Shown piece after piece: positions 1-64,000 of a DNA stretch of 64,000 nt (positions are counted from its first letter, which is position 1; each line of letters begins with the position of its first letter). The stretch lies in NCBI RefSeq assembly GCF_023204875.1, contig NZ_CP096247.1, positions 2,666,001-2,730,000 on the forward strand, in the 5' to 3' direction. Below the pieces are notes generated by a model that saw only the letters and a program-made list of their open reading frames with translations, was not told the DNA's origin and searched no databases. The DNA is from Prevotella sp. E15-22. Lineage in GTDB: Bacteria > Bacteroidota > Bacteroidia > Bacteroidales > Bacteroidaceae. Made by a program: the position numbers and the translations under genes.

Positions 1-1
1 C

Positions 2-628
2 CAGGACTATCCTGTGTGGAGCAACCAGAGGATGATGCAGTATCTGGAGGAAAACAAAGGGAAGAACTTCCTGCAGGGTATGAGTATGGCTGAGTTGCCA
101 CACAGCGAGACCTACGAATATACCCGCTATCGTTTCTTGAACAACAAGCCATGGCGCTATGGCACACTGAAGAGTAAGTTCAGGGTGGCATTGAGAAAGA
201 TCTGTGAACCCTTTCTGAAAAAACCTTTGGTTTTCGAGGCTGACGGCAAGACATACAGTCTTTACAAAGGCTCGGACTATTTTGCCATCACGGGTGAACT
301 GGCAGCCTACTTGCTGGAGACCTATGACCAGAGTCCCGAGCTGCGCCGTTATTTCACCAACAGTTTTGCACCGAGCGAGACCTTTGCCCATACGGTGGCC
401 TTCAACTCAAGATTTGCCGACAGTTGCATGCTGACCAAAGGACCCGTGAAAAAGTTGGAGCAACTGACGCCCCTCACCTATATTGAATATGGGCAGAAGA
501 TTAAGATACTGACAGAGGCCGACTACGACAGCATCATGGCCAGCGGCAAGATGCTCTGTAGGAAAACGGTGACTGGCGAGAGTGACCGATTGATGGATAT
601 GATTGACAAGCAACGACAGCATGGATAA
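2..628 (+). CDS. Core-2/I-branching-like beta-N-acetylglucosaminyltransferase (GT14), 5' end outside window
   Basis: The reading frame is open to the left edge (codons from position 2), so only the C-terminal part is present, about 208 residues. The visible part has the features of the GT14 core-2/I-branching family: a QDYP segment at the very start, a KGSDYFAIT stretch (about residue 89 counted from the GTG at 14), and then APSETFAHTVAFNSRF, which corresponds to the PDE...fqTil.NS motif. In bacteria this family adds sugars to surface polysaccharide. It is followed by an overlapping flippase gene and a GT2 gene, which fits the end of a capsule/O-antigen locus. The family assignment is from motif recognition only; the acceptor is unknown. 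Confidence 0.75.
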   Translation, partial: QDYPVWSNQRMMQYLEENKGKNFLQGMSMAELPHSETYEYTRYRFLNNKPWRYGTLKSKFRVALRKICEPFLKKPLVFEADGKTYSLYKGSDYFAITGELAAYLLETYDQSPELRRYFTNSFAPSETFAHTVAFNSRFADSCMLTKGPVKKLEQLTPLTYIEYGQKIKILTEADYDSIMASGKMLCRKTVTGESDRLMDMIDKQRQHG

Positions 629-2072
629 CCTGAAAGAAAAAACAGCCAAAGGACTCTTCTGGGGCGCGTTGAACAATGGCACTATCCAGGTGCTCAACGT
701 GCTCATCGGCATCATGCTGGGTCGTAAGTTGTCGCCTGAGGAGTGGGCGCCCATCGGTATGATTGCCATCTTTTCGGCTATCGCAGGCAACCTGCAGTCG
801 AGCGGTTTTTCTACTGCCATCGTCAACATGAAGGCCCCGACGAGCAACGACTATAATGCGGTGTTCTGGTTCAACACGCTGGTCAGCGCCATCGTCTATC
901 TTGTGCTCTTTGCCTGTGCCCCCTGGATAGCCTGGTTCTTTGAGCAGCCTTGTCTCACGGATCTTTCGCGTTTCATCTTCCTGGCGTTCTTCATCTCGTC
1001 GTTTGGCATCTCGACCAATGCCTATATGATGAAAAACATGATGCAACGCGAGATGACCATCGTCGGTGTCACGGCACTCATCATATCGGGCATCACGGCC
1101 ATCATACTGGCTTTCCAAGGCTATTCCTATTGGAGCTTGGCGTGGCAACAGGTGATCAACGCCTTCGTACTGGTGGTGGGAAGATGGGTGTTTGTGAAAT
1201 GGCGCCCCAGCTTCAAGGTGGACTTCACCCCTATTCGTCGGACGTTCCGTTTCTCGATGAATATCCTCATCACGATGATTATCAACACCGTGAACAACCA
1301 TATCCTGACGTTTGTCTTCGGCAAGCTCTTCACGCGGACGCCACAGGTGGTGGGCAACTTCTTCCAGGCATTCAAGTGGGACACGATGGCCTATCAGACC
1401 GTGGGTGGAACCATTGAACAGGTGGCACAGCCTGTGTTGGTGAACCTTCGAGATAATGAGGACGAGAGTCGCGAGGTGCGCGTATTTCGCAAGATGATGC
1501 GCTTTACGGCCTTCCTGGCATTCCCTGCCATGTTCGGCCTGTCGCTGGTGTCGGAGGAGTTTATCCTGGCCACCATTGGCCAAAAATGGATTGACTGTGT
1601 GCCCCTGCTGCGCGTGCTCTGCATCGGCGGTGCCTTCATGCCGTTCTATTCGCTCTATAAGAATCTGATTATCAGTCAGGGACGTGCCGACCTGAACATG
1701 TGGCTGAACATCTCGCAGATCGTCTTGCAGTTTGTCCTCATCTTCGCCACCTATCAGCAGGGCATCCTCATGGTGGTCTATGCCTACTCCATTCTCAACG
1801 TGGTTTGGCTGTTGGCGTGGCAGTTCTTTGCTCACAGGATGATTGGACTGAGGCTGGTGCATGTGCTGAAAGACACCCTCCCCTTTGCCTTGATTTCTGG
1901 TGCCGTCATGGTGGCCTCGCATTTTGCCACCATGCAGTTTGACAACGTCTATCTGCTCTTGACGCTCCGCATTGTGATGGCTGCCGTACTCTATGTTGGC
2001 GTCATGAAACTGCTACGTGTGAAGATCATGGACGAGTGCATCAAATTCCTTTTCAAGAAAACAAGCAAGTAG
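621..2072 (+). CDS. Polysaccharide flippase (Wzx/MOP superfamily)
   Basis: About 483 residues with roughly 12-14 hydrophobic segments and the start typical of Wzx/RfbX-like translocases (KEKTAKGLFWGALNNG). Such proteins flip lipid-linked oligosaccharide units across the inner membrane. I choose the ATG at 621, which overlaps the previous stop by 8 bp and begins MDNLKEKTAKG; an ATG at 603 in the same frame would overlap by 26 bp and add six residues unlike the family start. It is flanked by two glycosyltransferases in the same direction, with the next gene starting 1 bp after its stop, so one transcription unit is likely. Substrate unknown. Confidence 0.85.
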   Translation: MDNLKEKTAKGLFWGALNNGTIQVLNVLIGIMLGRKLSPEEWAPIGMIAIFSAIAGNLQSSGFSTAIVNMKAPTSNDYNAVFWFNTLVSAIVYLVLFACAPWIAWFFEQPCLTDLSRFIFLAFFISSFGISTNAYMMKNMMQREMTIVGVTALIISGITAIILAFQGYSYWSLAWQQVINAFVLVVGRWVFVKWRPSFKVDFTPIRRTFRFSMNILITMIINTVNNHILTFVFGKLFTRTPQVVGNFFQAFKWDTMAYQTVGGTIEQVAQPVLVNLRDNEDESREVRVFRKMMRFTAFLAFPAMFGLSLVSEEFILATIGQKWIDCVPLLRVLCIGGAFMPFYSLYKNLIISQGRADLNMWLNISQIVLQFVLIFATYQQGILMVVYAYSILNVVWLLAWQFFAHRMIGLRLVHVLKDTLPFALISGAVMVASHFATMQFDNVYLLLTLRIVMAAVLYVGVMKLLRVKIMDECIKFLFKKTSK

Positions 2073-2073
2073 C

Positions 2074-2991
2074 ATGGAAATATCCATCATCATACCTGTC
2101 TATAACAAGGAGGCATACGTGGAACGATGTCTTCGCCAACTGATGATGCAGGACTTCAACAGCTTTGAGGTGATTGCCGTTGACGATGGCAGCACCGACG
2201 CATCAGGCCGCATCTGCGACAGGATGGCCAGTGAAGACCAGCGCATCCGCGTGGTCCACACGAAGAATGGTGGTGTGACAGCAGCACGTCGCAGGGGACT
2301 GGAGGAAGCTCGGGGCCGATATATCATGTTCGTAGATTCTGACGACGAACTACAGGCTGGGGCTCTGAGTGTGATGCACAAGACGATAGAAGAGACTGGC
2401 GCCGATGAGGTGATAGCCACCTATCACGACCAATATGGGCGACTCTATGACACAGGACGACGCGGATGGATTGAGGACAAGGGCATCATCATCGACCTGC
2501 TGGCCAAGCGTCTTGGGGTATGCGTCCTTTGGGGCATCATCTTCCGCCGTGAGTTACTTGAAGGATGCATGGACACGCCGTCAGAGATTCGTTCGGGCGA
2601 GGATATCATGATGCAGATAAAATGCCTTGTGAAGCGTCCAAAGGTTTATTTTATTGGCACGCCCATCTATATGTATAACATGGGATTGCCCAACAACAGA
2701 AGGTTGGAGGTTGGCGTTGAGCGTTTGTATGACGAGGTGCTACGAAAGACGCTTCTGCCACGATGGGACGAGTTTAAGGACTTTTTTACATTGCATCAGT
2801 TGAAGATGTACGAGAACTTCGTTGACACCAGACAATGGCGTGCCCGCAAAGACTATTACGACGAGATACGGCCACGCATCAACAGCAGTCACCCTTTGGC
2901 AGACCGCATTGCGTTCTTCCTTCCCCCATGCATCAGTTTCCTGTTGGTGCACTACTACAAGAAATGGTTAGTTTGGAGGAAGTCACACTAA
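2074..2991 (+). CDS. Family 2 glycosyltransferase
   Basis: 305 residues with a GT-A fold. The N-terminal IIIPVYNKEAYVERCL, the AVDDGSTD nucleotide-binding motif (about residues 35-42), the NGGVTAARRRGL segment and the FVDSDDEL metal-binding DxD motif (about residues 86-93) are all present. It transfers a sugar from a nucleotide-sugar donor, presumably during assembly of the surface polysaccharide handled by the two genes before it. The ATG lies 1 bp after the flippase stop. The gene ends 9 bp before the convergent nadD stop and I see no terminator hairpin between them. Donor and acceptor cannot be told from sequence. Confidence 0.88.
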   Translation: MEISIIIPVYNKEAYVERCLRQLMMQDFNSFEVIAVDDGSTDASGRICDRMASEDQRIRVVHTKNGGVTAARRRGLEEARGRYIMFVDSDDELQAGALSVMHKTIEETGADEVIATYHDQYGRLYDTGRRGWIEDKGIIIDLLAKRLGVCVLWGIIFRRELLEGCMDTPSEIRSGEDIMMQIKCLVKRPKVYFIGTPIYMYNMGLPNNRRLEVGVERLYDEVLRKTLLPRWDEFKDFFTLHQLKMYENFVDTRQWRARKDYYDEIRPRINSSHPLADRIAFFLPPCISFLLVHYYKKWLVWRKSH

Positions 2992-3000
2992 GACAATGGC

Positions 3001-3543
3001 TTAGCAATAATACTTCTTCACGAGTGGAATAATGGATTGAGGAACGAGGTCGTCAATCGACTCACCATTCCTGAGGCGCTGACGTATCTCCGTACTGCTC
3101 AAATCAATCAAAGGCAAATCGATGGTGCCTGGATATTCATCACGCGGATAAGCAATCACCTCATGATGCGCCATAATCTCCTGCCAGTTGCGCCAACGCT
3201 GAAAATGTGCCCAGTTGTCGCCGCCTATCAACAAAGAAAAAGTGCAGTCAGGATAGTCCTTACTCAGGTGCTGTAAGGTGTTCCATGTATAAGAGGGCTT
3301 GGGTAAACGGAACTCATAATCGCAAGCTTTCACGCCCTCGACGCCCTCCAAGGCTATTTGTGCCATCTCCAATCGCAGATGGTCGTCCAACAAATCGGCA
3401 TCATGACGCTTCAGGGGATTCTGTGGCGACACCATGAGCCATACCTCATCTAACGCACATTGCCTTAGCACGGCCTGTGCTAAGGCAATGTGTCCGTTGT
3501 GAATCGGGTTAAAACTGCCACCAAAGATGCCTATACGTTTCAT
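3001..3543 (-). CDS. nadD: Nicotinate-nucleotide adenylyltransferase
   Basis: 180 residues, normal length. It transfers AMP from ATP to nicotinate mononucleotide in NAD synthesis. The nucleotidyltransferase signature is complete: GIFGGSFNPIHNGH at residues 5-18, with the HxGH motif at 15-18, and the C-terminal LSSTEIRQRL matches the ISSTxIR motif. It overlaps the upstream gmk gene by 4 bp (ATGA type). The order yicC-gmk-nadD is common in Bacteroidota and suggests one operon. NAD kinase lies elsewhere in the window (20277-21179). Confidence 0.95.
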   Translation of the reverse strand: MKRIGIFGGSFNPIHNGHIALAQAVLRQCALDEVWLMVSPQNPLKRHDADLLDDHLRLEMAQIALEGVEGVKACDYEFRLPKPSYTWNTLQHLSKDYPDCTFSLLIGGDNWAHFQRWRNWQEIMAHHEVIAYPRDEYPGTIDLPLIDLSSTEIRQRLRNGESIDDLVPQSIIPLVKKYYC

Positions 3544-4109
3544 CTCAAGAAAGCTTTCACAATTCTCAAAGTCTCTTGCTTAGCAGTCTCCAAGTCATCA
3601 TTCACGATGATATGGTCAAACTGTGAAGCAAAGGTCATCTCATATTCAGCCTTGGCCAAGCGCTCGGCAATGGCTTCTGGCGTATCCGTGGCGCGTCCTT
3701 CCAGGCGACGACGCAGTTCCTCAACAGAGGGAGGTTGGATAAACAGGCTCAAAGCCTCATCGCCATAATACTTCTTAATATTGATGCCACCCTTCACATC
3801 AACGTCGAACACCACATTCTGTCCTTGGTTACGCTGGTTCTCCACCTGCTGTTTCAGGGTGCCATAGAAACGATCCTGATAAACCTCCTCATATTCCAAG
3901 AACTCATCGTTCTGAATCTTGGCCTTGAATTCCTCTGGCGTCAGGAAGAAATATTCCACCCCATTCTGCTCGGAGCCACGTGGGGCACGACTGGTGCAGG
4001 AGATTGAGAAATAGAGCTTCAACTCCGGATGCTCCTTCATCAGCCACTGAACGATGGTGCTCTTACCACTGCCACTGGGAGCAGAAACGATTAACATCTT
4101 GCCTTTCAT
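3540..4109 (-). CDS. gmk: Guanylate kinase
   Basis: 189 residues. It phosphorylates GMP to GDP with ATP. The P-loop PSGSGKST is at residues 11-18, followed by the GMP-binding part (SCTSRAPRGSEQNGVEYFF) and the DVDVKGG segment. The end of the gene (ATGA) overlaps the start of nadD, so translation of the two is probably coupled. yicC lies 23 bp upstream in the same direction. Confidence 0.96.
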   Translation of the reverse strand: MKGKMLIVSAPSGSGKSTIVQWLMKEHPELKLYFSISCTSRAPRGSEQNGVEYFFLTPEEFKAKIQNDEFLEYEEVYQDRFYGTLKQQVENQRNQGQNVVFDVDVKGGINIKKYYGDEALSLFIQPPSVEELRRRLEGRATDTPEAIAERLAKAEYEMTFASQFDHIIVNDDLETAKQETLRIVKAFLR

Positions 4110-4132
4110 AACTATGAACTGTTAACTATGAA

Positions 4133-5008
4133 CTAAAGGGCATTTAGCACCTGTTCCTTAATCTGCTCCAGTTCGTCCTTCATCTGGACGACAATATTCT
4201 GCATCTCGGCCTGATTGGATTTTGAACCAGTGGTATTGATTTCACGACCCATCTCCTGAGCAATGAATCCAAGCTTTTTGCCCTGTCCATGTCCATCACG
4301 CATTGTCTCACGGAAATACTTCAAGTGATTGGTCAGACGCTGTTTCTCTTCACTGATATCCAGTTTCTCAATATAGTAGATGAGTTCCTGTTCCAAACGG
4401 TTCTTATCGTAGTCTACACCAGGAATCTGCTGCAGTCCGTCAACGATGCGCTGACGAATCTTCTCTACACGACTCTTCTCGAAAGGTTCGATCTCTGCCA
4501 GCAAACGTTCAATATTATCAATCTTCTCGCCGAACTTCTTCTCTAAGGCTGCGCCTTCTTGCTTACGGAAGTCAACAAGTGCTGCGATGGCTCCTTCAAC
4601 AGCCTTACGCGCTGCTGCCCATTCGTCATCGGTCAGTTCCTCCTGCTCGGTCTTTGTCAGGACATCGGGCATACGGGTCAGCGTGTACATCCAATCCTGC
4701 GGCTCAGGAATACCAACTTTCTGGGCCACATCCTTCAACTGGTAATAATAGTTCTCTACCAATGCTGCATTTACAGGCGTTGCATCAACTCCAGCATCCT
4801 TCTCAATCCAGAGACTGAAGTCAACCTTTCCGCGTTCGAGAGTAGCAGCTATAAGCTGACGAATCTCCATCTCCTTTTCACGATACAGGGGAGCAATACG
4901 TGTCTGCAGGTCAAGCTGTTTTGAGTTAAGCGACTTTATTTCCGCACTGATTTTCTTGTCCTTAAACACTACGACCACCTTGCCGTAGCCTGTCATTGAT
5001 TGTATCAT
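4133..5008 (-). CDS. YicC family endoribonuclease-like protein
   Basis: 291 residues starting MIQSMTGYGK, the hallmark N-terminus of the YicC/YloC family. The frame stays open further upstream, but that extension (to 5197) runs over the promoter region and is not family-like, so I start at the ATG at 5006-5008. The C-terminus carries the conserved DUF1732 block (KLGFIAQEMGREINTTGSKSNQ). YicC proteins have been linked to RNA turnover; the exact substrate here is unknown. It is the first gene of the yicC-gmk-nadD group and is divergent from tsaB, with a promoter-like TATCTTTG on the minus strand at 5042-5049. Confidence 0.9.
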   Translation of the reverse strand: MIQSMTGYGKVVVVFKDKKISAEIKSLNSKQLDLQTRIAPLYREKEMEIRQLIAATLERGKVDFSLWIEKDAGVDATPVNAALVENYYYQLKDVAQKVGIPEPQDWMYTLTRMPDVLTKTEQEELTDDEWAAARKAVEGAIAALVDFRKQEGAALEKKFGEKIDNIERLLAEIEPFEKSRVEKIRQRIVDGLQQIPGVDYDKNRLEQELIYYIEKLDISEEKQRLTNHLKYFRETMRDGHGQGKKLGFIAQEMGREINTTGSKSNQAEMQNIVVQMKDELEQIKEQVLNAL

Positions 5009-5041
5009 AATTGTTTGCTTCTTATTTTTTCTTTCGGGATG

Positions 5042-5049
5042 CAAAGATA
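5042..5049 (-). promoter_or_regulatory. Promoter -7 element for yicC-gmk-nadD
   Basis: On the minus strand it reads TATCTTTG, matching the Bacteroidota -7 consensus TAnnTTTG, 33 bp before the yicC start codon. A TTTG lies upstream at 5078-5075 but with 25 nt spacing, longer than the usual 19-21, so I mark only the -7 element. Confidence 0.55.
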
Positions 5050-5123
5050 CACAAAAAAGTGGAGATAAAGCAGGCAAAATGATAAATTTTCTAAAATGCA
5101 ATGGATGTTTGCAGAAAAATGCG

Positions 5124-5131
5124 TACCTTTG
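5124..5131 (+). promoter_or_regulatory. Promoter -7 element for the tsaB operon
   Basis: TACCTTTG followed by C, a match to TAnnTTTG, 32 bp upstream of the tsaB ATG. The nearest TTTG (5108-5111) is only 12 nt away, so the -33 element is uncertain. With the opposite element at 5042-5049 it makes a divergent promoter region. Confidence 0.6.
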
Positions 5132-5163
5132 CAATCCTATTATATAATAGAAAAACAAAAAAA

Positions 5164-5886
5164 ATGTCGTGCATACTACATATTGAGACCAGCACACAAG
5201 TGTGCTCGGTGGCCGTCTCGGAAGACTCTCAGGTCATTTTTCAGCAAGAAGATCATAGCGGTCCTAACCATGCAGAGCGTTTGGGAACGATGGTAGATGA
5301 GGCTCTCTCGTTTACCGACAACCACGCCATACCCTTTGATGCAGTGGCTGTTAGCTGCGGCCCCGGCTCGTACACGGGATTACGCATTGGCGTGTCAATG
5401 GCGAAAGGCATCTGCTATGGCAGAAATCTAAAGCTCATTGCCGTTCCCACATTGGAACTGCTGTGTGTGCCTGTGCTATTGCGTGAGGTTGTCAAGGAAG
5501 AGAATGCCTTGTTATGCCCCATGATTGATGCCCGTCGCATGGAGGTATATGCAGGCATATACGACCGTGGTCTACATGAGATTCGTCCCACTGGCGCTGA
5601 CATTGTCAATGCAGAGACCTACAAGGAGTGGCTCGACGAGCGCCCCGTATATTTCTTTGGAAACGGAGCTGCCAAGTGCCTCAAAAAAAGCGGCTTAGCC
5701 GACGACAATACGTCGGCTATCAACCACCCCAACGCTCACCTTATCGAGGGTATTGAACCTCTGGCCAAGTGGATGCAGCCTCTGGCAGAGCGTCGCCTCA
5801 TCAATGGACAGACCGAGGACGTGGCCTATTTTGAGCCATTCTATCTCAAGGACTATGTTGCAAAAATGCCTAAAAAAATGATTTAA
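5164..5886 (+). CDS. tsaB: tRNA threonylcarbamoyladenosine biosynthesis protein TsaB
   Basis: 240 residues. TsaB is the non-catalytic partner of TsaD in making t6A at position 37 of ANN-decoding tRNAs. The start MSCILHIETSTQVCSVAV and the conserved SCGPGSYTGLRIGVSMAKG block (about residues 69-87) are diagnostic for the YeaZ/TsaB ASKHA fold. The ATG at 5164 is chosen because the family begins here and because a promoter element lies at 5124-5131. It is the first of a run of plus-strand genes (DUF4290, murA, rimM, dxr, rseP) with short gaps. Confidence 0.93.
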   Translation: MSCILHIETSTQVCSVAVSEDSQVIFQQEDHSGPNHAERLGTMVDEALSFTDNHAIPFDAVAVSCGPGSYTGLRIGVSMAKGICYGRNLKLIAVPTLELLCVPVLLREVVKEENALLCPMIDARRMEVYAGIYDRGLHEIRPTGADIVNAETYKEWLDERPVYFFGNGAAKCLKKSGLADDNTSAINHPNAHLIEGIEPLAKWMQPLAERRLINGQTEDVAYFEPFYLKDYVAKMPKKMI

Positions 5887-5889
5887 GCC

Positions 5890-6495
5890 ATGATGGAAAT
5901 TAAAGGATTGGACTACAACACCCAACGGGAATCACTGTTGATGCCCGAATACGGACGTGAGATACAAAAGATGGTGGATTACGCCACCACACTGCCAACA
6001 AAAGAAGAACGTTTGCAGTGTGCCAAGAGTATTGTACGACTGATGGAGACCAAGGTGCCACAAATGCGCGAGAATGCCGATTTTCAGCAGACACTCTGGG
6101 ATCATCTCTATCTGATGAGCAACAAAGCCCTGGACATTGATTGGCCCTTTGACGTAAGTGGTGCTGAGAAATTCCATGCTAAGCCTGCGCCCATGCCTTT
6201 GCCCCAGGGTGGCATTCATCTGCGTCACTATGGCAAGTTGGTAAGCGAGTTGCTTGACCATCTGAAAGACATGCCTGATGGCGAAGAACGCGAGGAACTG
6301 ATTCGATTGACCGCCAACCAGATGAAGCGCGACCTCGTACAGTGGGGACACGGTTCCATGGACGATGAAAAGGTGGCCGACGATATGGCCCGTTTGACAG
6401 ACGGTGCCGTACAGCTGGACCTTCAGCATTTTATCTTCGAGCGCATTAACCAGCAGGAGCCTCAGCCTAAGCGCAATGGCAAAAAGCGCAAGTAA
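5890..6495 (+). CDS. DUF4290 family protein (conserved, function unknown)
   Basis: 201 residues, soluble, no signal peptide. The start GLDYNTQRESLLMPEYGREIQKMV is typical of DUF4290, a Bacteroidota-specific family usually found directly upstream of murA, as here. The C-terminus is strongly basic (KRNGKKRK). It begins 3 bp after tsaB (two consecutive ATGs at 5890 and 5893, either possible) and murA follows after 18 bp. Its place among tRNA-modification, cell-wall and isoprenoid genes says little about its job; I assign no function. Confidence 0.85.
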   Translation: MMEIKGLDYNTQRESLLMPEYGREIQKMVDYATTLPTKEERLQCAKSIVRLMETKVPQMRENADFQQTLWDHLYLMSNKALDIDWPFDVSGAEKFHAKPAPMPLPQGGIHLRHYGKLVSELLDHLKDMPDGEEREELIRLTANQMKRDLVQWGHGSMDDEKVADDMARLTDGAVQLDLQHFIFERINQQEPQPKRNGKKRK

Positions 6496-6513
6496 CTCTA
6501 ACACCTCTACGAT

Positions 6514-7848
6514 ATGGCAGCATTTATCATTGAGGGAGGACACCCTCTCAGCGGAACCATCGTACCTCAGGGCGCAAAGAACGAAGCCCTGCAGGTGATT
6601 TGTGCTACACTATTGACTAGTGACAAGGTGACAATCCACAATATTCCGCAAATCAGAGATGTAATGAACCTCATCCAATTACTCAAGGATGTTGGTGTAA
6701 AGGTTACCGAGGATTCCAGAAACACTGAGGATTGTGGCGTTTCTGGACTTACATGTACTTTTCAGGCAGACGAGTTGAACCTGGATTATCTGCAAAGCAA
6801 CGAATTTGTTCAGAAGTGTGCCCAACTGCGTGGTTCTGTCATGATGATTGGTCCGTTACTTGCTCGCATGGGAAAGGCAACGATTGCCAAGCCCGGTGGC
6901 GACAAGATTGGACGCCGCAGATTAGACACGCACTTCTTAGGTTTTGAACGCTTAGGCGCACAGTTCCATCATGTGGCAGAACGCGATGTTTACGAGATAC
7001 ATGCCCAACAGCTGAATGGTTGTTATATGCTTCTTGACGAGGCATCCGTTACTGGTACGGCCAATATCGTCATGGCAGCTGTGATGGCCAAGGGCACAAC
7101 CACTATTTACAACGCAGCATGCGAACCCTATCTGCAGCAACTATGCAAGATGCTTAACAAGATGGGAGCTCGTATCAGCGGCATTGCATCGAACCTCTTG
7201 ACCATTGAGGGTGTTGACCACCTGAATGGTACAGATCACACCATCCTGCCAGACATGATTGAGGTAGGATCGTTTATTGGCATGGCTGCTATGGTGGGAA
7301 ACGGCATTCGCATCAAGAACGTTTCCATCAAAGACCTGGGCATCATTCCAAACACTTTCCGTCGCATGGGTATCACCATCAAGGAAGAGGGCGATGATCT
7401 TTATATCCCCCACATGCCTCACTACGAGATACAGTCGTTTATTGATGGCACCATCATGACTCTGGCAGATGCACCTTGGCCAGGACTGACACCTGACCTA
7501 TTGTCAGTACTCATCACCGTGGCCACACAAGCCCGCGGTTCCGTATTGGTTCACCAGAAGATGTTCGAGAGTCGTCTGTTCTTCGTTGACAAGCTCATCG
7601 ATATGGGTGCACAGATTATCCTTTGTGACCCTCATCGTGCAGTGGTCGTTGGTCATGACCGTAAGTTGCAACTGCGTGGCGGGCGCATGTCAAGTCCTGA
7701 CATCCGTGCAGGAATAGCCCTGCTAATAGCAGCCATGAGCGCCAAGGGCACCAGTCGCATTGACAATATTGAGCAGATTGATCGTGGTTACGAGAATATA
7801 GAAGCTCGTCTGAACGCGCTCGGTGCAAAAATTGAAAGAATTAGCTAA
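6514..7848 (+). CDS. murA: UDP-N-acetylglucosamine 1-carboxyvinyltransferase
   Basis: 444 residues, close to family length. MurA catalyses the first committed step of peptidoglycan synthesis, transfer of enolpyruvate from PEP to UDP-GlcNAc. It has the N-terminal QGAKNEAL motif (Lys22, Asn23) and the active-site loop KPGGDKIGRRRLDTH. The loop residue that is Cys115 in the E. coli enzyme is Asp130 here (codon 6901-6903). This Cys-to-Asp form is known from other bacteria and is linked to natural fosfomycin insensitivity, because fosfomycin alkylates the cysteine. Cytoplasmic; co-directional with the genes before and after. Confidence 0.96.
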   Translation: MAAFIIEGGHPLSGTIVPQGAKNEALQVICATLLTSDKVTIHNIPQIRDVMNLIQLLKDVGVKVTEDSRNTEDCGVSGLTCTFQADELNLDYLQSNEFVQKCAQLRGSVMMIGPLLARMGKATIAKPGGDKIGRRRLDTHFLGFERLGAQFHHVAERDVYEIHAQQLNGCYMLLDEASVTGTANIVMAAVMAKGTTTIYNAACEPYLQQLCKMLNKMGARISGIASNLLTIEGVDHLNGTDHTILPDMIEVGSFIGMAAMVGNGIRIKNVSIKDLGIIPNTFRRMGITIKEEGDDLYIPHMPHYEIQSFIDGTIMTLADAPWPGLTPDLLSVLITVATQARGSVLVHQKMFESRLFFVDKLIDMGAQIILCDPHRAVVVGHDRKLQLRGGRMSSPDIRAGIALLIAAMSAKGTSRIDNIEQIDRGYENIEARLNALGAKIERIS

Positions 7849-7888
7849 GCACATCAGGACATCTCAAAATTCCTGGAATCCCGCAAAA

Positions 7889-8398
7889 ATGATTAAGAAA
7901 GAAGATGTTTACAAAATAGGGCGCATAGGTAAAGCACATGGCGTGAAAGGTGAGGTGACCTTCACTTTTGATGACGACGTGTTCGACCGTGTGGATGCCG
8001 ACTTCCTCATCCTTGAGGTTGATGGAATACTTGTGCCTTTCTTCATGGAAGAATATCGTTTCCGCTCGGACAACACGGCACTTGTGAAGTTTGAGGATAT
8101 TGATACACAGGACCGTGCCCGCGAGTTAACGAACTGCGATGTTTACTTTTTACGTTCTGAGGCCGACGACGAAGAGGAAGTGCTTACCTACTCCTTCCTT
8201 GTAGGCTTTAACATCATCGAAGCAAATAGCGGAAAGAAAGTAGGCACCATCGTTAACGTTGATGAGAGCACGCTCAACATCCTCTTTGAACTGGAAAACG
8301 GCATGCTGATTCCTGCCAACGAGGAACTTATTACAGATATTGACAAAGACAACAAAACGATTTCTTTAGCCCTACCTGAGGGCATCCTAGATTTATGA
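7889..8398 (+). CDS. rimM: Ribosome maturation factor RimM
   Basis: 169 residues. It assists 30S subunit assembly by binding the 16S 3' domain and S19. The N-terminal YKIGRIGKAHGVKGEV motif and the C-terminal PRC-barrel region (LVGFNIIEANSGKKVGTI) are clear. I start at the ATG at 7889; the frame extends upstream to 7823 into the murA 3' end, but those residues are not family-like. The stop overlaps the dxr start by 4 bp (ATGA), so coupled translation is likely. Confidence 0.94.
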   Translation: MIKKEDVYKIGRIGKAHGVKGEVTFTFDDDVFDRVDADFLILEVDGILVPFFMEEYRFRSDNTALVKFEDIDTQDRARELTNCDVYFLRSEADDEEEVLTYSFLVGFNIIEANSGKKVGTIVNVDESTLNILFELENGMLIPANEELITDIDKDNKTISLALPEGILDL

Positions 8399-9546
8399 AA
8401 AAACAAATAGCTATTCTCGGGTCGACGGGAAGTATTGGCACACAGGCCCTCGAAGTGATTGAGGAACATAGCGACCTTTACGAGGTGTATTGCCTAACGG
8501 CCAATAATAAAGTGGAACTGCTGGCAGAACAAGCACATAAATTTAAGCCTGCCGCTATCGTCATTGCCAACGAGGCACGCTATGACGAACTGAAACAACT
8601 GATGAGCGACATGCCAGACGTAAAGGTGTATGCTGGTGCACGCGCCCTTGATGAGATTGTTGAGGCAGGTCCCATCGATATGGTACTCACCGCCATGGTG
8701 GGTTTTGCAGGACTCTCGCCAACCATCCACGCTATCAAGGCCCATAAAACCATCTGTCTGGCCAACAAAGAGACATTGGTTGTGGCAGGTGAGCTTATCT
8801 GTCAACTGGCACTCGAAAACAGAGCCAGCATTCTACCTGTAGACAGTGAGCATTCTGCTATCTTCCAGTCGTTAGTAGGAGAAGACGAGAATCCTATCGA
8901 CAAGATTCTTCTCACGGCCTCTGGCGGTCCTTTCCGCCTGAAGACGATGGAGGAGATTGCTCATGTAACCAAGGCCGATGCTCTACGTCATCCCACATGG
9001 GATATGGGGGCCAAGATTACCATCGACTCTGCCTCAATGATGAATAAAGGCTTTGAGGTGATTGAAGCTAAATGGCTCTTTGGGGTAGAGGCGAAACAGA
9101 TTCAGGTACTGGTTCATCCTCAGAGTATTGTCCACAGCGCCGTACAGTTTATGGATGGCAGCGTGAAGGCTCAACTCGGTGTGCCCGACATGCGCCTGCC
9201 TATCCAGTATGCCTTCTCGTTTCCGAAGAGACTACCACTCAGCGGTAAGAGACTAGACCTATTTGCTGCACAGCATCTGGATTTCTTCGAACCCGACTTG
9301 AAAAAATTCCGTTGTCTGGCAATGGCCTACGAGGCTCTGAACCAAGGAGGCAACATGCCTTGTATCGTTAACGCTGCCAACGAGATTGTGAATCGTGCTT
9401 TTCTCGAGGATCGTTGCGGATTCCTGCAGATGGGCGATATTATCGAAGCAACAATGCAACGCGCCACCTTCATCAAAAAGCCTACCTACGAGGATTATTT
9501 GGCTACCGATGCTGAGGCACGTCGCATAGCAACAGAACTTTTATAA
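8395..9546 (+). CDS. dxr: 1-deoxy-D-xylulose 5-phosphate reductoisomerase
   Basis: 383 residues. It converts DXP to MEP using NADPH, the second step of the non-mevalonate isoprenoid pathway. The NADPH-binding GSTGSIGTQAL is at residues 9-19, LANKETLVVAG at about 122-132, and the metal-binding DSEHSAIFQ follows. The GWDMGAKITIDSASMMNKG-like segment is intact. It overlaps rimM by 4 bp. A second gene of the same pathway, ispD, lies at 21821-22507, but in another operon. Confidence 0.97.
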   Translation: MKKQIAILGSTGSIGTQALEVIEEHSDLYEVYCLTANNKVELLAEQAHKFKPAAIVIANEARYDELKQLMSDMPDVKVYAGARALDEIVEAGPIDMVLTAMVGFAGLSPTIHAIKAHKTICLANKETLVVAGELICQLALENRASILPVDSEHSAIFQSLVGEDENPIDKILLTASGGPFRLKTMEEIAHVTKADALRHPTWDMGAKITIDSASMMNKGFEVIEAKWLFGVEAKQIQVLVHPQSIVHSAVQFMDGSVKAQLGVPDMRLPIQYAFSFPKRLPLSGKRLDLFAAQHLDFFEPDLKKFRCLAMAYEALNQGGNMPCIVNAANEIVNRAFLEDRCGFLQMGDIIEATMQRATFIKKPTYEDYLATDAEARRIATELL

Positions 9547-9580
9547 TGGTAAAAAAGTAAAAAGGTAAAAAGATACAAAC

Positions 9581-11053
9581 ATGGAAGTTTTTCTGATTAA
9601 AACATTGCAGTTCCTGATGGCCATCAGCTTACTGGTGCTGCTCCACGAGCTGGGTCACTTCACCTTCGCCAAACTATTCAAGGTGCGTGTATCCAGATTC
9701 TATCTCTTCTTCAACCCTAAGTTCCACATCCTAAGCACCTACGACACTTGGGTTCGCCGTCTGTTTAAGATGAAGCCCGAAGTGGTGCCTACGAAGAAAG
9801 ACGAGGACGGAAACGAGTCAAAAGAGTATGTTGGCACAGAATATGGTCTGGGATGGCTACCTTTGGGTGGCTATTGTGCTATTGACGGCATGATTGATGA
9901 GACTAATCAGAAACTGTCTAAGGAAGCTCATCCTTGGGAGTTCCGCACGAAACCCACATGGCAGCGTTTACTTATCATGATAGGTGGTGTGCTCGTTAAT
10001 TTTCTCTTAGCTTTATTTATCTACTCTATGGTGCTTTTCACCTGGGGCGAGACCTACATCCCTCTCCAGAGCATGAAACAGGGAATGGAGTTCAACGAGC
10101 AAGCTAAAGCCATTGGTTTTCAGGATGGTGACATTTTGATGTCGACCGACCAAAAAGAATTCAAGAACGTGGGTGCCGACATGTATCGCATGATTTGCAA
10201 TGCCAAGCAGGTCAACGTGCTCCGCAACGGCAAGCCCGTAACCATCAACATTCCCCAGGAGGAGAAGTCGTTCCTGTTCTTTACCTATGAGGCATCGACC
10301 CTCAGTCTCATTGACATGGCCCAAAATGTACCCATCTTCGTACGTCCGATGGTGCCTGCCGAGATTGACAGTGTCATCCCCGGCACACCTGCTGAGGCTA
10401 TTGGCTTGCAGAAAGGCGACAAGATTCTGGCTGCCAACAACAAGCAGGTAAATTCATTCTATGGCTTTACCGACGAGTTGTCGCGCATTAATGATGTATT
10501 GGCCTCCGCGAAGACCGAAACCGACAGTTTGAATGCCTTGAGCATTTCATTGGTTTACCAGCGAGGAGAAGTCATCGACACAGTGAACACCACCTTGACA
10601 AAGGACCTGAAACTAGGTTTTCAACCCGTTCAGATTTACGAGCCAATTACACTTGAATATGGTTTCCTGGAGAGTTTCCCTGCAGGAATCAAATATGGTT
10701 GGAATACACTGTGCAGCTATATCAACGACATGAAGTATCTCTTCTCTTCAGACGGTGTCAAACAGATGGGAGGTTTCGGAGCCATCGGCAGTTTGTTCCC
10801 CTCAGCATGGGACTGGCATCAGTTCTGGTTGATGACAGCCTTCCTCAGCATCATCTTGGCTTTCATGAACATTCTGCCTATTCCTGCTTTGGACGGAGGT
10901 CATGTGTTGTTCCTCCTCTACGAGATGATTACACGCAGAAAGCCTTCTGAGAACTTCATGATACGAGCTGAATACGTTGGATTTGGTATCCTTATCCTAC
11001 TTATGGTCGTTGCCAATCTTAACGACATTCTACGCTGGCTACACGTGATGTAG
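9581..11053 (+). CDS. rseP: RIP metalloprotease (site-2 protease, RseP-like)
   Basis: 490 residues, a multi-pass inner-membrane zinc protease that cuts membrane-anchored regulators after a first cut. The HExxH motif is HELGH at residues 22-26 and the second metal/active-site motif is PIPALDGGHVLF near the C-terminus. A PDZ-like segment (SVIPGTPAEAIGLQKGDKIL) is visible in the middle. It is longer than the E. coli protein through an N-terminal insertion and a long periplasmic part, as is usual in Bacteroidota. It follows dxr by 34 bp and its last 35 bp overlap the 3' end of the convergent comEC-like gene. Confidence 0.93.
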   Translation: MEVFLIKTLQFLMAISLLVLLHELGHFTFAKLFKVRVSRFYLFFNPKFHILSTYDTWVRRLFKMKPEVVPTKKDEDGNESKEYVGTEYGLGWLPLGGYCAIDGMIDETNQKLSKEAHPWEFRTKPTWQRLLIMIGGVLVNFLLALFIYSMVLFTWGETYIPLQSMKQGMEFNEQAKAIGFQDGDILMSTDQKEFKNVGADMYRMICNAKQVNVLRNGKPVTINIPQEEKSFLFFTYEASTLSLIDMAQNVPIFVRPMVPAEIDSVIPGTPAEAIGLQKGDKILAANNKQVNSFYGFTDELSRINDVLASAKTETDSLNALSISLVYQRGEVIDTVNTTLTKDLKLGFQPVQIYEPITLEYGFLESFPAGIKYGWNTLCSYINDMKYLFSSDGVKQMGGFGAIGSLFPSAWDWHQFWLMTAFLSIILAFMNILPIPALDGGHVLFLLYEMITRRKPSENFMIRAEYVGFGILILLMVVANLNDILRWLHVM

Positions 11054-12395
11054 CAGGAGCAAGTCGGCGAACAGCCCAATAAAGGCTGATAACGCCAATA
11101 TAGAAAAGACATATTTGAAGAACCGACGGATGCAGACCGTCGATACACGAATAAGGCATTTGAGACATCCACTCAAGTGCCTTATTCAATATACCTACCA
11201 CCCATAATAACACAGGACCAAGCATAGGCAAGACAACGACCAACAAGACACCATAAAGAATCACCGTAGCAGCGGGAATCACAATAAAGTTAGTTAAAAG
11301 GAAATAGGTAGAGAAACGACCAAAATAATAGGCTATGAGTGGCGCAACCGCTAACTGTGCCGCCAGCGACATGCTAAACGTACTATAAAGGAAATGCTGG
11401 AAACGACGGGTTACAAAATAATTCTCGGGAAGGAAACGTTCTATCAATGGAAGCCACAACAAGATAGAGAGTACTGCTGTGAACGACAATTGGAATCCGA
11501 TGTCGTAGAGGGATTGGGGATTAACCAAAAGCATGATAATTGCAGTAAAACACAAAAGATTGATAGGATTTCGTTGACGTCCCATTACAGAAAATAGAAC
11601 ATAGCCGCTTATCATGGTGGCAGAACGTACTACACTCGACGAGAGACCTGTGAGAAAAGCAAATGCCCATAGACCCAGAACGATAACAACCTGTGACAAC
11701 AAAAAATGACGGCGTCCTAATGTTAGGCGATAAAGCAAGAGAAAGATGATGCCCATGTGCAAACCACTCAATGCCAACACATGCGAGGCACCAGTCACAG
11801 AATAGACCTCACGCAGTTCCTTGTTTAATGCCGACTTATCACCTAACGTCATAGCAGCCAAGACCGCATATTGATCATCGTCGGCTTGTAACGACTTGTA
11901 GCGATTAAGCAGCTGATGACGCAATTCAAGGAACCACATCCTAAGGCGTTCCGAACGTGACAACTTCGAGAAGCCATGACCACCGAACTGCCAGTCTGTA
12001 CTACGCACAAATCCTCTGTCTGCGCCTTTTACCAGCAGGCTATGCCCCAATACTATCTGCTTACTACGTTCGTCCTTCCACAGATAACAGCGTACCTGTC
12101 GCCCTTCGTCTGGCAGCAATAAGTCCATAGCGATGGTCTTATTCTTTTCTGATGGTTCTGAGAACACAACAGCCTCCACCACATTGTTATTCACAACCAT
12201 CTGACGATTAGGCTGACCAATCAGTACACCAAATAGGAATACACACAACAAGACACCGATACTCTGCAAGAACTCCCAACGGCTCAAAAGCCATACCAGC
12301 ACCAAACAAGCAACAAAGACAGCAAGTACGCACGCCGTTTGATGAACGAAAGAAGCCACCACCATTCCTATTACAAGAATGATGGTGGGTATCAT
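11019..12395 (-). CDS. ComEC/Rec2 family DNA-uptake channel protein (short form)
   Basis: 458 residues from the ATG at 12395; a GTG at 12440 in the same frame would overlap the tolC-like stop and add 15 residues. ComEC forms the inner-membrane channel for single-stranded DNA during transformation. The competence-domain core is clear: YSVTGASHVLALSGLHMGII (about residues 203-222), followed by several membrane helices. An N-terminal membrane part and a DUF4131-like stretch precede it. It is shorter than classical ComEC (about 700-750 aa) and lacks the C-terminal metallo-beta-lactamase domain. It lies 22 bp after the tolC-like gene, so it may be read through from the efflux operon. Confidence 0.85.
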   Translation of the reverse strand: MIPTIILVIGMVVASFVHQTACVLAVFVACLVLVWLLSRWEFLQSIGVLLCVFLFGVLIGQPNRQMVVNNNVVEAVVFSEPSEKNKTIAMDLLLPDEGRQVRCYLWKDERSKQIVLGHSLLVKGADRGFVRSTDWQFGGHGFSKLSRSERLRMWFLELRHQLLNRYKSLQADDDQYAVLAAMTLGDKSALNKELREVYSVTGASHVLALSGLHMGIIFLLLYRLTLGRRHFLLSQVVIVLGLWAFAFLTGLSSSVVRSATMISGYVLFSVMGRQRNPINLLCFTAIIMLLVNPQSLYDIGFQLSFTAVLSILLWLPLIERFLPENYFVTRRFQHFLYSTFSMSLAAQLAVAPLIAYYFGRFSTYFLLTNFIVIPAATVILYGVLLVVVLPMLGPVLLWVVGILNKALEWMSQMPYSCIDGLHPSVLQICLFYIGVISLYWAVRRLAPATSRVASVECR

Positions 12396-12417
12396 CAAAG
12401 GGGTTGTTTCTAAACTA

Positions 12418-13752
12418 TTAGAAGTGCAATTCCTGTCCACGATAAAAAAGTATCAACGCCTGCTGATAGAGATATTCATAACGTGCTTGCGTCAAGTCAC
12501 TCGACGATTTCAAGTAGTTATTTTTTGCCTCGTTAAACTCCGTTATGGTAGCCTTACCCTGCTCATATTTTGCCTGCGTCAAACGAAAGGCCGTCTCACT
12601 GCTCTGACTGGCCTGACGACTACTTTGAAGTTTTTGACTGGCAGCTACCGTATTATAATATACCTGCTGAATTTCCTTATAAAGTGCCTTCTTTGTATTA
12701 TCGAGTTGCAGCGTTTGGTTCTCACGTTCTATCTTGGCAGAACGGACACTATTGCGAGTTTGGAAACGATTGAAAATGGGGATACTAAGATTAAATCCCA
12801 AGTACTGACTGAAGTTATTCTTCATCTGCTTGGCAAAACCATCAGCCTTAAAACCAGAGGTCTTGTAATAGTTAGATCCCAGTCCTGCACTAAAACTCAA
12901 CGTCGGATAATAACCTGACTGTGCTATTTTGATGCTGTTCTCCGTAGCACGAAGGCGCAATTGCTGAGCCTGAACTTCGGGTTTTGTTGTTAAAGCTTCT
13001 GCATAGATTTCATCAGGGGTGACAATGGTTTTTCCACCTTCAGAACCTACCTCTGGTCTAACAACAGAGAAGCCCTCCGGGGTAGGCAATTCCAGCAACT
13101 GTGTCATGGCAAGGATGGCCAGTTGCAGGTTATTATCAGCCTGTGTAGCCGTCAAGAGGCTCTGTGCCATCGTTGCCTTCTGTTGGGCAAGTTCTGCCTC
13201 ACTTGCTCGACCGATATTGAGGAGTGCCTGTAAACGAGCCACCTGTGCACTATCAATACTAATCTGACGATGAGCCACATCGGCCATTTCTAAGTTATAG
13301 AGAATCTGCACATAAGCTTGTGCCACCTGCGTACGAATATCATTCTTTGCCTTCTCCAGATCCTGCGTAGCAGCCTGGAGGTTCAGTTGGTTCAACTTGA
13401 TATTATTGGGAATCTGGAAACCTGTGAACAAGGGGACACTCGTACCCAGCGAAAACGATGTTGACGAAGTATTGGTATTCGTATAGGTATTCTCCGCCGT
13501 CAATCCACGGCCAAACGAAAAATTCTGGCCTGCACTTCCACTAAGATCTGGCAGACGCTGGTTCTTAGCGTTAGAGAGTTGTATCTCCTGCTGGCGACAC
13601 TGGTTCTCCTGCTGTTTAATCGTGATATTATGCTCTACGGCATAATCACAGCACTGCTTCAACGACCACTGCTGTTGCGCATTAACAGGCTGCGCATACA
13701 ATGCTGCTACCACAACTAAGATAAAAATAATGATTGACATAAACTTATTCAT
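12418..13752 (-). CDS. TolC family outer-membrane efflux channel
   Basis: 444 residues. A signal peptide (about residues 1-25, ending VNAQ) is followed by the two-fold repeated coiled-coil/beta pattern of TolC proteins (SLKQCCDYAVEHNITIKQQE, then AQAYVQILYNLEMA; second half LRATENSIKIAQSGYYPTLS). It would form the outer-membrane duct of the tripartite exporter encoded just upstream. I take the ATG at 13752, which overlaps the HlyD stop by 8 bp; another ATG at 13740 is possible. It is the last exporter gene before the comEC-like gene. Confidence 0.9.
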   Translation of the reverse strand: MNKFMSIIIFILVVVAALYAQPVNAQQQWSLKQCCDYAVEHNITIKQQENQCRQQEIQLSNAKNQRLPDLSGSAGQNFSFGRGLTAENTYTNTNTSSTSFSLGTSVPLFTGFQIPNNIKLNQLNLQAATQDLEKAKNDIRTQVAQAYVQILYNLEMADVAHRQISIDSAQVARLQALLNIGRASEAELAQQKATMAQSLLTATQADNNLQLAILAMTQLLELPTPEGFSVVRPEVGSEGGKTIVTPDEIYAEALTTKPEVQAQQLRLRATENSIKIAQSGYYPTLSFSAGLGSNYYKTSGFKADGFAKQMKNNFSQYLGFNLSIPIFNRFQTRNSVRSAKIERENQTLQLDNTKKALYKEIQQVYYNTVAASQKLQSSRQASQSSETAFRLTQAKYEQGKATITEFNEAKNNYLKSSSDLTQARYEYLYQQALILFYRGQELHF

Positions 13753-14860
13753 TTTGATCGTCATCAGTGATAATCTGTGGGCCACGCACCTTCTGGTCCT
13801 TCTTCAGGCCCTTCTTAATTTCGATATTCACGCCATCGCTAAGGCCAGTGACCACAGCTTGACGCTCGTAGGTCTTCTGCTGACCCTCACCTTTAACAAT
13901 ATATACGAAGGTAGAGTCACCACTAAACTCGATGGCACTCTCAGGCACGCAGAGCACATCATTGGCTTCATCCAACACAATCTCGGCGTTAGCACTATAG
14001 CCAGAACGGATCTTGCCATCTGAAGGTACCGTAACAGCAGCCTTGATCTCAAACTGGTTGGCACCATTGCTCTCCGTTGCCTTGGGCGATATATACTCCA
14101 GTGTTGCATCAAACTGTAAGTCCTGCAGGGCGCCGATAGTGATCTTCATAGGGACACCTATGGCGAGTTGTCCCACTTCCGTCTCATCGATATTGCCACG
14201 GAAGATAAGATCCTGCATATTTGCCACAATGGCTATAGTTGTACCATCGTTGAAAGTGTTCGAGTTAATCACCGAATTACCCACCTTGACAGGAATGTCA
14301 AGGATGACACCGCTGATAGTTGAACGGATCAGCGTTGACGAGGCCGAAGCATTCGACTTCGACACGCCATCGCGCACCACCTGAAGGGCATCGACAGCAG
14401 CAGCATTTTCCTCTTGTGCCTGCTTCAGTTGCTGGCGAGCTTTTTCAAAGTCCTCGTCGCTCACCAGTTTCTGATCGTGCAGGTTCTTTGTGCGAGAAAA
14501 GTCGGTTTCCACCTGCTTTAGGTTAATATTCGACAAGCGCACACGACTCTCAGCACTCGACAACTGTGCCATATCAGGAATCACCTTCACCTTGGCAATG
14601 ATATCACCTGCATTCACATACTGGCCCGGCTCTTTATAGAGCTCAGCAATGATACCAGAAATCTGAGGTTTGATATTCACCTCGTTGCGAGGCTCTATCT
14701 TACCTGTGATAATAGTGGTTTTACGGATGCTATCCATACTCGTCGTAAACTCAGAGTACTGCACCTCTTTTGGTTGGCTCTTCTGCCAGAGAAACACGAA
14801 TGTTCCGATGAAAATCAAAGCAATAATTGCTGCGATAATCAGTTTGAAATACTTTTTCAT
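13745..14860 (-). CDS. Periplasmic adaptor, HlyD/MacA family
   Basis: 371 residues. One N-terminal membrane anchor (about residues 7-26), then the barrel-sandwich/lipoyl half-motifs (IEPRNEVNIKPQISGIIAEL and STISGVILDIPVKVGNSVI) flanking a long coiled coil (about residues 100-170), then a beta-barrel domain. Such adaptors bridge an inner-membrane ABC transporter to a TolC channel. The gene sits between two MacB-like permeases and a TolC gene, so a MacAB-TolC type exporter is likely. Substrate unknown. Confidence 0.9.
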   Translation of the reverse strand: MKKYFKLIIAAIIALIFIGTFVFLWQKSQPKEVQYSEFTTSMDSIRKTTIITGKIEPRNEVNIKPQISGIIAELYKEPGQYVNAGDIIAKVKVIPDMAQLSSAESRVRLSNINLKQVETDFSRTKNLHDQKLVSDEDFEKARQQLKQAQEENAAAVDALQVVRDGVSKSNASASSTLIRSTISGVILDIPVKVGNSVINSNTFNDGTTIAIVANMQDLIFRGNIDETEVGQLAIGVPMKITIGALQDLQFDATLEYISPKATESNGANQFEIKAAVTVPSDGKIRSGYSANAEIVLDEANDVLCVPESAIEFSGDSTFVYIVKGEGQQKTYERQAVVTGLSDGVNIEIKKGLKKDQKVRGPQIITDDDQNE

Positions 14861-14893
14861 ATCTATATCTTTTTACTTTTTTCTTTTAACTTT

Positions 14894-16141
14894 TTACTCG
14901 TCTCGCATAGCGTCCACCGGCTTAATACTCATGGCTCGTGCAGCAGGTGCGAGACCAGCCAGCACACCCATTGCCGCAATAGCGAGTGCAGCAGAGATGG
15001 CAGTCCAGAAGCCCACTTGGAAATGGGCAGCCAGAATACCGTCCTCCGTATTCGCCAGTTCCATCATCTGTAGGATCAGCACCCCAAAGAGGATACCACT
15101 CATACCGGCCACCATCGTCAGCACAATACTCTCGGAGATGATCTGCGAGAGAATCATCTTGGGGGTGGCGCCGATGGCACGACGGATACCTATCTCTATA
15201 GTACGCTCACGCACGGTGACCATCATGATGTTTGAAACGCCGATGGCACCAGCGAGCAGAGTGCCGAGGCCCACCAACCAGATGAGGAAGTTGACACCAC
15301 GGAACAGGGCATCGACCATTTGGAACAACACCTCGGTATTGAATACCATCACGCCCTGTTCATCTGTTGGATCAACGGTATGGGCACGAGCAATCGTTTC
15401 ACGAATGCGGTCTGTTATCGTTGACATCACGACCCCTTTCTTGCCAGTCAATGCAATAAGGTGCACACTCTGTCCCATGTTATAGGTCTGCTGCATCAGC
15501 GAGATGGGCAGCAACATCGTGGTGCCCGACTCGCCTCCAAAGTTGATTCCTTCGGCAGTACCGTAATCCACACCCACAATCTGATAATAGACAGAATCCA
15601 CACGGATGAAACTGCCACAAGGGTCGCCACCGCCAGGAAAAAGGTCTTTATAGGTCTTTTTTTGGATGACACAGACCTTGCGACGCTGAGCCACATCCAT
15701 GTCGTTGAGATAGCGCCCATAGCGCATCTTGGGCTCACTCACCCGCTGATAGTCGGCCTCCACCCCATTGATACCAACTGTCGTCTTACGGTCACCGAAG
15801 TAGGCAGTACCACCATTCGAGAATAAAACTGGACTCACCACATCGAGCTCAGGTATGCGACCCTTCAGGCGGGCAACATCCTTATACTCCATATTCCACA
15901 TGCGACCTTTTCGGAAACCTTTATATGCCTTCGTAGTAGGTTGTGCCCACACCATAGCACTATTGGTAGCAAAGCCCTCGAAGTTCTTGCTCAGCAGTTC
16001 CTTTATGCCTTGTCCGCCACCAATGAGCGCCACCAGCATGAAGACCCCCCAGAATACGCCGAAACCCGTGAGGAACGAGCGACTCTTGTTGCGAGTCAGC
16101 GTGTCGAGAATCTCTCTATATGTATCTAAATCCAATCTCAT
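14894..16141 (-). CDS. ABC transporter permease, MacB/FtsX family
   Basis: 415 residues with the MacB topology: one N-terminal helix (about residues 20-42), a large periplasmic domain, then three C-terminal helices in an FtsX domain (motifs GAIGVSNIMMVTVRERTIEI and GIRRAIGATP). No ATPase domain is fused; the ATPase is the separate gene at 17365-18024. It begins 1 bp after the stop of a second permease of the same family, so the two may form a heterodimer. Confidence 0.9.
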   Translation of the reverse strand: MRLDLDTYREILDTLTRNKSRSFLTGFGVFWGVFMLVALIGGGQGIKELLSKNFEGFATNSAMVWAQPTTKAYKGFRKGRMWNMEYKDVARLKGRIPELDVVSPVLFSNGGTAYFGDRKTTVGINGVEADYQRVSEPKMRYGRYLNDMDVAQRRKVCVIQKKTYKDLFPGGGDPCGSFIRVDSVYYQIVGVDYGTAEGINFGGESGTTMLLPISLMQQTYNMGQSVHLIALTGKKGVVMSTITDRIRETIARAHTVDPTDEQGVMVFNTEVLFQMVDALFRGVNFLIWLVGLGTLLAGAIGVSNIMMVTVRERTIEIGIRRAIGATPKMILSQIISESIVLTMVAGMSGILFGVLILQMMELANTEDGILAAHFQVGFWTAISAALAIAAMGVLAGLAPAARAMSIKPVDAMRDE

Positions 16142-16142
16142 A

Positions 16143-17381
16143 TCATTCAGCTCTTAATGCCTCTATGGGGCGTATTCTTGATGCTTTCAACGCAGGAATC
16201 AATCCAGCGATGGTGCCTGCAATAATCATCACCATCGTTGCCTCGAAACACACATCGAGTCCTACGGTGGGATCAAGGAACATCGTAGCCTTAAACAGAC
16301 CTGCATCCACCTTCGTATGACCTATTGTGGCATCCATATATTCATTGGCAGCAATGCCGAGAATCATGCCGATATAGCCAAAGATGGTGGTGATAATCAC
16401 ACTCTCGATAATAATCAACTTCAGGATGCTCCAGGGCTTGGCGCCAATGGCCTTGCGGATACCAAACTCGTGAGTGCGTTCCTTCACCGTGATCAGCATG
16501 ATATTCGAGACTCCCACGATGCCAGAGAGCAGTGTAAAAAGACCCACAATCCAAAGGGCCGTACGAATAATGCTGATACCATCCTGCATCTGCATATTCT
16601 GTGTATAGCGGTTCCACAGGTAGATGGCGCTCTCGTCCTCAGGATGTACCTGATGTGCCAGGTTCAGACGTTGACGATACCCCTTCTCAAAGGCATCGTT
16701 CTCCGCCACCGTTTTCAAGCCTTGGAAAGTGAACTCGATGCGGCCAGCATCATCGGTTCTTGCACCATAGATGCTCTTGATGGCAGAATAGGACGAAAAC
16801 ATGCTGGCGCGTCCGTTCTCTTGTTCCTTATAGATGCCTACAATCTGGAAGGCAAAGTTGCCCACCTTCACAAACTGGCCTATATGCGTCTTCAACTCCT
16901 TGGCCTGCTTGTTACTGATCACCAGCACTTTGCGCTTCTGCTGGATGTCGATATTGTTGATGAAGCGACCCTCCATCATCTCCACCTTATCTATCTTGAC
17001 ATGGTTGGGATAGACACCAGCAATCTGACTACTCAAATACTGCTGTCCATTGCTGATGATGGCAGAAGTGAAGTACTGGGCTCCCACCTCGTTGATAACC
17101 GTTTTGAACTCCTCGTCAGTAATGTCGATATCACGCTCCTTCAGATTAATCCATCGCCCTTCCTTCATACCTTGATAGGGCATAGACGTTTCACCACCAT
17201 AGACCACCATTGAGTTGCTCAGGAAGCGATTCATCTGTGTCATATTGGCATTGATGAGTCCATTACCAGCTCCCAGTAGCACGATGAGCATAAAAATGCC
17301 CCATGCCACTGCGAAGCCAGTAAGTGCCGTGCGCAATTTATTGCGACGGGCGGTCTGCCATATTTCATTCAATAACTCCAT
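16143..17381 (-). CDS. ABC transporter permease, MacB/FtsX family
   Basis: 412 residues, same architecture as its downstream neighbour: N-terminal helix (about residues 21-42), periplasmic MacB-PCD domain, C-terminal FtsX domain with SGIVGVSNIMLITVKERTHE and FGIRKAIGAKP. The start overlaps the ATPase stop by 17 bp. Two non-identical permeases next to each other suggest a heteromeric transporter, an inference from synteny. Confidence 0.9.
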   Translation of the reverse strand: MELLNEIWQTARRNKLRTALTGFAVAWGIFMLIVLLGAGNGLINANMTQMNRFLSNSMVVYGGETSMPYQGMKEGRWINLKERDIDITDEEFKTVINEVGAQYFTSAIISNGQQYLSSQIAGVYPNHVKIDKVEMMEGRFINNIDIQQKRKVLVISNKQAKELKTHIGQFVKVGNFAFQIVGIYKEQENGRASMFSSYSAIKSIYGARTDDAGRIEFTFQGLKTVAENDAFEKGYRQRLNLAHQVHPEDESAIYLWNRYTQNMQMQDGISIIRTALWIVGLFTLLSGIVGVSNIMLITVKERTHEFGIRKAIGAKPWSILKLIIIESVIITTIFGYIGMILGIAANEYMDATIGHTKVDAGLFKATMFLDPTVGLDVCFEATMVMIIAGTIAGLIPALKASRIRPIEALRAE

Positions 17382-18024
17382 CCTTGATACGAATAATGCG
17401 ATTGGTTTGCTGAGCCACTGTGGGGTCGTGGGTCACAATGACCTGCGTGATGTGCTCTTGGGCGTTGAGGTCCTTGAGCAATTGCATCACCTCGACCGAT
17501 GTCTTCGAGTCGAGTGCACCCGTGGGCTCGTCGGCGAGAATCATCTGGGGTTTCGTAATCAGCGCGCGAGCAATGGCCACGCGCTGTTTCTGTCCACCCG
17601 AAAGCTCATTGGGATAATGACCTGCCCACTCTTTCAGTCCCAGACGTTCCAGATATTCCATAGCAAGGGTGTGTCGCTTTTTGCGCGACACCCCTTGATA
17701 GAACAGTGGCAACTCCACATTTTCCACTGCATTTTTGAACGAAATAAGATTGAACGACTGGAATATAAAACCAATCATGTGGTTACGATACTCGGCAGCC
17801 TTACGCTCTGAAAGGTCCCAGATACGCACACCATTCAAGGTGTAGAGTCCTGAGTCATAGTTATCCAGGATGCCCAGAATGTTGAGCAGGGTGGACTTAC
17901 CAGAACCCGATGCACCCATGATGCTCACGAACTCACCAGCCTCGATATCGAGGTTGATGCCTTTCAGCACATGCAGGGGCTGAGCACCGAAATAAGTCTT
18001 GTTTACGTTTTCTAAGTGTATCAT
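17365..18024 (-). CDS. ABC transporter ATP-binding protein, LolD/MacB type
   Basis: 219 residues, the standard size for a LolD/MacB-type ATPase. Walker A is GASGSGKST (about residues 37-45), the Q-loop lies in FIFQSFNLISF, the signature is LSGGQKQRVAIARAL, Walker B is MILADEPTGALD, and the switch is VIVTHD. It would energise the two permeases that follow. It begins 35 bp after the GntR regulator stop, with no operator-like repeat in that gap, so it is probably in the same transcript as the upstream GntR/ABC genes. Confidence 0.93.
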   Translation of the reverse strand: MIHLENVNKTYFGAQPLHVLKGINLDIEAGEFVSIMGASGSGKSTLLNILGILDNYDSGLYTLNGVRIWDLSERKAAEYRNHMIGFIFQSFNLISFKNAVENVELPLFYQGVSRKKRHTLAMEYLERLGLKEWAGHYPNELSGGQKQRVAIARALITKPQMILADEPTGALDSKTSVEVMQLLKDLNAQEHITQVIVTHDPTVAQQTNRIIRIKDGVIE

Positions 18025-18059
18025 ATTACTTTTTTTCTGCTAAACGTTAGACGCACGCC

Positions 18060-18422
18060 TTATGCGTTTTGTTGCAGATCATACGCTTCTTTAACATCTT
18101 CTAACGTTATGCCCAACAACTGCATCTGTCGGAAGAGCTCTGGCAACTGCTCTTTCATGAACACCTGCTTGCGCTCTTTCAGAATCTGTTGCCTTGCCCC
18201 TTTGGTGACAAAGTAGCCTAATCCTCTCTTATTATATATAATGTTAGCGCGAGCCAGTTCATCATAGGCCTTCACGGCGGTGTTGGTGTTCACCTCCAGC
18301 AGTACGGCGTACTCTCGCACCGATGGGATGCGGTCGTCGTCCTTGTACTTGTCGGCCAGTATCTCGTCACACAGCCTATCGACCATCTGCAAGAATATTG
18401 GTTTATCTGAATTGAAAATCAT
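18060..18422 (-). CDS. GntR family transcriptional regulator (YtrA-like)
   Basis: 120 residues. An N-terminal winged helix (IFLQMVDRLCDEILADKYKD, then RIPSVREYAVLLEVNTNTA) is followed by a short C-terminal helix pair (about 45 residues) rather than a large effector domain, which is the YtrA subfamily pattern. Those regulators usually repress a neighbouring ABC transporter. I choose the ATG at 18422, which overlaps the permease stop by 4 bp (ATGA); an ATG at 18434 is also possible. A perfect inverted repeat at the promoter of this operon (20163-20186) is a plausible binding site. Confidence 0.9.
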   Translation of the reverse strand: MIFNSDKPIFLQMVDRLCDEILADKYKDDDRIPSVREYAVLLEVNTNTAVKAYDELARANIIYNKRGLGYFVTKGARQQILKERKQVFMKEQLPELFRQMQLLGITLEDVKEAYDLQQNA

Positions 18423-19276
18423 ACGTTCAACCATTTATTATTAATCACCTGCATACGAGTAAACAGCTTATAAGAAGCCCAATAATGGAAGACTATAAAA
18501 AGCCAGGAAATACCAAGGCACACATAGAAAGAAGGATAAAAAACATATTCCATCTGACTAGTTTCCATATTGAAGTTGCCCTTGAAAGGCTCGAAAGTTA
18601 CACCACTCCAGTCAATCTGATTTAATATCAATGTTAGCGAGATAGAAAAGACGAGAATCACAATACTGGTAAACAGGAACTGTTGGCGACGGAACAGCGT
18701 ACCGCCCAGCATATAGACAGAGTGGAAATGAAGCACGAGAGTGAAGACCATGAAACTCAACTGCCAAGGTGATATTGCCATACCACTAAACGGATCAGAG
18801 AGATGCGGTATTCCCCAAATAATAATACGTCCAGTAGCCCAGTCCACAAGTACACGCAAAGCATCGGCCGTAACAAACGCACCGAAAGTAATGAAAGCCA
18901 CAAGGAATATAGCAAGGAGCACACTGATGACATATTTCTCCAAATTAGTCACAGGCCACAACAAATAAGCGGAACGCTTACGTGTATCCTTCATTTGCGC
19001 AAACATGCCACTGGCACCGAAAAGCATTGAGATACAAAAGAAGATAAAACCAAACACAACACTCTGCTCAATATTCCTATCGTAATGCATAGATATATCC
19101 GAAGGCCAGCATTGAACCATCTCATCATAAGGAATACCCTGCAAACGTGTCCAAAACAGGTTTGCCATAAACATCACGAGTGTAAAGATGCCATATAGGC
19201 GAATCCATGATTTACGCGAAACGAGGACGTGACACTTCAGTGCCTGACCAAATCTTGTTATATTAAAGTTCTCCAT
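18419..19276 (-). CDS. Integral membrane protein, putative ABC-2 type permease
   Basis: 285 residues with about six hydrophobic segments and no clear motif beyond the general pattern of ABC-2 permease subunits. I start at the ATG giving MENFNITRFGQALKCHVLV; the frame extends to 19339 but that would overlap the preceding gene. It lies between an ABC ATPase (22 bp upstream) and a YtrA-like regulator (4-bp overlap downstream), so it most likely forms the membrane part of that transporter. Substrate unknown. Confidence 0.75.
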   Translation of the reverse strand: MENFNITRFGQALKCHVLVSRKSWIRLYGIFTLVMFMANLFWTRLQGIPYDEMVQCWPSDISMHYDRNIEQSVVFGFIFFCISMLFGASGMFAQMKDTRKRSAYLLWPVTNLEKYVISVLLAIFLVAFITFGAFVTADALRVLVDWATGRIIIWGIPHLSDPFSGMAISPWQLSFMVFTLVLHFHSVYMLGGTLFRRQQFLFTSIVILVFSISLTLILNQIDWSGVTFEPFKGNFNMETSQMEYVFYPSFYVCLGISWLFIVFHYWASYKLFTRMQVINNKWLNV

Positions 19277-19298
19277 TTTCTTACTATCTTTTATTCTG

Positions 19299-20117
19299 TT
19301 AAACATTTGCCTGGGTCTTATAATTAAACAGGAGTTCAAGGTTCACCTGCGTCTCAACATCACCTTCCTTGCGCTTAGCAATGACGGCATTGCCCTGAAG
19401 TGTTGGCTCGGCATAGAGCATATCATCATCCATCTGCTGGGCTGTGCGATACTCAAAGGTGTACTGATCCATGATATCCTGCATCGAGGCATTGAGCAAT
19501 ACGCTGCGCTGGTCGAGAATCAGGACGTGGTCGAGTAACTGCTCCACATCGTGTACCTGGTGGGTAGAGATGATTACCGTGCGATCGTCTGTCATGTGCT
19601 GGGCAATCACCTTACGGAACTGTGACTTAGAAGGAATGTCGAGACCATTGGTTGGCTCGTCCATCAAAAGGTACTTAGTGTTGGTAGCCATCGCGAAAGA
19701 AATGTAGGCCTTCTTACGCTGGCCCATTGACAACTCTCCCAGATGAACATCGGTAGTCAACTCAAAATCGGCCAAGCAGTTCTGTAGAATCTCCTCAGAG
19801 AAGTGGGGGTAGAAAGGCTTGTAGAGCTTCACATACTCTGAGAGGCGGATGGCTGGCATCTCAAACTCCTCCGTCACCAGGAACACGTCGCTCAGCATCT
19901 CGGCCTGGCGCTTGTATGTTGCGATACCATCGCAACTCACGGTACCCTTAGCAGGGCGTAGCAATCCGGAAAGTAGGTAGAGCAATGTGCTCTTGCCTGT
20001 GCCATTCTTGCCCAGCAGACCATAGATGCGATTCTCCTCCAACTGGATGCTGAAGTCATCGAATACCAGACGCTTCTGTCCGGCATACTTAAAACTGATG
20101 TTGTTTACGTTGATCAT
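19299..20117 (-). CDS. ABC transporter ATP-binding protein
   Basis: 272 residues. Walker A is GLLGKNGTGKST (about residues 33-44), the signature is LSMGQRKKAYISFAM, Walker B is YLLMDEPTNGLD and the switch is VIISTHQ. The family resembles the YtrB-type ATPases controlled by YtrA-like regulators. It is the first gene of the minus-strand unit that continues with the permease, the GntR regulator and probably the MacB-type genes. A promoter element and an inverted repeat lie 46-78 bp upstream of its ATG. Confidence 0.92.
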   Translation of the reverse strand: MINVNNISFKYAGQKRLVFDDFSIQLEENRIYGLLGKNGTGKSTLLYLLSGLLRPAKGTVSCDGIATYKRQAEMLSDVFLVTEEFEMPAIRLSEYVKLYKPFYPHFSEEILQNCLADFELTTDVHLGELSMGQRKKAYISFAMATNTKYLLMDEPTNGLDIPSKSQFRKVIAQHMTDDRTVIISTHQVHDVEQLLDHVLILDQRSVLLNASMQDIMDQYTFEYRTAQQMDDDMLYAEPTLQGNAVIAKRKEGDVETQVNLELLFNYKTQANV

Positions 20118-20162
20118 AACTCTTTTAATTATTCATTTAATAACTCAAAAACATTCTGTAAT

Positions 20163-20186
20163 AGTGTACCAGTTGAATAGTACACT
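20163..20186. promoter_or_regulatory. Inverted repeat, candidate operator of the GntR regulator
   Basis: Perfect 7-bp arms AGTGTAC and GTACACT separated by 10 bp. It begins one base past the -7 element (20188-20195, minus strand), so it covers the expected transcription start. That is a good position for repression. YtrA-like regulators bind inverted repeats at their own operon promoter; assignment to the regulator at 18060-18422 is inference. Confidence 0.6.
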
Positions 20187-20187
20187 G

Positions 20188-20195
20188 CAAAAGTA
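20188..20195 (-). promoter_or_regulatory. Promoter -7 element of the GntR/ABC operon
   Basis: Reads TACTTTTG on the minus strand, a match to TAnnTTTG, 70 bp upstream of the ATPase start codon. No good TTTG at the -33 position was found. Confidence 0.5.
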
Positions 20196-20276
20196 GACGT
20201 TTTTATCCATCCCACCAAATAATTTGATGAGAATCTTCTATCTTTAACAAAGTTTTAACAATTCCACCTTATATAA

Positions 20277-21179
20277 TTAGCGCACGTCAGCACCCCACAT
20301 CAACTTTTCGCGCAGCGTAGCGAAATAGCGGGTACCACTTCGCTTCACCACCTGGATGTTATAGGGCGCACGACGCAAGGTGATGCGCGTGCCCTCGCCG
20401 CATTTCTCCGAACGACCGTCAATACCTACTAAGAACGAGTGACTACGACTCACCACGTCAAGCGTAATCTCTGAAGTATCTGGAATGACGATGGGACGGA
20501 TGTTCAATGAATGCGGAGCCACGGCTGTCATAACCAGCACACCAGTACCAGGAACAACCACCGGACCGCCATTCGACAAAGAATAGGCTGTTGAACCAGT
20601 AGGTGTTGACACCACCAATCCATCAGCCTGATAGGTAGTCAGATATTCACCGTTAATGCTAGCACGAATACTAATCATCGAAGCCGTGTCGCGTTTCAGG
20701 ATGGCCACATCGTTCAATGCACACGAGCAGTCAGTCAAGGGTTGACCATCGGCTTGCACCTGAATCACCGCCCTACTCTCCACGGCATAGTCATCATCAT
20801 GTAAGGCCTGCAGACAAGCCTCAATATCAGCGGGAGCAATGTCTGCCAAAAATCCTAAACGACCCATGTTCACGCCAAGGATTGGTATATGTTTTGCGCC
20901 CACCTTGCATGCAGTCTTCAGGAACGTACCATCTCCACCCATTGAAATGGCAAAATCTGCTTCGAAGTCATTACCCGAGAACGTCGTAAAGCGACATTTC
21001 GAAGAACTCAGAATACTACGCACATCACACATCTCATTGATAAAATGGTAATATTCCTCATCAATGACCACACGGGCACCATGCACCTTCAGGCACGCCA
21101 GCACCTGATGGATAGCAGCCGATTTCTCCTGCTGATAGAGATTGCCAAAGAGGGCAAAAGTGAGTGACTTCGATGACAT
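20277..21179 (-). CDS. nadK: NAD kinase
   Basis: 300 residues. It phosphorylates NAD to NADP. The family GGDGTFLKTA motif (here SMGGDGTFLKTACKVG, about residues 78-93) and the downstream NGEYLTTYQADGLVVSTPTGSTAYSLS block are complete, with GPVVVPG following. It stands alone on the minus strand, divergent from the DJ-1-like gene; the 159 bp after its stop hold the promoter and operator of the next minus-strand operon. Confidence 0.95.
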   Translation of the reverse strand: MSSKSLTFALFGNLYQQEKSAAIHQVLACLKVHGARVVIDEEYYHFINEMCDVRSILSSSKCRFTTFSGNDFEADFAISMGGDGTFLKTACKVGAKHIPILGVNMGRLGFLADIAPADIEACLQALHDDDYAVESRAVIQVQADGQPLTDCSCALNDVAILKRDTASMISIRASINGEYLTTYQADGLVVSTPTGSTAYSLSNGGPVVVPGTGVLVMTAVAPHSLNIRPIVIPDTSEITLDVVSRSHSFLVGIDGRSEKCGEGTRITLRRAPYNIQVVKRSGTRYFATLREKLMWGADVR

Positions 21180-21216
21180 ATTTCTGCTTTTTCTTTCTGA
21201 ATTCGTAAAGTTTTAG

Positions 21217-21224
21217 TAACTTTG
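21217..21224 (+). promoter_or_regulatory. Promoter -7 element for the DJ-1/ispD/recG genes
   Basis: TAACTTTG, followed by C; 30 bp upstream of the ATG at 21255. No clear -33 TTTG. Confidence 0.5.
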
Positions 21225-21254
21225 CCTGCAAAAGTACAAATTAAATTTGAAATT

Positions 21255-21821
21255 ATGGCAAAAGTTTATGTTTTTCTTGCCAACGGCTTCGAAGAGGTTG
21301 AGGCATTGATTCCCATCGACGTATTACGCCGAGGAGGTGTTGATGTGGTAACAGTAAGCATCATGGGCAATAGTAAGACTGTTACGGCAGCCCACAACGT
21401 GCAAATCGTGGCTGATGCCGTGATGGCCGAATGTAACTTCTGCGATGCCGACCTACTCTTTCTGCCAGGCGGCATGCCCGGTGCTTCTAACCTCTATGAA
21501 CACGAAGGTGTACGCCAAGCCGTGCTCAGCCAGGTTCAAGCCGGCAAGAAAATAGCAGCTATCTGCGCCGCTCCTGCAGTGGTGCTGGCTCAGTTAGGTG
21601 CGCTCGACGGCAAGAAGGCCACCTGCTATCCAGGCTTCGAGAAACTCTTCACCAAAGCCCATTATACAGCCGACCTCGTCACCATTGATGGCAACATTAC
21701 CACCGCTGAAGGTCCGGCCGCAGCCTTCCCCCTCGCCTATGAATTGCTTTCACAGCTCGTCAGCAAGGAGACCAGCGACAAGATAGCCGAAGGCATGCGA
21801 TTCAAACACTTGATGGCATAA
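21255..21821 (+). CDS. DJ-1/PfpI (YajL-like) family protein
   Basis: 188 residues. The family includes stress-protective proteins such as YajL and DJ-1. The nucleophile-elbow cysteine is Cys104 ([12 protein letters not shown]) and the conserved glutamate is Glu16 (GFEEVEAL). The start at 21255 ([17 protein letters not shown]) is family-like; an in-frame extension to 21222 falls in the promoter. The stop overlaps the ispD ATG by one base, so it is in an operon with ispD and recG. Exact activity in this organism is unknown. Confidence 0.9.
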
Positions 21822-22507
21822 TGGATTATATCATCATCGTCGCAGGCGGCAAGGGCTTGCGTATGGGAGGCGACATTCCCAAACAATTTCTGCCTATTGG
21901 CGGAAAACCTGTATTGATGCGAACTCTGGAGCGTTTTCACGAATACTCCAAGGATTTGCAGATGATTCTTGTGCTTCCCAAGGCACAACAGGCCTATTGG
22001 AAGGAACTCTGCAAACAGTACGACTTCACGCTGGACTACCAACTTGCTGATGGTGGAGAAACACGCTTTCATTCCGTTCAAAACGGTCTTTCGCTAGTTC
22101 CAGACACCAAAGGCGTCGTCGGCGTGCACGATGGTGTGCGTCCGTTTGTCAACGTCGAGGTCATTCGCCATTGCTTCGAGACAGCACGAACCAAGCAGGC
22201 CGTCATCCCTGTGACACCTGTTGTCGAGACCCTGCGCCATATCCCCACGCAGAAGAATGTGCTCCGCAGCGACTATTGTCTGGTGCAAACCCCACAATGC
22301 TTTGACATTCAACTGCTCAAGGCAGCCAACCAGCAGCCCTACTCTGAGAGTTTCACCGACGACGCATCGGTAGTAGAAGCCTACGGACATGAGGTAACAA
22401 TGGTTGAAGGAAATCGCGAGAACATCAAGATTACCACACCCTTCGACCTATTCATGGCCGAAGCACTTCTATCCTCTCACCACTCTCCCAAGACATCTAA
22501 CCCCTAA
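21821..22507 (+). CDS. ispD: 2-C-methyl-D-erythritol 4-phosphate cytidylyltransferase
   Basis: 228 residues, typical length. It joins MEP to CTP, the third step of the non-mevalonate pathway (dxr, the second step, is at 8395-9546). The N-terminal [19 protein letters not shown] has the glycine-rich CTP-binding pattern with the conserved Lys, and [16 protein letters not shown] and [10 protein letters not shown] are all present. It starts one base before the end of the DJ-1-like gene and recG follows 2 bp after its stop. Confidence 0.95.
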
Positions 22508-22509
22508 TT

Positions 22510-24606
22510 ATGAATATACTCGACCAGGATATCATGTACTTGCCGGGCGTAGGCCCCAACCGCAAGAAGATGCTCAGTAAGGAACTGGGCATCGAAACTT
22601 ATGGTGACCTGCTGGAGTATTACCCCTATAAATATGTGGACCGTTCGAAGGTTTATACGGTTCATGAACTCACGGGCGACATGCCGTTCGTACAGGTTGT
22701 AGGACGTATTCTAAGTTTCGAGACCTTTGAGATGGGACCTCGCAAGGAACGTGTGGTGGCCCATTTCACCGATGGAACAGGCATCATGGACCTGGTATGG
22801 TTCAATGGCGGCAAATATGCCAAGCAAAACTACAAGATAGGCACAGAATATCTAGTGTTTGGACGACCTGGCGTCTTCAACAATCGTATACAGGTGCAGC
22901 ATCCTGATATCGACCTGGCCGAGAAGGTGGAACTCACAGCGATGGGCATGCAGCCTTACTACAACACGACGGAGAAGATGAAGAAGAGTGGGTTGAACTC
23001 GCGAGCCATCGAAAAGCTCACAAAGACGCTGATTGGTGTCTTGAAAGACCCATTACCAGAGACCATCCCCGATTTCATCACCACCCCACTCCATCTGATG
23101 AACCGAGACCAGGCCTTGCGCAACTTGCATTATCCGCAAGACACAAAAGAGTTAGAACGGGCTCGTGTGCGTATGAAGTTCGAGGAACTCTTCTTTGTCC
23201 AACTCAACATACTTCGCTACGCCAGCGACCAACGCCGCAAGTACCGCGGCTATGTTTTCAACCGCATCGGCAATACCTTCAACACGTTCTATCATCAGAA
23301 CCTTCCCTTCCCCCTTACAGGCGCTCAGAAACGCGTGATGCACGAAATCCGTCAGGACATGTGCTCAGGCAGACAGATGAACCGCTTACTACAAGGCGAT
23401 GTGGGCAGCGGCAAGACACTTGTAGCCCTAATGACCATGCTCATTGCTCTGGACAACGGCTATCAGGCCTGTATCATGGCGCCTACCGAGATTCTGGCAG
23501 AACAACATCTCCAGACCATCAAAGACTTTCTAAAGGATATGCCAGTTAGGGTAGAACTGCTCACGGGCATCGTGAAAGGAAAGAAACGACAAGAGATACT
23601 CGACGGTCTGCTCACGGGCGACGTACAGATTCTCGTAGGCACGCATGCCGTCATCGAGGACACAGTACAGTTTGCTCGACTCGGCATGGTGGTCGTCGAT
23701 GAACAACATCGCTTTGGCGTGGCCCAGCGCGCCAAACTCTGGAGCAAAAGCACCAATCCACCGCATGTTTTGGTGATGACAGCCACTCCAATTCCACGCA
23801 CACTGGCCATGACTCTTTACGGTGATCTCGACGTCAGCGTCATCGATGAATTGCCGCCAGGTCGCAAACCCATCCGTACTTCGCATGTTTTTGACACGCG
23901 CATGACCTCGCTCTACAACGGCATCCGCCAACAGATTAACGAGGGACGTCAAGTGTATATCGTATTCCCCCTTATCGAGGAAAGCGAGAAAATTGATTTG
24001 AAAAATCTTGAACAAGGCTTTGAGGTGTTAAGACAAGCCTTCCCGGAGTTCCGACTGAGTAAGGTACATGGCAAAATGAAGGCCAAGGACAAAGAAGAAG
24101 AGATGCAGAAGTTCGTCTCGGGCGAGACACAGATACTTGTTGCCACCACCGTTATCGAGGTGGGTGTCAATGTGCCCAACGCCTCTGTCATGGTTATCTT
24201 AGAAGCCCAGCGTTTTGGGCTATCACAGCTACATCAGCTACGCGGAAGAGTAGGCCGTGGCGCCGATCAGAGCTTTTGTATCCTCGTCACACCCTACAAG
24301 CTCAGCGAGGACACACGCAAACGCATCGATATCATGTGCGAGACTAACGACGGTTTCCGTATTGCTGAAGCCGATCTGAAGTTACGCGGCCCTGGCGACC
24401 TAGAGGGAACCCAGCAAAGCGGCATGGCTTTCGATCTAAAAATTGCGGACATTGCACGCGACGGGCAAATTGTTCAGATGGCACGTAATGAGGCTCAAAA
24501 GATTATCGACGAAGACCCTATTTGCCAGTCGCCGAAGTATCAATTATTATGGAATCGTCTGCGCGAATTACGTAAGACAAACATCAATTGGTCGGCCATT
24601 TCATAG
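22510..24606 (+). CDS. recG: ATP-dependent DNA helicase RecG
   Basis: 698 residues, full length. RecG remodels stalled replication forks and branched DNA. The N-terminal wedge/OB region (about residues 1-200; TGDMPFVQVVGRIL, GIMDLVWFNG) is followed by helicase motifs I (QGDVGSGKTLVAL), II (VVDEQHRFG), III (LVMTATPIPRTLA) and VI (QLRGRVGRG). The C-terminal LKLRGPGDLEGTQQSG is typical of the family. Last gene of the three-gene operon. Confidence 0.97.
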   Translation: MNILDQDIMYLPGVGPNRKKMLSKELGIETYGDLLEYYPYKYVDRSKVYTVHELTGDMPFVQVVGRILSFETFEMGPRKERVVAHFTDGTGIMDLVWFNGGKYAKQNYKIGTEYLVFGRPGVFNNRIQVQHPDIDLAEKVELTAMGMQPYYNTTEKMKKSGLNSRAIEKLTKTLIGVLKDPLPETIPDFITTPLHLMNRDQALRNLHYPQDTKELERARVRMKFEELFFVQLNILRYASDQRRKYRGYVFNRIGNTFNTFYHQNLPFPLTGAQKRVMHEIRQDMCSGRQMNRLLQGDVGSGKTLVALMTMLIALDNGYQACIMAPTEILAEQHLQTIKDFLKDMPVRVELLTGIVKGKKRQEILDGLLTGDVQILVGTHAVIEDTVQFARLGMVVVDEQHRFGVAQRAKLWSKSTNPPHVLVMTATPIPRTLAMTLYGDLDVSVIDELPPGRKPIRTSHVFDTRMTSLYNGIRQQINEGRQVYIVFPLIEESEKIDLKNLEQGFEVLRQAFPEFRLSKVHGKMKAKDKEEEMQKFVSGETQILVATTVIEVGVNVPNASVMVILEAQRFGLSQLHQLRGRVGRGADQSFCILVTPYKLSEDTRKRIDIMCETNDGFRIAEADLKLRGPGDLEGTQQSGMAFDLKIADIARDGQIVQMARNEAQKIIDEDPICQSPKYQLLWNRLRELRKTNINWSAIS

Positions 24607-24681
24607 AGTTCACGAGTCAAAAAAGATGTTAACTCTTATTAAATATGTACGTAATACACCTTTTTTCTCATAAATATGTGT

Positions 24682-24689
24682 TATCTTTG
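24682..24689 (+). promoter_or_regulatory. Promoter -7 element for the NlpC/P60 gene
   Basis: TATCTTTG followed by C, 45 bp upstream of the ATG at 24735, in the 128-bp gap after recG. A TTTT, not TTTG, lies 17 nt upstream (24661-24664). Confidence 0.5.
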
Positions 24690-24734
24690 CACTCAATAAA
24701 ACCGGACCTACCCAAAACGATAAAATAATTGAAG

Positions 24735-25322
24735 ATGATTAAAGTTCTTTTAAGTTCCATTTTGTTCATGTTTACCTCTGTCGTCTACGGACAGAGCAAA
24801 GACTCATTGCAAGTTGTTTCAAACGATATTAACGACAGCGAGGAGGTCTTTGAGATTGGCATGGACGAGGAAATTGATAACTTTGACTTCCTCTACACCA
24901 ACAATGGCGAGATTTTCAATTACGACGAGGTGCTGGTAGACAACCTGATGCAGGAAGCCTACAAGCATATCGGTGCTCGCTATCGCTATGGTAGCAAAGG
25001 CCCCAATGCCTTTGACTGTTCTGGTTTCACAAGCTTTGTCTACAAGAAGAGCAACATGAACATTGGTGCATCTTCTCGCGAGCAATACGCCCGCAATATT
25101 CCCATTAAGCGCGAAGATCTGCAACCTGGCGACCTGGTATTCTTCACCAGTCCAGGCTCAAGAAGAGGTGTAGGCCACGTGGGTATCGTGGTTGACTACG
25201 ACCCCATCAGCAATGTCTTCACCTTCATCCACGCCAGCACCAGTTCTGGCGTCAAACTCAGCAAGTCTAGCGAGTCGAACTACGCCCGTCGTTATGTGGG
25301 TGCCCGACGCGTTCAGAACTAA
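24735..25322 (+). CDS. NlpC/P60 family cell-wall peptidase
   Basis: 195 residues, with a signal peptide of about 19 residues (ending VVYG). An acidic linker (about residues 30-66) leads to an NlpC/P60 papain-like domain with catalytic Cys95 in NAFDCSGFTSFVY and the histidine in GVGHVGIVVDY. Such enzymes cut gamma-D-Glu-diaminopimelate bonds in peptidoglycan stem peptides. I use the ATG at 24735 (MIKVLLSS) rather than a TTG two codons earlier. A second wall hydrolase follows 47 bp downstream. Confidence 0.9.
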   Translation: MIKVLLSSILFMFTSVVYGQSKDSLQVVSNDINDSEEVFEIGMDEEIDNFDFLYTNNGEIFNYDEVLVDNLMQEAYKHIGARYRYGSKGPNAFDCSGFTSFVYKKSNMNIGASSREQYARNIPIKREDLQPGDLVFFTSPGSRRGVGHVGIVVDYDPISNVFTFIHASTSSGVKLSKSSESNYARRYVGARRVQN

Positions 25323-25369
25323 TGAGTTAAAGAGAGAGAGGAAATAAGATTTAGGAAATAACAAACTTA

Positions 25370-26326
25370 ATGAATATGATACTTAAGAAAATCAAGAGAA
25401 TAGCACTCGTAGCAATGACATCACTTGCAGTCATTCCTGCCGCAGGTCAGGATCTTCTGGCCAATCAGGCACCCATCGACCGTAAGATGAAAGCCATCGA
25501 CTCTATCGCCCTCCACCGACTACTCGAGGACGAGATTTACGAGACCTCTGCTACACAGCTCTATACAGACTGGAACAACCAATTCACGGCATTGTCAACT
25601 GCACTGCCCGATTCATTTTTGGTTAATCTGCGTGATTTCTGTATGCCCACTCCCAGTCGTGTAGTAACCTCGAACTTCGGTTCACGCTGGGGCCGTCAGC
25701 ACAAAGGCCTAGACATCAAGGTCTATATCGGCGATACCATTCGTGCCGCCTTCCCCGGTAAGGTACGCATTGTGAAGAACGAAGGCGCACGCAAGGGCTT
25801 TGGTAAATACATCGTGATCCGCCATAACAATGGCTTGGAGACCATCTATGGTCACCTGTCAGGATGGTTGGTAACCGAGAACCAGGAGGTACGCGCTGGC
25901 GATCCTATCGGTTTGGGTGGCAACACCGGTAAGAGTTTCGGTTCTCACCTGCATTTCGAGACCCGTCTCTGTGGTGTAGCTCTGAACCCCGCCATTATGT
26001 TCGATTTCAAGAACCAAGACGTTGTGGCCGACCAATGGATGTTCCGTCGTTCTACTTACAACCAGGAGTCATCACTGGCCACTCGCCTGCGTGGCACCGG
26101 TGGTGTTTATCGTGGTGGTGATGATTTAGAGGCTAACATGGGTAAGAGCAAAAGTTCTGGTTCTAATCGCAACAGCGGCAACATACATTTCCACAAGGTA
26201 CAGAAAGGCGAAACGCTCTCTGCTATCGCTCGTAAGCGTCGTACATCAGTATCTGCCCTGTGCAGTCTGAACGGCATCAAGAAGACCGTAACACTTAAAC
26301 CTGGTATGATTTTGAAGTACAACTAA
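25370..26326 (+). CDS. M23 family metallopeptidase with C-terminal LysM domain
   Basis: 318 residues. Signal peptide (about 1-27, ending AAGQ), a helical segment, then a LytM/M23 domain with the zinc ligands in SRWGRQHKGLDI and HLHFET, and a LysM peptidoglycan-binding domain at about 273-318 (HKVQKGETLSAIARKRRTSV). It acts in the periplasm on peptidoglycan cross-links, probably together with the NlpC/P60 protein before it. A strong hairpin terminator follows 36 bp after the stop. Confidence 0.92.
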   Translation: MNMILKKIKRIALVAMTSLAVIPAAGQDLLANQAPIDRKMKAIDSIALHRLLEDEIYETSATQLYTDWNNQFTALSTALPDSFLVNLRDFCMPTPSRVVTSNFGSRWGRQHKGLDIKVYIGDTIRAAFPGKVRIVKNEGARKGFGKYIVIRHNNGLETIYGHLSGWLVTENQEVRAGDPIGLGGNTGKSFGSHLHFETRLCGVALNPAIMFDFKNQDVVADQWMFRRSTYNQESSLATRLRGTGGVYRGGDDLEANMGKSKSSGSNRNSGNIHFHKVQKGETLSAIARKRRTSVSALCSLNGIKKTVTLKPGMILKYN

Positions 26327-26361
26327 AAGATAATAATTACACCTTATTATATATATAATAT

Positions 26362-26395
26362 AAAAAGGCTTCAGGCAAGTGCCTGAAGCCTTTTT
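26362..26395 (+). terminator. Rho-independent terminator after the M23 gene
   Basis: A perfect 16-bp stem including the flanking A/T runs (core GGCTTCAGGCA / TGCCTGAAGCC), loop AG, and five T after the core stem. Because the A and T runs are symmetrical it could also work on the minus strand. Confidence 0.9.
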
Positions 26396-26411
26396 ATTTG
26401 TTGTTAGTAGA

Positions 26412-26445
26412 TAATAAAAGCGAGCGGAGCAATCGCCCCGCTCGC
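26412..26445 (-). terminator. Rho-independent terminator after the TonB receptor gene
   Basis: On the minus strand, 8 bp past the receptor stop, GCGAGCGG and CCGCTCGC pair around a 10-nt loop and are followed by TTTTATT. Confidence 0.8.
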
Positions 26446-26453
26446 TGCGTATC

Positions 26454-29400
26454 TTAGTTGAAGAAGTACTTCAGTCCAATCTGCAGACTCCAGCAGTTGC
26501 TATAGAACATGTTAGTGTCGTAGGTCTGTGTGGGATACTTACCATTCACCTTGTTCATCGAGTAGACAGGCTTATTCTGAGCATCGCGGCCCTCATACTT
26601 CAAGATGCGACCATTGTTACATACATCACTGCTCATGGTGTTACCCCAGTGTGAGTTCAAAAGGTTACCCACGTTCAGGATATCCACAGAAGCCTGGAAC
26701 TTCTGAACGGTCTTACCAATACGGAATGAGAAGTCCTCTGCCACACGCAGGTCGAAGCGATGACGCCAGGGAGCACGACCGCTGAAGGTCTCAGCATATT
26801 CACCCTTATGACTGCGCAGATAGTCATCCTGTTCAACGAAAGCCCAGAAGGCAGCGCGCATCTCCTGATCCTCAATGAAGTTACCCTTTGAATCGAGTTT
26901 ACCAAGTTGAATTTCATTATCATTAGCAGGGATATACATCAGGTCGAAGGCCAAATTATCACCATTCATATCGTTAGAGTACATAAAGGTGGTACCACTC
27001 TCGTATGACTTTGTCGTACTGTTATACGAGGTGTTATAGCCCTTATAGAACAGGTTGATGTGTGTACCCCAAGTCAGGCCCTTCACCTTCACAGGAATGT
27101 AGTAACCAACAGAAGCAGTTACCTGGTCGGGGGTAACAAAGGCAGAGCGGATGGGTGAACTGAAGTTAGGACCATCCACCGAGATAACATTCTGCCAAGC
27201 AGAAACAGGATCACTACCAGGCAAGCTAGAAACCTCTTTGTTCTCTGTATGTGTATAAGCGGCCATCACATTAAGGTTGGGGATAGGCTCAGCGTTCACC
27301 GTGATGTTAGCAGTATAACCATAGCCCTTTGAAGTATTATCCAGCATGATGGCATTCTTACCAACATAATACTCATACTCCTTAGGATAAATCAAACGGT
27401 TGTCGGCACCCGAGAAGCGCTCCCAATTAGCAACATCAGCATCCTTCACATTGATGTTCTTCATGTACACCGCGTTGATATTCTTGTTGAAGATAAACTC
27501 ACCCGTTACACTCAGAGGGAATGATACAGGCATCTGATAGTCAACAGCGATGCTCGACTTCCACACCTGAGGCATTTTGAAGTTATCATATACACCCGAA
27601 ATCTTTGAACCGGCAATATGGTTCTCATTAGTGGTGGGCACCTCGAAGTACTGCATCAGATCGTTCACTCCCTTGAACTGACCAGCCAAGCCATTCAACT
27701 TAGCCTCCACCCAGTCAGAGCTGTGACCGTTTGAATCCACGAACTTCTTATTCTTATAGTCATAGCCAGCATAGTAAGTGGTCTTATTGATATTGGCATT
27801 ACCAGGTTGGTTGGTGAAGAACACCAAAGGCAGACGACCAGTGAACACACCAGTACCACCACGCACCTTCAGACTCTTATCGCCAAAGACATCCCATGTA
27901 AAGCCTACACGAGGCGAAATCTGAATATTATTGCTGGGCCACTTACCAGTGTCAATATGATAGCCATTGAAGTCAAGACCATAGATAGCAGTGTTACGCT
28001 CCACATCCTGCTCATCAAACATCAAGTTATCAAAGCGTACGCCATAGGTCAACTTCAGGTTAGGCACCACGTTCCACTCATCCTGCAGATACATGCCAAA
28101 CTGATTGAAACGTACAGCAGAGGTAGGACTGTCATTACCATTAAATCCATAAGTAAAGACCACAGACTCGGGAGCTGCAGCACCCAGGAACTCATTCAGG
28201 TTCTTAAAGCGATACATACCTGTTCCCTCACGGATATACGAGTTGTCGGCAAACTGATGCTCAAAGCTGGCGCCAGCGGTCAACTTATGCGTTCCCAGAT
28301 AAAGGGTGAAGTTATCCGTCACAGTGTGCACCTTATTCTCCACATGGTTCTTCCACGTAAAGAGCTCGTAGCCCGCACTGATATAAGGCTCCATAGCAGG
28401 GTTCGTCGAGGTAGCATCATAATCGTACATAATATCAATGAAGGGGAACTGAGCCGATTCAGAGGTACGCTTAGGATCGCTCATATAAGTATAGGTATAG
28501 AGCAACTGGTTGTTGGCCTTCTGACCGAAGCGGCTGTTCAATTCTGCAGAAACAGACTGCACCTTCTTCTCATTGCCATACATACTGTTAGCGAAGATCA
28601 TCGACTTCGGGCCCACACGGGCACCACTGTGTCTGTAGAAGTAGTCGCCTGTCGACTGGCTAGCACCAGAATAGCCCACGTCCTTCGTGCTGTTATAGCG
28701 CACTGCCAGATGATGAGCATCAGTGATATTCCAGTCAATACGTGCCAGAATCTTCTCGTTCGTCTGGTCGGCAGGGAAGCTGTTCCATGAACCAGTCTCG
28801 TATCCAAAGTTATTCAGCAGATAGTCATGCACATTTCTCATGTCACTTGCCAACACATTTGAAACTACGCCACCAGCGGCCTCACCATCCTCACGAGGAC
28901 GATACTTAATAACCTGACCTGGTGTCTTCTCGTATTCGTAATTAGCAAAGAAGAACAACTTATTCTTAATGATTGGGCCACCCAGTGTGAAGCCATACAC
29001 ATTCTTTCTGTCCTCAGCACGTGCACCTAAGTCCTCACCATTAATCTTATTACCACGCATGTGCTCGTTGCGGAAGTAAGTATAGGCAGTACCTTTGAAA
29101 GTGTTCGTACCACTCTTTGTGATAGCATTAACACCACCGCCAATGAAGTTGGTCTGACGCACGTCATAAGGAGCGATAACCACCTGTACCTCCTCAATAG
29201 CATCGAGCGAGATTGGGCTGCCGCCACCGGGCAGACCGTCGTTCAGGCCGAAGTTATTATTGAAGTTAGCACCGTCCACAGTAAAGTTACTCATCTTACC
29301 GTTAGCACCTGCAAAGCTCATGCCGCCACCAGAATAAGGAGAGATCCTTGCGATGTCGGTAATACTGCGGCTAATCATAGGCATCGACATCAACTGAGCA

Positions 29401-29822
29401 TTGCTGATGTTGGTCGAGGCACCAGTCTTCTCAGCAGCAAACTTCGAGGCACGACCACTGACCACAACCTCTTTCAGGTCGGTAGCATTTTCCGACAGCC
29501 ACACATCAAGGTTGTAGGTCTCACCCAGTTGCAGGGTGATGCCCTTCATCGTTTTAGACTGGTAACCGATGTACGAAACCGTCACATTGTACGGACCACC
29601 GGTACGCATGCCCTGAATGGCAAAACGTCCATTCACATTCGTCACTGCGGTGTAGCGCGTACCCGAAGGTTCGTGCAGCACAATCACCGTGGCGCCGATG
29701 ATTTCTTCTCGACTATCTTGAACAGAGACCTTACCGGCCATGCTCGCAGTAGTCACCTGTGCCACCACCGACAACGTTGTTGTCAGCAGCATGGCCATCA
29801 GAAAGAATAGTTTCTTCTGCAT
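26454..29822 (-). CDS. TonB-dependent outer-membrane receptor (Oar-like), with carboxypeptidase-regulatory-like domain
   Basis: 1122 residues from the ATG at 29822 (MQKKLFFLMAMLL; an ATG two codons upstream is also possible). Signal peptide (about 1-23), a carboxypeptidase-regulatory-like Ig domain (about 25-110), a TonB plug (about 120-250; GANGKMSNFTVDGANFNNNF) and a long beta-barrel ending in an aromatic residue (KYFFN). Large Oar/OmpA-like TonB receptors of Bacteroidota share this order. There is no SusD partner next to it, so it is not a typical SusCD pair. The imported or exported substrate is unknown. Confidence 0.9.
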   Translation of the reverse strand: MQKKLFFLMAMLLTTTLSVVAQVTTASMAGKVSVQDSREEIIGATVIVLHEPSGTRYTAVTNVNGRFAIQGMRTGGPYNVTVSYIGYQSKTMKGITLQLGETYNLDVWLSENATDLKEVVVSGRASKFAAEKTGASTNISNAQLMSMPMISRSITDIARISPYSGGGMSFAGANGKMSNFTVDGANFNNNFGLNDGLPGGGSPISLDAIEEVQVVIAPYDVRQTNFIGGGVNAITKSGTNTFKGTAYTYFRNEHMRGNKINGEDLGARAEDRKNVYGFTLGGPIIKNKLFFFANYEYEKTPGQVIKYRPREDGEAAGGVVSNVLASDMRNVHDYLLNNFGYETGSWNSFPADQTNEKILARIDWNITDAHHLAVRYNSTKDVGYSGASQSTGDYFYRHSGARVGPKSMIFANSMYGNEKKVQSVSAELNSRFGQKANNQLLYTYTYMSDPKRTSESAQFPFIDIMYDYDATSTNPAMEPYISAGYELFTWKNHVENKVHTVTDNFTLYLGTHKLTAGASFEHQFADNSYIREGTGMYRFKNLNEFLGAAAPESVVFTYGFNGNDSPTSAVRFNQFGMYLQDEWNVVPNLKLTYGVRFDNLMFDEQDVERNTAIYGLDFNGYHIDTGKWPSNNIQISPRVGFTWDVFGDKSLKVRGGTGVFTGRLPLVFFTNQPGNANINKTTYYAGYDYKNKKFVDSNGHSSDWVEAKLNGLAGQFKGVNDLMQYFEVPTTNENHIAGSKISGVYDNFKMPQVWKSSIAVDYQMPVSFPLSVTGEFIFNKNINAVYMKNINVKDADVANWERFSGADNRLIYPKEYEYYVGKNAIMLDNTSKGYGYTANITVNAEPIPNLNVMAAYTHTENKEVSSLPGSDPVSAWQNVISVDGPNFSSPIRSAFVTPDQVTASVGYYIPVKVKGLTWGTHINLFYKGYNTSYNSTTKSYESGTTFMYSNDMNGDNLAFDLMYIPANDNEIQLGKLDSKGNFIEDQEMRAAFWAFVEQDDYLRSHKGEYAETFSGRAPWRHRFDLRVAEDFSFRIGKTVQKFQASVDILNVGNLLNSHWGNTMSSDVCNNGRILKYEGRDAQNKPVYSMNKVNGKYPTQTYDTNMFYSNCWSLQIGLKYFFN

Positions 29823-29861
29823 AAACATGTTTTTTTAAATTAGATTTAATATATAGTTATC

Positions 29862-31031
29862 TTAGTCTTCGTTTTCGTCTTCGTCATATTCGAAGTCCTC
29901 GAGATCGTCAACATCCTCAACGTCAACATACTCGATATCCTCGTCCTCACCCTCATCTTCCAGTTCCTGGGCAAAGACCGTCATGTCCTTGTCGCGATGC
30001 ACCAGCGAGTCCTCACTGGTAATAGCCTGCAACTTATTACTCTCAGCATTCAGTTCACGCCAGAGCACATCTTTCAGTTCCTCCAGTCCAAAGCCCGTCA
30101 CTGCCGAGATAAACACCACGGGCAAGTCCTTAGGCAATGTTTCCTTGAGCATCTCAATGAGTTCCTCGTCCAGCAAGTCACACTTCGTCACTGCCAGCAC
30201 ACGATGTTTGTCAAGCATCTCGGGGTTAAACTGCTTCAGCTCATTCAGCAGTATCTCATATTCGCGTTTGATGTCATCAGTGTCACCAGGCACCATGAAC
30301 AACAGCAGCGAGTTGCGTTCGATATGACGCAGGAAGCGCAGACCCAGGCCCTTACCTTCCGAGGCGCCCTCGATGATACCGGGGATATCGGCCATCACAA
30401 ACGACTTTCCATCTCTATAGCCCACAATGCCCAACGAAGGCTCCATTGTGGTAAAGGGATAGTTGGCAATCTTCGGACGGGCGTTGCTCAGCGCACTCAC
30501 CAGCGTTGATTTACCAGCATTAGGGAATCCCACCAAACCAACGTCGGCCAGCAATTTCAGCTCCAGGATGATGGTCATCTCCTGCATAGGCTCGCCTGGC
30601 TGCGCATAGCGTGGTGCCTGATTGGTGGCCGAGCGGAACTGGAAGTTACCCAGTCCGCCTCGTCCGCCTTTCAGCAATAGTACTTCTTGTCCATCGTAGG
30701 TCACGTCACACACATACTTACCAGTCTCGGCATTATACACCACCGTACCGCAGGGCACATCGATATAGATGTCCTTGCCATCGGTACCGTGGCACTTATC
30801 GCGTCCACCGTTGCCGCCATGCTCTGCAAAAATATGGCGCTCATATTTCAAATGCAGCAGTGTCCAGTAGTTGTGGTTACCACGCAGGATGATGCTACCA
30901 CCCTTTCCTCCGTCACCACCGTCTGGGCCGCCATTAGGGTTATACTTCACATGACGCAGATGCATGCTACCCTTACCGCCCTTACCCGAGCGGCACATAA
31001 TCTTGACGTAATCTACGAAGTTACTTTCCAT
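29862..31031 (-). CDS. obgE: GTPase ObgE/CgtA
   Basis: 389 residues. It is a ribosome-associated GTPase involved in 50S assembly and stress response. The glycine-rich Obg fold fills residues 1-158 ([20 protein letters not shown]), then the G domain with G1 [10 protein letters not shown]3 [12 protein letters not shown] and G4 TKCD. The C-terminus is a very acidic tail of about 40 residues instead of an OCT domain. Conserved order hpt-adk-obgE on the minus strand. Confidence 0.95.
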
Positions 31032-31046
31032 ACTTAATTTTTGCCA

Positions 31047-31076
31047 GGACTACCTAGAGTTGCCTAGGATATCCTA
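31047..31076. repeat. Three tandem 10-bp repeats between adk and obgE
   Basis: Plus-strand units GGACTACCTA, GAGTTGCCTA and GGATATCCTA follow one another exactly; a weaker fourth unit continues on either side. The last unit includes the adk stop codon (31074-31076). Each ends in CCTA, giving one CCTA per 10 bp, about one helical turn. Confidence 0.6.
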
Positions 31077-31646
31077 GATATTATCTACTACGTTGCAAAT
31101 ATCACCAAAGATACGGTCCAGTTCACCCAAGCCGTCAATATGATGATGCAAGCCTTCCTTAGCATACCACTCAATGAGGGGCTGTGTCTGAGAGTGATAA
31201 ACCACCAGGCGTTTCTTGATGGTCTCTTCGTTATCATCGGCACGACCGCTCTGCTGTCCACGCAGGATCAGGCGCTTCATCAGCTCATCCTCAGGCACAT
31301 CAAGTTCAATCATGGCAGCCACCTTATCGCCACGCTCGTTGAGCATAGCCTTCAGGGCCTCTGCCTGTGGAATGGTGCGAGGAAAGCCATCAAAGATGAC
31401 ACCCTTATGTTCACGACCGAAAGAGTCATAGACCGAAGCCAGAATGCTTACCATCAACTCATCGGGAATCAGCTGACCGTTGTCAATAAACTGCTTAGCT
31501 GTCTTACCCAGCTCAGTGCCGTTCTTAATCTCTGCACGCAGCACGTCACCGGTCGAGATATGGTTCAGTCCATACTTTTCAATCAACTTGTCGCTCTGGG
31601 TTCCCTTGCCTGAGCCGGGAGCACCGAAAATCACAATATTCTTCAT
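31074..31646 (-). CDS. adk: Adenylate kinase
   Basis: 190 residues, short form without the zinc-binding LID insertion. It interconverts ATP + AMP and 2 ADP. P-loop GAPGSGKGTQ at residues 8-17, AMP-binding DGFPRTIPQAEAL at about 84-96, and the LID arginine region RLILRGQQSGRADD. It lies 42 bp upstream of obgE and 88 bp downstream of hpt; both gaps lack a clear terminator. Confidence 0.96.
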   Translation of the reverse strand: MKNIVIFGAPGSGKGTQSDKLIEKYGLNHISTGDVLRAEIKNGTELGKTAKQFIDNGQLIPDELMVSILASVYDSFGREHKGVIFDGFPRTIPQAEALKAMLNERGDKVAAMIELDVPEDELMKRLILRGQQSGRADDNEETIKKRLVVYHSQTQPLIEWYAKEGLHHHIDGLGELDRIFGDICNVVDNI

Positions 31647-31734
31647 TTTTAATCCAGTTATTTTTATTTGGTTATCCTTAATCTCTTTTCCTTATTTTTG
31701 TCTCGAAACGCTCCTAATATCAGGACCCCTTTCA

Positions 31735-32274
31735 TCATTCTTCCACCAGCGTATACAGGTCTTTTAGTCCACGTCCCTGCTGATCGTAGTCCAAGCCATA
31801 GCCCAGGATGAAGTCATTAGGAATCTCGAAGGCCACATAGTCCAACTTGATATCCTCTTTCAACTTCTCAGGTTTGAAGAACAGTGTACACACATGCACC
31901 GAGGCAGGATTGCGGGTGCCCAGCGAGTCAATCATCTGTCGGATAGTGAGTCCACTCTCCACAATATCCTCAAGAATAATTACCGTACGTCCAGTCAAAC
32001 TCTCGTTAATACCCAGCACCTCCTTAATCTTACCAGTAGACATAGTGCCCTGATAAGAGGCCAGTTTAACAAATGAAATTTCACAGGGGATGGTCATCTC
32101 GCGCATCAAGTCGGCAGCGAAGATGAAAGCGCCGTTAAGTACTGCCAAGAACAGGGGATTCTTTCCCTCCATATCTTTAGAAATCTGCTGAGCCAGTTCC
32201 TTAACGCGAGCTTTAATTTGTGCCTCTGGCATCGACGTCTCAAACGTCTTGTCCAGTATTTTAACTCTACTCAT
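31735..32274 (-). CDS. hpt: Hypoxanthine phosphoribosyltransferase
   Basis: 179 residues. It salvages hypoxanthine/guanine with PRPP. The PRPP motif VIILEDIVESGLT is present, with Glu-Asp as usual, and the N-terminal half has AVLNGAFIFAADL. The ATG at 32274 is used; a TTG two codons earlier would also be open. First gene of hpt-adk-obgE, divergent from nnr. Confidence 0.93.
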   Translation of the reverse strand: MSRVKILDKTFETSMPEAQIKARVKELAQQISKDMEGKNPLFLAVLNGAFIFAADLMREMTIPCEISFVKLASYQGTMSTGKIKEVLGINESLTGRTVIILEDIVESGLTIRQMIDSLGTRNPASVHVCTLFFKPEKLKEDIKLDYVAFEIPNDFILGYGLDYDQQGRGLKDLYTLVEE

Positions 32275-32296
32275 AGACAATTATGATATTTTGATG

Positions 32297-32304
32297 CAAA
32301 ATTA
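32297..32304 (-). promoter_or_regulatory. Promoter -7 element for hpt-adk-obgE
   Basis: Reads TAATTTTG on the minus strand, 22 bp from the hpt start codon, within the 88-bp divergent region shared with nnr. Confidence 0.5.
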
Positions 32305-32347
32305 CAAAAAAAATCCCAAAAAAGGCTATAGATTACCAATTATTTCG

Positions 32348-32355
32348 TATTTTTG
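32348..32355 (+). promoter_or_regulatory. Promoter -7 element for nnr
   Basis: TATTTTTG followed by C. It ends only 7 bp before the nnr ATG (32363), so the transcript would have almost no leader. Confidence 0.55.
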
Positions 32356-32362
32356 CATCGTT

Positions 32363-33877
32363 ATGAAAATTTTCACCCGTACACAGATACAAGAACTCGA
32401 TAATTATACCATTGAGCACGAGCCAATCAAGTCTATCGATCTCATGGAGAGAGCATCCCGTGCCATCACGAATGCCATCACAGACAGATGGACACCCAAT
32501 GTGCCCGTGGTCGTCTTTGCAGGACCGGGAAACAACGGTGGCGATGCTTTGGCCGTGGCACGCATGCTCATAGACCAAAACTATCAGGTACAGACCTATC
32601 TCTTCAACATCACTGGGCATCTGTCCGAGGGCTGCGCAGCCAACAAGGAACGCCTCTGCAGCACAAGGGGCAATGCCCTGTTCACTGAGGTCACACAAGA
32701 GTTTGATCCGCCCCGTCTTGAGAAGGGCATGCTGGTGGTCGACGGTCTATTTGGATCAGGACTCAACAAGCCATTGGCAGGAGGTTTTGCTTCTTTGGTA
32801 AAATACATCAACTCGTCTAATGCTCAGGTAGTTAGCATTGACGTTCCTTCGGGTTTGATGACAGAGGACAACACGTATAACGTGCGTGCCAACATCATCA
32901 AAGCCACCCTGACACTAACATTACAACAAAGAAAACTCTCGTTTCTATTTGCCGAAAACCAACAGTTCATTGGTGAACTGAAAATACTCGATATTCGACT
33001 GAGTAAGGAGGGCATCGAGAAGATAGAAGCGCAATACACCACCATCGAGGACAAGGACATCTACCCCATTCTCAAGCCACGCGATCCCTTTGCCCACAAA
33101 GGCACAATGGGACATGCACTTTTGGTGGCAGGCAGCTATGGCATGGCTGGCGCAGCCGTCTTGGCCACTCAGGCCTGCATACGTTCAGGAGCAGGTAAGG
33201 TGACGGTACACACACCCAAGCGCAATGTTCAGATTCTGCAGACGACAACACCTGAGGCCATCCTCCATACCGACCGCGAGGAGACGTTCTTCTCAGAAGC
33301 TATGGCTACTGACGATTATCAGGCACTGGGTATCGGCCCTGGTCTTGGCACCACCGAGCAGACCAGCATCGCCATGATTGCGCAGATACGCCGCGCACAA
33401 TGTCCAGTGGTGGCCGATGCCGACGCACTTAACATCCTGGGCACACGTCACGCCTGGATGCAGCAACTGCCCAAAGGCATCATCCTAACGCCCCACCCCA
33501 AGGAACTCGACCGCATGGAGGGACAAAGCCTCGACAGTTACGAGCGACTGACCAAAGCGCGCCAACTGGCCGAGAAACTGCAGGGTTACATCATCCTCAA
33601 GGGTCATTACACAGCCATCTGCATGCCCGATGGCCATGTAGCGTTCAACACCACTGGTAATGCAGGCATGGCCACAGCCGGTAGCGGCGACGTACTCACA
33701 GGCATTCTCACTGGTCTTCTGGCACGTGGCTATCAGCAGCGCGAGGCATGTCTGTTAGGAGTCTATCTGCATGGCTTGGCAGGCGACCTGGCTGCACGCG
33801 AGTTGGGCGAAGAGAGTCTCATTGCCAGCGACATCATCCGCTTCCTGCCCAAGGCATTTTTAAAGGTAAAAAAATAA
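32363..33877 (+). CDS. nnr: Bifunctional NAD(P)H-hydrate epimerase / ADP-dependent dehydratase
   Basis: 504 residues. It repairs damaged NAD(P)HX: the N-terminal YjeF_N domain (about 1-210; FAGPGNNGGDALAVARML) interconverts epimers and the C-terminal kinase-like domain (about 225-500; TAGSGDVLTGILTGLLARG) dehydrates the S form. The start MKIFTRTQIQELDNYTI is family-like; the frame is open further upstream to 32249 but that would run over the divergent promoters. A DUF4831 gene follows after 18 bp. Confidence 0.94.
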   Translation: MKIFTRTQIQELDNYTIEHEPIKSIDLMERASRAITNAITDRWTPNVPVVVFAGPGNNGGDALAVARMLIDQNYQVQTYLFNITGHLSEGCAANKERLCSTRGNALFTEVTQEFDPPRLEKGMLVVDGLFGSGLNKPLAGGFASLVKYINSSNAQVVSIDVPSGLMTEDNTYNVRANIIKATLTLTLQQRKLSFLFAENQQFIGELKILDIRLSKEGIEKIEAQYTTIEDKDIYPILKPRDPFAHKGTMGHALLVAGSYGMAGAAVLATQACIRSGAGKVTVHTPKRNVQILQTTTPEAILHTDREETFFSEAMATDDYQALGIGPGLGTTEQTSIAMIAQIRRAQCPVVADADALNILGTRHAWMQQLPKGIILTPHPKELDRMEGQSLDSYERLTKARQLAEKLQGYIILKGHYTAICMPDGHVAFNTTGNAGMATAGSGDVLTGILTGLLARGYQQREACLLGVYLHGLAGDLAARELGEESLIASDIIRFLPKAFLKVKK

Positions 33878-33895
33878 AAAAGTAACGAATAAAAG

Positions 33896-34975
33896 ATGAG
33901 AAAGTTATTTTTCATGCTGATTAGCATGGCGTTATGCGGAACAACAAACGCCCAGACGCAACTTACAGAATATCAACCAGGAGTTACCCCTGAGGGAGCC
34001 GTCTATTTCCTACCAAAGACAGCCATCCGCATTAATCTGCTGGTAGAGAAGACCACTTATAAGCCCGGCGATTTCTCGGCCTATGCCCAACGCTACATGC
34101 GCTTGAACAATGTTAGTCAGGAGGCCAATACCCAATACCGCATCATCAACATCAAACTGATGCCTGTTGGTGTGGCCGACTCAACCAAGGCCTATGCGCT
34201 GAAATTCAACCCGAAGACAGTGGCAGCCAATGTGGCGCTGGCAGAAGATGGTCGACTTCTGGCCATCAATGCCGATCCCAAAGCCGAGCAGCCCACCATG
34301 CCCTTTGTACCCCAGAAAAAGAAAAAACGCATGGAGCCGCGCCAGCTGATGAATCAAGATATCCTCTCTGCTGGCAGCACAGCCAAGATGGCAGAACTCA
34401 CAGCACGCGAAATCTATGACATTCGTGAAAACCGCAACCTACTCATCAAGGGACAGGCCGACTTCATGCCAAAGGACGGCGCACAACTCCAACTGATGCT
34501 TAACCAATTGAACGAGCAGGACGCAGCCCTGACAAGCATGTTCAAGGGCACTTACGACTGCGACACTACCGAGCATACACTCACCATCTGCCCCGACGGC
34601 CCATTTAACCGTCAGTTGCTGTTTCGCCTCTCACAGGTCAATGGTCTGGTAGACGCCGATGACCTCTCGGGCGCGCCCTTCTATGTCACCGTTGAGGACC
34701 TGAACACCGTACCCCCTGTCGACGAGGAGGCTGCTGCCAAGACCAAGAAGAAGGCATTCGAAGCAGGTGTCTATGTCAACGTCCCAGGCCGCATGCGTAT
34801 CTCGCTCTTCCAGGGCATCAACAACATCCTCACCACAGAGCAACCTGCAGCGCAGTTCGGCAACGTCGAGCTTCTCAGCGGCGAACTCTTCAACAAGCGT
34901 TACACCACACATCTCTGGCTGAATCCCATCACCGGAGCTGTCGACCGCTTAGATTGCGAGCAACCAACGAAGTAA
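33896..34975 (+). CDS. DUF4831 family secreted protein
   Basis: 359 residues with a signal peptide (about 1-20, ending TNAQ). The segment YFLPKTAIRINLLVEKTTYK is characteristic of DUF4831, a Bacteroidales family of unknown role. The middle holds a Lys-rich stretch (QKKKKRMEPRQLMNQ) and an A/E/K-rich segment. It is co-directional with nnr and ends at a strong bidirectional terminator. Likely periplasmic or outer-membrane associated; I do not assign a function. Confidence 0.75.
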   Translation: MRKLFFMLISMALCGTTNAQTQLTEYQPGVTPEGAVYFLPKTAIRINLLVEKTTYKPGDFSAYAQRYMRLNNVSQEANTQYRIINIKLMPVGVADSTKAYALKFNPKTVAANVALAEDGRLLAINADPKAEQPTMPFVPQKKKKRMEPRQLMNQDILSAGSTAKMAELTAREIYDIRENRNLLIKGQADFMPKDGAQLQLMLNQLNEQDAALTSMFKGTYDCDTTEHTLTICPDGPFNRQLLFRLSQVNGLVDADDLSGAPFYVTVEDLNTVPPVDEEAAAKTKKKAFEAGVYVNVPGRMRISLFQGINNILTTEQPAAQFGNVELLSGELFNKRYTTHLWLNPITGAVDRLDCEQPTK

Positions 34976-34986
34976 AGATAAACACA

Positions 34987-35023
34987 CAAAAAAAAATCCC
35001 TGCCGATTGGCAGGGATTTTTTT
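34987..35023. terminator. Bidirectional terminator between DUF4831 and fba genes
   Basis: Stem ATCCCTGCC / GGCAGGGAT with loop GATT, flanked by an A run on the left and seven T on the right, so it can serve both convergent genes. Confidence 0.9.
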
Positions 35024-35042
35024 ATAATCGTTTTCTAACGAA

Positions 35043-36050
35043 TTAGCACTGAGCGAGTTTGCCGTCAGAACCGAGCACATTCACAATCTTGTGGATGTAC
35101 ATCTTCTTCATGTTCTCACGAGCGGGCTTCAGGTACTGGCGAGGATCGAAGTGATCGGGGTGCTCAGCCAGGTACTGACGGATAGCAGCAGTCATAGCCA
35201 GACGAGAGTCAGAGTCGATGTTGATCTTGCAAACAGCGCTCTTAGAAGCCTCGCGGAGCTGCTCCTCGGGGATACCTACAGCGTCGGGCAGGTTACCACC
35301 GAACTTGTTGATGGTGTCAACCTCGTCCTGAGGAACTGAAGATGATCCGTGCAGAACGATGGGGAATCCAGGAAGTTTCTTCTCGATCTCGTGCAGAACG
35401 TCGAATGCGAGTGGGGGAGGAACGAGCTTACCAGTCTTGGGGTCACGTGTGCACTGCTCGGGCTTGAATTTGTAAGCACCGTGTGAAGTACCGATAGAGA
35501 TGGCCAGAGAGTCGCAACCTGTGCGTGTAGCGAAGTCGATAACCTCCTCAGGCTTGGTGTAGTGAGACTCCTCAGCTACAACCTCATCCTCAACACCAGC
35601 GAGCACACCGAGCTCAGCCTCAACAGTTACATCGTACTGGTGAGCGTAGTCAACAACCTTCTTGGTCAGGGCGATGTTCTCCTCGTAGGGCAGTGAAGAA
35701 CCGTCAATCATAACGCTTGAGAAGCCCATGTCGATACAATCCTTACAGAGCTCGAAGGTGTCACCGTGGTCAAGGTGCAGAACAATCTCAGGATGCTCAC
35801 AGCCGAGCTCCTTAGCATAAGCTACAGCACCCTCAGCCATGTAGCGCAGGATAGTAGCGTTAGCATAGTTGCGAGCGCCCTTAGAAACCTGCATGATAAC
35901 TGGAGACTTTGTCTCAACGGCAGCCTGTACGATAGCCTGCATCTGCTCCATAGTGTTGAAGTTGAAAGCGGGGATAGCATAGCCACCGGCTACTGCTCTC
36001 TTAAACATCTCGCGAGTATTTACGAGACCCAAATCCTTGTAGTTTACCAT
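35043..36050 (-). CDS. fba: Class II fructose-1,6-bisphosphate aldolase
   Basis: 335 residues. Zinc-dependent aldolase of glycolysis and gluconeogenesis. The zinc/catalytic HLDHGDTFELC motif (about residues 92-102), VEAELGVLAG and VLHGSSSVP are all intact. Codons look highly biased, as in strongly expressed genes. It is a single gene between a terminator downstream and its own promoter upstream. Confidence 0.95.
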   Translation of the reverse strand: MVNYKDLGLVNTREMFKRAVAGGYAIPAFNFNTMEQMQAIVQAAVETKSPVIMQVSKGARNYANATILRYMAEGAVAYAKELGCEHPEIVLHLDHGDTFELCKDCIDMGFSSVMIDGSSLPYEENIALTKKVVDYAHQYDVTVEAELGVLAGVEDEVVAEESHYTKPEEVIDFATRTGCDSLAISIGTSHGAYKFKPEQCTRDPKTGKLVPPPLAFDVLHEIEKKLPGFPIVLHGSSSVPQDEVDTINKFGGNLPDAVGIPEEQLREASKSAVCKINIDSDSRLAMTAAIRQYLAEHPDHFDPRQYLKPARENMKKMYIHKIVNVLGSDGKLAQC

Positions 36051-36094
36051 AATAATTATAAGTTAAATATTTAACGTTTGTTTTTTACTGCGCG

Positions 36095-36102
36095 CAAAGT
36101 TA
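36095..36102 (-). promoter_or_regulatory. Promoter -7 element for fba
   Basis: Reads TAACTTTG then C on the minus strand, 44 bp from the start codon. The remaining part of the 176-bp gap (36103-36226) has no gene; it holds only A-rich and GAAGA-type sequence. Confidence 0.55.
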
Positions 36103-36226
36103 CAAAAAAAAGCGAAGAGTGAAGAGCGAAGCATGAAGAAATTGCTCCCACCCTACCGTTTTTTCATGTTTATTTGCAATGGCAACGCACTCATCATCTG
36201 ATTTTGCAAAACACACTTTGCATTAA

Positions 36227-37444
36227 TTACTCGTGACGAATGGCCTCGATGGGGTCCATATTGGCTGCTTTCTGGGCAGGGATATAGCCGAAGAGCACGC
36301 CAATGAACACGCACACCAGGAACGACACATAGATAGACCAGGCGGGCACACTGCTGGGCATGCCGAAGGCCGACACGAATTCGCTGGCTCCAACACCCAC
36401 AATCACGCCGATGAGACCACCCGTGACGGAGATCATCACCGACTCAATGAGGAACTGGAGCGAGATAACGGGACCTGTGGCACCTACGGCCATACGCAGA
36501 CCAATCTCCTTGGTACGCTCAGTGACACTCACCAGCATGATGTTCATGATGCCGATACCAGCCACCAACAACGAGAAAGCTGCTGCCACCACGAGGATGA
36601 TGGTCACGGTGTCCATCGTCGACGACATGGTCTCCATCATCTCGGCCTGAGAACGGATGGTGAAGTCATCCACGGCCTCAGCCTTCAACTTATGATTATC
36701 GCGCAGCATCTGGGTAAGTTCCTCAATGGCAGCATCCGACAGTTCCTCAGTGATGGCCGAGCACACGATACTCGAGAAATAGGTCTGGGCAGCAATACGC
36801 TTCATCACCGTGGTATAAGGGGCCACGATGACGTTATCCTGGTCCATGCCCCATGAGTTGTAGCCCTTCGACTTCAGCACACCCACAATACGCATGGGAA
36901 TACTTTTAAAGCGGATGGTCTTGCCCACAGGGTCTACACTCTCGCCAAAGAGTTCCTTGACGACCGTGGCACCCACCACACACACCTTGGCAGCCTTCTT
37001 AATATCTTCCTCGGTGAAGCAATCGCCTTCCTCCACGGGCCACTGCTTGATGTCGAGGTAGTCGATAGACTCGCCATACATCGACGTGTTAGTGTTGTTA
37101 TTGCCATAGATAGCCTGACCACTGGCAGTGACCTCGGGTGACACCTTCGTCACAAACTTCTTCTCGCGGATGATGCGCTGATAGTCGGCCATCTTCAGGG
37201 TCTGCATAGCCGACGGATCCTGACGTACACCGCCACGCATATCAGCACCAGGACGGATGGTCAGCAAGTTGGTACCCATGGTAGACAGCTCAGTACGAAT
37301 GCTCTCCTTGGAGCCCTGACCAATGCTCATCATGATGATCACCGCAGCCACACCGATGATGATGCCCAGCATCGAGAGGAACGAGCGCATCTTATTGTTG
37401 GCCACGGCCTTCAGGCTCACTTTGAATAAGTTTAATATATTCAT
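36227..37444 (-). CDS. ABC transporter permease, MacB family
   Basis: 405 residues: N-terminal helix (about 20-42; NKMRSFLSMLGIIIGVAAV), a MacB periplasmic domain, and a C-terminal FtsX domain (GIGIMNIMLVSVTERTKEIG, LRMAVGAT). As in the first efflux operon the ATPase is encoded separately (37477-38232). It is the last gene of tolC-hlyD-ATPase-permease. No clear terminator follows. Confidence 0.92.
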   Translation of the reverse strand: MNILNLFKVSLKAVANNKMRSFLSMLGIIIGVAAVIIMMSIGQGSKESIRTELSTMGTNLLTIRPGADMRGGVRQDPSAMQTLKMADYQRIIREKKFVTKVSPEVTASGQAIYGNNNTNTSMYGESIDYLDIKQWPVEEGDCFTEEDIKKAAKVCVVGATVVKELFGESVDPVGKTIRFKSIPMRIVGVLKSKGYNSWGMDQDNVIVAPYTTVMKRIAAQTYFSSIVCSAITEELSDAAIEELTQMLRDNHKLKAEAVDDFTIRSQAEMMETMSSTMDTVTIILVVAAAFSLLVAGIGIMNIMLVSVTERTKEIGLRMAVGATGPVISLQFLIESVMISVTGGLIGVIVGVGASEFVSAFGMPSSVPAWSIYVSFLVCVFIGVLFGYIPAQKAANMDPIEAIRHE

Positions 37445-37476
37445 CTTCTTACTTCTTACATCTTACATCAGACTTC

Positions 37477-38232
37477 TCAGTCATCATTCAGCACAGGCAG
37501 CGCGGCCAAAGCCTCCGCTGCCGACTTAATATTCTCATTGTACGTGTCCTCACGAATCTTACCGTCGCGCAGGTTGATGTTCCTACTGGCATACTCGGCA
37601 ATCTCAGGGTTGTGGGTCACGAAGATGATAGTGTGACCCTTGCGATAGAGTTCCTGGAAGAGCACCAGCATCTCGAACGAAGTACGCGTGTCGAGGTTAC
37701 CCGTGGCCTCATCGGCCAAGAGTACAGCAGGATCGTTGACCAGTGCACGGGCAATAGCCACGCGCTGCATCTGACCACCCGACATCTGATTCGACTTATG
37801 ATAGAGACGATCGCCCAAGCCTACGTCCTGCAGCGCCTTGATGGCACGCTCACGACGCTCCGTAGCCGACACCTCCGAGTTGTACATCAGAGGCAGCTCC
37901 ACGTTCTCGATGGCTGTGGTCTTAGCCAGCAGGTTATAGTTCTGAAACACGAAACCAATCTTGCGGTTACGCAAACGGGCGCGCTGTGTCTTCGACATCT
38001 CACGCACAGAGATACCATCCAGATAATACTCACCACTGGTGGGGGTATCGAGGCAGCCCAACTGGTTGAGCAGGGTCGACTTACCCGAGCCAGAGGTACC
38101 CTGGATGGTAACGAACTCGCCCTCGTAGATCTTGAACGAAACGCCACGGAGGGCCTTCACCGTCTCGCTGCCCACCTTGAAATAGCGCTTGACGTTATCC
38201 AATTCAATAACTACTTTCTTATCTTCATTCAT
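37477..38232 (-). CDS. ABC transporter ATP-binding protein, MacB/LolD type
   Basis: 251 residues from the ATG at 38232 (MNEDKKVVIELDNVKRYFKV). The frame is open further upstream to 38625, but that extension is out of frame with the HlyD gene that occupies it and is not real coding. Walker A GTSGSGKST, Q-loop FVFQNYNL, signature MSGGQMQRVAIARAL, Walker B VLLADEATGNLD (note Ala in place of the usual Pro) and the switch IFVTHN are present. It powers the permease 32 bp downstream. Confidence 0.93.
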   Translation of the reverse strand: MNEDKKVVIELDNVKRYFKVGSETVKALRGVSFKIYEGEFVTIQGTSGSGKSTLLNQLGCLDTPTSGEYYLDGISVREMSKTQRARLRNRKIGFVFQNYNLLAKTTAIENVELPLMYNSEVSATERRERAIKALQDVGLGDRLYHKSNQMSGGQMQRVAIARALVNDPAVLLADEATGNLDTRTSFEMLVLFQELYRKGHTIIFVTHNPEIAEYASRNINLRDGKIREDTYNENIKSAAEALAALPVLNDD

Positions 38233-38249
38233 ATTGTTGTTTCTTTCTA

Positions 38250-38274
38250 CTCCCCTCCCTCGCAGGGAGGGGTT
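38250..38274. repeat. GC-rich palindrome in the gap between adaptor and ATPase genes
   Basis: CCCCTCCCT and AGGGAGGGG pair around a CGC loop, followed by TTGGGGGAG. Palindromes of this type are scattered in many Bacteroidota genomes as REP-like elements. There is no T run, so it is unlikely to be a terminator; it would sit in the operon mRNA just upstream of the ATPase start. Confidence 0.6.
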
Positions 38275-38287
38275 GGGGGAGAGTCTG

Positions 38288-39496
38288 TTACTTCTTAGGT
38301 TGCTGACTAGCACCGCCTTGCTGCTGACGGTTGTTCTGTCGTGGACGCGGCATGAAGGGATTCTGTGCCTGCTGCTGTCCTGCAGGTTCCTCACCACCGC
38401 TGATGGTGAAGTCCACCAACACCTCGGTACCCTCCTTGATGCCACTGACAATCTCGGTGAGAACACCATTAGTGGTTCCTGTCTCCACAGCATGGGCCTT
38501 AAAGACATTACCCTCGAGGGTCCACACCTTGACGGGAGCCTCCACATCCTCAATCGTCTGTCCCTCGTGAAGCAGAGCCTCGTTAGGCATAAAGCGCAAC
38601 GCCTTGGCAGGAGCCGTGAGCACATCGTTCTTCTCGAGTGTAAAGATGGTGACGTTGGCCGTGAGACCTGGCTTCAACTTCAGCTCGTTGTTGGGAGCCG
38701 AGATAACCACCTCGTAGGTCACCACATTACTCTCGGTGGTTGCCTGCTGACGCACCTGAGTCACCTGTCCCTCAAACTGATCATCAGGGAAGGCATCCAC
38801 AGTGAAGGTCACACGCTGACCCTCCTTCACACCACCAATGTCAGCCTCGTCGATATCAGCAATCACACGCATGTCGGTCAAATCCTGTGCAATGGTAAAG
38901 AGCTCAGGGGTGTTAAACGAAGCAGCCACGGTCTGTCCCTCCTCCACTGCTTTCGACAGCACCACGCCATCGATAGGACTGGTGATAGTGGCATAGCCCA
39001 GGTTGGTCTGTGCCTTCTGCACACTCTGTGTAGAGGTAACCACCTGCTCCTTGGCCTTGAGGTACGACAGCTTTGCCGTCTCATATTCATCAGCACTCAC
39101 CAAACCTTTATTATATAGGGTCTGATAGCGGTTAAAGTTGGTCTGTTCGTAGTTCAGCGTACTCTGTGCCGACGACAGGTTAGCCTGCGCCGTCTTCAGC
39201 TCACTGGTCAGGTTTGTCTTGTCGAGCTCGGCAATCACCTGTCCCTTCTTCACCACCGAGTTATAGTCCACATAGAGTTTCGACACGATACCGCTGACCT
39301 GCGTACCCACGGTAACGCTGGTCACAGGTTCGATGGTGCCGGTGGCGGTGATGGTGGTCTGTATGTTACCCTTAGTCACCTGGGCGGTCTCAAACTCTAC
39401 CTTCTGTTCCTTCTTGCCGCCCGAAAGGAACTGATAAGCGACGATACCAATGACAGCAACGACTGCCACGATAATCCAAATCTTCTTATTTTTCAT
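38288..39496 (-). CDS. Periplasmic adaptor, HlyD/MacA family
   Basis: 402 residues. N-terminal anchor (about 5-24), lipoyl halves (TGTIEPVTSVTVGTQVSGIV and ATITSPIDGVVLSKAVEEGQ) around a coiled coil (about 90-150), then the barrel and membrane-proximal domains. The C-terminus is a low-complexity Gln/Asn-rich tail (about 35 residues), common in this subfamily in Bacteroidota. Second gene of the efflux operon, 17 bp after the TolC gene. Confidence 0.92.
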   Translation of the reverse strand: MKNKKIWIIVAVVAVIGIVAYQFLSGGKKEQKVEFETAQVTKGNIQTTITATGTIEPVTSVTVGTQVSGIVSKLYVDYNSVVKKGQVIAELDKTNLTSELKTAQANLSSAQSTLNYEQTNFNRYQTLYNKGLVSADEYETAKLSYLKAKEQVVTSTQSVQKAQTNLGYATITSPIDGVVLSKAVEEGQTVAASFNTPELFTIAQDLTDMRVIADIDEADIGGVKEGQRVTFTVDAFPDDQFEGQVTQVRQQATTESNVVTYEVVISAPNNELKLKPGLTANVTIFTLEKNDVLTAPAKALRFMPNEALLHEGQTIEDVEAPVKVWTLEGNVFKAHAVETGTTNGVLTEIVSGIKEGTEVLVDFTISGGEEPAGQQQAQNPFMPRPRQNNRQQQGGASQQPKK

Positions 39497-39513
39497 ATCT
39501 CTTGCTTTTTTAT

Positions 39514-40848
39514 TTACTTCTTGAAATCACCCTGATAGAACTTCAGCAACTGCTGGTTCAGGATGGTCTGATATTTAGACTGCAGTTTGTTCTGCTGGGC
39601 ATTGAGCAACTTATCCTTGCCGTTCATCAGTTCAATGATATTCGTAAGACCCAAGTTAAACTTCTCCTCCAGCAAGTCATAACTCATCTGCTCACTCTCC
39701 ACGGTGGTCAGGGCAGCACGGAAACGCTGCTGATTGGTGTTGGCATCCTGCCAGAAGCCCTCGATGGTCTGATAGAGCGTCTTCTGCTGATCCTGCAGGT
39801 CCAACTGAGCCTGCTGCTGCTGAATTTTCGCCTTGTTCACCGATGTCTTCGTCTGACGGGCATCAAAGATGGGAATACTCAGTGTCAGTCCAGCCTGTGT
39901 GTTCACGTTGGTCTTCATCTGATTGCCCCAGCCATTGGCCGACAGAGAGTTGGTACTGGTAGAGACGCCGCCAGTCATATTAAGCGTGGGCAGGTAGCCT
40001 GCCTTCGATATCTTCAGGTTCAGGCCGCTACTCTCAATGGCCAGTCGCGAACTCTCAATCTCCGGACGGGTGATGAGCGCCTGCTGATACACATCCTGAA
40101 GCACGGGAATATCACTCAGTGCCTGCGCATCGGTAGTCTCAGGGATTACCACGTCGAACGACTCATCGCCAGTGAGTTCCAGCAACTGCTTCAGCTGCAA
40201 CTTATAGTTGGCCAACTGCGCCTGTGCATCCACCACATTATATTCATCGGTGGCACGCTGGGCCGTGAGCTGGGCCAGGTCGGCCTTCGACATCTTACCC
40301 ACCTCGAGCATCTCGCGTCCACGCTCCTCGTTCTTCTTACTCGTTTCCAAGCTGGCCTTACTTACCTTGATACTCTCGTCCAGATAGAGTATCTGCACAT
40401 AGATCTGAGCAATGCGCTCCATGATATTGTTGGCCGTCTCGTCCACCTGCAACTCAGCCTGTTTCTCAGACAACTTATTCAGTTTCAGGCTGTTGTAGTT
40501 CTTGTTACCATTCCAAACCGTCCACTGCGCATTCAGGTTATACGACCCATTGTGATAGGTCTTGTCCACCTTCGTGTTCACTGTGCCATTGGTCACCGTT
40601 GTCGTTCCAGCATCCTGCCAGGGGCGATAGCCCAGACTCTGATTAGCCGACGCACTGACCGAGGGCAACAAATTGCCCTTGGCACCTTTCACATCCTCAG
40701 CCGCCGATTGTTGCTGCAGCCGGGCCTTTTGCAACGTGATATTGTTCTGCATGGCATGATCCAGACAATCCTGAAGCGTCCATTTCTTCTGAGCCGAAAC
40801 AGCCGATGCCATCAACGCCACAAACACGAATATTACATACTTTCTCAT
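39514..40848 (-). CDS. TolC family outer-membrane efflux channel
   Basis: 444 residues with a signal peptide (about 1-19, ending VSAQ) and the repeated TolC pattern (TLQDCLDHAMQNNITLQKAR; second half IESSGLNLKISKAGYLPTLN). It is the first gene of the second tripartite exporter. It resembles the channel gene at 12418-13752 in layout but clearly differs in sequence, so the two operons are not recent copies. Promoter at 40871-40878. Confidence 0.92.
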   Translation of the reverse strand: MRKYVIFVFVALMASAVSAQKKWTLQDCLDHAMQNNITLQKARLQQQSAAEDVKGAKGNLLPSVSASANQSLGYRPWQDAGTTTVTNGTVNTKVDKTYHNGSYNLNAQWTVWNGNKNYNSLKLNKLSEKQAELQVDETANNIMERIAQIYVQILYLDESIKVSKASLETSKKNEERGREMLEVGKMSKADLAQLTAQRATDEYNVVDAQAQLANYKLQLKQLLELTGDESFDVVIPETTDAQALSDIPVLQDVYQQALITRPEIESSRLAIESSGLNLKISKAGYLPTLNMTGGVSTSTNSLSANGWGNQMKTNVNTQAGLTLSIPIFDARQTKTSVNKAKIQQQQAQLDLQDQQKTLYQTIEGFWQDANTNQQRFRAALTTVESEQMSYDLLEEKFNLGLTNIIELMNGKDKLLNAQQNKLQSKYQTILNQQLLKFYQGDFKK

Positions 40849-40870
40849 ATTATTCTTAATAAAACTGGTG

Positions 40871-40878
40871 CAAAGTTA
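40871..40878 (-). promoter_or_regulatory. Promoter -7 element directly upstream of the efflux operon
   Basis: Reads TTAACTTTGC on the minus strand (TAACTTTG core), 22 bp from the tolC start codon. Confidence 0.5.
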
Positions 40879-40934
40879 AGAAGTTTTCTTGAATATAAAG
40901 CTAACTCCAAAATTAAAAAAACACAAAAAAAGAT

Positions 40935-41004
40935 AATAAAAAAGGGTCACCGCTGTGACCCAACCTTTGTTAACCTTAAATCTAATACTATGAAAAACAC
41001 GATG
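40935..41004 (-). ncRNA. Candidate short RNA or attenuated leader upstream of the efflux operon
   Basis: On the minus strand a TATCTTTG promoter element (41005-41012) is followed by about 40 nt of A/T-rich sequence and then a perfect hairpin GGGTCAC-CGGT/AGCG loop-GTGACCC (40944-40961) with six T and further T-rich sequence. A transcript of about 60 nt would end here, 86 bp before the tolC start. It could be an independent small RNA, an attenuator, or only the distant terminator of the gene at 41146-41889. The 297-bp gap 40849-41145 has no gene. Confidence 0.45.
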
Positions 41005-41012
41005 CAAAGATA
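41005..41012 (-). promoter_or_regulatory. Promoter -7 element for the candidate short RNA
   Basis: Reads CTATCTTTGC on the minus strand (TATCTTTG core). Confidence 0.4.
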
Positions 41013-41145
41013 GGGTGTTTTGCTTACAGTTACAAACTTTTTTGCTCGTTTTTCTTATAATTCGAACAATAATTGATTTATATCAAGTTAAAACAAACAC
41101 CCTTAGGTGTAAAAACTACCTATACACTTTGCATAAATATATTCA

Positions 41146-41889
41146 TCATAGCTCAGAAATTTTTCCCACACCACTCTCGTTAAGCTTCTTTACGCTAGGA
41201 TTACCAGCATATTTCAGTGAGCCAACACCGCTCACCGTAGCCTTCAGAGTATCAGACGCATAGCACTCAATACCACCCACGCCACTCACCTCGCCTTTCA
41301 CACGACGGGCCTTCATGCCGCTGGCATCAATGCTGCCCACGCCCGAGCACTCCAGGTTAAGCCATGTGGTCACGCCATGCAGGGTGATGCCACCCACGCC
41401 AGAGCAGTCCACTGCCAACTTCTCTGTGTGCAGACCACGCATCTTGATGCCACCTACACCCGAGTTTTCCACCTTCAGCAGTCTGCTCTTCAAGCTGTCC
41501 ACCACCACCGTGGCAACGCCTGAGTTCTCCAGCTCGCGCAGCGAGGGGGTATAGATGGTGATATGAATGTCACGATCCTCAAGTGTGAAGTTAGGCATAT
41601 GACTATCATATTCCACCTCCAACTCCTGGTCGTTCACCTCACATTCAAAGAAATCCATATAGTTCTCAGGAGCCGACAGCACCACGCGATAGTCGCCAGC
41701 CACACTCTGCACCACCTTCACATGACCCACCACATCGATGTCCACCTTATCAAAAGACGACATCGTCAGTTCCTTTTCGGTAATCGTCTTACTCGCCTCA
41801 AGCAACTTGCCTTTCGTCATCTTAATATCCACACACGACATGCAAAACAAGAACACAGAACAGAGTGTCAAAACAGTAACTTTCTTCAT
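41146..41889 (-). CDS. GIN-domain (DUF2807) lipoprotein, putative adhesin-like beta-helix
   Basis: 247 residues from the ATG at 41889 (a second ATG lies two codons upstream). The N-terminus ends in a lipobox-like LFCMSC, so a lipid-anchored envelope protein is likely. After VDIDVVGHVKVVQS, the core carries about seven SGVG(G/S/K) repeats at intervals near 20 residues, the beta-helix of the head-GIN/DUF2807 family. The family has been called putative auto-transporter adhesin, but its function is not established. It is monocistronic and divergent from the hydrolase gene at 41987. Confidence 0.85.
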   Translation of the reverse strand: MKKVTVLTLCSVFLFCMSCVDIKMTKGKLLEASKTITEKELTMSSFDKVDIDVVGHVKVVQSVAGDYRVVLSAPENYMDFFECEVNDQELEVEYDSHMPNFTLEDRDIHITIYTPSLRELENSGVATVVVDSLKSRLLKVENSGVGGIKMRGLHTEKLAVDCSGVGGITLHGVTTWLNLECSGVGSIDASGMKARRVKGEVSGVGGIECYASDTLKATVSGVGSLKYAGNPSVKKLNESGVGKISEL

Positions 41890-41969
41890 AATCATACTTT
41901 TTTAGTTATTTACTTTATCCGTTAGACGCAAAAAACACGTTAATTGTTGCACCGGAAGCAAAAAAAAAG

Positions 41970-41977
41970 TAACTTTG
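41970..41977 (+). promoter_or_regulatory. Promoter -7 element for the YqiA-like gene
   Basis: TAACTTTG followed by C, ending 9 bp before the ATG at 41987; the transcript leader would be only a few nucleotides. Confidence 0.55.
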
Positions 41978-41986
41978 CCGTCAATT

Positions 41987-43000
41987 ATGGAACAAACAAA
42001 CCAATACGTCAAACAATTCCCTGAGTTGATGAAGGGAAAAACCGTGATGTATCTTCACGGATTCGGCAGCAGCGGACAGAGTGGCACGGTGACACGCCTG
42101 CGCACCATCCTGCCCAACGCCAACGTCATTGCACCCGACCTTCCCATCCATCCCACTGAGGCACAGGCTCTGTTGAAAGAACTTTGCGCCAAAGAGCAGC
42201 CCCATCTCATTCTGGGCACATCGATGGGTGGCATGTATACCGAACAGCTGTACGGCTACGACCGCATCTGCATGAACCCGGCCCTCTGCCTGTCCGACAC
42301 CATGCAGCAACATGGCATGACAGGCACGCAGACCTTTCAGAACCCACGTCTGGACGGCGTGCAGCAGTTCTATGTCGACAAGGCCCTGGTAAAGGAATAC
42401 CGACAGGTGAGCGAACAGCGCTTTTCAGGACTCGAAGGCCTCAGCGACGAGGAACTGGAGAAAGAGAAGAACCGCGTCTATGGTCTCTTTGGCGACAAGG
42501 ACGATCTGGTAGATACCTTCGACATGTTTCGCGAGTGCTACCCCAAGGCCGCCCATTTCCATGGAGAGCACCGCATGGACGACCGCTCCTTCATGCATGC
42601 CGTCGTACCCGTCATCCGCTGGATCGACGACCAACAGGAGAACCGTCAGCGCCCTATTATATATATAGGTATAGAGACCCTCGTCGATGCCTACAACAAG
42701 CCCAACAGCAGCAGTCAGAAAGCCATCCGACTCCTCATCGAGCACTATCAGGTGTATTTTGTTTGCGAAGACAGCTACCCAACAGAAAACCGATGGGGAC
42801 AGTGGCTGGAGGAGTATATCAACGTGCCCGCCTGGCGCCACACCGTCTATACCCATCGTCGCGACCTGCTCTATGGCGACTACCTGATCAGTAAAAGAAA
42901 AGAGGGCGACACGATGGCCACCCTCTTAGAGTATGGTTCCGACACGTTCAAGACGTGGGAAGATATCATTGAGTATTTCTCACGACTCGGCGGACAGTAA
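41987..43000 (+). CDS. YqiA/YcfP-like alpha/beta hydrolase fused to a HAD-like C-terminal domain
   Basis: 337 residues. Residues 19-210 form a YqiA/YcfP-like esterase: MYLHGFGSSGQSGT, nucleophile Ser79 in LGTSMGGM, acid region FGDKDDLVD (about 168-176) and histidine near 204 (MHAVVPVI). From about 223 a second domain begins with IIYIGIETLVDAYNK and ends with YLISKRKEGD...LEYGSDTFKTWEDIIEYF, which resembles the end of 5'(3')-nucleotidase-type HAD proteins. The canonical DxDxT nucleophile loop is missing there (GIET), so that domain may be non-catalytic. Substrate unknown. Confidence 0.8.
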   Translation: MEQTNQYVKQFPELMKGKTVMYLHGFGSSGQSGTVTRLRTILPNANVIAPDLPIHPTEAQALLKELCAKEQPHLILGTSMGGMYTEQLYGYDRICMNPALCLSDTMQQHGMTGTQTFQNPRLDGVQQFYVDKALVKEYRQVSEQRFSGLEGLSDEELEKEKNRVYGLFGDKDDLVDTFDMFRECYPKAAHFHGEHRMDDRSFMHAVVPVIRWIDDQQENRQRPIIYIGIETLVDAYNKPNSSSQKAIRLLIEHYQVYFVCEDSYPTENRWGQWLEEYINVPAWRHTVYTHRRDLLYGDYLISKRKEGDTMATLLEYGSDTFKTWEDIIEYFSRLGGQ

Positions 43001-43004
43001 ACAC

Positions 43005-46004
43005 CTATTCCGCCTCAGTCGTAGGCAATAGCACCACGCCCGTCTGCTTCTTGCCGTCCATCATCACCTTGAGCGGACGCTCGAAGCGCACATGGCGCAC
43101 ATGTTCAGTCTCCTCGATAGCAGGCATGCTGTCGAGGATTTCTTTTTGCATCACACCGTCGCCCGTATAGGTATTGATGGTGAAGTAGCCCACACCAAAC
43201 GAGGTAAGGTTCTGGAAGAAGTGCGTGCCCTGCGAGGGGTCCACGTGATAGTTCTTCAGTCCAGCCTCCACGATGACGCGTGCCGCCGAGATATGCGGCC
43301 ATTTCACAGGGATACCCAGCCAGTAGTCGCTCGAGCCCCAGCGTCCTGGTCCAATCAGGATATAGTTCTTATCCTCGTTCAGGAACTTACGGTTGATGGT
43401 CTCAATCTCATCGGCAATCATCGGGTTGTTGGCCGCCGTAAAGTTCTCGTCGGTCTTCACATACACCACATCGAACACATCCTCCGAGATACCATGACCC
43501 AGCGAGTTATTCGAGCGCAGCAGACACTGCTCGTCAGGAATCTGCTGCAGGTCTTCGTCCAGCACCTGCTTCGAGTCCACGATAGGACGGATCTGCAACA
43601 GGTAGAACTCGCCCGTACGGTCGTCGTTCAGGTTGCAGGCAAACTCAATCTCCACAGGCCGGCGCATCTCGTCCGAGCCGAACTTCTGCGACATCTGGAG
43701 AAGCTCAGGCAAAGGAAAGACACCCTGCTGCAGCACACCACAGAACGAGATAATCTTTCGTCCGCCCTCGTAGATACCGTCACGAATCACCTGGTCCATG
43801 GGGTCGTAGGTCGAGGCGATATACGTCAGCGAGCCATCCTCATCAGCCTGGCGCACTCGCATCTTCTTGATGTTGAAGCCGTCGTCCACCTGGAAGTCGT
43901 CGCCCACATGACTCATATCCAGTGCATAGAAGCGCGTCTGCGTATCGCGCAGCGCCGTCTCCATCTCGCTGGTCTGCAGCACCTGATGTGGGTGATAAGG
44001 ACTCACGCGCAGCGTCTGTCCGCCGTCCACGATATATTTTCCAAGTCCCAGAGCCAGCGAGGCAATACCCTCCTCGGCCGTCTCGTCGCCAATGGGATAG
44101 TAGTTCAACGAGCGCAGCACACCCGAGAACGTAGGATAGTAGAGGTCGCCATAGCGATGACCCACCACCTCTTGCAGTATCACCGCCATCTTCTCCTGGT
44201 CGATAACGTTCTGCGTGGCCGTCATGTAAGCCTTCGAGTCGCGATAATAGACGCTGGCATACACACTCTTGATAGCACAGGCCAGCATGCGCAGCATCTC
44301 GTACTTATCGTCGAGCCAGGGAATCATATAGGTTGAATAGATACCCGCAAACGGCTGATAGTGCGAGTCCTCCAGCAGCGAGCTCGAGCGCACGGCGATA
44401 GGTGTCTTGATGGCGTCGAAGAAAATGAAGAAGTCCTCAATGAGATCATCGGGCAACTGCGCCTTGAGGAAGTGCTGCAGAATCACCTCGTCAGGCGCAT
44501 CGCTCAAGGCTATCGACCACAGGTTATTGTCGTCCATAAAGCGGTCGAAGAAGTCGGTACACAGCACCACCGTCTTAGGAATCTGCACGGTGGCGTTCTC
44601 AAACTGGTTCAGTTCCGGATGGCGCTTGATGATATTATCGAGGAACGCCAGGCCACGGCCCTTGCCGCCCAGCGAGCCCTCGCCGATGCGGGCAAAGTGG
44701 GCATAGCGGTCGAACTTCAGTCGGTCGAACACAGCCACCACGCCAATGTTCTTCATCCTACGATACTGCACGATAGCGTCGAAGATAATCTGTCGGTGGG
44801 CATCCACATCCTGCAGCTTATGCCATGTGACATGCTTCAGAAACTGCGACACAGGGAAGATGGCTCGTGCACAGAGCCAGCGACTCATATGGTTACGACG
44901 GATGTGGTGCATCAGCGAGTTGTGAGGAATCTTGAAGATATTATCCTGCAGTTCCTTCAGTGTTTTCACGCGTGCCACCTCCTCGTGGGTCTCTGGGTCA
45001 CGGAACACGAAGTCGCCAAAGCCCAGGTGCTCCTCAATCATCTTGCGCAGGTCCACATTAAACTTCTTCGAGTTCTTGTCCAGGAAGTCAAAACCCTCGG
45101 CCCACGCCTTCTCGCGGTTCTGCACCTCACTGCTCTCCAGTATCAGGGGCACATACTCATCATGCTGACGGATGGCGCGCAGCAACTTCAGTCCTGCCTC
45201 AGGGTCGCCCTCCTCCACATGACTCAGTCGGCCAACAGGCGTCTGCATCGGGAAACGTGTATCACTGATCACACCCAGCGTATTCTCTGCATACTTCTCG
45301 TAAATCTGCATCGCCTCCTCATAGTTCGTGGCCAGCACCACCTTGGGGCGTCCACGCTTACGCTGGGCGGCAGCATGGGGGTTCAGGGCCTCCGTCGAAA
45401 AATTCTTCGACTGCTGCAGAATATAATTATAGAGGTTAGGCAGCACACTCGAGTAGAAGCGGATATTATCCTCCACCAGCAGAATCATCTGCACGCCAGC
45501 CTCCTCAATATCATGTTCAATGTTCATCTTATCCTCAATCAACTTAATGATCGACAGGATAAGGTTCGTGTTGCCCAGCCAGCAGAACACATAGTCGAAG
45601 ATACTCATATCCTCGTTCTGCATGCGCTTGGTGATACCATGACTGAAAGGTGTCAGCACCACGCAGGGCACCGATGGCTGTATGCTCTTCACCTCGCGTG
45701 CCACAGTAAAGGCGTCGTTATCGGCCGTACCAGGCATACAAATCACCAGGTCGATGTTCGTCTCGTCCAGCACGCGGCGCGCCTCCTCAATGGTACTCAC
45801 CTGGGTGAAGATAGGAGGAAAGCGCATGCCCAGTTCGGTATACTCATCAAAGATTTTCTCGTCCACGCGACCGTCGTCCTCGAGCATAAACGCATCATAG
45901 GGGTTGGCCACTATAAGAACGTTGAAGATGCGTCGCGTCATCAGGTTGACGAACGACACATCTTTCAAGTAGAGGGAGTTAAACTCCTGTGGAACATTTG
46001 CCAT
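43005..46004 (-). CDS. PEP/pyruvate-binding (PPDK N-terminal) protein with two receiver-like N-terminal domains
   Basis: 999 residues. Residues about 27-150 and 172-330 look like two CheY-like modules (FNVLIVANPYDAFMLEDDGR; MILLVEDNIRFYSS and VISDTRFPMQTPVG). Residues about 445-880 match the ATP-grasp part of PPDK/PEP synthase (GEGSLGGKGRGLAFL, AVRSSSLLEDS, ADEDGSLT, EIEFACNL...LLQIRPI). The phosphohistidine swivel domain and the PEP-binding barrel of true PEP synthase are absent, so it is not a complete PEP synthase. Similar proteins occur in other Bacteroidales; the reaction is unknown. It starts 10 bp after the S41 protease stop. Confidence 0.8.
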   Translation of the reverse strand: MANVPQEFNSLYLKDVSFVNLMTRRIFNVLIVANPYDAFMLEDDGRVDEKIFDEYTELGMRFPPIFTQVSTIEEARRVLDETNIDLVICMPGTADNDAFTVAREVKSIQPSVPCVVLTPFSHGITKRMQNEDMSIFDYVFCWLGNTNLILSIIKLIEDKMNIEHDIEEAGVQMILLVEDNIRFYSSVLPNLYNYILQQSKNFSTEALNPHAAAQRKRGRPKVVLATNYEEAMQIYEKYAENTLGVISDTRFPMQTPVGRLSHVEEGDPEAGLKLLRAIRQHDEYVPLILESSEVQNREKAWAEGFDFLDKNSKKFNVDLRKMIEEHLGFGDFVFRDPETHEEVARVKTLKELQDNIFKIPHNSLMHHIRRNHMSRWLCARAIFPVSQFLKHVTWHKLQDVDAHRQIIFDAIVQYRRMKNIGVVAVFDRLKFDRYAHFARIGEGSLGGKGRGLAFLDNIIKRHPELNQFENATVQIPKTVVLCTDFFDRFMDDNNLWSIALSDAPDEVILQHFLKAQLPDDLIEDFFIFFDAIKTPIAVRSSSLLEDSHYQPFAGIYSTYMIPWLDDKYEMLRMLACAIKSVYASVYYRDSKAYMTATQNVIDQEKMAVILQEVVGHRYGDLYYPTFSGVLRSLNYYPIGDETAEEGIASLALGLGKYIVDGGQTLRVSPYHPHQVLQTSEMETALRDTQTRFYALDMSHVGDDFQVDDGFNIKKMRVRQADEDGSLTYIASTYDPMDQVIRDGIYEGGRKIISFCGVLQQGVFPLPELLQMSQKFGSDEMRRPVEIEFACNLNDDRTGEFYLLQIRPIVDSKQVLDEDLQQIPDEQCLLRSNNSLGHGISEDVFDVVYVKTDENFTAANNPMIADEIETINRKFLNEDKNYILIGPGRWGSSDYWLGIPVKWPHISAARVIVEAGLKNYHVDPSQGTHFFQNLTSFGVGYFTINTYTGDGVMQKEILDSMPAIEETEHVRHVRFERPLKVMMDGKKQTGVVLLPTTEAE

Positions 46005-46014
46005 ATCTTGGGGT

Positions 46015-47679
46015 TTACTTCTTTTGCTTTACGGGTTGAAGAATGCGCTGGTATTCAGCAGGGTCGTTGAGTATGCGCTCGGCCTCTCTGAGCTGACCGT
46101 CGTAGTTCAGTCCAGCCTCCAGCGAACCCTTCTGATAGTAGTAGGCAGCGATGATGTCCAACTCCAGCACCTGCTGAATGGTCTTGCGATGCTTGTCCAG
46201 GTCGCTGGCCACATTATGTTTCAGTTTCTTCTCCAGTGCGTCGAAAGCCTCCTTGGCGTCGTCATAGTAGCCCTCAAACTTCGCTGTCTTCACCAGCTCG
46301 TCAAACTGCTTCTGCGACACGGGGTCGTAAGTAAACCCACTGTCGATGACACGCTGACGGAACGCCTGCCAGTCGGCCTCAGTCAGGTGGAAGTCCTTGG
46401 CTGGCGCAATCGTGGGATGATGGTCCAGATAGTCCACCACATAGTCGAACATCACCTCAGTCGAGTCGACGCCACTGGCCGACAGATAGTAGGCGATATT
46501 AGGCATCGTATCACTCTTCACCTCCACATCGGGCATGATGCCGCCGCCGTCGCGCACCTCACGTCCGCCACGGGTGTGAAACACCGTGGTCAGCGAGTCG
46601 GCAATGCGTTCTTTGCCATTGCGCTTATAGTTGATAGCCTGGATGCAGCGCCCACTGGGAATATAATAGTGGGCCGTAGTGATCTTCACGTTCGTGTTAT
46701 AGGGCAGGTCCATAGGCACCTGCACCAAGCCCTTGCCATACGTGCGCGTACCTAAGATAACTGCACGATCCAGGTCCTGCAGGGCGCCACTGGTAATCTC
46801 CGAGGCCGAGGCGGTCTCGCCGTTCACCAGCACCACCATGGGCATCACGGTGTCCACAGGCTCCAGTCGGGTCTTATACACACGGTTGGCCTGACGCACC
46901 TTACCCTTGTTCTCTACCACCGTCTGCTCCTGCGGCACCCACAGGTTCACAATATCCACGGCCTCCATCTCGCTGCCGCCGCCATTGCTGCGCAGGTCGA
47001 AGATCAGGGCCTTGGCACCTTGGTTCTTCAGGTCGATAAAGGCGCGGCGCACCTCTTTGGCGCATCCCTCAGTAAACTGATTCAGGTTGATATAGCCAAT
47101 GTTGCCTGGGCGCATACCGTAGTAGGGCAGCACGGGCAACTGGATATTGCGGCGCGTAATCTTGAACTTCATTTCCTTGCCTGTCGAGGGGCGTTTCACC
47201 TTCAGCACAAAACTGGTGCCGGCATCGCCACGCAGGTGCGAGCTCACATAGCTCACGTTCTTGTCGGTCATCGTCGTATCGTCGATGCTCAGGATGATGT
47301 CGCCCTTGTGCAGTCCCACCTCGGCAGCAGGCATGCCCTCATAGGGCTCGTCGATCACGGCATGCTTCAGGCGTGTGTGATACTTTATTAATGCGCCTAT
47401 GCCTGCATACTTACCCGTGAGCATCATCTGCAGGTTCTTCGTCTCCTCCTCAGGGAAATACTCGGTATAGGGGTCCAGCGAGCGCAGCATGCCGTTGATG
47501 GCTGCCGTCATCGTCTGCTTGGGGTTCAGCGTATCCACATAAAAGAGGTCGAGATTACTGTATAGCGAGTTGAAGATATCCAGGTTCTTGCCTACCTCCA
47601 ACTGGTGGTTCTCTTGGGCCGAAAGGGTCATGGGTAGCATGGCCACCATCATCAATATTGTTTTTATACGTCTGTTCAT
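46015..47679 (-). CDS. S41 family C-terminal processing peptidase
   Basis: 554 residues from the ATG at 47679 (MNRRIKTILMM); the frame is open to 47718 but that part is not signal-like. Signal peptide (about 1-21), a helical region, a PDZ domain (about 80-170; EGMPAAEVGLHKGDIILSID) and the S41 catalytic core with the serine in NGETASASEITSG (about 287-299) and the general base Lys316 in TYGKG. Substrates are envelope proteins, not identifiable here. It is first of a two-gene unit with the PEP/pyruvate-binding gene. Confidence 0.93.
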   Translation of the reverse strand: MNRRIKTILMMVAMLPMTLSAQENHQLEVGKNLDIFNSLYSNLDLFYVDTLNPKQTMTAAINGMLRSLDPYTEYFPEEETKNLQMMLTGKYAGIGALIKYHTRLKHAVIDEPYEGMPAAEVGLHKGDIILSIDDTTMTDKNVSYVSSHLRGDAGTSFVLKVKRPSTGKEMKFKITRRNIQLPVLPYYGMRPGNIGYINLNQFTEGCAKEVRRAFIDLKNQGAKALIFDLRSNGGGSEMEAVDIVNLWVPQEQTVVENKGKVRQANRVYKTRLEPVDTVMPMVVLVNGETASASEITSGALQDLDRAVILGTRTYGKGLVQVPMDLPYNTNVKITTAHYYIPSGRCIQAINYKRNGKERIADSLTTVFHTRGGREVRDGGGIMPDVEVKSDTMPNIAYYLSASGVDSTEVMFDYVVDYLDHHPTIAPAKDFHLTEADWQAFRQRVIDSGFTYDPVSQKQFDELVKTAKFEGYYDDAKEAFDALEKKLKHNVASDLDKHRKTIQQVLELDIIAAYYYQKGSLEAGLNYDGQLREAERILNDPAEYQRILQPVKQKK

Positions 47680-47733
47680 ATACGTCTTTGTTAGTAAACA
47701 CCGCAAATTGGCGGCCATTCGTTATTTTGACTG

Positions 47734-47741
47734 CAAATTTA
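47734..47741 (-). promoter_or_regulatory. Promoter -7 element for the S41 protease gene
   Basis: Reads TAAATTTG then C on the minus strand, 54 bp from the start codon. Confidence 0.45.
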
Positions 47742-47822
47742 GCGTATTCTCCCCAAAAACACATCCTTTTTCCCTACTTTTTATAAAAAAATCACTTTTT
47801 TCTAAAATTTTTCTCGAAAAAG

Positions 47823-47854
47823 TTTGCGTAATTCAATTTTTCGCCGTACCTTTG
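47823..47854 (+). promoter_or_regulatory. Complete Bacteroidota promoter for tRNA-Asn
   Basis: TTTG (47823-47826), 20 nt spacer, TACCTTTG (47847-47854) then C. It lies 30 bp upstream of the tRNA and matches the consensus in both parts and spacing. Confidence 0.85.
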
Positions 47855-47884
47855 CACCCGCAAATCAGAAATGACACGCACACT

Positions 47885-47958
47885 GCTTCAGTAGCTCAGT
47901 TGGTTAGAGCACCTGACTGTTAATCAGGGGGTCGTTGGTTCAAGCCCATCCTGAAGCG
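47885..47958 (+). tRNA. tRNA-Asn (anticodon GTT)
   Basis: 74 nt. Acceptor arms GCTTCAG / CTGAAGC pair perfectly with discriminator G. D-arm GCTC...GAGC, anticodon stem CCTGA/TCAGG with loop CTGTTAA (anticodon GTT at 47919-47921), T loop TTCAAGC. The T stem GTTGG/CCATC has one T-T mismatch. The 3' CCA is not encoded. It is flanked by its own promoter and a hairpin terminator. Confidence 0.95.
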
Positions 47959-47961
47959 CCT

Positions 47962-47996
47962 AAAGGGAGTTAGAGAAATCTAACTCCTTTTTCTTT
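47962..47996 (+). terminator. Terminator after tRNA-Asn
   Basis: Stem GGAGTTAGA / TCTAACTCC with loop GAAA, followed by TTTTTC and more T; starts 4 bp after the tRNA. Confidence 0.85.
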
Positions 47997-48062
47997 TCCA
48001 TCTGAACAAATTTTGGTTATCTATTTACGTTTTTTTAAGTATTACATTTGTGTTACATTTTA

Positions 48063-48109
48063 CAAAAACCAGCAAAGTGGGGTCGCTGAAGCGATAGCCC
48101 CCACTTGCT
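48063..48109 (-). terminator. Terminator after the 129-aa unknown gene
   Basis: On the minus strand AGCAAGTGGGG pairs with CCCCACTTTGCT (one bulge) around a loop that has its own small stem (TCGCT/AGCGA), then GGTTTTTG. It lies 24 bp past the gene's stop. Confidence 0.7.
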
Positions 48110-48132
48110 GAATCCTGTGTGTATGTCACAAA

Positions 48133-48522
48133 CTAAATCAGTTGTGCAATGATTTGCACATGCTTGCCTTCATAGAAACGAGGTTCAAAGACGGGATTGT
48201 ATTTGAAATCGCCAAAGCGGAACAACTGAAGGCCACAGAACTGATGATCGTCGCTCAGACAGAGTTCCAGGCGGAAGTTGCCGTTAACTCCAACCACGGG
48301 TTTGCCCTTCTGCACGATGTCAACAGCCATCTTGTCAAAGGGCATCTCCAGCAGGCGCTCCAAACGCTCTCCCTCAGAGGGGCTATATTCCAGTATGTAG
48401 GCCTTAACCTGGCTCTGAGTAGGCGTATAGATGGCCTTGGTTGAAAACAATGATTTCTTAATCTCGATATGCGTATATGCGGAAAGGGCAGCAGCCATCT
48501 CCAAGTGTTTGATACTTGACAT
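48133..48522 (-). CDS. Conserved-looking hypothetical protein, 129 aa
   Basis: Not recognised. 129 residues, no signal peptide or membrane segment, mixed alpha/beta composition, and one sharp stretch with good coding character (VGVNGNFRLELCLSDDHQF, about residues 77-95). It has its own hairpin terminator and begins 70 bp after an unrelated small gene on the same strand. The region between this gene and the tRNA holds only terminators. Confidence 0.6.
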   Translation of the reverse strand: MSSIKHLEMAAALSAYTHIEIKKSLFSTKAIYTPTQSQVKAYILEYSPSEGERLERLLEMPFDKMAVDIVQKGKPVVGVNGNFRLELCLSDDHQFCGLQLFRFGDFKYNPVFEPRFYEGKHVQIIAQLI

Positions 48523-48591
48523 AGTTGTTACAAATTATAAATTAATAAAGTGAATTGATTTTGTGTGTCCTTGTGAAATCAGACAACTACG

Positions 48592-48999
48592 TCAACGAAT
48601 GATGTGCCTCAGTGCGATGACATAGTAGTCGCACGAGGCCGACATGCAGAATGGAGCCGTCTCCTGGCGGCACCTGCTGTCGTAAAAGAAATTAAGCTGT
48701 TTGACAATATGTTGCCGCAGGGCAAAGCTACCGAGCGGCGTGATGGTTCTTTCTGTTTTAGAGCCTTGTGAGGGCAGGATGCGCTGAGGGCGTGAACTGC
48801 AGACACGATAGAGCTGTGAGGCATCAGTCAGCGTGGCTTCATGATGGTGATGTTGCTGAGGAGTTATGACCGATGACTCAGCACGCTCTGGCAAGCTTTG
48901 CGAATACACAGTTTTTTGTTCTTGCCAGTTCTGCAAGACTGTCAAGCATACAGCTAATAGTGCTATCCAAAGCCAAATAAAACTGCGCTTCTGTTTCAT
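48592..48999 (-). CDS. Small secreted or membrane-anchored protein of unknown function
   Basis: 135 residues from the ATG at 48999 (MKQKRSFIWLWIALLAVCL); an ATG at 49020 would lie over the promoter. One hydrophobic segment (about residues 8-22), then a His-rich patch (QQHHHHEA, about 49-56) and a Cys-containing C-terminus (SRCRQETAPFCMSASCDYY). Not recognised as a family. The promoter element ends 8 bp upstream of this ATG. Confidence 0.55.
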   Translation of the reverse strand: MKQKRSFIWLWIALLAVCLTVLQNWQEQKTVYSQSLPERAESSVITPQQHHHHEATLTDASQLYRVCSSRPQRILPSQGSKTERTITPLGSFALRQHIVKQLNFFYDSRCRQETAPFCMSASCDYYVIALRHIIR

Positions 49000-49007
49000 T
49001 CTGCCTG

Positions 49008-49015
49008 CAAAGTTA
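49008..49015 (-). promoter_or_regulatory. Promoter -7 element for the small membrane protein gene
   Basis: Reads TAACTTTG then C on the minus strand; very close to the start codon at 48999. Confidence 0.5.
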
Positions 49016-49162
49016 GCCATTATTTTTTAGAAAATGCTTAGAAGCAATTATGAATTTGCATAATTAGAGAAAAATCCAATAATTATCATGTTAAAACACC
49101 TACGATGTTGAGATTTAATAACATTGTAATATAAATCCTTTCTATTTTTCGGAAAAAGTATA

Positions 49163-49170
49163 TAACTTTG
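49163..49170 (+). promoter_or_regulatory. Promoter -7 element for the two-component system
   Basis: TAACTTTG followed by C, 22 bp upstream of the response-regulator ATG. Just upstream is a palindrome TTTTTCGGAAAAA (49145-49157). A single TTGTAAT, like the half-sites at 53100-53154, occurs at 49124-49130. The rest of the 172-bp gap is A/T-rich without a gene. Confidence 0.5.
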
Positions 49171-49192
49171 CGTCTTGAAATTCAGAAGAATT

Positions 49193-49876
49193 ATGAAGAT
49201 ACTTGTTGTAGATGATGAGCAGGATATCTGTGAAATACTGCAATATAACCTCGAGAATGAAGGTTTTGAGGTGGTTACAGCCAATTCAGCAGAGGAGGCT
49301 CTGGAACTACCCCTACAAGATTATTCGCTTATTCTGCTAGATGTTATGATGGGAGAAATGTCGGGGTTCCAGATGGCGCGCAGACTAAAGAACGATCCCG
49401 CTACGACACAGATTCCCATTATCTTCATTACGGCACTGGACAGTGAGGACAATCTGGTAAAAGGACTCAATATCGGTGCTGACGACTATATCGCTAAGCC
49501 ACTGAGTATGAAGGAAGTGAAAGCCAGGGTGAAGGCTGTGCTCAGACGTACTCAATTGCAGCAAACCGTTCCTGCTGCTGCAGATAATACGATGACTTAC
49601 GAAGGAATTACGATTAATCTGAATGCCAAGACCGTTGTATGTGACGGGAAGGAACTGGATTTCACTAAGCTGGAATTTGAATTATTATCTTTCTTTCTCC
49701 AACATCCTAACAAGGTGTTTTCTCGGGAAGACTTATTGAAGTATTGTTGGCCACAGGATGTGCTGGTTCTTGACCGCACGGTAGACGTGAACATCACAAG
49801 ACTGCGTAAGAAGATAGGCCGTTATGGCAAACAAATAAAAACACGTGTAGGTTATGGCTACTGCTTTGAAAGATGA
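49193..49876 (+). CDS. Response regulator, OmpR/PhoB family (RprY-like)
   Basis: 227 residues. Receiver domain about 1-118 with phosphorylation site Asp50 (LILLDVMMGEM), Thr80 and Lys102 (DDYIAKPLS); winged-helix DNA-binding domain about 130-227 (TKLEFELLSFFLQHPNKVFS, VDVNITRLRKKIG, RVGYGYCF). It resembles RprY of Bacteroides. I start at the ATG at 49193 (MKILVVDDEQ). It overlaps the sensor kinase gene by 23 bp. The convergent neighbour is a phosphate cotransporter gene whose promoter carries a PhoB-like repeat array, so a role in phosphate control is possible. Confidence 0.93.
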   Translation: MKILVVDDEQDICEILQYNLENEGFEVVTANSAEEALELPLQDYSLILLDVMMGEMSGFQMARRLKNDPATTQIPIIFITALDSEDNLVKGLNIGADDYIAKPLSMKEVKARVKAVLRRTQLQQTVPAAADNTMTYEGITINLNAKTVVCDGKELDFTKLEFELLSFFLQHPNKVFSREDLLKYCWPQDVLVLDRTVDVNITRLRKKIGRYGKQIKTRVGYGYCFER

Positions 49877-51374
49877 GATTAAGCGAGAGCAGAACCAAAC
49901 TCGTTTGAGCTCTGCCGAGCGTGAGCATTTTGCGCCGGAGGCGAAAAGTAAATCCTTTCAGCGCAATCTGCTGTTCAGTATCGGTGGTGTTTTCCTGCTC
50001 TTTGCTGTTTGCTTTAGTGTGTATCAATACCAGCGTGAGAAGGAGTACAAGATTGACATTCTTCACTCACGTCTTCAGATGTACAACTATGAAATGGTAC
50101 AGACACTTGGTGAAGACAGTCTAACTAATAATCGTTTGTTTCGCGACTATGTAGAACGGCATAGCATGGAAGGACTTCGTGTGTCAATCATAGATAAGGA
50201 CGGACTGGTAATCCTGGATAGCTACGAGACCCAGGTGGATTCGCTGGGCAACCATCTTCAGCGAACAGAGATACAGCAGGCATTGCATCATGGCAACGGC
50301 TACGACATCAAGCGCCTGTCGCAATCCACCCACGAAACCTACTTTTACTCTGCTACCCGCTTCGGCAATGTCATCGTGCGTACTGCTGTGCCCTACTCTG
50401 CCGAGCTGACACGCTCGTTACAGGCCGACAGCACCTATATGTATTATGCCATTGTGCTGACGCTGCTGCTGGGTGTAGCCCTCTATTACATCACCCATCG
50501 CATCAGTCGCCATATCGGCTATCTGCGAGAGTTTGCCATGAAAGCCGAAGAGGGCCAACAGCTTGACCACGAACTGGAGCGACGTTTGCCTGACGACGAA
50601 TTAGGCGACATCAGTCATACCATCATTATGCTTTATTGGAAACTCCGTCATTCTGAGGAAGAAAAGGTACGCATCAAGCGCCAACTCACTCAGAATGCTG
50701 CCCATGAACTGAAGACGCCTGCCGCCAGCATTCACGGTTATCTGGAGAGCATTCTGGATCATCCCGACATGCCCGAAGACAAGAAAAAACACTTTCTGGA
50801 ACGCTGCTATGCCCAGAGTGAACGCATGACCAAACTACTGCTTGACATGAGTGCACTCACCAAGCTCGACGAGATGGACGACAGTCGTACAGACAGCCGA
50901 AGCGCATATCTGCAAGTTAACGTCGGTGCCATCGTACAGAATGTGCTCGAAGACACATCGCTGCAACTGAACGAAAAGCACATCACGCCATCCATACAGA
51001 TGCCCAACCATGTGGAAGTGCAGGGCGACGCAAGCCTCATCTACAGTATCTTCCGCAATCTGATTGACAACGCTATCGCCTACGCCACAGGAGCCTCGCG
51101 CATCGCAATCATCTGCAACGAGGTGGAGCACGAAGGGCGCCATTTCTATGAGTTCCAAGTGAGCGACGACGGCCCAGGCGTAGAACCAAAACATCTGGAA
51201 CACCTTTTTGAGCGTTTCTACCGTATCGACAAAGGGCGCAGCAGGAAACTCGGCGGCACAGGCCTCGGCCTCGCCATCGTTAAAAATGCTGTTGCTGTTC
51301 ACGGCGGAACAACAACAGCACAACTTACTCCAGGCGGAGGGCTCACCATCAGGTTTACACTCGCAAGGTTTTAG
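49854..51374 (+). CDS. Sensor histidine kinase (RprX/PhoR-like)
   Basis: 506 residues: cytoplasmic N-terminus, TM1 about 38-57, periplasmic sensor domain about 60-190, TM2 about 195-213, a HAMP-like linker, HisKA with His284 (NAAHELKTPAAS), and HATPase with N box (FRNLIDNAIAYA), G1 (VSDDGPGV) and G2 (KLGGTGLGLAIVK). The start overlaps the response-regulator gene by 23 bp. The stop overlaps the convergent Na/Pi cotransporter stop by 4 bp. Confidence 0.93.
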   Translation: MATALKDEIKREQNQTRLSSAEREHFAPEAKSKSFQRNLLFSIGGVFLLFAVCFSVYQYQREKEYKIDILHSRLQMYNYEMVQTLGEDSLTNNRLFRDYVERHSMEGLRVSIIDKDGLVILDSYETQVDSLGNHLQRTEIQQALHHGNGYDIKRLSQSTHETYFYSATRFGNVIVRTAVPYSAELTRSLQADSTYMYYAIVLTLLLGVALYYITHRISRHIGYLREFAMKAEEGQQLDHELERRLPDDELGDISHTIIMLYWKLRHSEEEKVRIKRQLTQNAAHELKTPAASIHGYLESILDHPDMPEDKKKHFLERCYAQSERMTKLLLDMSALTKLDEMDDSRTDSRSAYLQVNVGAIVQNVLEDTSLQLNEKHITPSIQMPNHVEVQGDASLIYSIFRNLIDNAIAYATGASRIAIICNEVEHEGRHFYEFQVSDDGPGVEPKHLEHLFERFYRIDKGRSRKLGGTGLGLAIVKNAVAVHGGTTTAQLTPGGGLTIRFTLARF

Positions 51375-53074
51375 CCTTGCCCATTGTAAGGTCTGTCTTC
51401 AAAGTCGTTATTCAGTCCTTTTCCTGCCTGAACAACGTTTATTACATAGTCGCCCAGTTTCTCACATTCCGAGATGAAATCTACGTAGAAAACGCCGAGC
51501 TGATAACTATAGAGCCCTGAGTTAACATCGTGCAGGTTCTGATTTTTCAGCTGCGTACGATAGTTATTAATCTCGTTTTCGATGTTGTACGAGGTGGTCG
51601 GACGGGAAATGGGTGCTGCAATACGCTTCTGCATTTCAGTGAGAGCCCCATCTACAAGCCCCAACATCGTCTGCATATGTTGCAGTTGGGTGTCGGTAAA
51701 ATCATCGTGACAATTCAGGCGATGGCGATTCAGAGTGCGACCGAGGTTATACACCGAGTCGCCGATACTCTCCAGTTCGGATATCTGGCGCAACATCTTT
51801 TGTATCTGCGCTTTCGAGGCATCCGACAATCTACCCTCACTCACCTTGTTCAGGTAGGCCGCTATCTCCATCTCCATCGAATCGGTGATATTCTCGTATT
51901 TCTCAATGCGAGAAAAAGTTTTATTGAATACCACTTCATCCTCCGTCTGCATCAGATCTGTAACAAAACCAAACATTCTGTGACAGCGTTCGGCAAAATT
52001 CTGAATCTCCTTCTGAGCCTCCATAATGCTGAGTTCTGCTGTAGAGAGCAGACCACCAGAAATGAACTTCAGACGATAATCCTCGTCCTGTTCCTTCATC
52101 GGCAGTACGCGACACACAAGTAACTCTATCTGATGAACAAAGCCAATGAGCAACAGAGTATTAATGATATTAAAGGCTGTGTGGAAGGTTGAAAGTTTAT
52201 AGAGATCGTTTCCGCCGCCCATCACGCTATCAACAAACCAACTGACGGCGTTACAGGCAGGATAGAATACGATAAGGAACACCACGACACCAAAGACATT
52301 GAAGAACATGTGGGCCAGTGCGGCACGGCGTGCCTGTGTGTTAGCGGTGAGCGAAGCCATAAATGCCGTAATGGTTGTACCGATATTCTGCCCCATTGCC
52401 AAGGCGGCAGCCTGTTCAAATCCAAAGCCGGGAATATTCATACCAAATAGCATCAAAGTAATAGCCATCGTAGCTGCTGAAGCTTGTACAATCATAGTCA
52501 CCAAAGCACCCACGATCACAAACAATATGATGGTGAAGAACGAATCCTGCGGCACGTGCGCCAGCATGCCAGCCACCATATCGCCGATGTTCATCTCTGT
52601 GGCTGCATCTTGCAGAAATGAAAGTCCCATGAACAGGAACGAGAAGCCGAAGATGAATTCGCCAATGCTCTTGCGGTTACCCTTGCCACTGAATATCAAT
52701 GGCATACCGATAGCCAACAAGGGGATAGCAAAGGCAGCGATGTTCACCTTAAAGCCAACAGCTGATATAATCCATGCTGTAACTGTTGTTCCGATGTTTG
52801 CACCCATGATGACGCCAATAGACTGTGCCAGCGTCATCAACCCTGCATTCACAAAACTTACAACCATCACGGTTGTGGCACTCGACGACTGGATGAGTGC
52901 CGTAATCAGGATACCCGTCAGCACACCCATCACGCGGTTCTTGGTCATAGCCGCCAGAATGCTACGCAGGCGGTCGCCTGCAAACTTTTCAAGTCCTTCC
53001 GACATTGTCTTCATTCCAAAGAGGAACAACGCCAGAGAACCAACAAGCGAGAAAATGTTAATAATCAATTCCAT
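51371..53074 (-). CDS. Na/Pi cotransporter family protein with C-terminal PhoU-like domain
   Basis: 567 residues from the ATG at 53074 (MELIINIFSLVGSLALFLFG). Two Na_Pi_cotrans halves with the repeated QSSSATTVM / QASAATMAI motif (about residues 60-200), about eight to nine membrane helices to residue 310, then a PhoU-like helical domain (about 340-550). It imports phosphate with sodium across the inner membrane. A TACCTTTG promoter element lies 18 bp upstream and is preceded by five phased repeats. This and the two-component system downstream suggest phosphate-responsive control. Confidence 0.93.
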   Translation of the reverse strand: MELIINIFSLVGSLALFLFGMKTMSEGLEKFAGDRLRSILAAMTKNRVMGVLTGILITALIQSSSATTVMVVSFVNAGLMTLAQSIGVIMGANIGTTVTAWIISAVGFKVNIAAFAIPLLAIGMPLIFSGKGNRKSIGEFIFGFSFLFMGLSFLQDAATEMNIGDMVAGMLAHVPQDSFFTIILFVIVGALVTMIVQASAATMAITLMLFGMNIPGFGFEQAAALAMGQNIGTTITAFMASLTANTQARRAALAHMFFNVFGVVVFLIVFYPACNAVSWFVDSVMGGGNDLYKLSTFHTAFNIINTLLLIGFVHQIELLVCRVLPMKEQDEDYRLKFISGGLLSTAELSIMEAQKEIQNFAERCHRMFGFVTDLMQTEDEVVFNKTFSRIEKYENITDSMEMEIAAYLNKVSEGRLSDASKAQIQKMLRQISELESIGDSVYNLGRTLNRHRLNCHDDFTDTQLQHMQTMLGLVDGALTEMQKRIAAPISRPTTSYNIENEINNYRTQLKNQNLHDVNSGLYSYQLGVFYVDFISECEKLGDYVINVVQAGKGLNNDFEDRPYNGQG

Positions 53075-53092
53075 TCCTTTGTATTTTTGCTG

Positions 53093-53100
53093 CAAAGGTA
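53093..53100 (-). promoter_or_regulatory. Promoter -7 element of the Na/Pi cotransporter gene
   Basis: Reads TACCTTTG then C on the minus strand. No TTTG at the -33 position; the phased repeats take its place, as expected for an activator-dependent promoter. Confidence 0.65.
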
Positions 53101-53154
53101 TCACAATCTTGTTACGTCCCCATTACGTTGATATTACAATCCTGTTACAATTAC
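53100..53154 (-). promoter_or_regulatory. Five 11-bp-phased repeats, candidate PhoB-like binding site
   Basis: Reading the minus strand from 53150 the 7-bp half-sites are TTGTAAC, TTGTAAT, ACGTAAT, ACGTAAC and TTGTGAT, each separated by 4 bp (11-bp period). This is the geometry of the E. coli Pho box and of other head-to-tail sites bound by OmpR/PhoB regulators. The last unit abuts the -7 element of the Na/Pi cotransporter. Confidence 0.65.
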
Positions 53155-53184
53155 AGTCTTTCGTTGATAATCTCTTCCATTTTC

Positions 53185-53215
53185 TTTGGTCAGTCAATTT
53201 TTTTTCGTACCTTTG
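53185..53215 (+). promoter_or_regulatory. Complete Bacteroidota promoter for the secreted esterase gene
   Basis: TTTG (53185-53188), 19 nt spacer, TACCTTTG (53208-53215) then C; 56 bp upstream of the ATG. Confidence 0.8.
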
Positions 53216-53271
53216 CGCTCGCTCTTTGCGAGCAAGCAAGTTATTCATCCATAAAAAATTATTTTTTACCA

Positions 53272-55038
53272 ATGAAACGATTATTACTATCACTTATCGT
53301 TATCCTAACTGCGTTGCACGTCAGCGCCTACAAGAAACAGTCCATAGACATTACCGTCAACGGCAAGAGTAGAAACATGGTGGTATTCACCCCCAACAGT
53401 CTGCCCGCCAACTCACCTCTCTTCATTGTGACGCACGGCATGAACCAGGACCCGGAATACCAGTATGGCTCCGACAAGATGTACGAGATGATCGACACGG
53501 CCAAGTTTGTCATTGCCTATCTGCGCAGCAACGGCAGCACTTGGGACACTGGCGGCACGGGCGACCAGCTCTTTGTGAGCAAGACCATCGACGAGATGTA
53601 CACACGCTATGAGATCAACAAGGACCGTGTCTACTGGTCGGGCTTCTCCATGGGTTCCATGCTCATTCACCATTGCATTGCCAACATGCAGAACAAGATT
53701 GCAGCCTTTGCCCCCACCAGCGGCATCCAGTTCTCTGAGTCGCCCTGGAACAACTGCTCAAAGCCCGTCAACCTGCTGGAATGTATTGCCTACGGCGACG
53801 ATGTGTTTGGCTACGAGAAATATGGCATCCACGCCTATATCGAGAACTATGCCAAGCACGACAAGCATACCAGCTACTCAAAGACCACAGGCTATAAGCC
53901 CATCAGCAGCTCCTGGTACGACGGCGACCTGGAGAAATGGACGGGCGGCCCCAATGGTGGCGAGGTGTGGCTCTATTCTTATAATAATGGCGGCCACTGG
54001 CCCATGGACCTGAACCGCCACCTCATCTGGAACTTCTGCAAGCGCTTCACGCTGAACCAGCCCAACGCGCACTTCACCCAGCCTGCCGGCGAAACCACCA
54101 ACCTCTGCATGGCACCCAAGGACAAAGCCACATTCCCTGACATCAGCATCGCTGCCACGGCCAAGGCTAGGAGCGCCACCGTCAAGAAGGTGACCTTCTA
54201 CGATGGCAAGACGTTCCTCGACTCACTGACGGCCGCTCCCTATCAGGCATCAGTCATTCAGCCCAAGAGTGGCAAGCACAACCTCATTGCCGAGGTGACC
54301 GACAGCAAGGGCCGTACTGGCAGTTCCTCTTGCCTGGTGAACAACGTCCTCACACAGACCTCCTACTCGCTGGTGCAGCGCTTCAAGACCGAGGGTTCCG
54401 TGCCACAAGACTGGTATGCCAGCGATGGCTCCACCAAGCGCATTGGTGGCGGACTGCCAGCCACCAGCGGCCCCCGACTTCTGCGTTTCACAAACAGCAC
54501 ACGTGCCTTCCAGTATGGCCTGCTCGTCCAAAACGCCACTGGCAAGGAGAAAGCTGCATGGGCCAAGTTTGGCACCAGCGAAGGTCGCTCCTCTCTCTAT
54601 CTGCATGCCGGCCATTATATAATAAGGTATAAGGTGTGCAACTGGAACCGCCCCTCGTTCTCGCCCATCACCGTGGCCATCGAAACAGCCGAGGGTGAGG
54701 AAACAGCCTCAACCACCTATACGCCCAACGTCAACATTGGCAACAACGTGGCCAACAAGTTTACAGGCGTCACCCTCCAGTCGTTCGAGTTCGACATCAC
54801 CAAGTCGGGCTACTACGTCATCGCCTTCTATGCCGATGCCGCCCGCAATGCCGACTTCGTGGTGGGCACCATCAACATCCAGGCCATGAGCTTCGACACC
54901 ACTGGCATCACCGATGTCACCAAGTCGAACAGCCCTGCCCCCACCCGCATCTACGACCTCAGCGGCCGTCGCGTGGCCAACAAACAGCTGAAGCCAGGCC
55001 TTTATATTATTAATGGTCGTAAAACAGTGGTAAAATAA
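53272..55038 (+). CDS. Secreted PHB-depolymerase/feruloyl-esterase-like protein with CBM-like domain and T9SS-like tail
   Basis: 588 residues from the ATG at 53272 (MKRLLLSLIVIL); an in-frame extension to 53128 runs through the promoter. Signal peptide about 1-19. Esterase domain about 22-270: oxyanion region FIVTHGMNQD, nucleophile Ser126 in WSGFSMGSM and a His in NNGGHWP. About 275-355 is an Ig-like region (VKKVTFYDGKTF), about 365-535 a jelly-roll-like module, and the last about 70 residues end with RIYDLSGRRVANKQLKPG...NGRKTVVK, typical of Por/T9SS-type sorting tails. Likely acts outside the cell on plant or polymer esters; the exact substrate is unknown. Confidence 0.82.
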   Translation: MKRLLLSLIVILTALHVSAYKKQSIDITVNGKSRNMVVFTPNSLPANSPLFIVTHGMNQDPEYQYGSDKMYEMIDTAKFVIAYLRSNGSTWDTGGTGDQLFVSKTIDEMYTRYEINKDRVYWSGFSMGSMLIHHCIANMQNKIAAFAPTSGIQFSESPWNNCSKPVNLLECIAYGDDVFGYEKYGIHAYIENYAKHDKHTSYSKTTGYKPISSSWYDGDLEKWTGGPNGGEVWLYSYNNGGHWPMDLNRHLIWNFCKRFTLNQPNAHFTQPAGETTNLCMAPKDKATFPDISIAATAKARSATVKKVTFYDGKTFLDSLTAAPYQASVIQPKSGKHNLIAEVTDSKGRTGSSSCLVNNVLTQTSYSLVQRFKTEGSVPQDWYASDGSTKRIGGGLPATSGPRLLRFTNSTRAFQYGLLVQNATGKEKAAWAKFGTSEGRSSLYLHAGHYIIRYKVCNWNRPSFSPITVAIETAEGEETASTTYTPNVNIGNNVANKFTGVTLQSFEFDITKSGYYVIAFYADAARNADFVVGTINIQAMSFDTTGITDVTKSNSPAPTRIYDLSGRRVANKQLKPGLYIINGRKTVVK

Positions 55039-55061
55039 TTGCGTATTCAAAGAAAAATTCG

Positions 55062-55069
55062 TACCTTTG
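55062..55069 (+). promoter_or_regulatory. Promoter -7 element for the DUF6078 gene
   Basis: TACCTTTG followed by C, ending 8 bp before the ATG at 55078, again a near-leaderless arrangement. Confidence 0.6.
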
Positions 55070-55077
55070 CAGTCGAT

Positions 55078-55533
55078 ATGAAGACCAAAAACGGATTAAT
55101 ACTAAATTACGACGATGCGCCACTTTCTTGGCATCATTGTTTCAACGAGAATTGTGAGAAACGTGACAACTGCCTGCGATTCCAGACAGGACTGACCATA
55201 CCCGACGATGTGGTGTGGGGCAATGCTGTGTATCCCACGGCCAAGAAGGGCAGCCAGTGCAAACTTTACAAGGAGATTCGCGTAATCAACGGTGCCTATG
55301 GTTTTAAGTCATTGTTTAGCGAAGTAAAACAGAAAGACTACACACCGCTGCGCGACCAGATAAAGGATTATTTGGGCGGACACGGCACCTTCTACCGCTA
55401 CAACAGCGGCGATAAACTGCTCACGCCCGAACAGCAGCAATGGATTCTGAACCTCTTTGACAGCTATGGTTATAAGAAAGAGGATCTGGCGTTTGAGCAC
55501 TACAAAGACGCCATAGATTTCTCAGAGGTTTAA
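55078..55533 (+). CDS. DUF6078-like cysteine-cluster protein
   Basis: 151 residues. An N-terminal cysteine cluster, Cys21-x4-Cys26-x5-Cys32 (HHCFNENCEKRDNCLRF), plus a later Cys in KGSQCKLYK, suggests metal binding. The arrangement is that of DUF6078 proteins, which are frequent in Prevotella and Bacteroides and have no known function. I start at the ATG at 55078 because the promoter element ends 8 bp upstream; the frame is open to 55039. The GGTA/TACC array starts 38 bp after the stop. Confidence 0.75.
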   Translation: MKTKNGLILNYDDAPLSWHHCFNENCEKRDNCLRFQTGLTIPDDVVWGNAVYPTAKKGSQCKLYKEIRVINGAYGFKSLFSEVKQKDYTPLRDQIKDYLGGHGTFYRYNSGDKLLTPEQQQWILNLFDSYGYKKEDLAFEHYKDAIDFSEV

Positions 55534-55571
55534 GCATCGTCTGAACAACTATTGTTTTGTTACAAAGAAGC

Positions 55572-55780
55572 GGTAGCCTGATTACCAACGTTTGGTATTC
55601 AGGCTACCGCCTTTTGGTATCCACACTACCGACCTTTGGTAGGCACGCTACCAAAGCTTGGTAGCCAGGCTACCGAGGTTTGGTACTGACAGTACCAAGG
55701 CTTGGTACTGAGAGTACCAGAGGGGTTGGTACTGAAAATACCAGAGGGGTTGGTACTGTGAGTACCAACCCCTTGGTACC
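55572..55780. repeat. Phased GGTA/TACC array (22-bp unit, half-sites every 11 bp)
   Basis: Ten GGTA and ten TACC tetramers alternate. GGTA starts at 55572, 55594, 55616, 55638, 55660, 55682, 55704, 55728, 55752, 55775. TACC starts at 55583, 55605, 55627, 55649, 55671, 55693, 55715, 55739, 55763, 55777. For the first seven units the spacers are exactly 7 nt; the last units have 8-9 nt spacers. Spacers from TACC to GGTA all end in TT, those from GGTA to TACC vary more. The array fills most of the 254-bp gap between two convergent genes and ends 8 bp from the ubiquitin-fusion stop. Every neighbouring pair can form a short hairpin. The unit is not a multiple of 3, so it is not coding. Confidence 0.95.
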
Positions 55781-55787
55781 AGGGATT

Positions 55788-58700
55788 CTACTTAATTACA
55801 ACCTTACGACCGTTGACCACATAGACACCCTTCTTCGTGGGTTTGCCTTCCAGTTTGCGGCCCTTCATGTCGTACCATACGCTGTTGGCGTCAACCTTGG
55901 CACTGTTAATGCCCGTGATCACCTCAACAGCATCCTTTGCATCCTGAACAGCCTTCTTCAGTGCCTCGACAGCATCGTCTACGGCCTTCTGTGTGGCAGC
56001 CTCATCGGCCTGCACACCCTTGGCGGCATTGATCACCTCGAGCAGTGTGGCAGCAACGTCGGCATAGTCGGCCTTGATGCTCTCATAGTAGTCAGCAGCA
56101 TCCGTGATGGCAGCGTCGAGTGCAGTCTTGTCGGCCACGATGGTGAACTGAGCCTTCAGCTCACCCTTGAAGTTGCCCTTACCAGTCACGGTGACGGTAT
56201 AGGTGCCCACCTCAGTAGCCTTGTTGCCACTTACCTCATAGCCTTCCTCAGGAACAACCAGTGTGCCAGCGCTCACGCTTACCACCTGAGCCGTCTGCTC
56301 CTGCTGGTTGTAAACGAACTTAGTGGCAGCCAACTCGAAGGCAGTAATCTCAGCCTGGGCGATGGTCACCTTCAGGATCTGAGCCTCCACATCGTTGTGG
56401 TTCTGATCGCCCATCACCTTGAAGTAAACGCTATACTCCTTGGCATCAGTGCCCTGAGGCAGCGTGGTCGAATAGTTCACATCGTCGAGTGCATACTGCA
56501 TCTCGCCGCCCTCTGCCGAGCCGGCAGCAATCAGGGTCTGAGCCTGAGCCGTGTAGATCAAGCCTAACTTCACCGTAGGCGCCGTCATGGTGACGTCGGC
56601 CTTCTTGATGGTAAACTCAGCCGTCTTGGTGCCCACGTAGTTGCCCTTACCAGTAGCAGTCACCTTAGCCGTACCAGCGTTCACGTTGTTCTCGAAGGCG
56701 AGTGTATAGTCAGTATCTTCCACGAGCACCGTCTCGCCCACCTTCACAGTGACAGCAGGCTTCTTCTCAGTGCCGTCGTACACAAACTCAGCGGGATCGA
56801 GGGTCAGTGCGAACACAGCCTCAGCATCAGGAACGATGCCATACTGAGCCGTCACCTCACCCTTGAAGTTGCCCTTACCAGTGATGGTAGCCGTATAGAA
56901 GCCCACGTTCGTAGCCTTGTTGCCCGTTACCTCGTAACCGTCGGCAGGCACCACCAGGTTGCCGGCCATCACGCTGGCCACCTGTACCGTCTGCTCCTGC
57001 TGGTTGTACACCAGACTAGTCTCCACCAATGTGGCAGCAGTAATCTCAGCCTGGGCGATGGTCACCTTCAGGATCTGAGCCTCCACGTCGTTGTGGTTCT
57101 GATCGCCCACCACCTTGAAGTAAACGCTATACTCCTTGGCATCAGTGCCCTGAGGCAGCGTGGTCGAATAGTTCACATCGTCGAGTGCATACTGCATCTC
57201 GCCGCCCTCTGCCGAGCCGGCAGCAATCAGGGTCTGAGCCTGAGCCGTGTAGATCAAGCCCAACTTCACCGTAGGCGCCGTCATGGTGACGTCGGCCTTC
57301 TTAATGGTAAACTCAGCCGTCTTGGTGCCCACGTAGTTGCCCTTACCAGTAGCGGTCACAGTGGCCGTACCAGCGTTCACGTTGTTGGCATAAGCCAGGG
57401 TGTAGTCGGTATTCTCAACCAATACGGTCTCGCCATCCTTCACAATAACCTCAGGCCTCTTCTCCGTGCCGTCGTACACATACTCCGTAGGATTCAGCGT
57501 CAGGTCGAACAATACCGACTGGTCGGCCACGATGCTGAACTGAGCCGTTACGCTGCCCTTGAAGTTGCCCTTACCAGTGATGATAGCCGTGTAGTTGCCC
57601 ACGTTCGTGGCCTTGTTGCCAGTCACCTCGTAGCTGCCCTCAGGAACAGTAAGCGTGCCTGCACTTACGCTGGCCACCTGAGCCACCTGCTCCAACTGGT
57701 TGTACACCAGGTTAGTCTCCACCAGAGTGGCAGCCGTCAGTGTGGCCGGAATAATGGTCACATCGATGGTCTGAGCCTCCACATCGTTGTGGTTCTGGTC
57801 GCCCACCACCTTATAAGATACGGTATAGTCCTTGGCATCGGTGCCCTGAGGCAGAGCCGTAGCAAAGTTCTCGCCGTCAAGTGCATACTGCATCTCGCCG
57901 CCCTGCACAGTGCCGGCAGCAACCAGTGTCTGAGCCTGAGCCGTGTAGATCAAGCCTAACTTCACCGTAGGCGCCGTCATGGTGACGTCGGCCTTCTTGA
58001 TGGAAAACTCCACAGTCTTGGTGCAGTTATAGTTGCCCTTACCAGTGGCCGTCACGGTAGCCGTGCCAGCGTTCACGTTGTTGGCATAAGCCAGGGTATA
58101 GTCGGTGCCCTCAACCAGCACAGCGTCGCCATCCTTCACAGTGACAGCAGGCTTCTTCTCAGTGCCGTCGTACACAAACTCAGTGGGATCGAGTGTCAGT
58201 GCGAACACAGCCTCAGCATCAGGAACGATGCTCCACTGTGCCTGTGCCGTACCCTTGAAGTTGCCCTTACCAGTGACGGTGACGGTATAGGTGCCCACAT
58301 TCGTGGCCTTGTTGCCCGTTACCTCGTAGCTATCCTCAGGCACATCCAGGTTGCCAGCCTTCACGCTGGTCACCTTAGCCTCGTGCTCCTGCTGGTTGTA
58401 AACAAAGTTGGTGGCCTCCAGTGTAACAGCCGTCAGTGCAGCCTGAGCAATGGTAAACGTCGTCGTGGCCGTGCCCTGATAGTTGCCCACGCCAGTGGCA
58501 GTCACCTTAGCAGTGCCAGCATTCACGTTGTCCTCAAAGTCCAGGGTATAGTCGGTGCCCATCTTCATCAGGGTCTCGCCATCCTTCATCACCACATTGG
58601 GCACGAGAGGCTCACCCGTATAGACGGGCGAAGAAATCTGGGTAAACATGCCATCGGCCAGCGCCTTGGGTGCGATGATCAGCTCGCACCAGTCGGTATC

Positions 58701-59756
58701 GCCAAAGTAGTTATCGCCCTCGGTCATAGTGGCACGAATGGTCACCTTGCCAGCGCTCTTGATGGTCACCTCGCCAGTGGCAGCATCAACAGCAGCAATC
58801 TCGGGCTTGTCCGACGCGAACGTCAGCACGCCGTCGCCACGGGTGTTGGGTTTCAGTGTGAAGTTAGCATCGCCATAGGTCTTCTCGACCTCAGAAGGAT
58901 AGAACAGCACCAGACCCTCGGCCTTGATCACCTTAAACTCTACCTTCTTCTCGCCAGCATAGTTATCGCCGATGCCCTTGAAGGTGGCGGTGCCAGTGCC
59001 GGCATCGGTGTTGCCCAAGAAGGTCACAGTATAGTCCTTGTCTTTCACCAGAACGGTCTCGCCGTCCTTCACCTCGACATCAGGATTCAGAGCATGACCT
59101 GTGTAAACAGCATCGTCCACCGTGATGGTGATGTCCTCGTGGGTCAGCATCTTCTTGTACTTCACTGCAAACTCGGCCTTGGCGCGCTGCATCTCGAAGG
59201 TGTAGGTCTGGGCGCGAGTCACGGCATCCTCAGAAACAAAGGTCAGGTCAACATCCTGTAGCAGACCAAGGCCTGAAGTGCGGCGTTGTGGTGCGCGTGC
59301 CTGAGTGGCAATCCACTCGCCCGTAACTTTACCCACAACCCAGTTCTCGTTGGGCGTGATGGTCATTGTCACCAAGTCGCCTTCGTCGGCAGTCGTTACG
59401 GCATTATCGTCCACCTTGAAAGTTACAGTACCGTGAGCATTATCGTTCACGCTGAGATTGAATCCACTGGTTATTTTCATTACCAGGTGGAGTGTCGACT
59501 CTTTCTGGATGTTGTAGTCGGCCAGAGTTTTTTCGTTATCCAGCTCTTTGCCGGCAAAGATAAGTCTTTGGTCGGCCACAGGCATACCTTCCTTATTATT
59601 GATCAGTCCCTTCACCTGCAAGATAGTGTTCGAAGGTTCCACGTCGAGTGTGATGGTCTTGCCCGTCAGCGTCTTGACGAAAATCTGCATGGCGCTCATA
59701 CTCACCACAATCGTGAGTAGCGCGAGCAGTGAAAATATCTTTTGTTTCATATTCAT
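55788..59756 (-). CDS. Secreted protein with N-terminal ubiquitin domain, Ig-like (MBG-type) repeats and T9SS-like tail
   Basis: 1322 residues (an alternative ATG at 59750 removes two). Signal peptide about 1-22, then an intact ubiquitin domain at 23-98, an InlB-B-like or related repeat segment at about 100-200, and from about 205 to 1190 a series of Ig-like modules of two recurring kinds ([16 protein letters not shown]...GTGKGNY-type and VYNQQEQ...[12 protein letters not shown]). Part of this is arranged as a 232-aa super-unit present about three times. An A/D/K-rich helical segment (about 1205-1280) follows, and the end is [17 protein letters not shown]...NGRKVVIK, a Por/T9SS-like tail. It is probably exported through the outer membrane and attached to or released from the surface. 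It is the last gene of a minus-strand cluster of secreted proteins. The function of the ubiquitin part is unknown. Confidence 0.9.
56341..57353 (-). repeat. Near-identical intragenic repeat copies, 696-bp period
   Basis: 56341-56657 and 57037-57353 (317 bp each) differ at four positions by my comparison. A third copy of the same super-unit starts 696 bp further (the CACCGTAGGC landmark occurs at 56571, 57267 and 57963). The period equals 232 codons, so copy number could change without a frameshift. Confidence 0.85.
59463..59690 (-). other. Ubiquitin-like domain of the 1322-aa secreted protein
   Basis: Residues 23-98 align to human ubiquitin without gaps, and by my residue count 53 of 76 are identical (sequence of ubiquitin recalled, not searched). 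It begins [20 protein letters not shown] and keeps the hydrophobic patch Leu8, Ile44, His68, Val70 (ubiquitin numbering), Phe4, and lysines 6, 11, 27, 33, 48 and 63; Lys29 is Leu. The end is VMKITSG instead of VLRLRGG, so the Gly-Gly tail needed for conjugation is gone and the chain continues. Secretion cleavage would leave the ubiquitin start at or within about two residues of the mature N-terminus. Confidence 0.92.
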
Positions 59757-59859
59757 AGTTTCTTTAAATTTTGTTTTTCTGCTTGGAAACGAATTCTTTG
59801 TTTTTTCTGGAAAACAATTTGAAACAATAAGAAATAATTAATCCCAAGAATTAGAAATA

Positions 59860-59928
59860 AATATTATTCTTTCCCATTATTAGATATTATTTTTTCTCAT
59901 TGTTGGATATAATTCTTACCCATTGTTG
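59860..59928. repeat. Three tandem 23-bp repeats upstream of the ubiquitin-fusion gene
   Basis: Units 59860-59882, 59883-59905 and 59906-59928 each follow the pattern (G/A)ATATtATTcTTTccCATTGTTG with a few changes. They lie 104-172 bp upstream of the start codon, in a 206-bp A/T-rich gap (59757-59962) that contains no gene and no recognisable TAnnTTTG element. Confidence 0.75.
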
Positions 59929-59962
59929 CTTATTGTTTTCCTTCAAAAAACTCATTTCATTC

Positions 59963-61426
59963 TCACTTAACAACCACCTTTTGTCCATTCAGGATGTAAA
60001 CACCCTTCTTCGTAGGAGCATTAACCTTGCGGCCATCGATGGTGTACCAGCTATCATCCGTTGACTTCGTACGATCAGCATTTGTTATGCCCGTGGTCTC
60101 GTCGAAGACGATGTTGATAACACGTGCATTCAAGTTGCTGATGTTCAGCCATGCCTTGTTGGCAGCCACGGGGATGGCATACTTCACATAGACGAAGGCC
60201 TTGCCATTGAAGGCGTAGTTGGTCTGATCCTCATCGCTGGCGGCGATGGTGGTGGCAGTCAGCGTGCCGATGAAGCCGTCATAGACGTCGAGAGACAGGT
60301 TAGGCTCGGCATCGGCAGGAATCAGCAGGAAGGTCTTGGCCTCGTCACTGTTGTTATAGACCAGCAGCGGCGTGTTGCTTGGAGCGGTCTCGATGGCACT
60401 GCTCAGCACAGCCTTGTCGTTGTTGATGCTACTGATAGTGTAGAGCTCGGCATCGGCAGAAGAAATAGGATCAGCATAGAGCGGTTCATCCTTATAGAAG
60501 GTGGCGAACTCGCCGGCAGGCACCTCAACAGGATATCCCTGGAAGAGCACGAAGATGTTAGAATTGGCGGTCTCGCCATCGTAGGTAGAGCCAGTGGCAG
60601 CAGTAGCCTTGGCAATGTAGCGTCCGGGCACGAGGTCCTGGAAGGCGACGGGGTTGCCTACGGGCTGGTCATTGTCATCGATGGCATAGATGCTGACGGT
60701 GCAGTCAACGGACCCGCCGAGGTTGAGGAACATGAGGTCCTGGTTCTCAATGGCGTCGTGCACCTTAATCATAGCGATCATACCTGCAACGTCAGTATCG
60801 GCAGGCTCAAACTTACCGGGATTCTGCTCGCTCTTCTTCAGTCGGATGCGGTAGCCGTCGTTGCCGTCGCCCACCTTGGTGGTCATGCTGATAGCCATGT
60901 CGCGTACCAGCTCGTAGTCCACGTCCACGTCGAAGGTCTGCATCTCGAACGATGCCTCGGTCTTAGCCTCGTTGAGGGTCACGTCGACGTCGGGTTTATC
61001 GATGGTGAAGACGATGCTTTGGATACCGTAAACACTAGCCGTGAAGGCGACGCTTTCTGCCTCGCCAGTCCATGTCAGCGTATAAATGCCTTCCCAACAG
61101 TCAGGATCTATATCTGGATATGGCTGATAGCTACCGGTCTGTATCTTTTGCCAACCACTAATGTCTCCATAGGTGCAATTGACGATTTCAATCTTCGTGA
61201 ACTTGCCTTTATCAACAGAGAAGGTGGTGCTGCCGTCGTTATACAAGTTATCATAGTTATGGACCCTGTCGTTGCCTGGCGTAAGGGTAACGCCGTCCTT
61301 GGCAACAGTGCTATAGCCATTGAGGTCAGCCTGAGTAAACGTGACGGTCACCTCTTCGGCCCATGCTCCGCCGACTGCCGTGATGAGCAGTGCGAGCGTC
61401 ATTAGATATCTTGATATTGTTTTCAT
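59963..61426 (-). CDS. Secreted modular protein with T9SS-like tail, function unknown
   Basis: 487 residues. Signal peptide (about 1-23; MKTISRYLMTLALLITAVGG), then beta-rich sequence without a family I recognise, including SFEMQTFDVDVDYELVRD (about 155-172), a motif shared with neighbours, and a segment about 330-460 of the kind found in other Bacteroidetes surface proteins (NTPLLVYNNSDEAKTFLLIP). The C-terminus is DSWYTIDGRKVNAPTKKG...NGQKVVVK, a Por/T9SS-like tail. Its leader and first codons lie in a 93-bp repeat shared with the gene at 61483. It starts 56 bp after that gene's stop. Confidence 0.8.
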   Translation of the reverse strand: MKTISRYLMTLALLITAVGGAWAEEVTVTFTQADLNGYSTVAKDGVTLTPGNDRVHNYDNLYNDGSTTFSVDKGKFTKIEIVNCTYGDISGWQKIQTGSYQPYPDIDPDCWEGIYTLTWTGEAESVAFTASVYGIQSIVFTIDKPDVDVTLNEAKTEASFEMQTFDVDVDYELVRDMAISMTTKVGDGNDGYRIRLKKSEQNPGKFEPADTDVAGMIAMIKVHDAIENQDLMFLNLGGSVDCTVSIYAIDDNDQPVGNPVAFQDLVPGRYIAKATAATGSTYDGETANSNIFVLFQGYPVEVPAGEFATFYKDEPLYADPISSADAELYTISSINNDKAVLSSAIETAPSNTPLLVYNNSDEAKTFLLIPADAEPNLSLDVYDGFIGTLTATTIAASDEDQTNYAFNGKAFVYVKYAIPVAANKAWLNISNLNARVINIVFDETTGITNADRTKSTDDSWYTIDGRKVNAPTKKGVYILNGQKVVVK

Positions 61427-61480
61427 ATATTGTATTTCTTTATGTTGTTTATACCTTTTATATTATATACGCGCGAGAGG
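61388..61480. repeat. 93-bp repeat, copy 1 (gene leader plus signal-peptide start)
   Basis: Matches 62995-63087 with two mismatches by my comparison. It covers the intergenic leader, the start codon and the first 13 codons of the gene at 59963-61426. Confidence 0.9.
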
Positions 61481-61482
61481 GG

Positions 61483-63033
61483 TTAGAACGCGAGGCAGGC
61501 GCGAACGTAGCGTTCGCGGTCCCTACGGTCGTCGTACCAATTGCCGTCGCTGAAGTCGTAGACGCACATGCGGTCGGAACTGTACTCCGTAGACGACCAG
61601 TAGAGTTCCCGCTGCATATTCGTTCCGCCGACGCTGCTGAAGCCTTTGCGCAGGGAGGAGTAGCTGCCGGCAGCGGAAATCATGCTGTTCCACTCGTCCT
61701 CGCTGGCCAGCTTCCACGTGCCGCCGGTGAAGGCCGGCGTGTGGGCGGCGCAGGTTGTCTGGGCCGTGCTGTAGTTCATCTGGCCCTCATCGGTCAGCGC
61801 CAGTGCCAGGCCGTTGCTGCCGCTGACGTAGCAAATCTTGGCCACGGCGGTCACGCCCGTGGGTAGGCTGGCGTAGGCGTAGTTCTTGCCGTCGCTGCCG
61901 ATGACCTGTCCCACTTCGGGGTTGGTGATGTTGAGCGAAGGAGTCGCCGCTCCCTTCTTCGCCTCCACCTTGCGGAACTTGTAGCCCTGCTTAGCGTTGA
62001 TGGTGACTTTCGTTCCCATCTTCACGCCCTCGAGCTTGCCCTCGGTGACGGTGGCGGCGGCATCACCCACTTTCACGGTAGCCTTGCCGGCCTCGATGGT
62101 GTTGGCGTTGGCGGCGTTGAAGGTGATGTCGAACTTGTTGGGGAGTACGGTGACCTTGATGGGCTCAGCGCAGATCTCCGAGTCGTTGAAAGTGTTCTCG
62201 GCAGTGGCCTCCTGGCCGTCGGGAGTGTTGGCACCCTGGATGTAGTACCATATCAGGACGTCTGCACCCTCATCAGCAATGTTCTCGGCTGTGGGCACGG
62301 TGGCACTGAAGGCGCTGAGCTCGGGAGCCGTGGCCTGGTTGGTGCTCGTCACGGCGTACATCACGATGCCCTGCGGGTTCTCGGTCTTGCCCATCATGGC
62401 TACGGTACCGGCCTTGACGATGGCGTCGGTAGTTCCGGCGAAGATGCCCTCAATGGCTGTCGGCAGCTGATCCACATTCTCGACTTTGGCCCACTGAGCC
62501 ACAGGGGCGTAGATGGGAGCTATCTCCACGTCGTAGGCGGGCATCTCGAAGGAGCCGGTCTTGGTCGAGGCGTTCCACTCGACGGTGATGGGGGCTTCGG
62601 CGGTGCCGAAGGTGAATGTAATCACATCGGCCTTGATGTCGCAACCGCTCAGCGTGACGCTGGTGGTGGGCCCACCGCTCCACTCGTATGACTCTGTCGA
62701 GCTGTTGTAAGTCCAGCCAGCAACATTGAGTTCGTCGTCAGTTATGATTGCGATGCTGGCGAAGGGCTTGCCATTGCTGGTGAAGGTGATGGCGTCGTTG
62801 TTGCCAGCCTGCAGGGCCAGCGGCTCGCCGCTAGTCGTACTTTGATACACTTTGCCCGAGCCAGTGGCGGTGATGGTGATGTCGCCCACGGTGTGTGTGG
62901 TTACGTTTTCTTCCCATCCGGACCAGGTTTGTTTGTCCCAATAGACGGAGTTGGGGTCCGTGATTGCCCACGCGCCCGTGACTGCCGTGAGTAGCAGTGC
63001 GAGCGTCATTATATATCTTGATATTGTTTTCAT
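61483..63033 (-). CDS. Secreted protein with C-terminal C-type-lectin-like (DGR-variable-protein/FSMP-like) domain
   Basis: 516 residues. Signal peptide (about 1-23; MKTISRYIMTLALLLTAVTG), beta-rich modules with the TGSFEMPAYDVEIAPIYAP motif (about 159-177), a further repeat-like module (about 300-365), and a C-terminal domain from about 385 to the end with WKLASEDEWNSMISAAGS, LYWSSTEYSSDRMCVYDF and RYVRACLAF. This end matches the formylglycine-generating/C-type-lectin-like fold of the Fibrobacter-succinogenes-major-paralogous group, which includes the variable proteins of diversity-generating retroelements. No T9SS-like tail is present. No reverse transcriptase or template repeat was seen in this window. 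Confidence 0.8.
   Translation of the reverse strand: MKTISRYIMTLALLLTAVTGAWAITDPNSVYWDKQTWSGWEENVTTHTVGDITITATGSGKVYQSTTSGEPLALQAGNNDAITFTSNGKPFASIAIITDDELNVAGWTYNSSTESYEWSGGPTTSVTLSGCDIKADVITFTFGTAEAPITVEWNASTKTGSFEMPAYDVEIAPIYAPVAQWAKVENVDQLPTAIEGIFAGTTDAIVKAGTVAMMGKTENPQGIVMYAVTSTNQATAPELSAFSATVPTAENIADEGADVLIWYYIQGANTPDGQEATAENTFNDSEICAEPIKVTVLPNKFDITFNAANANTIEAGKATVKVGDAAATVTEGKLEGVKMGTKVTINAKQGYKFRKVEAKKGAATPSLNITNPEVGQVIGSDGKNYAYASLPTGVTAVAKICYVSGSNGLALALTDEGQMNYSTAQTTCAAHTPAFTGGTWKLASEDEWNSMISAAGSYSSLRKGFSSVGGTNMQRELYWSSTEYSSDRMCVYDFSDGNWYDDRRDRERYVRACLAF
61486..61599 (-). other. Candidate hypervariable 3' region of the C-type-lectin-like gene
   Basis: Codes from the Trp of YWSSTEYSSD to the C-terminal Phe. 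It is rich in GAC, CGC, TAC and AGC codons at the positions that vary in retroelement-diversified homologues (the SSDRM, SDGNWYDD and RRDRER stretches), the residues expected from adenine-directed change of AAC codons. It ends with the conserved VRxxLAF motif. Confidence 0.45.
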
Positions 63034-63087
63034 ATATTGTATTTCTTTATGTTGTTTATACCTTTTATATTATATACGCGCTAGAGG
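62995..63087. repeat. 93-bp repeat, copy 2
   Basis: Second copy of the leader/signal-peptide repeat (see 61388-61480). It covers the gap between the genes at 61483 and 63088, the start codon at 63033 and the first 13 codons. The spacers TATACCTTTTATATTATATAC are the same in both copies. Confidence 0.9.
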
Positions 63088-63999
63088 TTACCAAGTCCAT
63101 TCTGTTGGAGCCTTGCTGTTGTCCGTCGACAGGTAGCGATGGTCTTTATAAGTTTCCCATGCGCTGCCGTTCCAGCCGTATAAGGTGACGCTGCCCGATG
63201 CATCGATGGAAACGGCTTTACTATCTTCGGCTGCTTCAATATACACAGCACCGCCGTTTACCTCGAGCATGTCATATACAGCAGAAGAAGCAGAGGCTTT
63301 AGCCTTCACCGTGCCTCCGTTGATAGTGATTGTTGTTCCATTTCCGCCGAGGGGAGATTCATCAAATAAAATCACAGTGCCGCCAGCTGCTGCCTCGCCG
63401 ATGATTATATCCGCGTTTTGATCATATATACCTGCCAATCTGCTCGTGCCCTTCAGCTTTACATTCACAGTATAATTATCATCCTGAGCGGCTATAAAAC
63501 ACTTTGGGGCGTTTACATTGTCGAGCGTTACCTCATAGCCCTCGCCTTTGTACAGGATAGATATCTCATTATTTGTCGTACCCGTGAAAGTCACATCTTC
63601 AGTCACCTCATAAGAGGTTCCCGAATATGTCGAGAGGTCAACGATGTTGCCCTTCGCCTTCTTCTCCACCTTCATGCCGAGGATTTTCTTCGTGCCGTTG
63701 TACTTGGTGGTAACGGTGCTGCCCTCGGTGACGGTGTTGGCAGACTTGCCGTCCTCGTCGAACTGTACGCCTAATTCGCCAGCGGTCACGACGATGTTTG
63801 CCTTGTCGGCCAGAGCCTCCTTACCTAAGAAGATGTTGCTCTCGGCGAAGTACTCCACCTGCAGCTCGATGTCGTTGGCGGGCATCTTGGCGAGTGTCCA
63901 CAGCTTGCCGTCCTGCGATGTCAGGGGCCACTCGGTAATTTCGGTGGTGATGAAAAACTTATAATTTAATTTCAAGCCAAAGACTTGTTTTTTCGTCCA
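63088..63999 (-). CDS. Secreted surface protein, N-terminus outside window
   Basis: About 304 residues are visible; the frame is open to the right edge, so the start lies outside. It begins with an InlB-B-like end (KMPANDIELQVEY, about residue 38 of the visible part), resembling motifs in the neighbours, then a beta-helix-like or polymorphic-repeat region (VTFTGTTNNEISILYKGEGY, SPLGGNGTTITINGGTVKA). The last residues (SKAPTEWTW) lack a T9SS-like tail. Same strand as the three other cluster genes and 54 bp upstream of the next one. Function unknown. Confidence 0.7.
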   Translation of the reverse strand, partial: WTKKQVFGLKLNYKFFITTEITEWPLTSQDGKLWTLAKMPANDIELQVEYFAESNIFLGKEALADKANIVVTAGELGVQFDEDGKSANTVTEGSTVTTKYNGTKKILGMKVEKKAKGNIVDLSTYSGTSYEVTEDVTFTGTTNNEISILYKGEGYEVTLDNVNAPKCFIAAQDDNYTVNVKLKGTSRLAGIYDQNADIIIGEAAAGGTVILFDESPLGGNGTTITINGGTVKAKASASSAVYDMLEVNGGAVYIEAAEDSKAVSIDASGSVTLYGWNGSAWETYKDHRYLSTDNSKAPTEWTW

Positions 64000-64000
64000 T

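Follow-up and report, generated by a model that had tools for sequence, protein, structure and literature searches.

Ubiquitin is taught as an intracellular tag of eukaryotes, and BfUbb of Bacteroides fragilis as a bacterial oddity. As described in one published account, BfUbb has a signal peptide that is cut exactly at ubiquitin Met1 and no terminal glycines; a synthetic 76-aa BfUbb inhibited 13 out of 40 B. fragilis strains, and bovine ubiquitin (identical to human) gave no inhibition of the B. fragilis strains tested in that account (PMC5705921). BfUbb is also reported to block in vitro ubiquitination and to bind human E1 covalently (PMC3352274). The same account of BfUbb describes secreted ubiquitins of Globodera, a plant-parasitic nematode, with a 12-residue extension that is cleaved in the plant (PMC5705921). 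Plasmid pRUMAL01 of Ruminococcus albus 7 encodes a 'Ubiquitin family protein' (WP_013483628.1; the name comes from automatic annotation alone) with a signal-peptide-like start, one ubiquitin and then a body. Polymorphic toxin and contact-dependent inhibition proteins carry a C-terminal toxin, with an immunity gene, on conserved secreted bodies. The bacterial target of BfUbb was reportedly dealt with in a later report.

A secreted bacterial ubiquitin is already a known kind, through BfUbb, and the Ruminococcus relative has already been named automatically. In the open-access literature that we searched, neither a ubiquitin that serves surface proteins as an exchangeable tip nor its occurrence across phyla was described. 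Here we describe a putative tip of this kind in Prevotella sp. E15-22, encoded in a stretch of 64,000 nucleotides (the window). By published description it is like BfUbb in being a eukaryote-type ubiquitin in Bacteroidales, with a signal peptide running to Met1, no Gly-Gly end and a strain-patchy occurrence; but BfUbb, of 76 residues, is free and inhibits B. fragilis strains, whereas in E15-22 the ubiquitin forms the tip of a protein of 1,322 residues and appears to move between bodies, so that ORF 55788-59756 does not encode a free mature protein of the BfUbb type. The R. albus 7 protein has the same layout, but its host is Gram-positive and its body is different. Globodera, likened here by its description (PMC5705921), also combines a signal peptide with a ubiquitin that has a C-terminal extension and acts outside its producer, but its gene is eukaryotic and its extension short and cleaved. 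The polymorphic toxins share the exchangeable end module on secreted bodies; in E15-22, however, the module is N-terminal, and no Pfam toxin domain was found in the protein.

The ubiquitin domain and the protein behind it

The features of the gene are as follows.

55788..59756, minus strand: ubiquitin-tipped repeat protein, 1,322 aa (open reading frame; coordinates include the stop codon)
59691..59756, minus strand: predicted signal peptide (residues 1-22) whose last residues, S-M-S-A, precede ubiquitin Met1 (from sequence; same layout in relatives)
59463..59690, minus strand: ubiquitin domain, residues 23-98, without Gly-Gly end (PF00240; 53/76 identity; AlphaFold against 1ubq)
55791..59462, minus strand: body, residues 99-1322, MBG/Ig-like repeats (MBG_3 below cut-off; the body also occurs ubiquitin-free in relatives)
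55791..55919, minus strand: C-terminal tail, also seen on further secreted proteins encoded in the genome (40% to the esterase tail of 53128-55038, E 7.7e-4)

An initial annotation had placed a ubiquitin here with 53 of 76 positions identical to human ubiquitin, and both coordinates and count are exact; the alignment is gap-free. In a Pfam search residues 23-98 match PF00240 at 88.3 bits (E 2.7e-25; cut-off 25.4), and they are the sole PF00240 match in the genome (E 9.4e-27); at such scores a chance match is excluded. The Ile44 patch is retained, as had been claimed (L8, I44, H68 and V70 of human ubiquitin are all present), and so are six of the seven lysines (K6, K11, K27, K33, K48 and K63; K29 is replaced by Leu). 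The Gly-Gly end is indeed replaced: positions 71-76 are M-K-I-T-S-G against L-R-L-R-G-G in human ubiquitin, and the chain continues past the Ser-Gly at 75-76, so the domain lacks the C-terminal Gly-Gly of a conjugatable ubiquitin.

An AlphaFold model of residues 23-290, with 12 aligned sequences as input, has a mean pLDDT of 71.9 and a pTM of 0.51; over the ubiquitin part the ten-residue blocks reach 85-97 for the first 70 residues. This predicted model has the beta-grasp ubiquitin fold, matching 1ubq with an rmsd of 1.1 over 76 columns and a TM of 0.95 on the target. The PF00240 score and the fold match together point to a genuine homologue of ubiquitin and away from other beta-grasp families.

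Signal peptides were judged from sequence and a simple hydrophobicity script. The one predicted in the initial annotation was found again, its predicted end falling at ubiquitin Met1 as in BfUbb, and the layout is repeated in relatives. The fusion to a large repeat protein also holds, with 1,224 residues C-terminal to the domain. For two further claims only a part stood. The body is indeed made of repeats, but as Ig-like repeats they have only a sub-cut-off match to MBG_3 (16.6 bits, cut-off 25). The proposed T9SS-like tail resembles the tails of other secreted proteins, and the translocon gene SprA is present in the genome (SprA_N 688 bits), but the tail had no match to the TIGR04183/NCBIfam T9SS model (E up to 0.1). 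No T9SS sorting domain was matched by NCBIfam in ten related cluster proteins either (E up to 1). The esterase-like protein at 53128-55038 (plus strand) is secreted, with a PHB depolymerase-type match below cut-offs and a Big_7 domain; its own tail matches TIGR04183 only below the cut-off.

Bodies with and without ubiquitin in a Prevotella gene cluster

ORF 55788-59756 closes a row of six genes that run in one direction and have signal-peptide-like starts; the row extends from 55791 to 68033. Its neighbours are listed here (G numbers denote genomes).

59963..61426, minus strand: cluster neighbour with plain signal peptide; its body (residues 117-487) is ubiquitin-tipped in G051 and G285 (locus comparison)
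61483..63033, minus strand: cluster neighbour with plain signal peptide and sub-threshold Lcl_C match (Pfam and locus comparison)
63088..63999, minus strand: co-directional cluster member, reaching 64305, outside the window; after it come two more, as far as 68033

Nearly identical DNA lies ahead of two cluster genes (~61430-61485 and 63037-63092), perhaps a shared leader or promoter.

We compared 18 loci from 17 carrier genomes. Nine ubiquitin genes (from eight genomes) are found on three bodies of this one cluster: the MBG-repeat body in E15-22 and in the second gene of G337; the 59963-61426-type body in G051 and G285; and the 61483-63033-type body (from residue 149 or 159) in G337, G325, G961, G264 and G246 (the last cut by a contig end). 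Genes of the same cluster also occur with plain signal peptides: the other two cluster genes of G325, G337 and G961 (in part for the MBG gene of G961 and G337), the MBG gene of G051 and both neighbours in E15-22. Homology of the bodies starts 2-4 residues past ubiquitin in G325, G961 and G264, and the first 14 residues of the signal peptide of ORF 55788-59756 are those of the plain MBG gene in G325. The other nine loci (G001, G034, G039, G176, G255, G712, G898, G934 and G1082) have other or unmatched bodies. Judged from these alignments, together with the substitution pattern given below, ubiquitin acts like an N-terminal tip that can be exchanged and that purifying selection maintains.

PF00240 matches were found in 6 out of 149 relatives, 15 out of 398 genomes of the same genus, 7 out of 399 of the family and 5 out of 393 of the order (the draws overlap, and each count includes E15-22 itself). 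Some carriers are doubtful: G115 and G1114 (28-29 bits), and G660, G561 and G1035 (below cut-off). In G157, also of the genus, a diverged domain (33.7 bits) begins elsewhere than at a Met following the signal peptide. The stretches in G115 and G660 (loci L006 and L118) are weak, diverged and ubiquitin-like, within large repeat proteins. G013 and G022, nearest by the adjacent esterase gene, showed no ubiquitin match beside the esterase in the neighbouring stretches examined. As to the initial annotation, the signal-peptide-ubiquitin start is present in other related genomes, and the idea of a singular fusion has to be given up: the same start is seen in many phyla and on different Prevotella bodies.

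Ubiquitin-tipped proteins outside Prevotella

A protein search with residues 1-100 gave 1,886 matches, and the names seen among the 120 listed were those of eukaryotes, mostly poly-ubiquitins; the bacterial set was therefore taken from DNA scans, in which four ubiquitin domains of Prevotella were run against named genomes. A relative is encoded by 303 of the 379 stretches that fitted the patterns; we analysed the best 80 of the 303 (a non-random sample, and the patterns favour an intact N-terminus). Among these 80, Met1 stands directly behind a signal-peptide-like stretch in 71 loci (70 by script and L025 by eye). The 72 script-positive rows have Ala at -1 in 62 cases and at -3 in 49, and Gly-Gly at 75-76 is retained in eight of them, so that in the sequences sampled the dead-end C-terminus is not universal in the class. 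Two of these eight are stand-alone ubiquitins that end at the intact Gly-Gly, each behind a signal-peptide-like stretch: one in Dyella sp. OK004 (L042, 5905-6228), identical to human at 75 of 76 positions, and one in Sphingomonas canadensis (L029, 5938-6228).

The carriers include isolates (Ruminococcus albus 8 and KH2T6, Xylanibacter ruminicola Ga6B6, Dyella sp. OK004 and Paracidovorax valerianellae) and the complete genome of Verrucomicrobia IMCC26134. Domains of the class are often near-human in sequence; those of Prevotella are among the most diverged (53-57 of 76 positions identical to human). Viral contigs account for 13 loci: some encode a signal peptide and ubiquitin, others lack the signal peptide or have more than one ubiquitin. 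Phage records had no ubiquitin match, and plasmid records had three, of which one is good (R. albus 7). Pseudoalteromonas plasmids NZ_CP077771.1 and CP076682.1 contain weak, diverged ubiquitin-like stretches within large repeat proteins.

Nine of the 80 loci have no clear signal peptide. Six (L038, L046, L052, L057, L062 and L081: bacterial-named, with ubiquitin in tandem or without a signal peptide) resemble eukaryotic or poly-ubiquitin contigs and are likely contamination; L047 retains the end of a signal peptide, with the reading frame broken 12 residues upstream; two more, L027 and L045, are ambiguous. Such contigs could suggest that the E15-22 gene itself is eukaryotic contamination or an assembly error, which we regard as most improbable: the E15-22 genome is one contig and 99.95% complete, its gene lies in a bacterial cluster found in other genomes, and the circular R. 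albus 7 plasmid has an annotated gene of the same layout. The initial annotation had named an assembly artefact as one thing that would overturn it; the one-contig genome and the same start in other genomes make this unlikely.

Pfam was run on 40 proteins in four batches, picked after inspecting protein ends (the variety found is informative, the proportions are not), and PF00240 was above cut-off and N-terminal in all 40. Behind the ubiquitin we observed autotransporter barrels (nine out of ten proteins of the first batch), IPTL-CTERM (L030 and L094), SLH (L066, L072, L096, L098 and L101), Por_Secre_tail (L060) and other modules: SdrD_B, Listeria-Bacteroides/InlB, MBG, cadherin-like, FGE-sulfatase and beta-helix. 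If these anchors act as their families do, the N-terminal ubiquitin would be the outer tip in each.

Outside Prevotella, 13 out of 65 rows have a second ORF in their locus with the body in common; pairs of ubiquitin genes (L048 and L086) make up four of the 13, and nine remain, including R. albus 7. The paired loci, in Verrucomicrobia IMCC26134 (L086) and Clostridia RGIG8016 (L048), each have two neighbouring ubiquitin-tipped genes with related bodies. On pRUMAL01 (L128) the ubiquitin-tipped gene at 5923-6663 is beside a ubiquitin-free ORF with the same body.

These distributions bear on a rival reading, in which the E15-22 domain would be a tethered antibacterial tip acting on competing Bacteroidales, by contact or after release. 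This is the main rival, and no other has so near a precedent in experiment: BfUbb is of the same order, is cut at Met1, has no terminal glycines and inhibits 13 out of 40 B. fragilis strains by its published account (PMC5705921). The gene is also patchy like that of BfUbb (15 out of 398 genomes of the genus), and tip exchange within a cluster is a habit of variable interference proteins. The class, however, is far wider than Bacteroidales and often near-human, while bovine ubiquitin was inactive in that account (PMC5705921), and the E15-22 ubiquitin is fused to 1,224 residues where BfUbb is free. We consider an antibacterial tip rather unlikely.

Sequence variation and the possible role of the tip

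Variation was examined in 15 core Prevotella domains (four more diverged Prevotella-type rows were excluded), with face residue sets as commonly described, fixed after the sequences had been seen. The share of positions identical to human ubiquitin is highest at buried residues (0.96) and in the Phe4 patch (0.95), lower at L8/I44/H68/V70 (0.85) and lowest on the helix-and-loop back face (0.34). L8, I44 and H68 are retained in 13-14 of the 15 domains and V70 in 11 (Leu or Ile in the rest). Compared with all other exposed sites, the Ile44 face showed no significant extra conservation in these 15 domains (p 0.106); against the back face alone, with these post hoc residue sets, p is 0.0003. The E15-22 domain itself differs from human ubiquitin at 15 out of 20 back-face, 2 out of 11 Ile44-face and 0 out of 14 buried positions. 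The median pN/pS is 0.32 (71 out of 105 pairs were in the usable range), with a value above 1 in one close pair (L007 and L008). By these substitution patterns, the domain is kept by selection and varies on one side.

Trees of the ubiquitin domain have 72 columns, too few to count transfers or to find their source. In the first (118 rows) the Prevotella rows require five label changes. In the second, with 12 of the 118 rows removed (indels, long branches and duplicates), a branch supported at 79 separates the 15 core Prevotella rows from the rest, and the 14 without L013 have support 0; a single group of all bacterial rows is neither shown nor rejected (p-AU 0.228).

Best kept buried residues, an Ile44 face that is not singled out and unrelated bodies would all suit a ubiquitin that serves as a stable, fast-folding N-terminal cap or spacer, aiding folding or protease resistance with no partner. 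But surface residues such as the Phe4 patch and L8, I44 and H68 are kept while another side changes freely, other stable folds would do as well, and there are cluster genes that lack ubiquitin; a mere cap seems to us unlikely.

We tentatively prefer an outward-facing tip that would offer a decoy ligand to the ubiquitin-binding proteins of protists or hosts. Gly-Gly is needed both for attachment to substrates and for cleavage by deubiquitinases. With this end lost, the domain would be neither conjugated nor cut off, and would stay a fixed ligand. It would sit outside the cell as an exchangeable tip, where it may bind eukaryotic ubiquitin-binding proteins. Signal peptidase would leave the native Met1, as described for BfUbb (PMC5705921). 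A search for ubiquitin-conjugating enzymes and deubiquitinases found no match in the E15-22 genome, nor in control genomes, so that the absence carries no weight. The initial annotation had proposed mimicry toward host or protozoan proteins: the homology, the lost end and the fusion are borne out, and the mimicry is a tentative reading.

The recurrence of the same start on unrelated C-terminal parts in many phyla, the exchange of tips and purifying selection all argue for the decoy. That its target is eukaryotic rather than bacterial is the least certain step. Protozoa are common in ruminant stomachs and in cattle, and such sources are named in six of the 80 record titles, which favours a eukaryotic target. 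So do the published accounts of human-type ubiquitin being inactive on the B. fragilis strains tested (PMC5705921) and of BfUbb inhibiting ubiquitination and binding human E1 (PMC3352274). Against the decoy, the Ile44 face is no better kept than other exposed residues, few domains are further from human ubiquitin than those of Prevotella, Gly-Gly is kept in 8 out of 72 script-positive rows, pN/pS exceeds 1 in the pair L007 and L008, and the closest characterised relative, BfUbb, acts on bacteria by its published description (PMC5705921). BfUbb, also without Gly-Gly, was reported to bind E1, which makes it less certain that the domain would be unusable by E1 (PMC3352274). The precedent that the initial annotation had seen in BfUbb, a secreted Bacteroidales ubiquitin without Gly-Gly, is supported by the published accounts (PMC3352274, PMC5705921).

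It is conceivable, if doubtful, that bacteria and archaea of many phyla display a eukaryotic ubiquitin, starting at its native Met1, at the outer end of surface proteins with unrelated anchors, as an exchangeable ligand that engages ubiquitin receptors of the protists and animals around them. A recurrent ubiquitin tip that moves between bodies suggests a general extracellular use of ubiquitin by bacteria; if this is true, ubiquitin display would be a common language of microbes and eukaryotes outside the cell.
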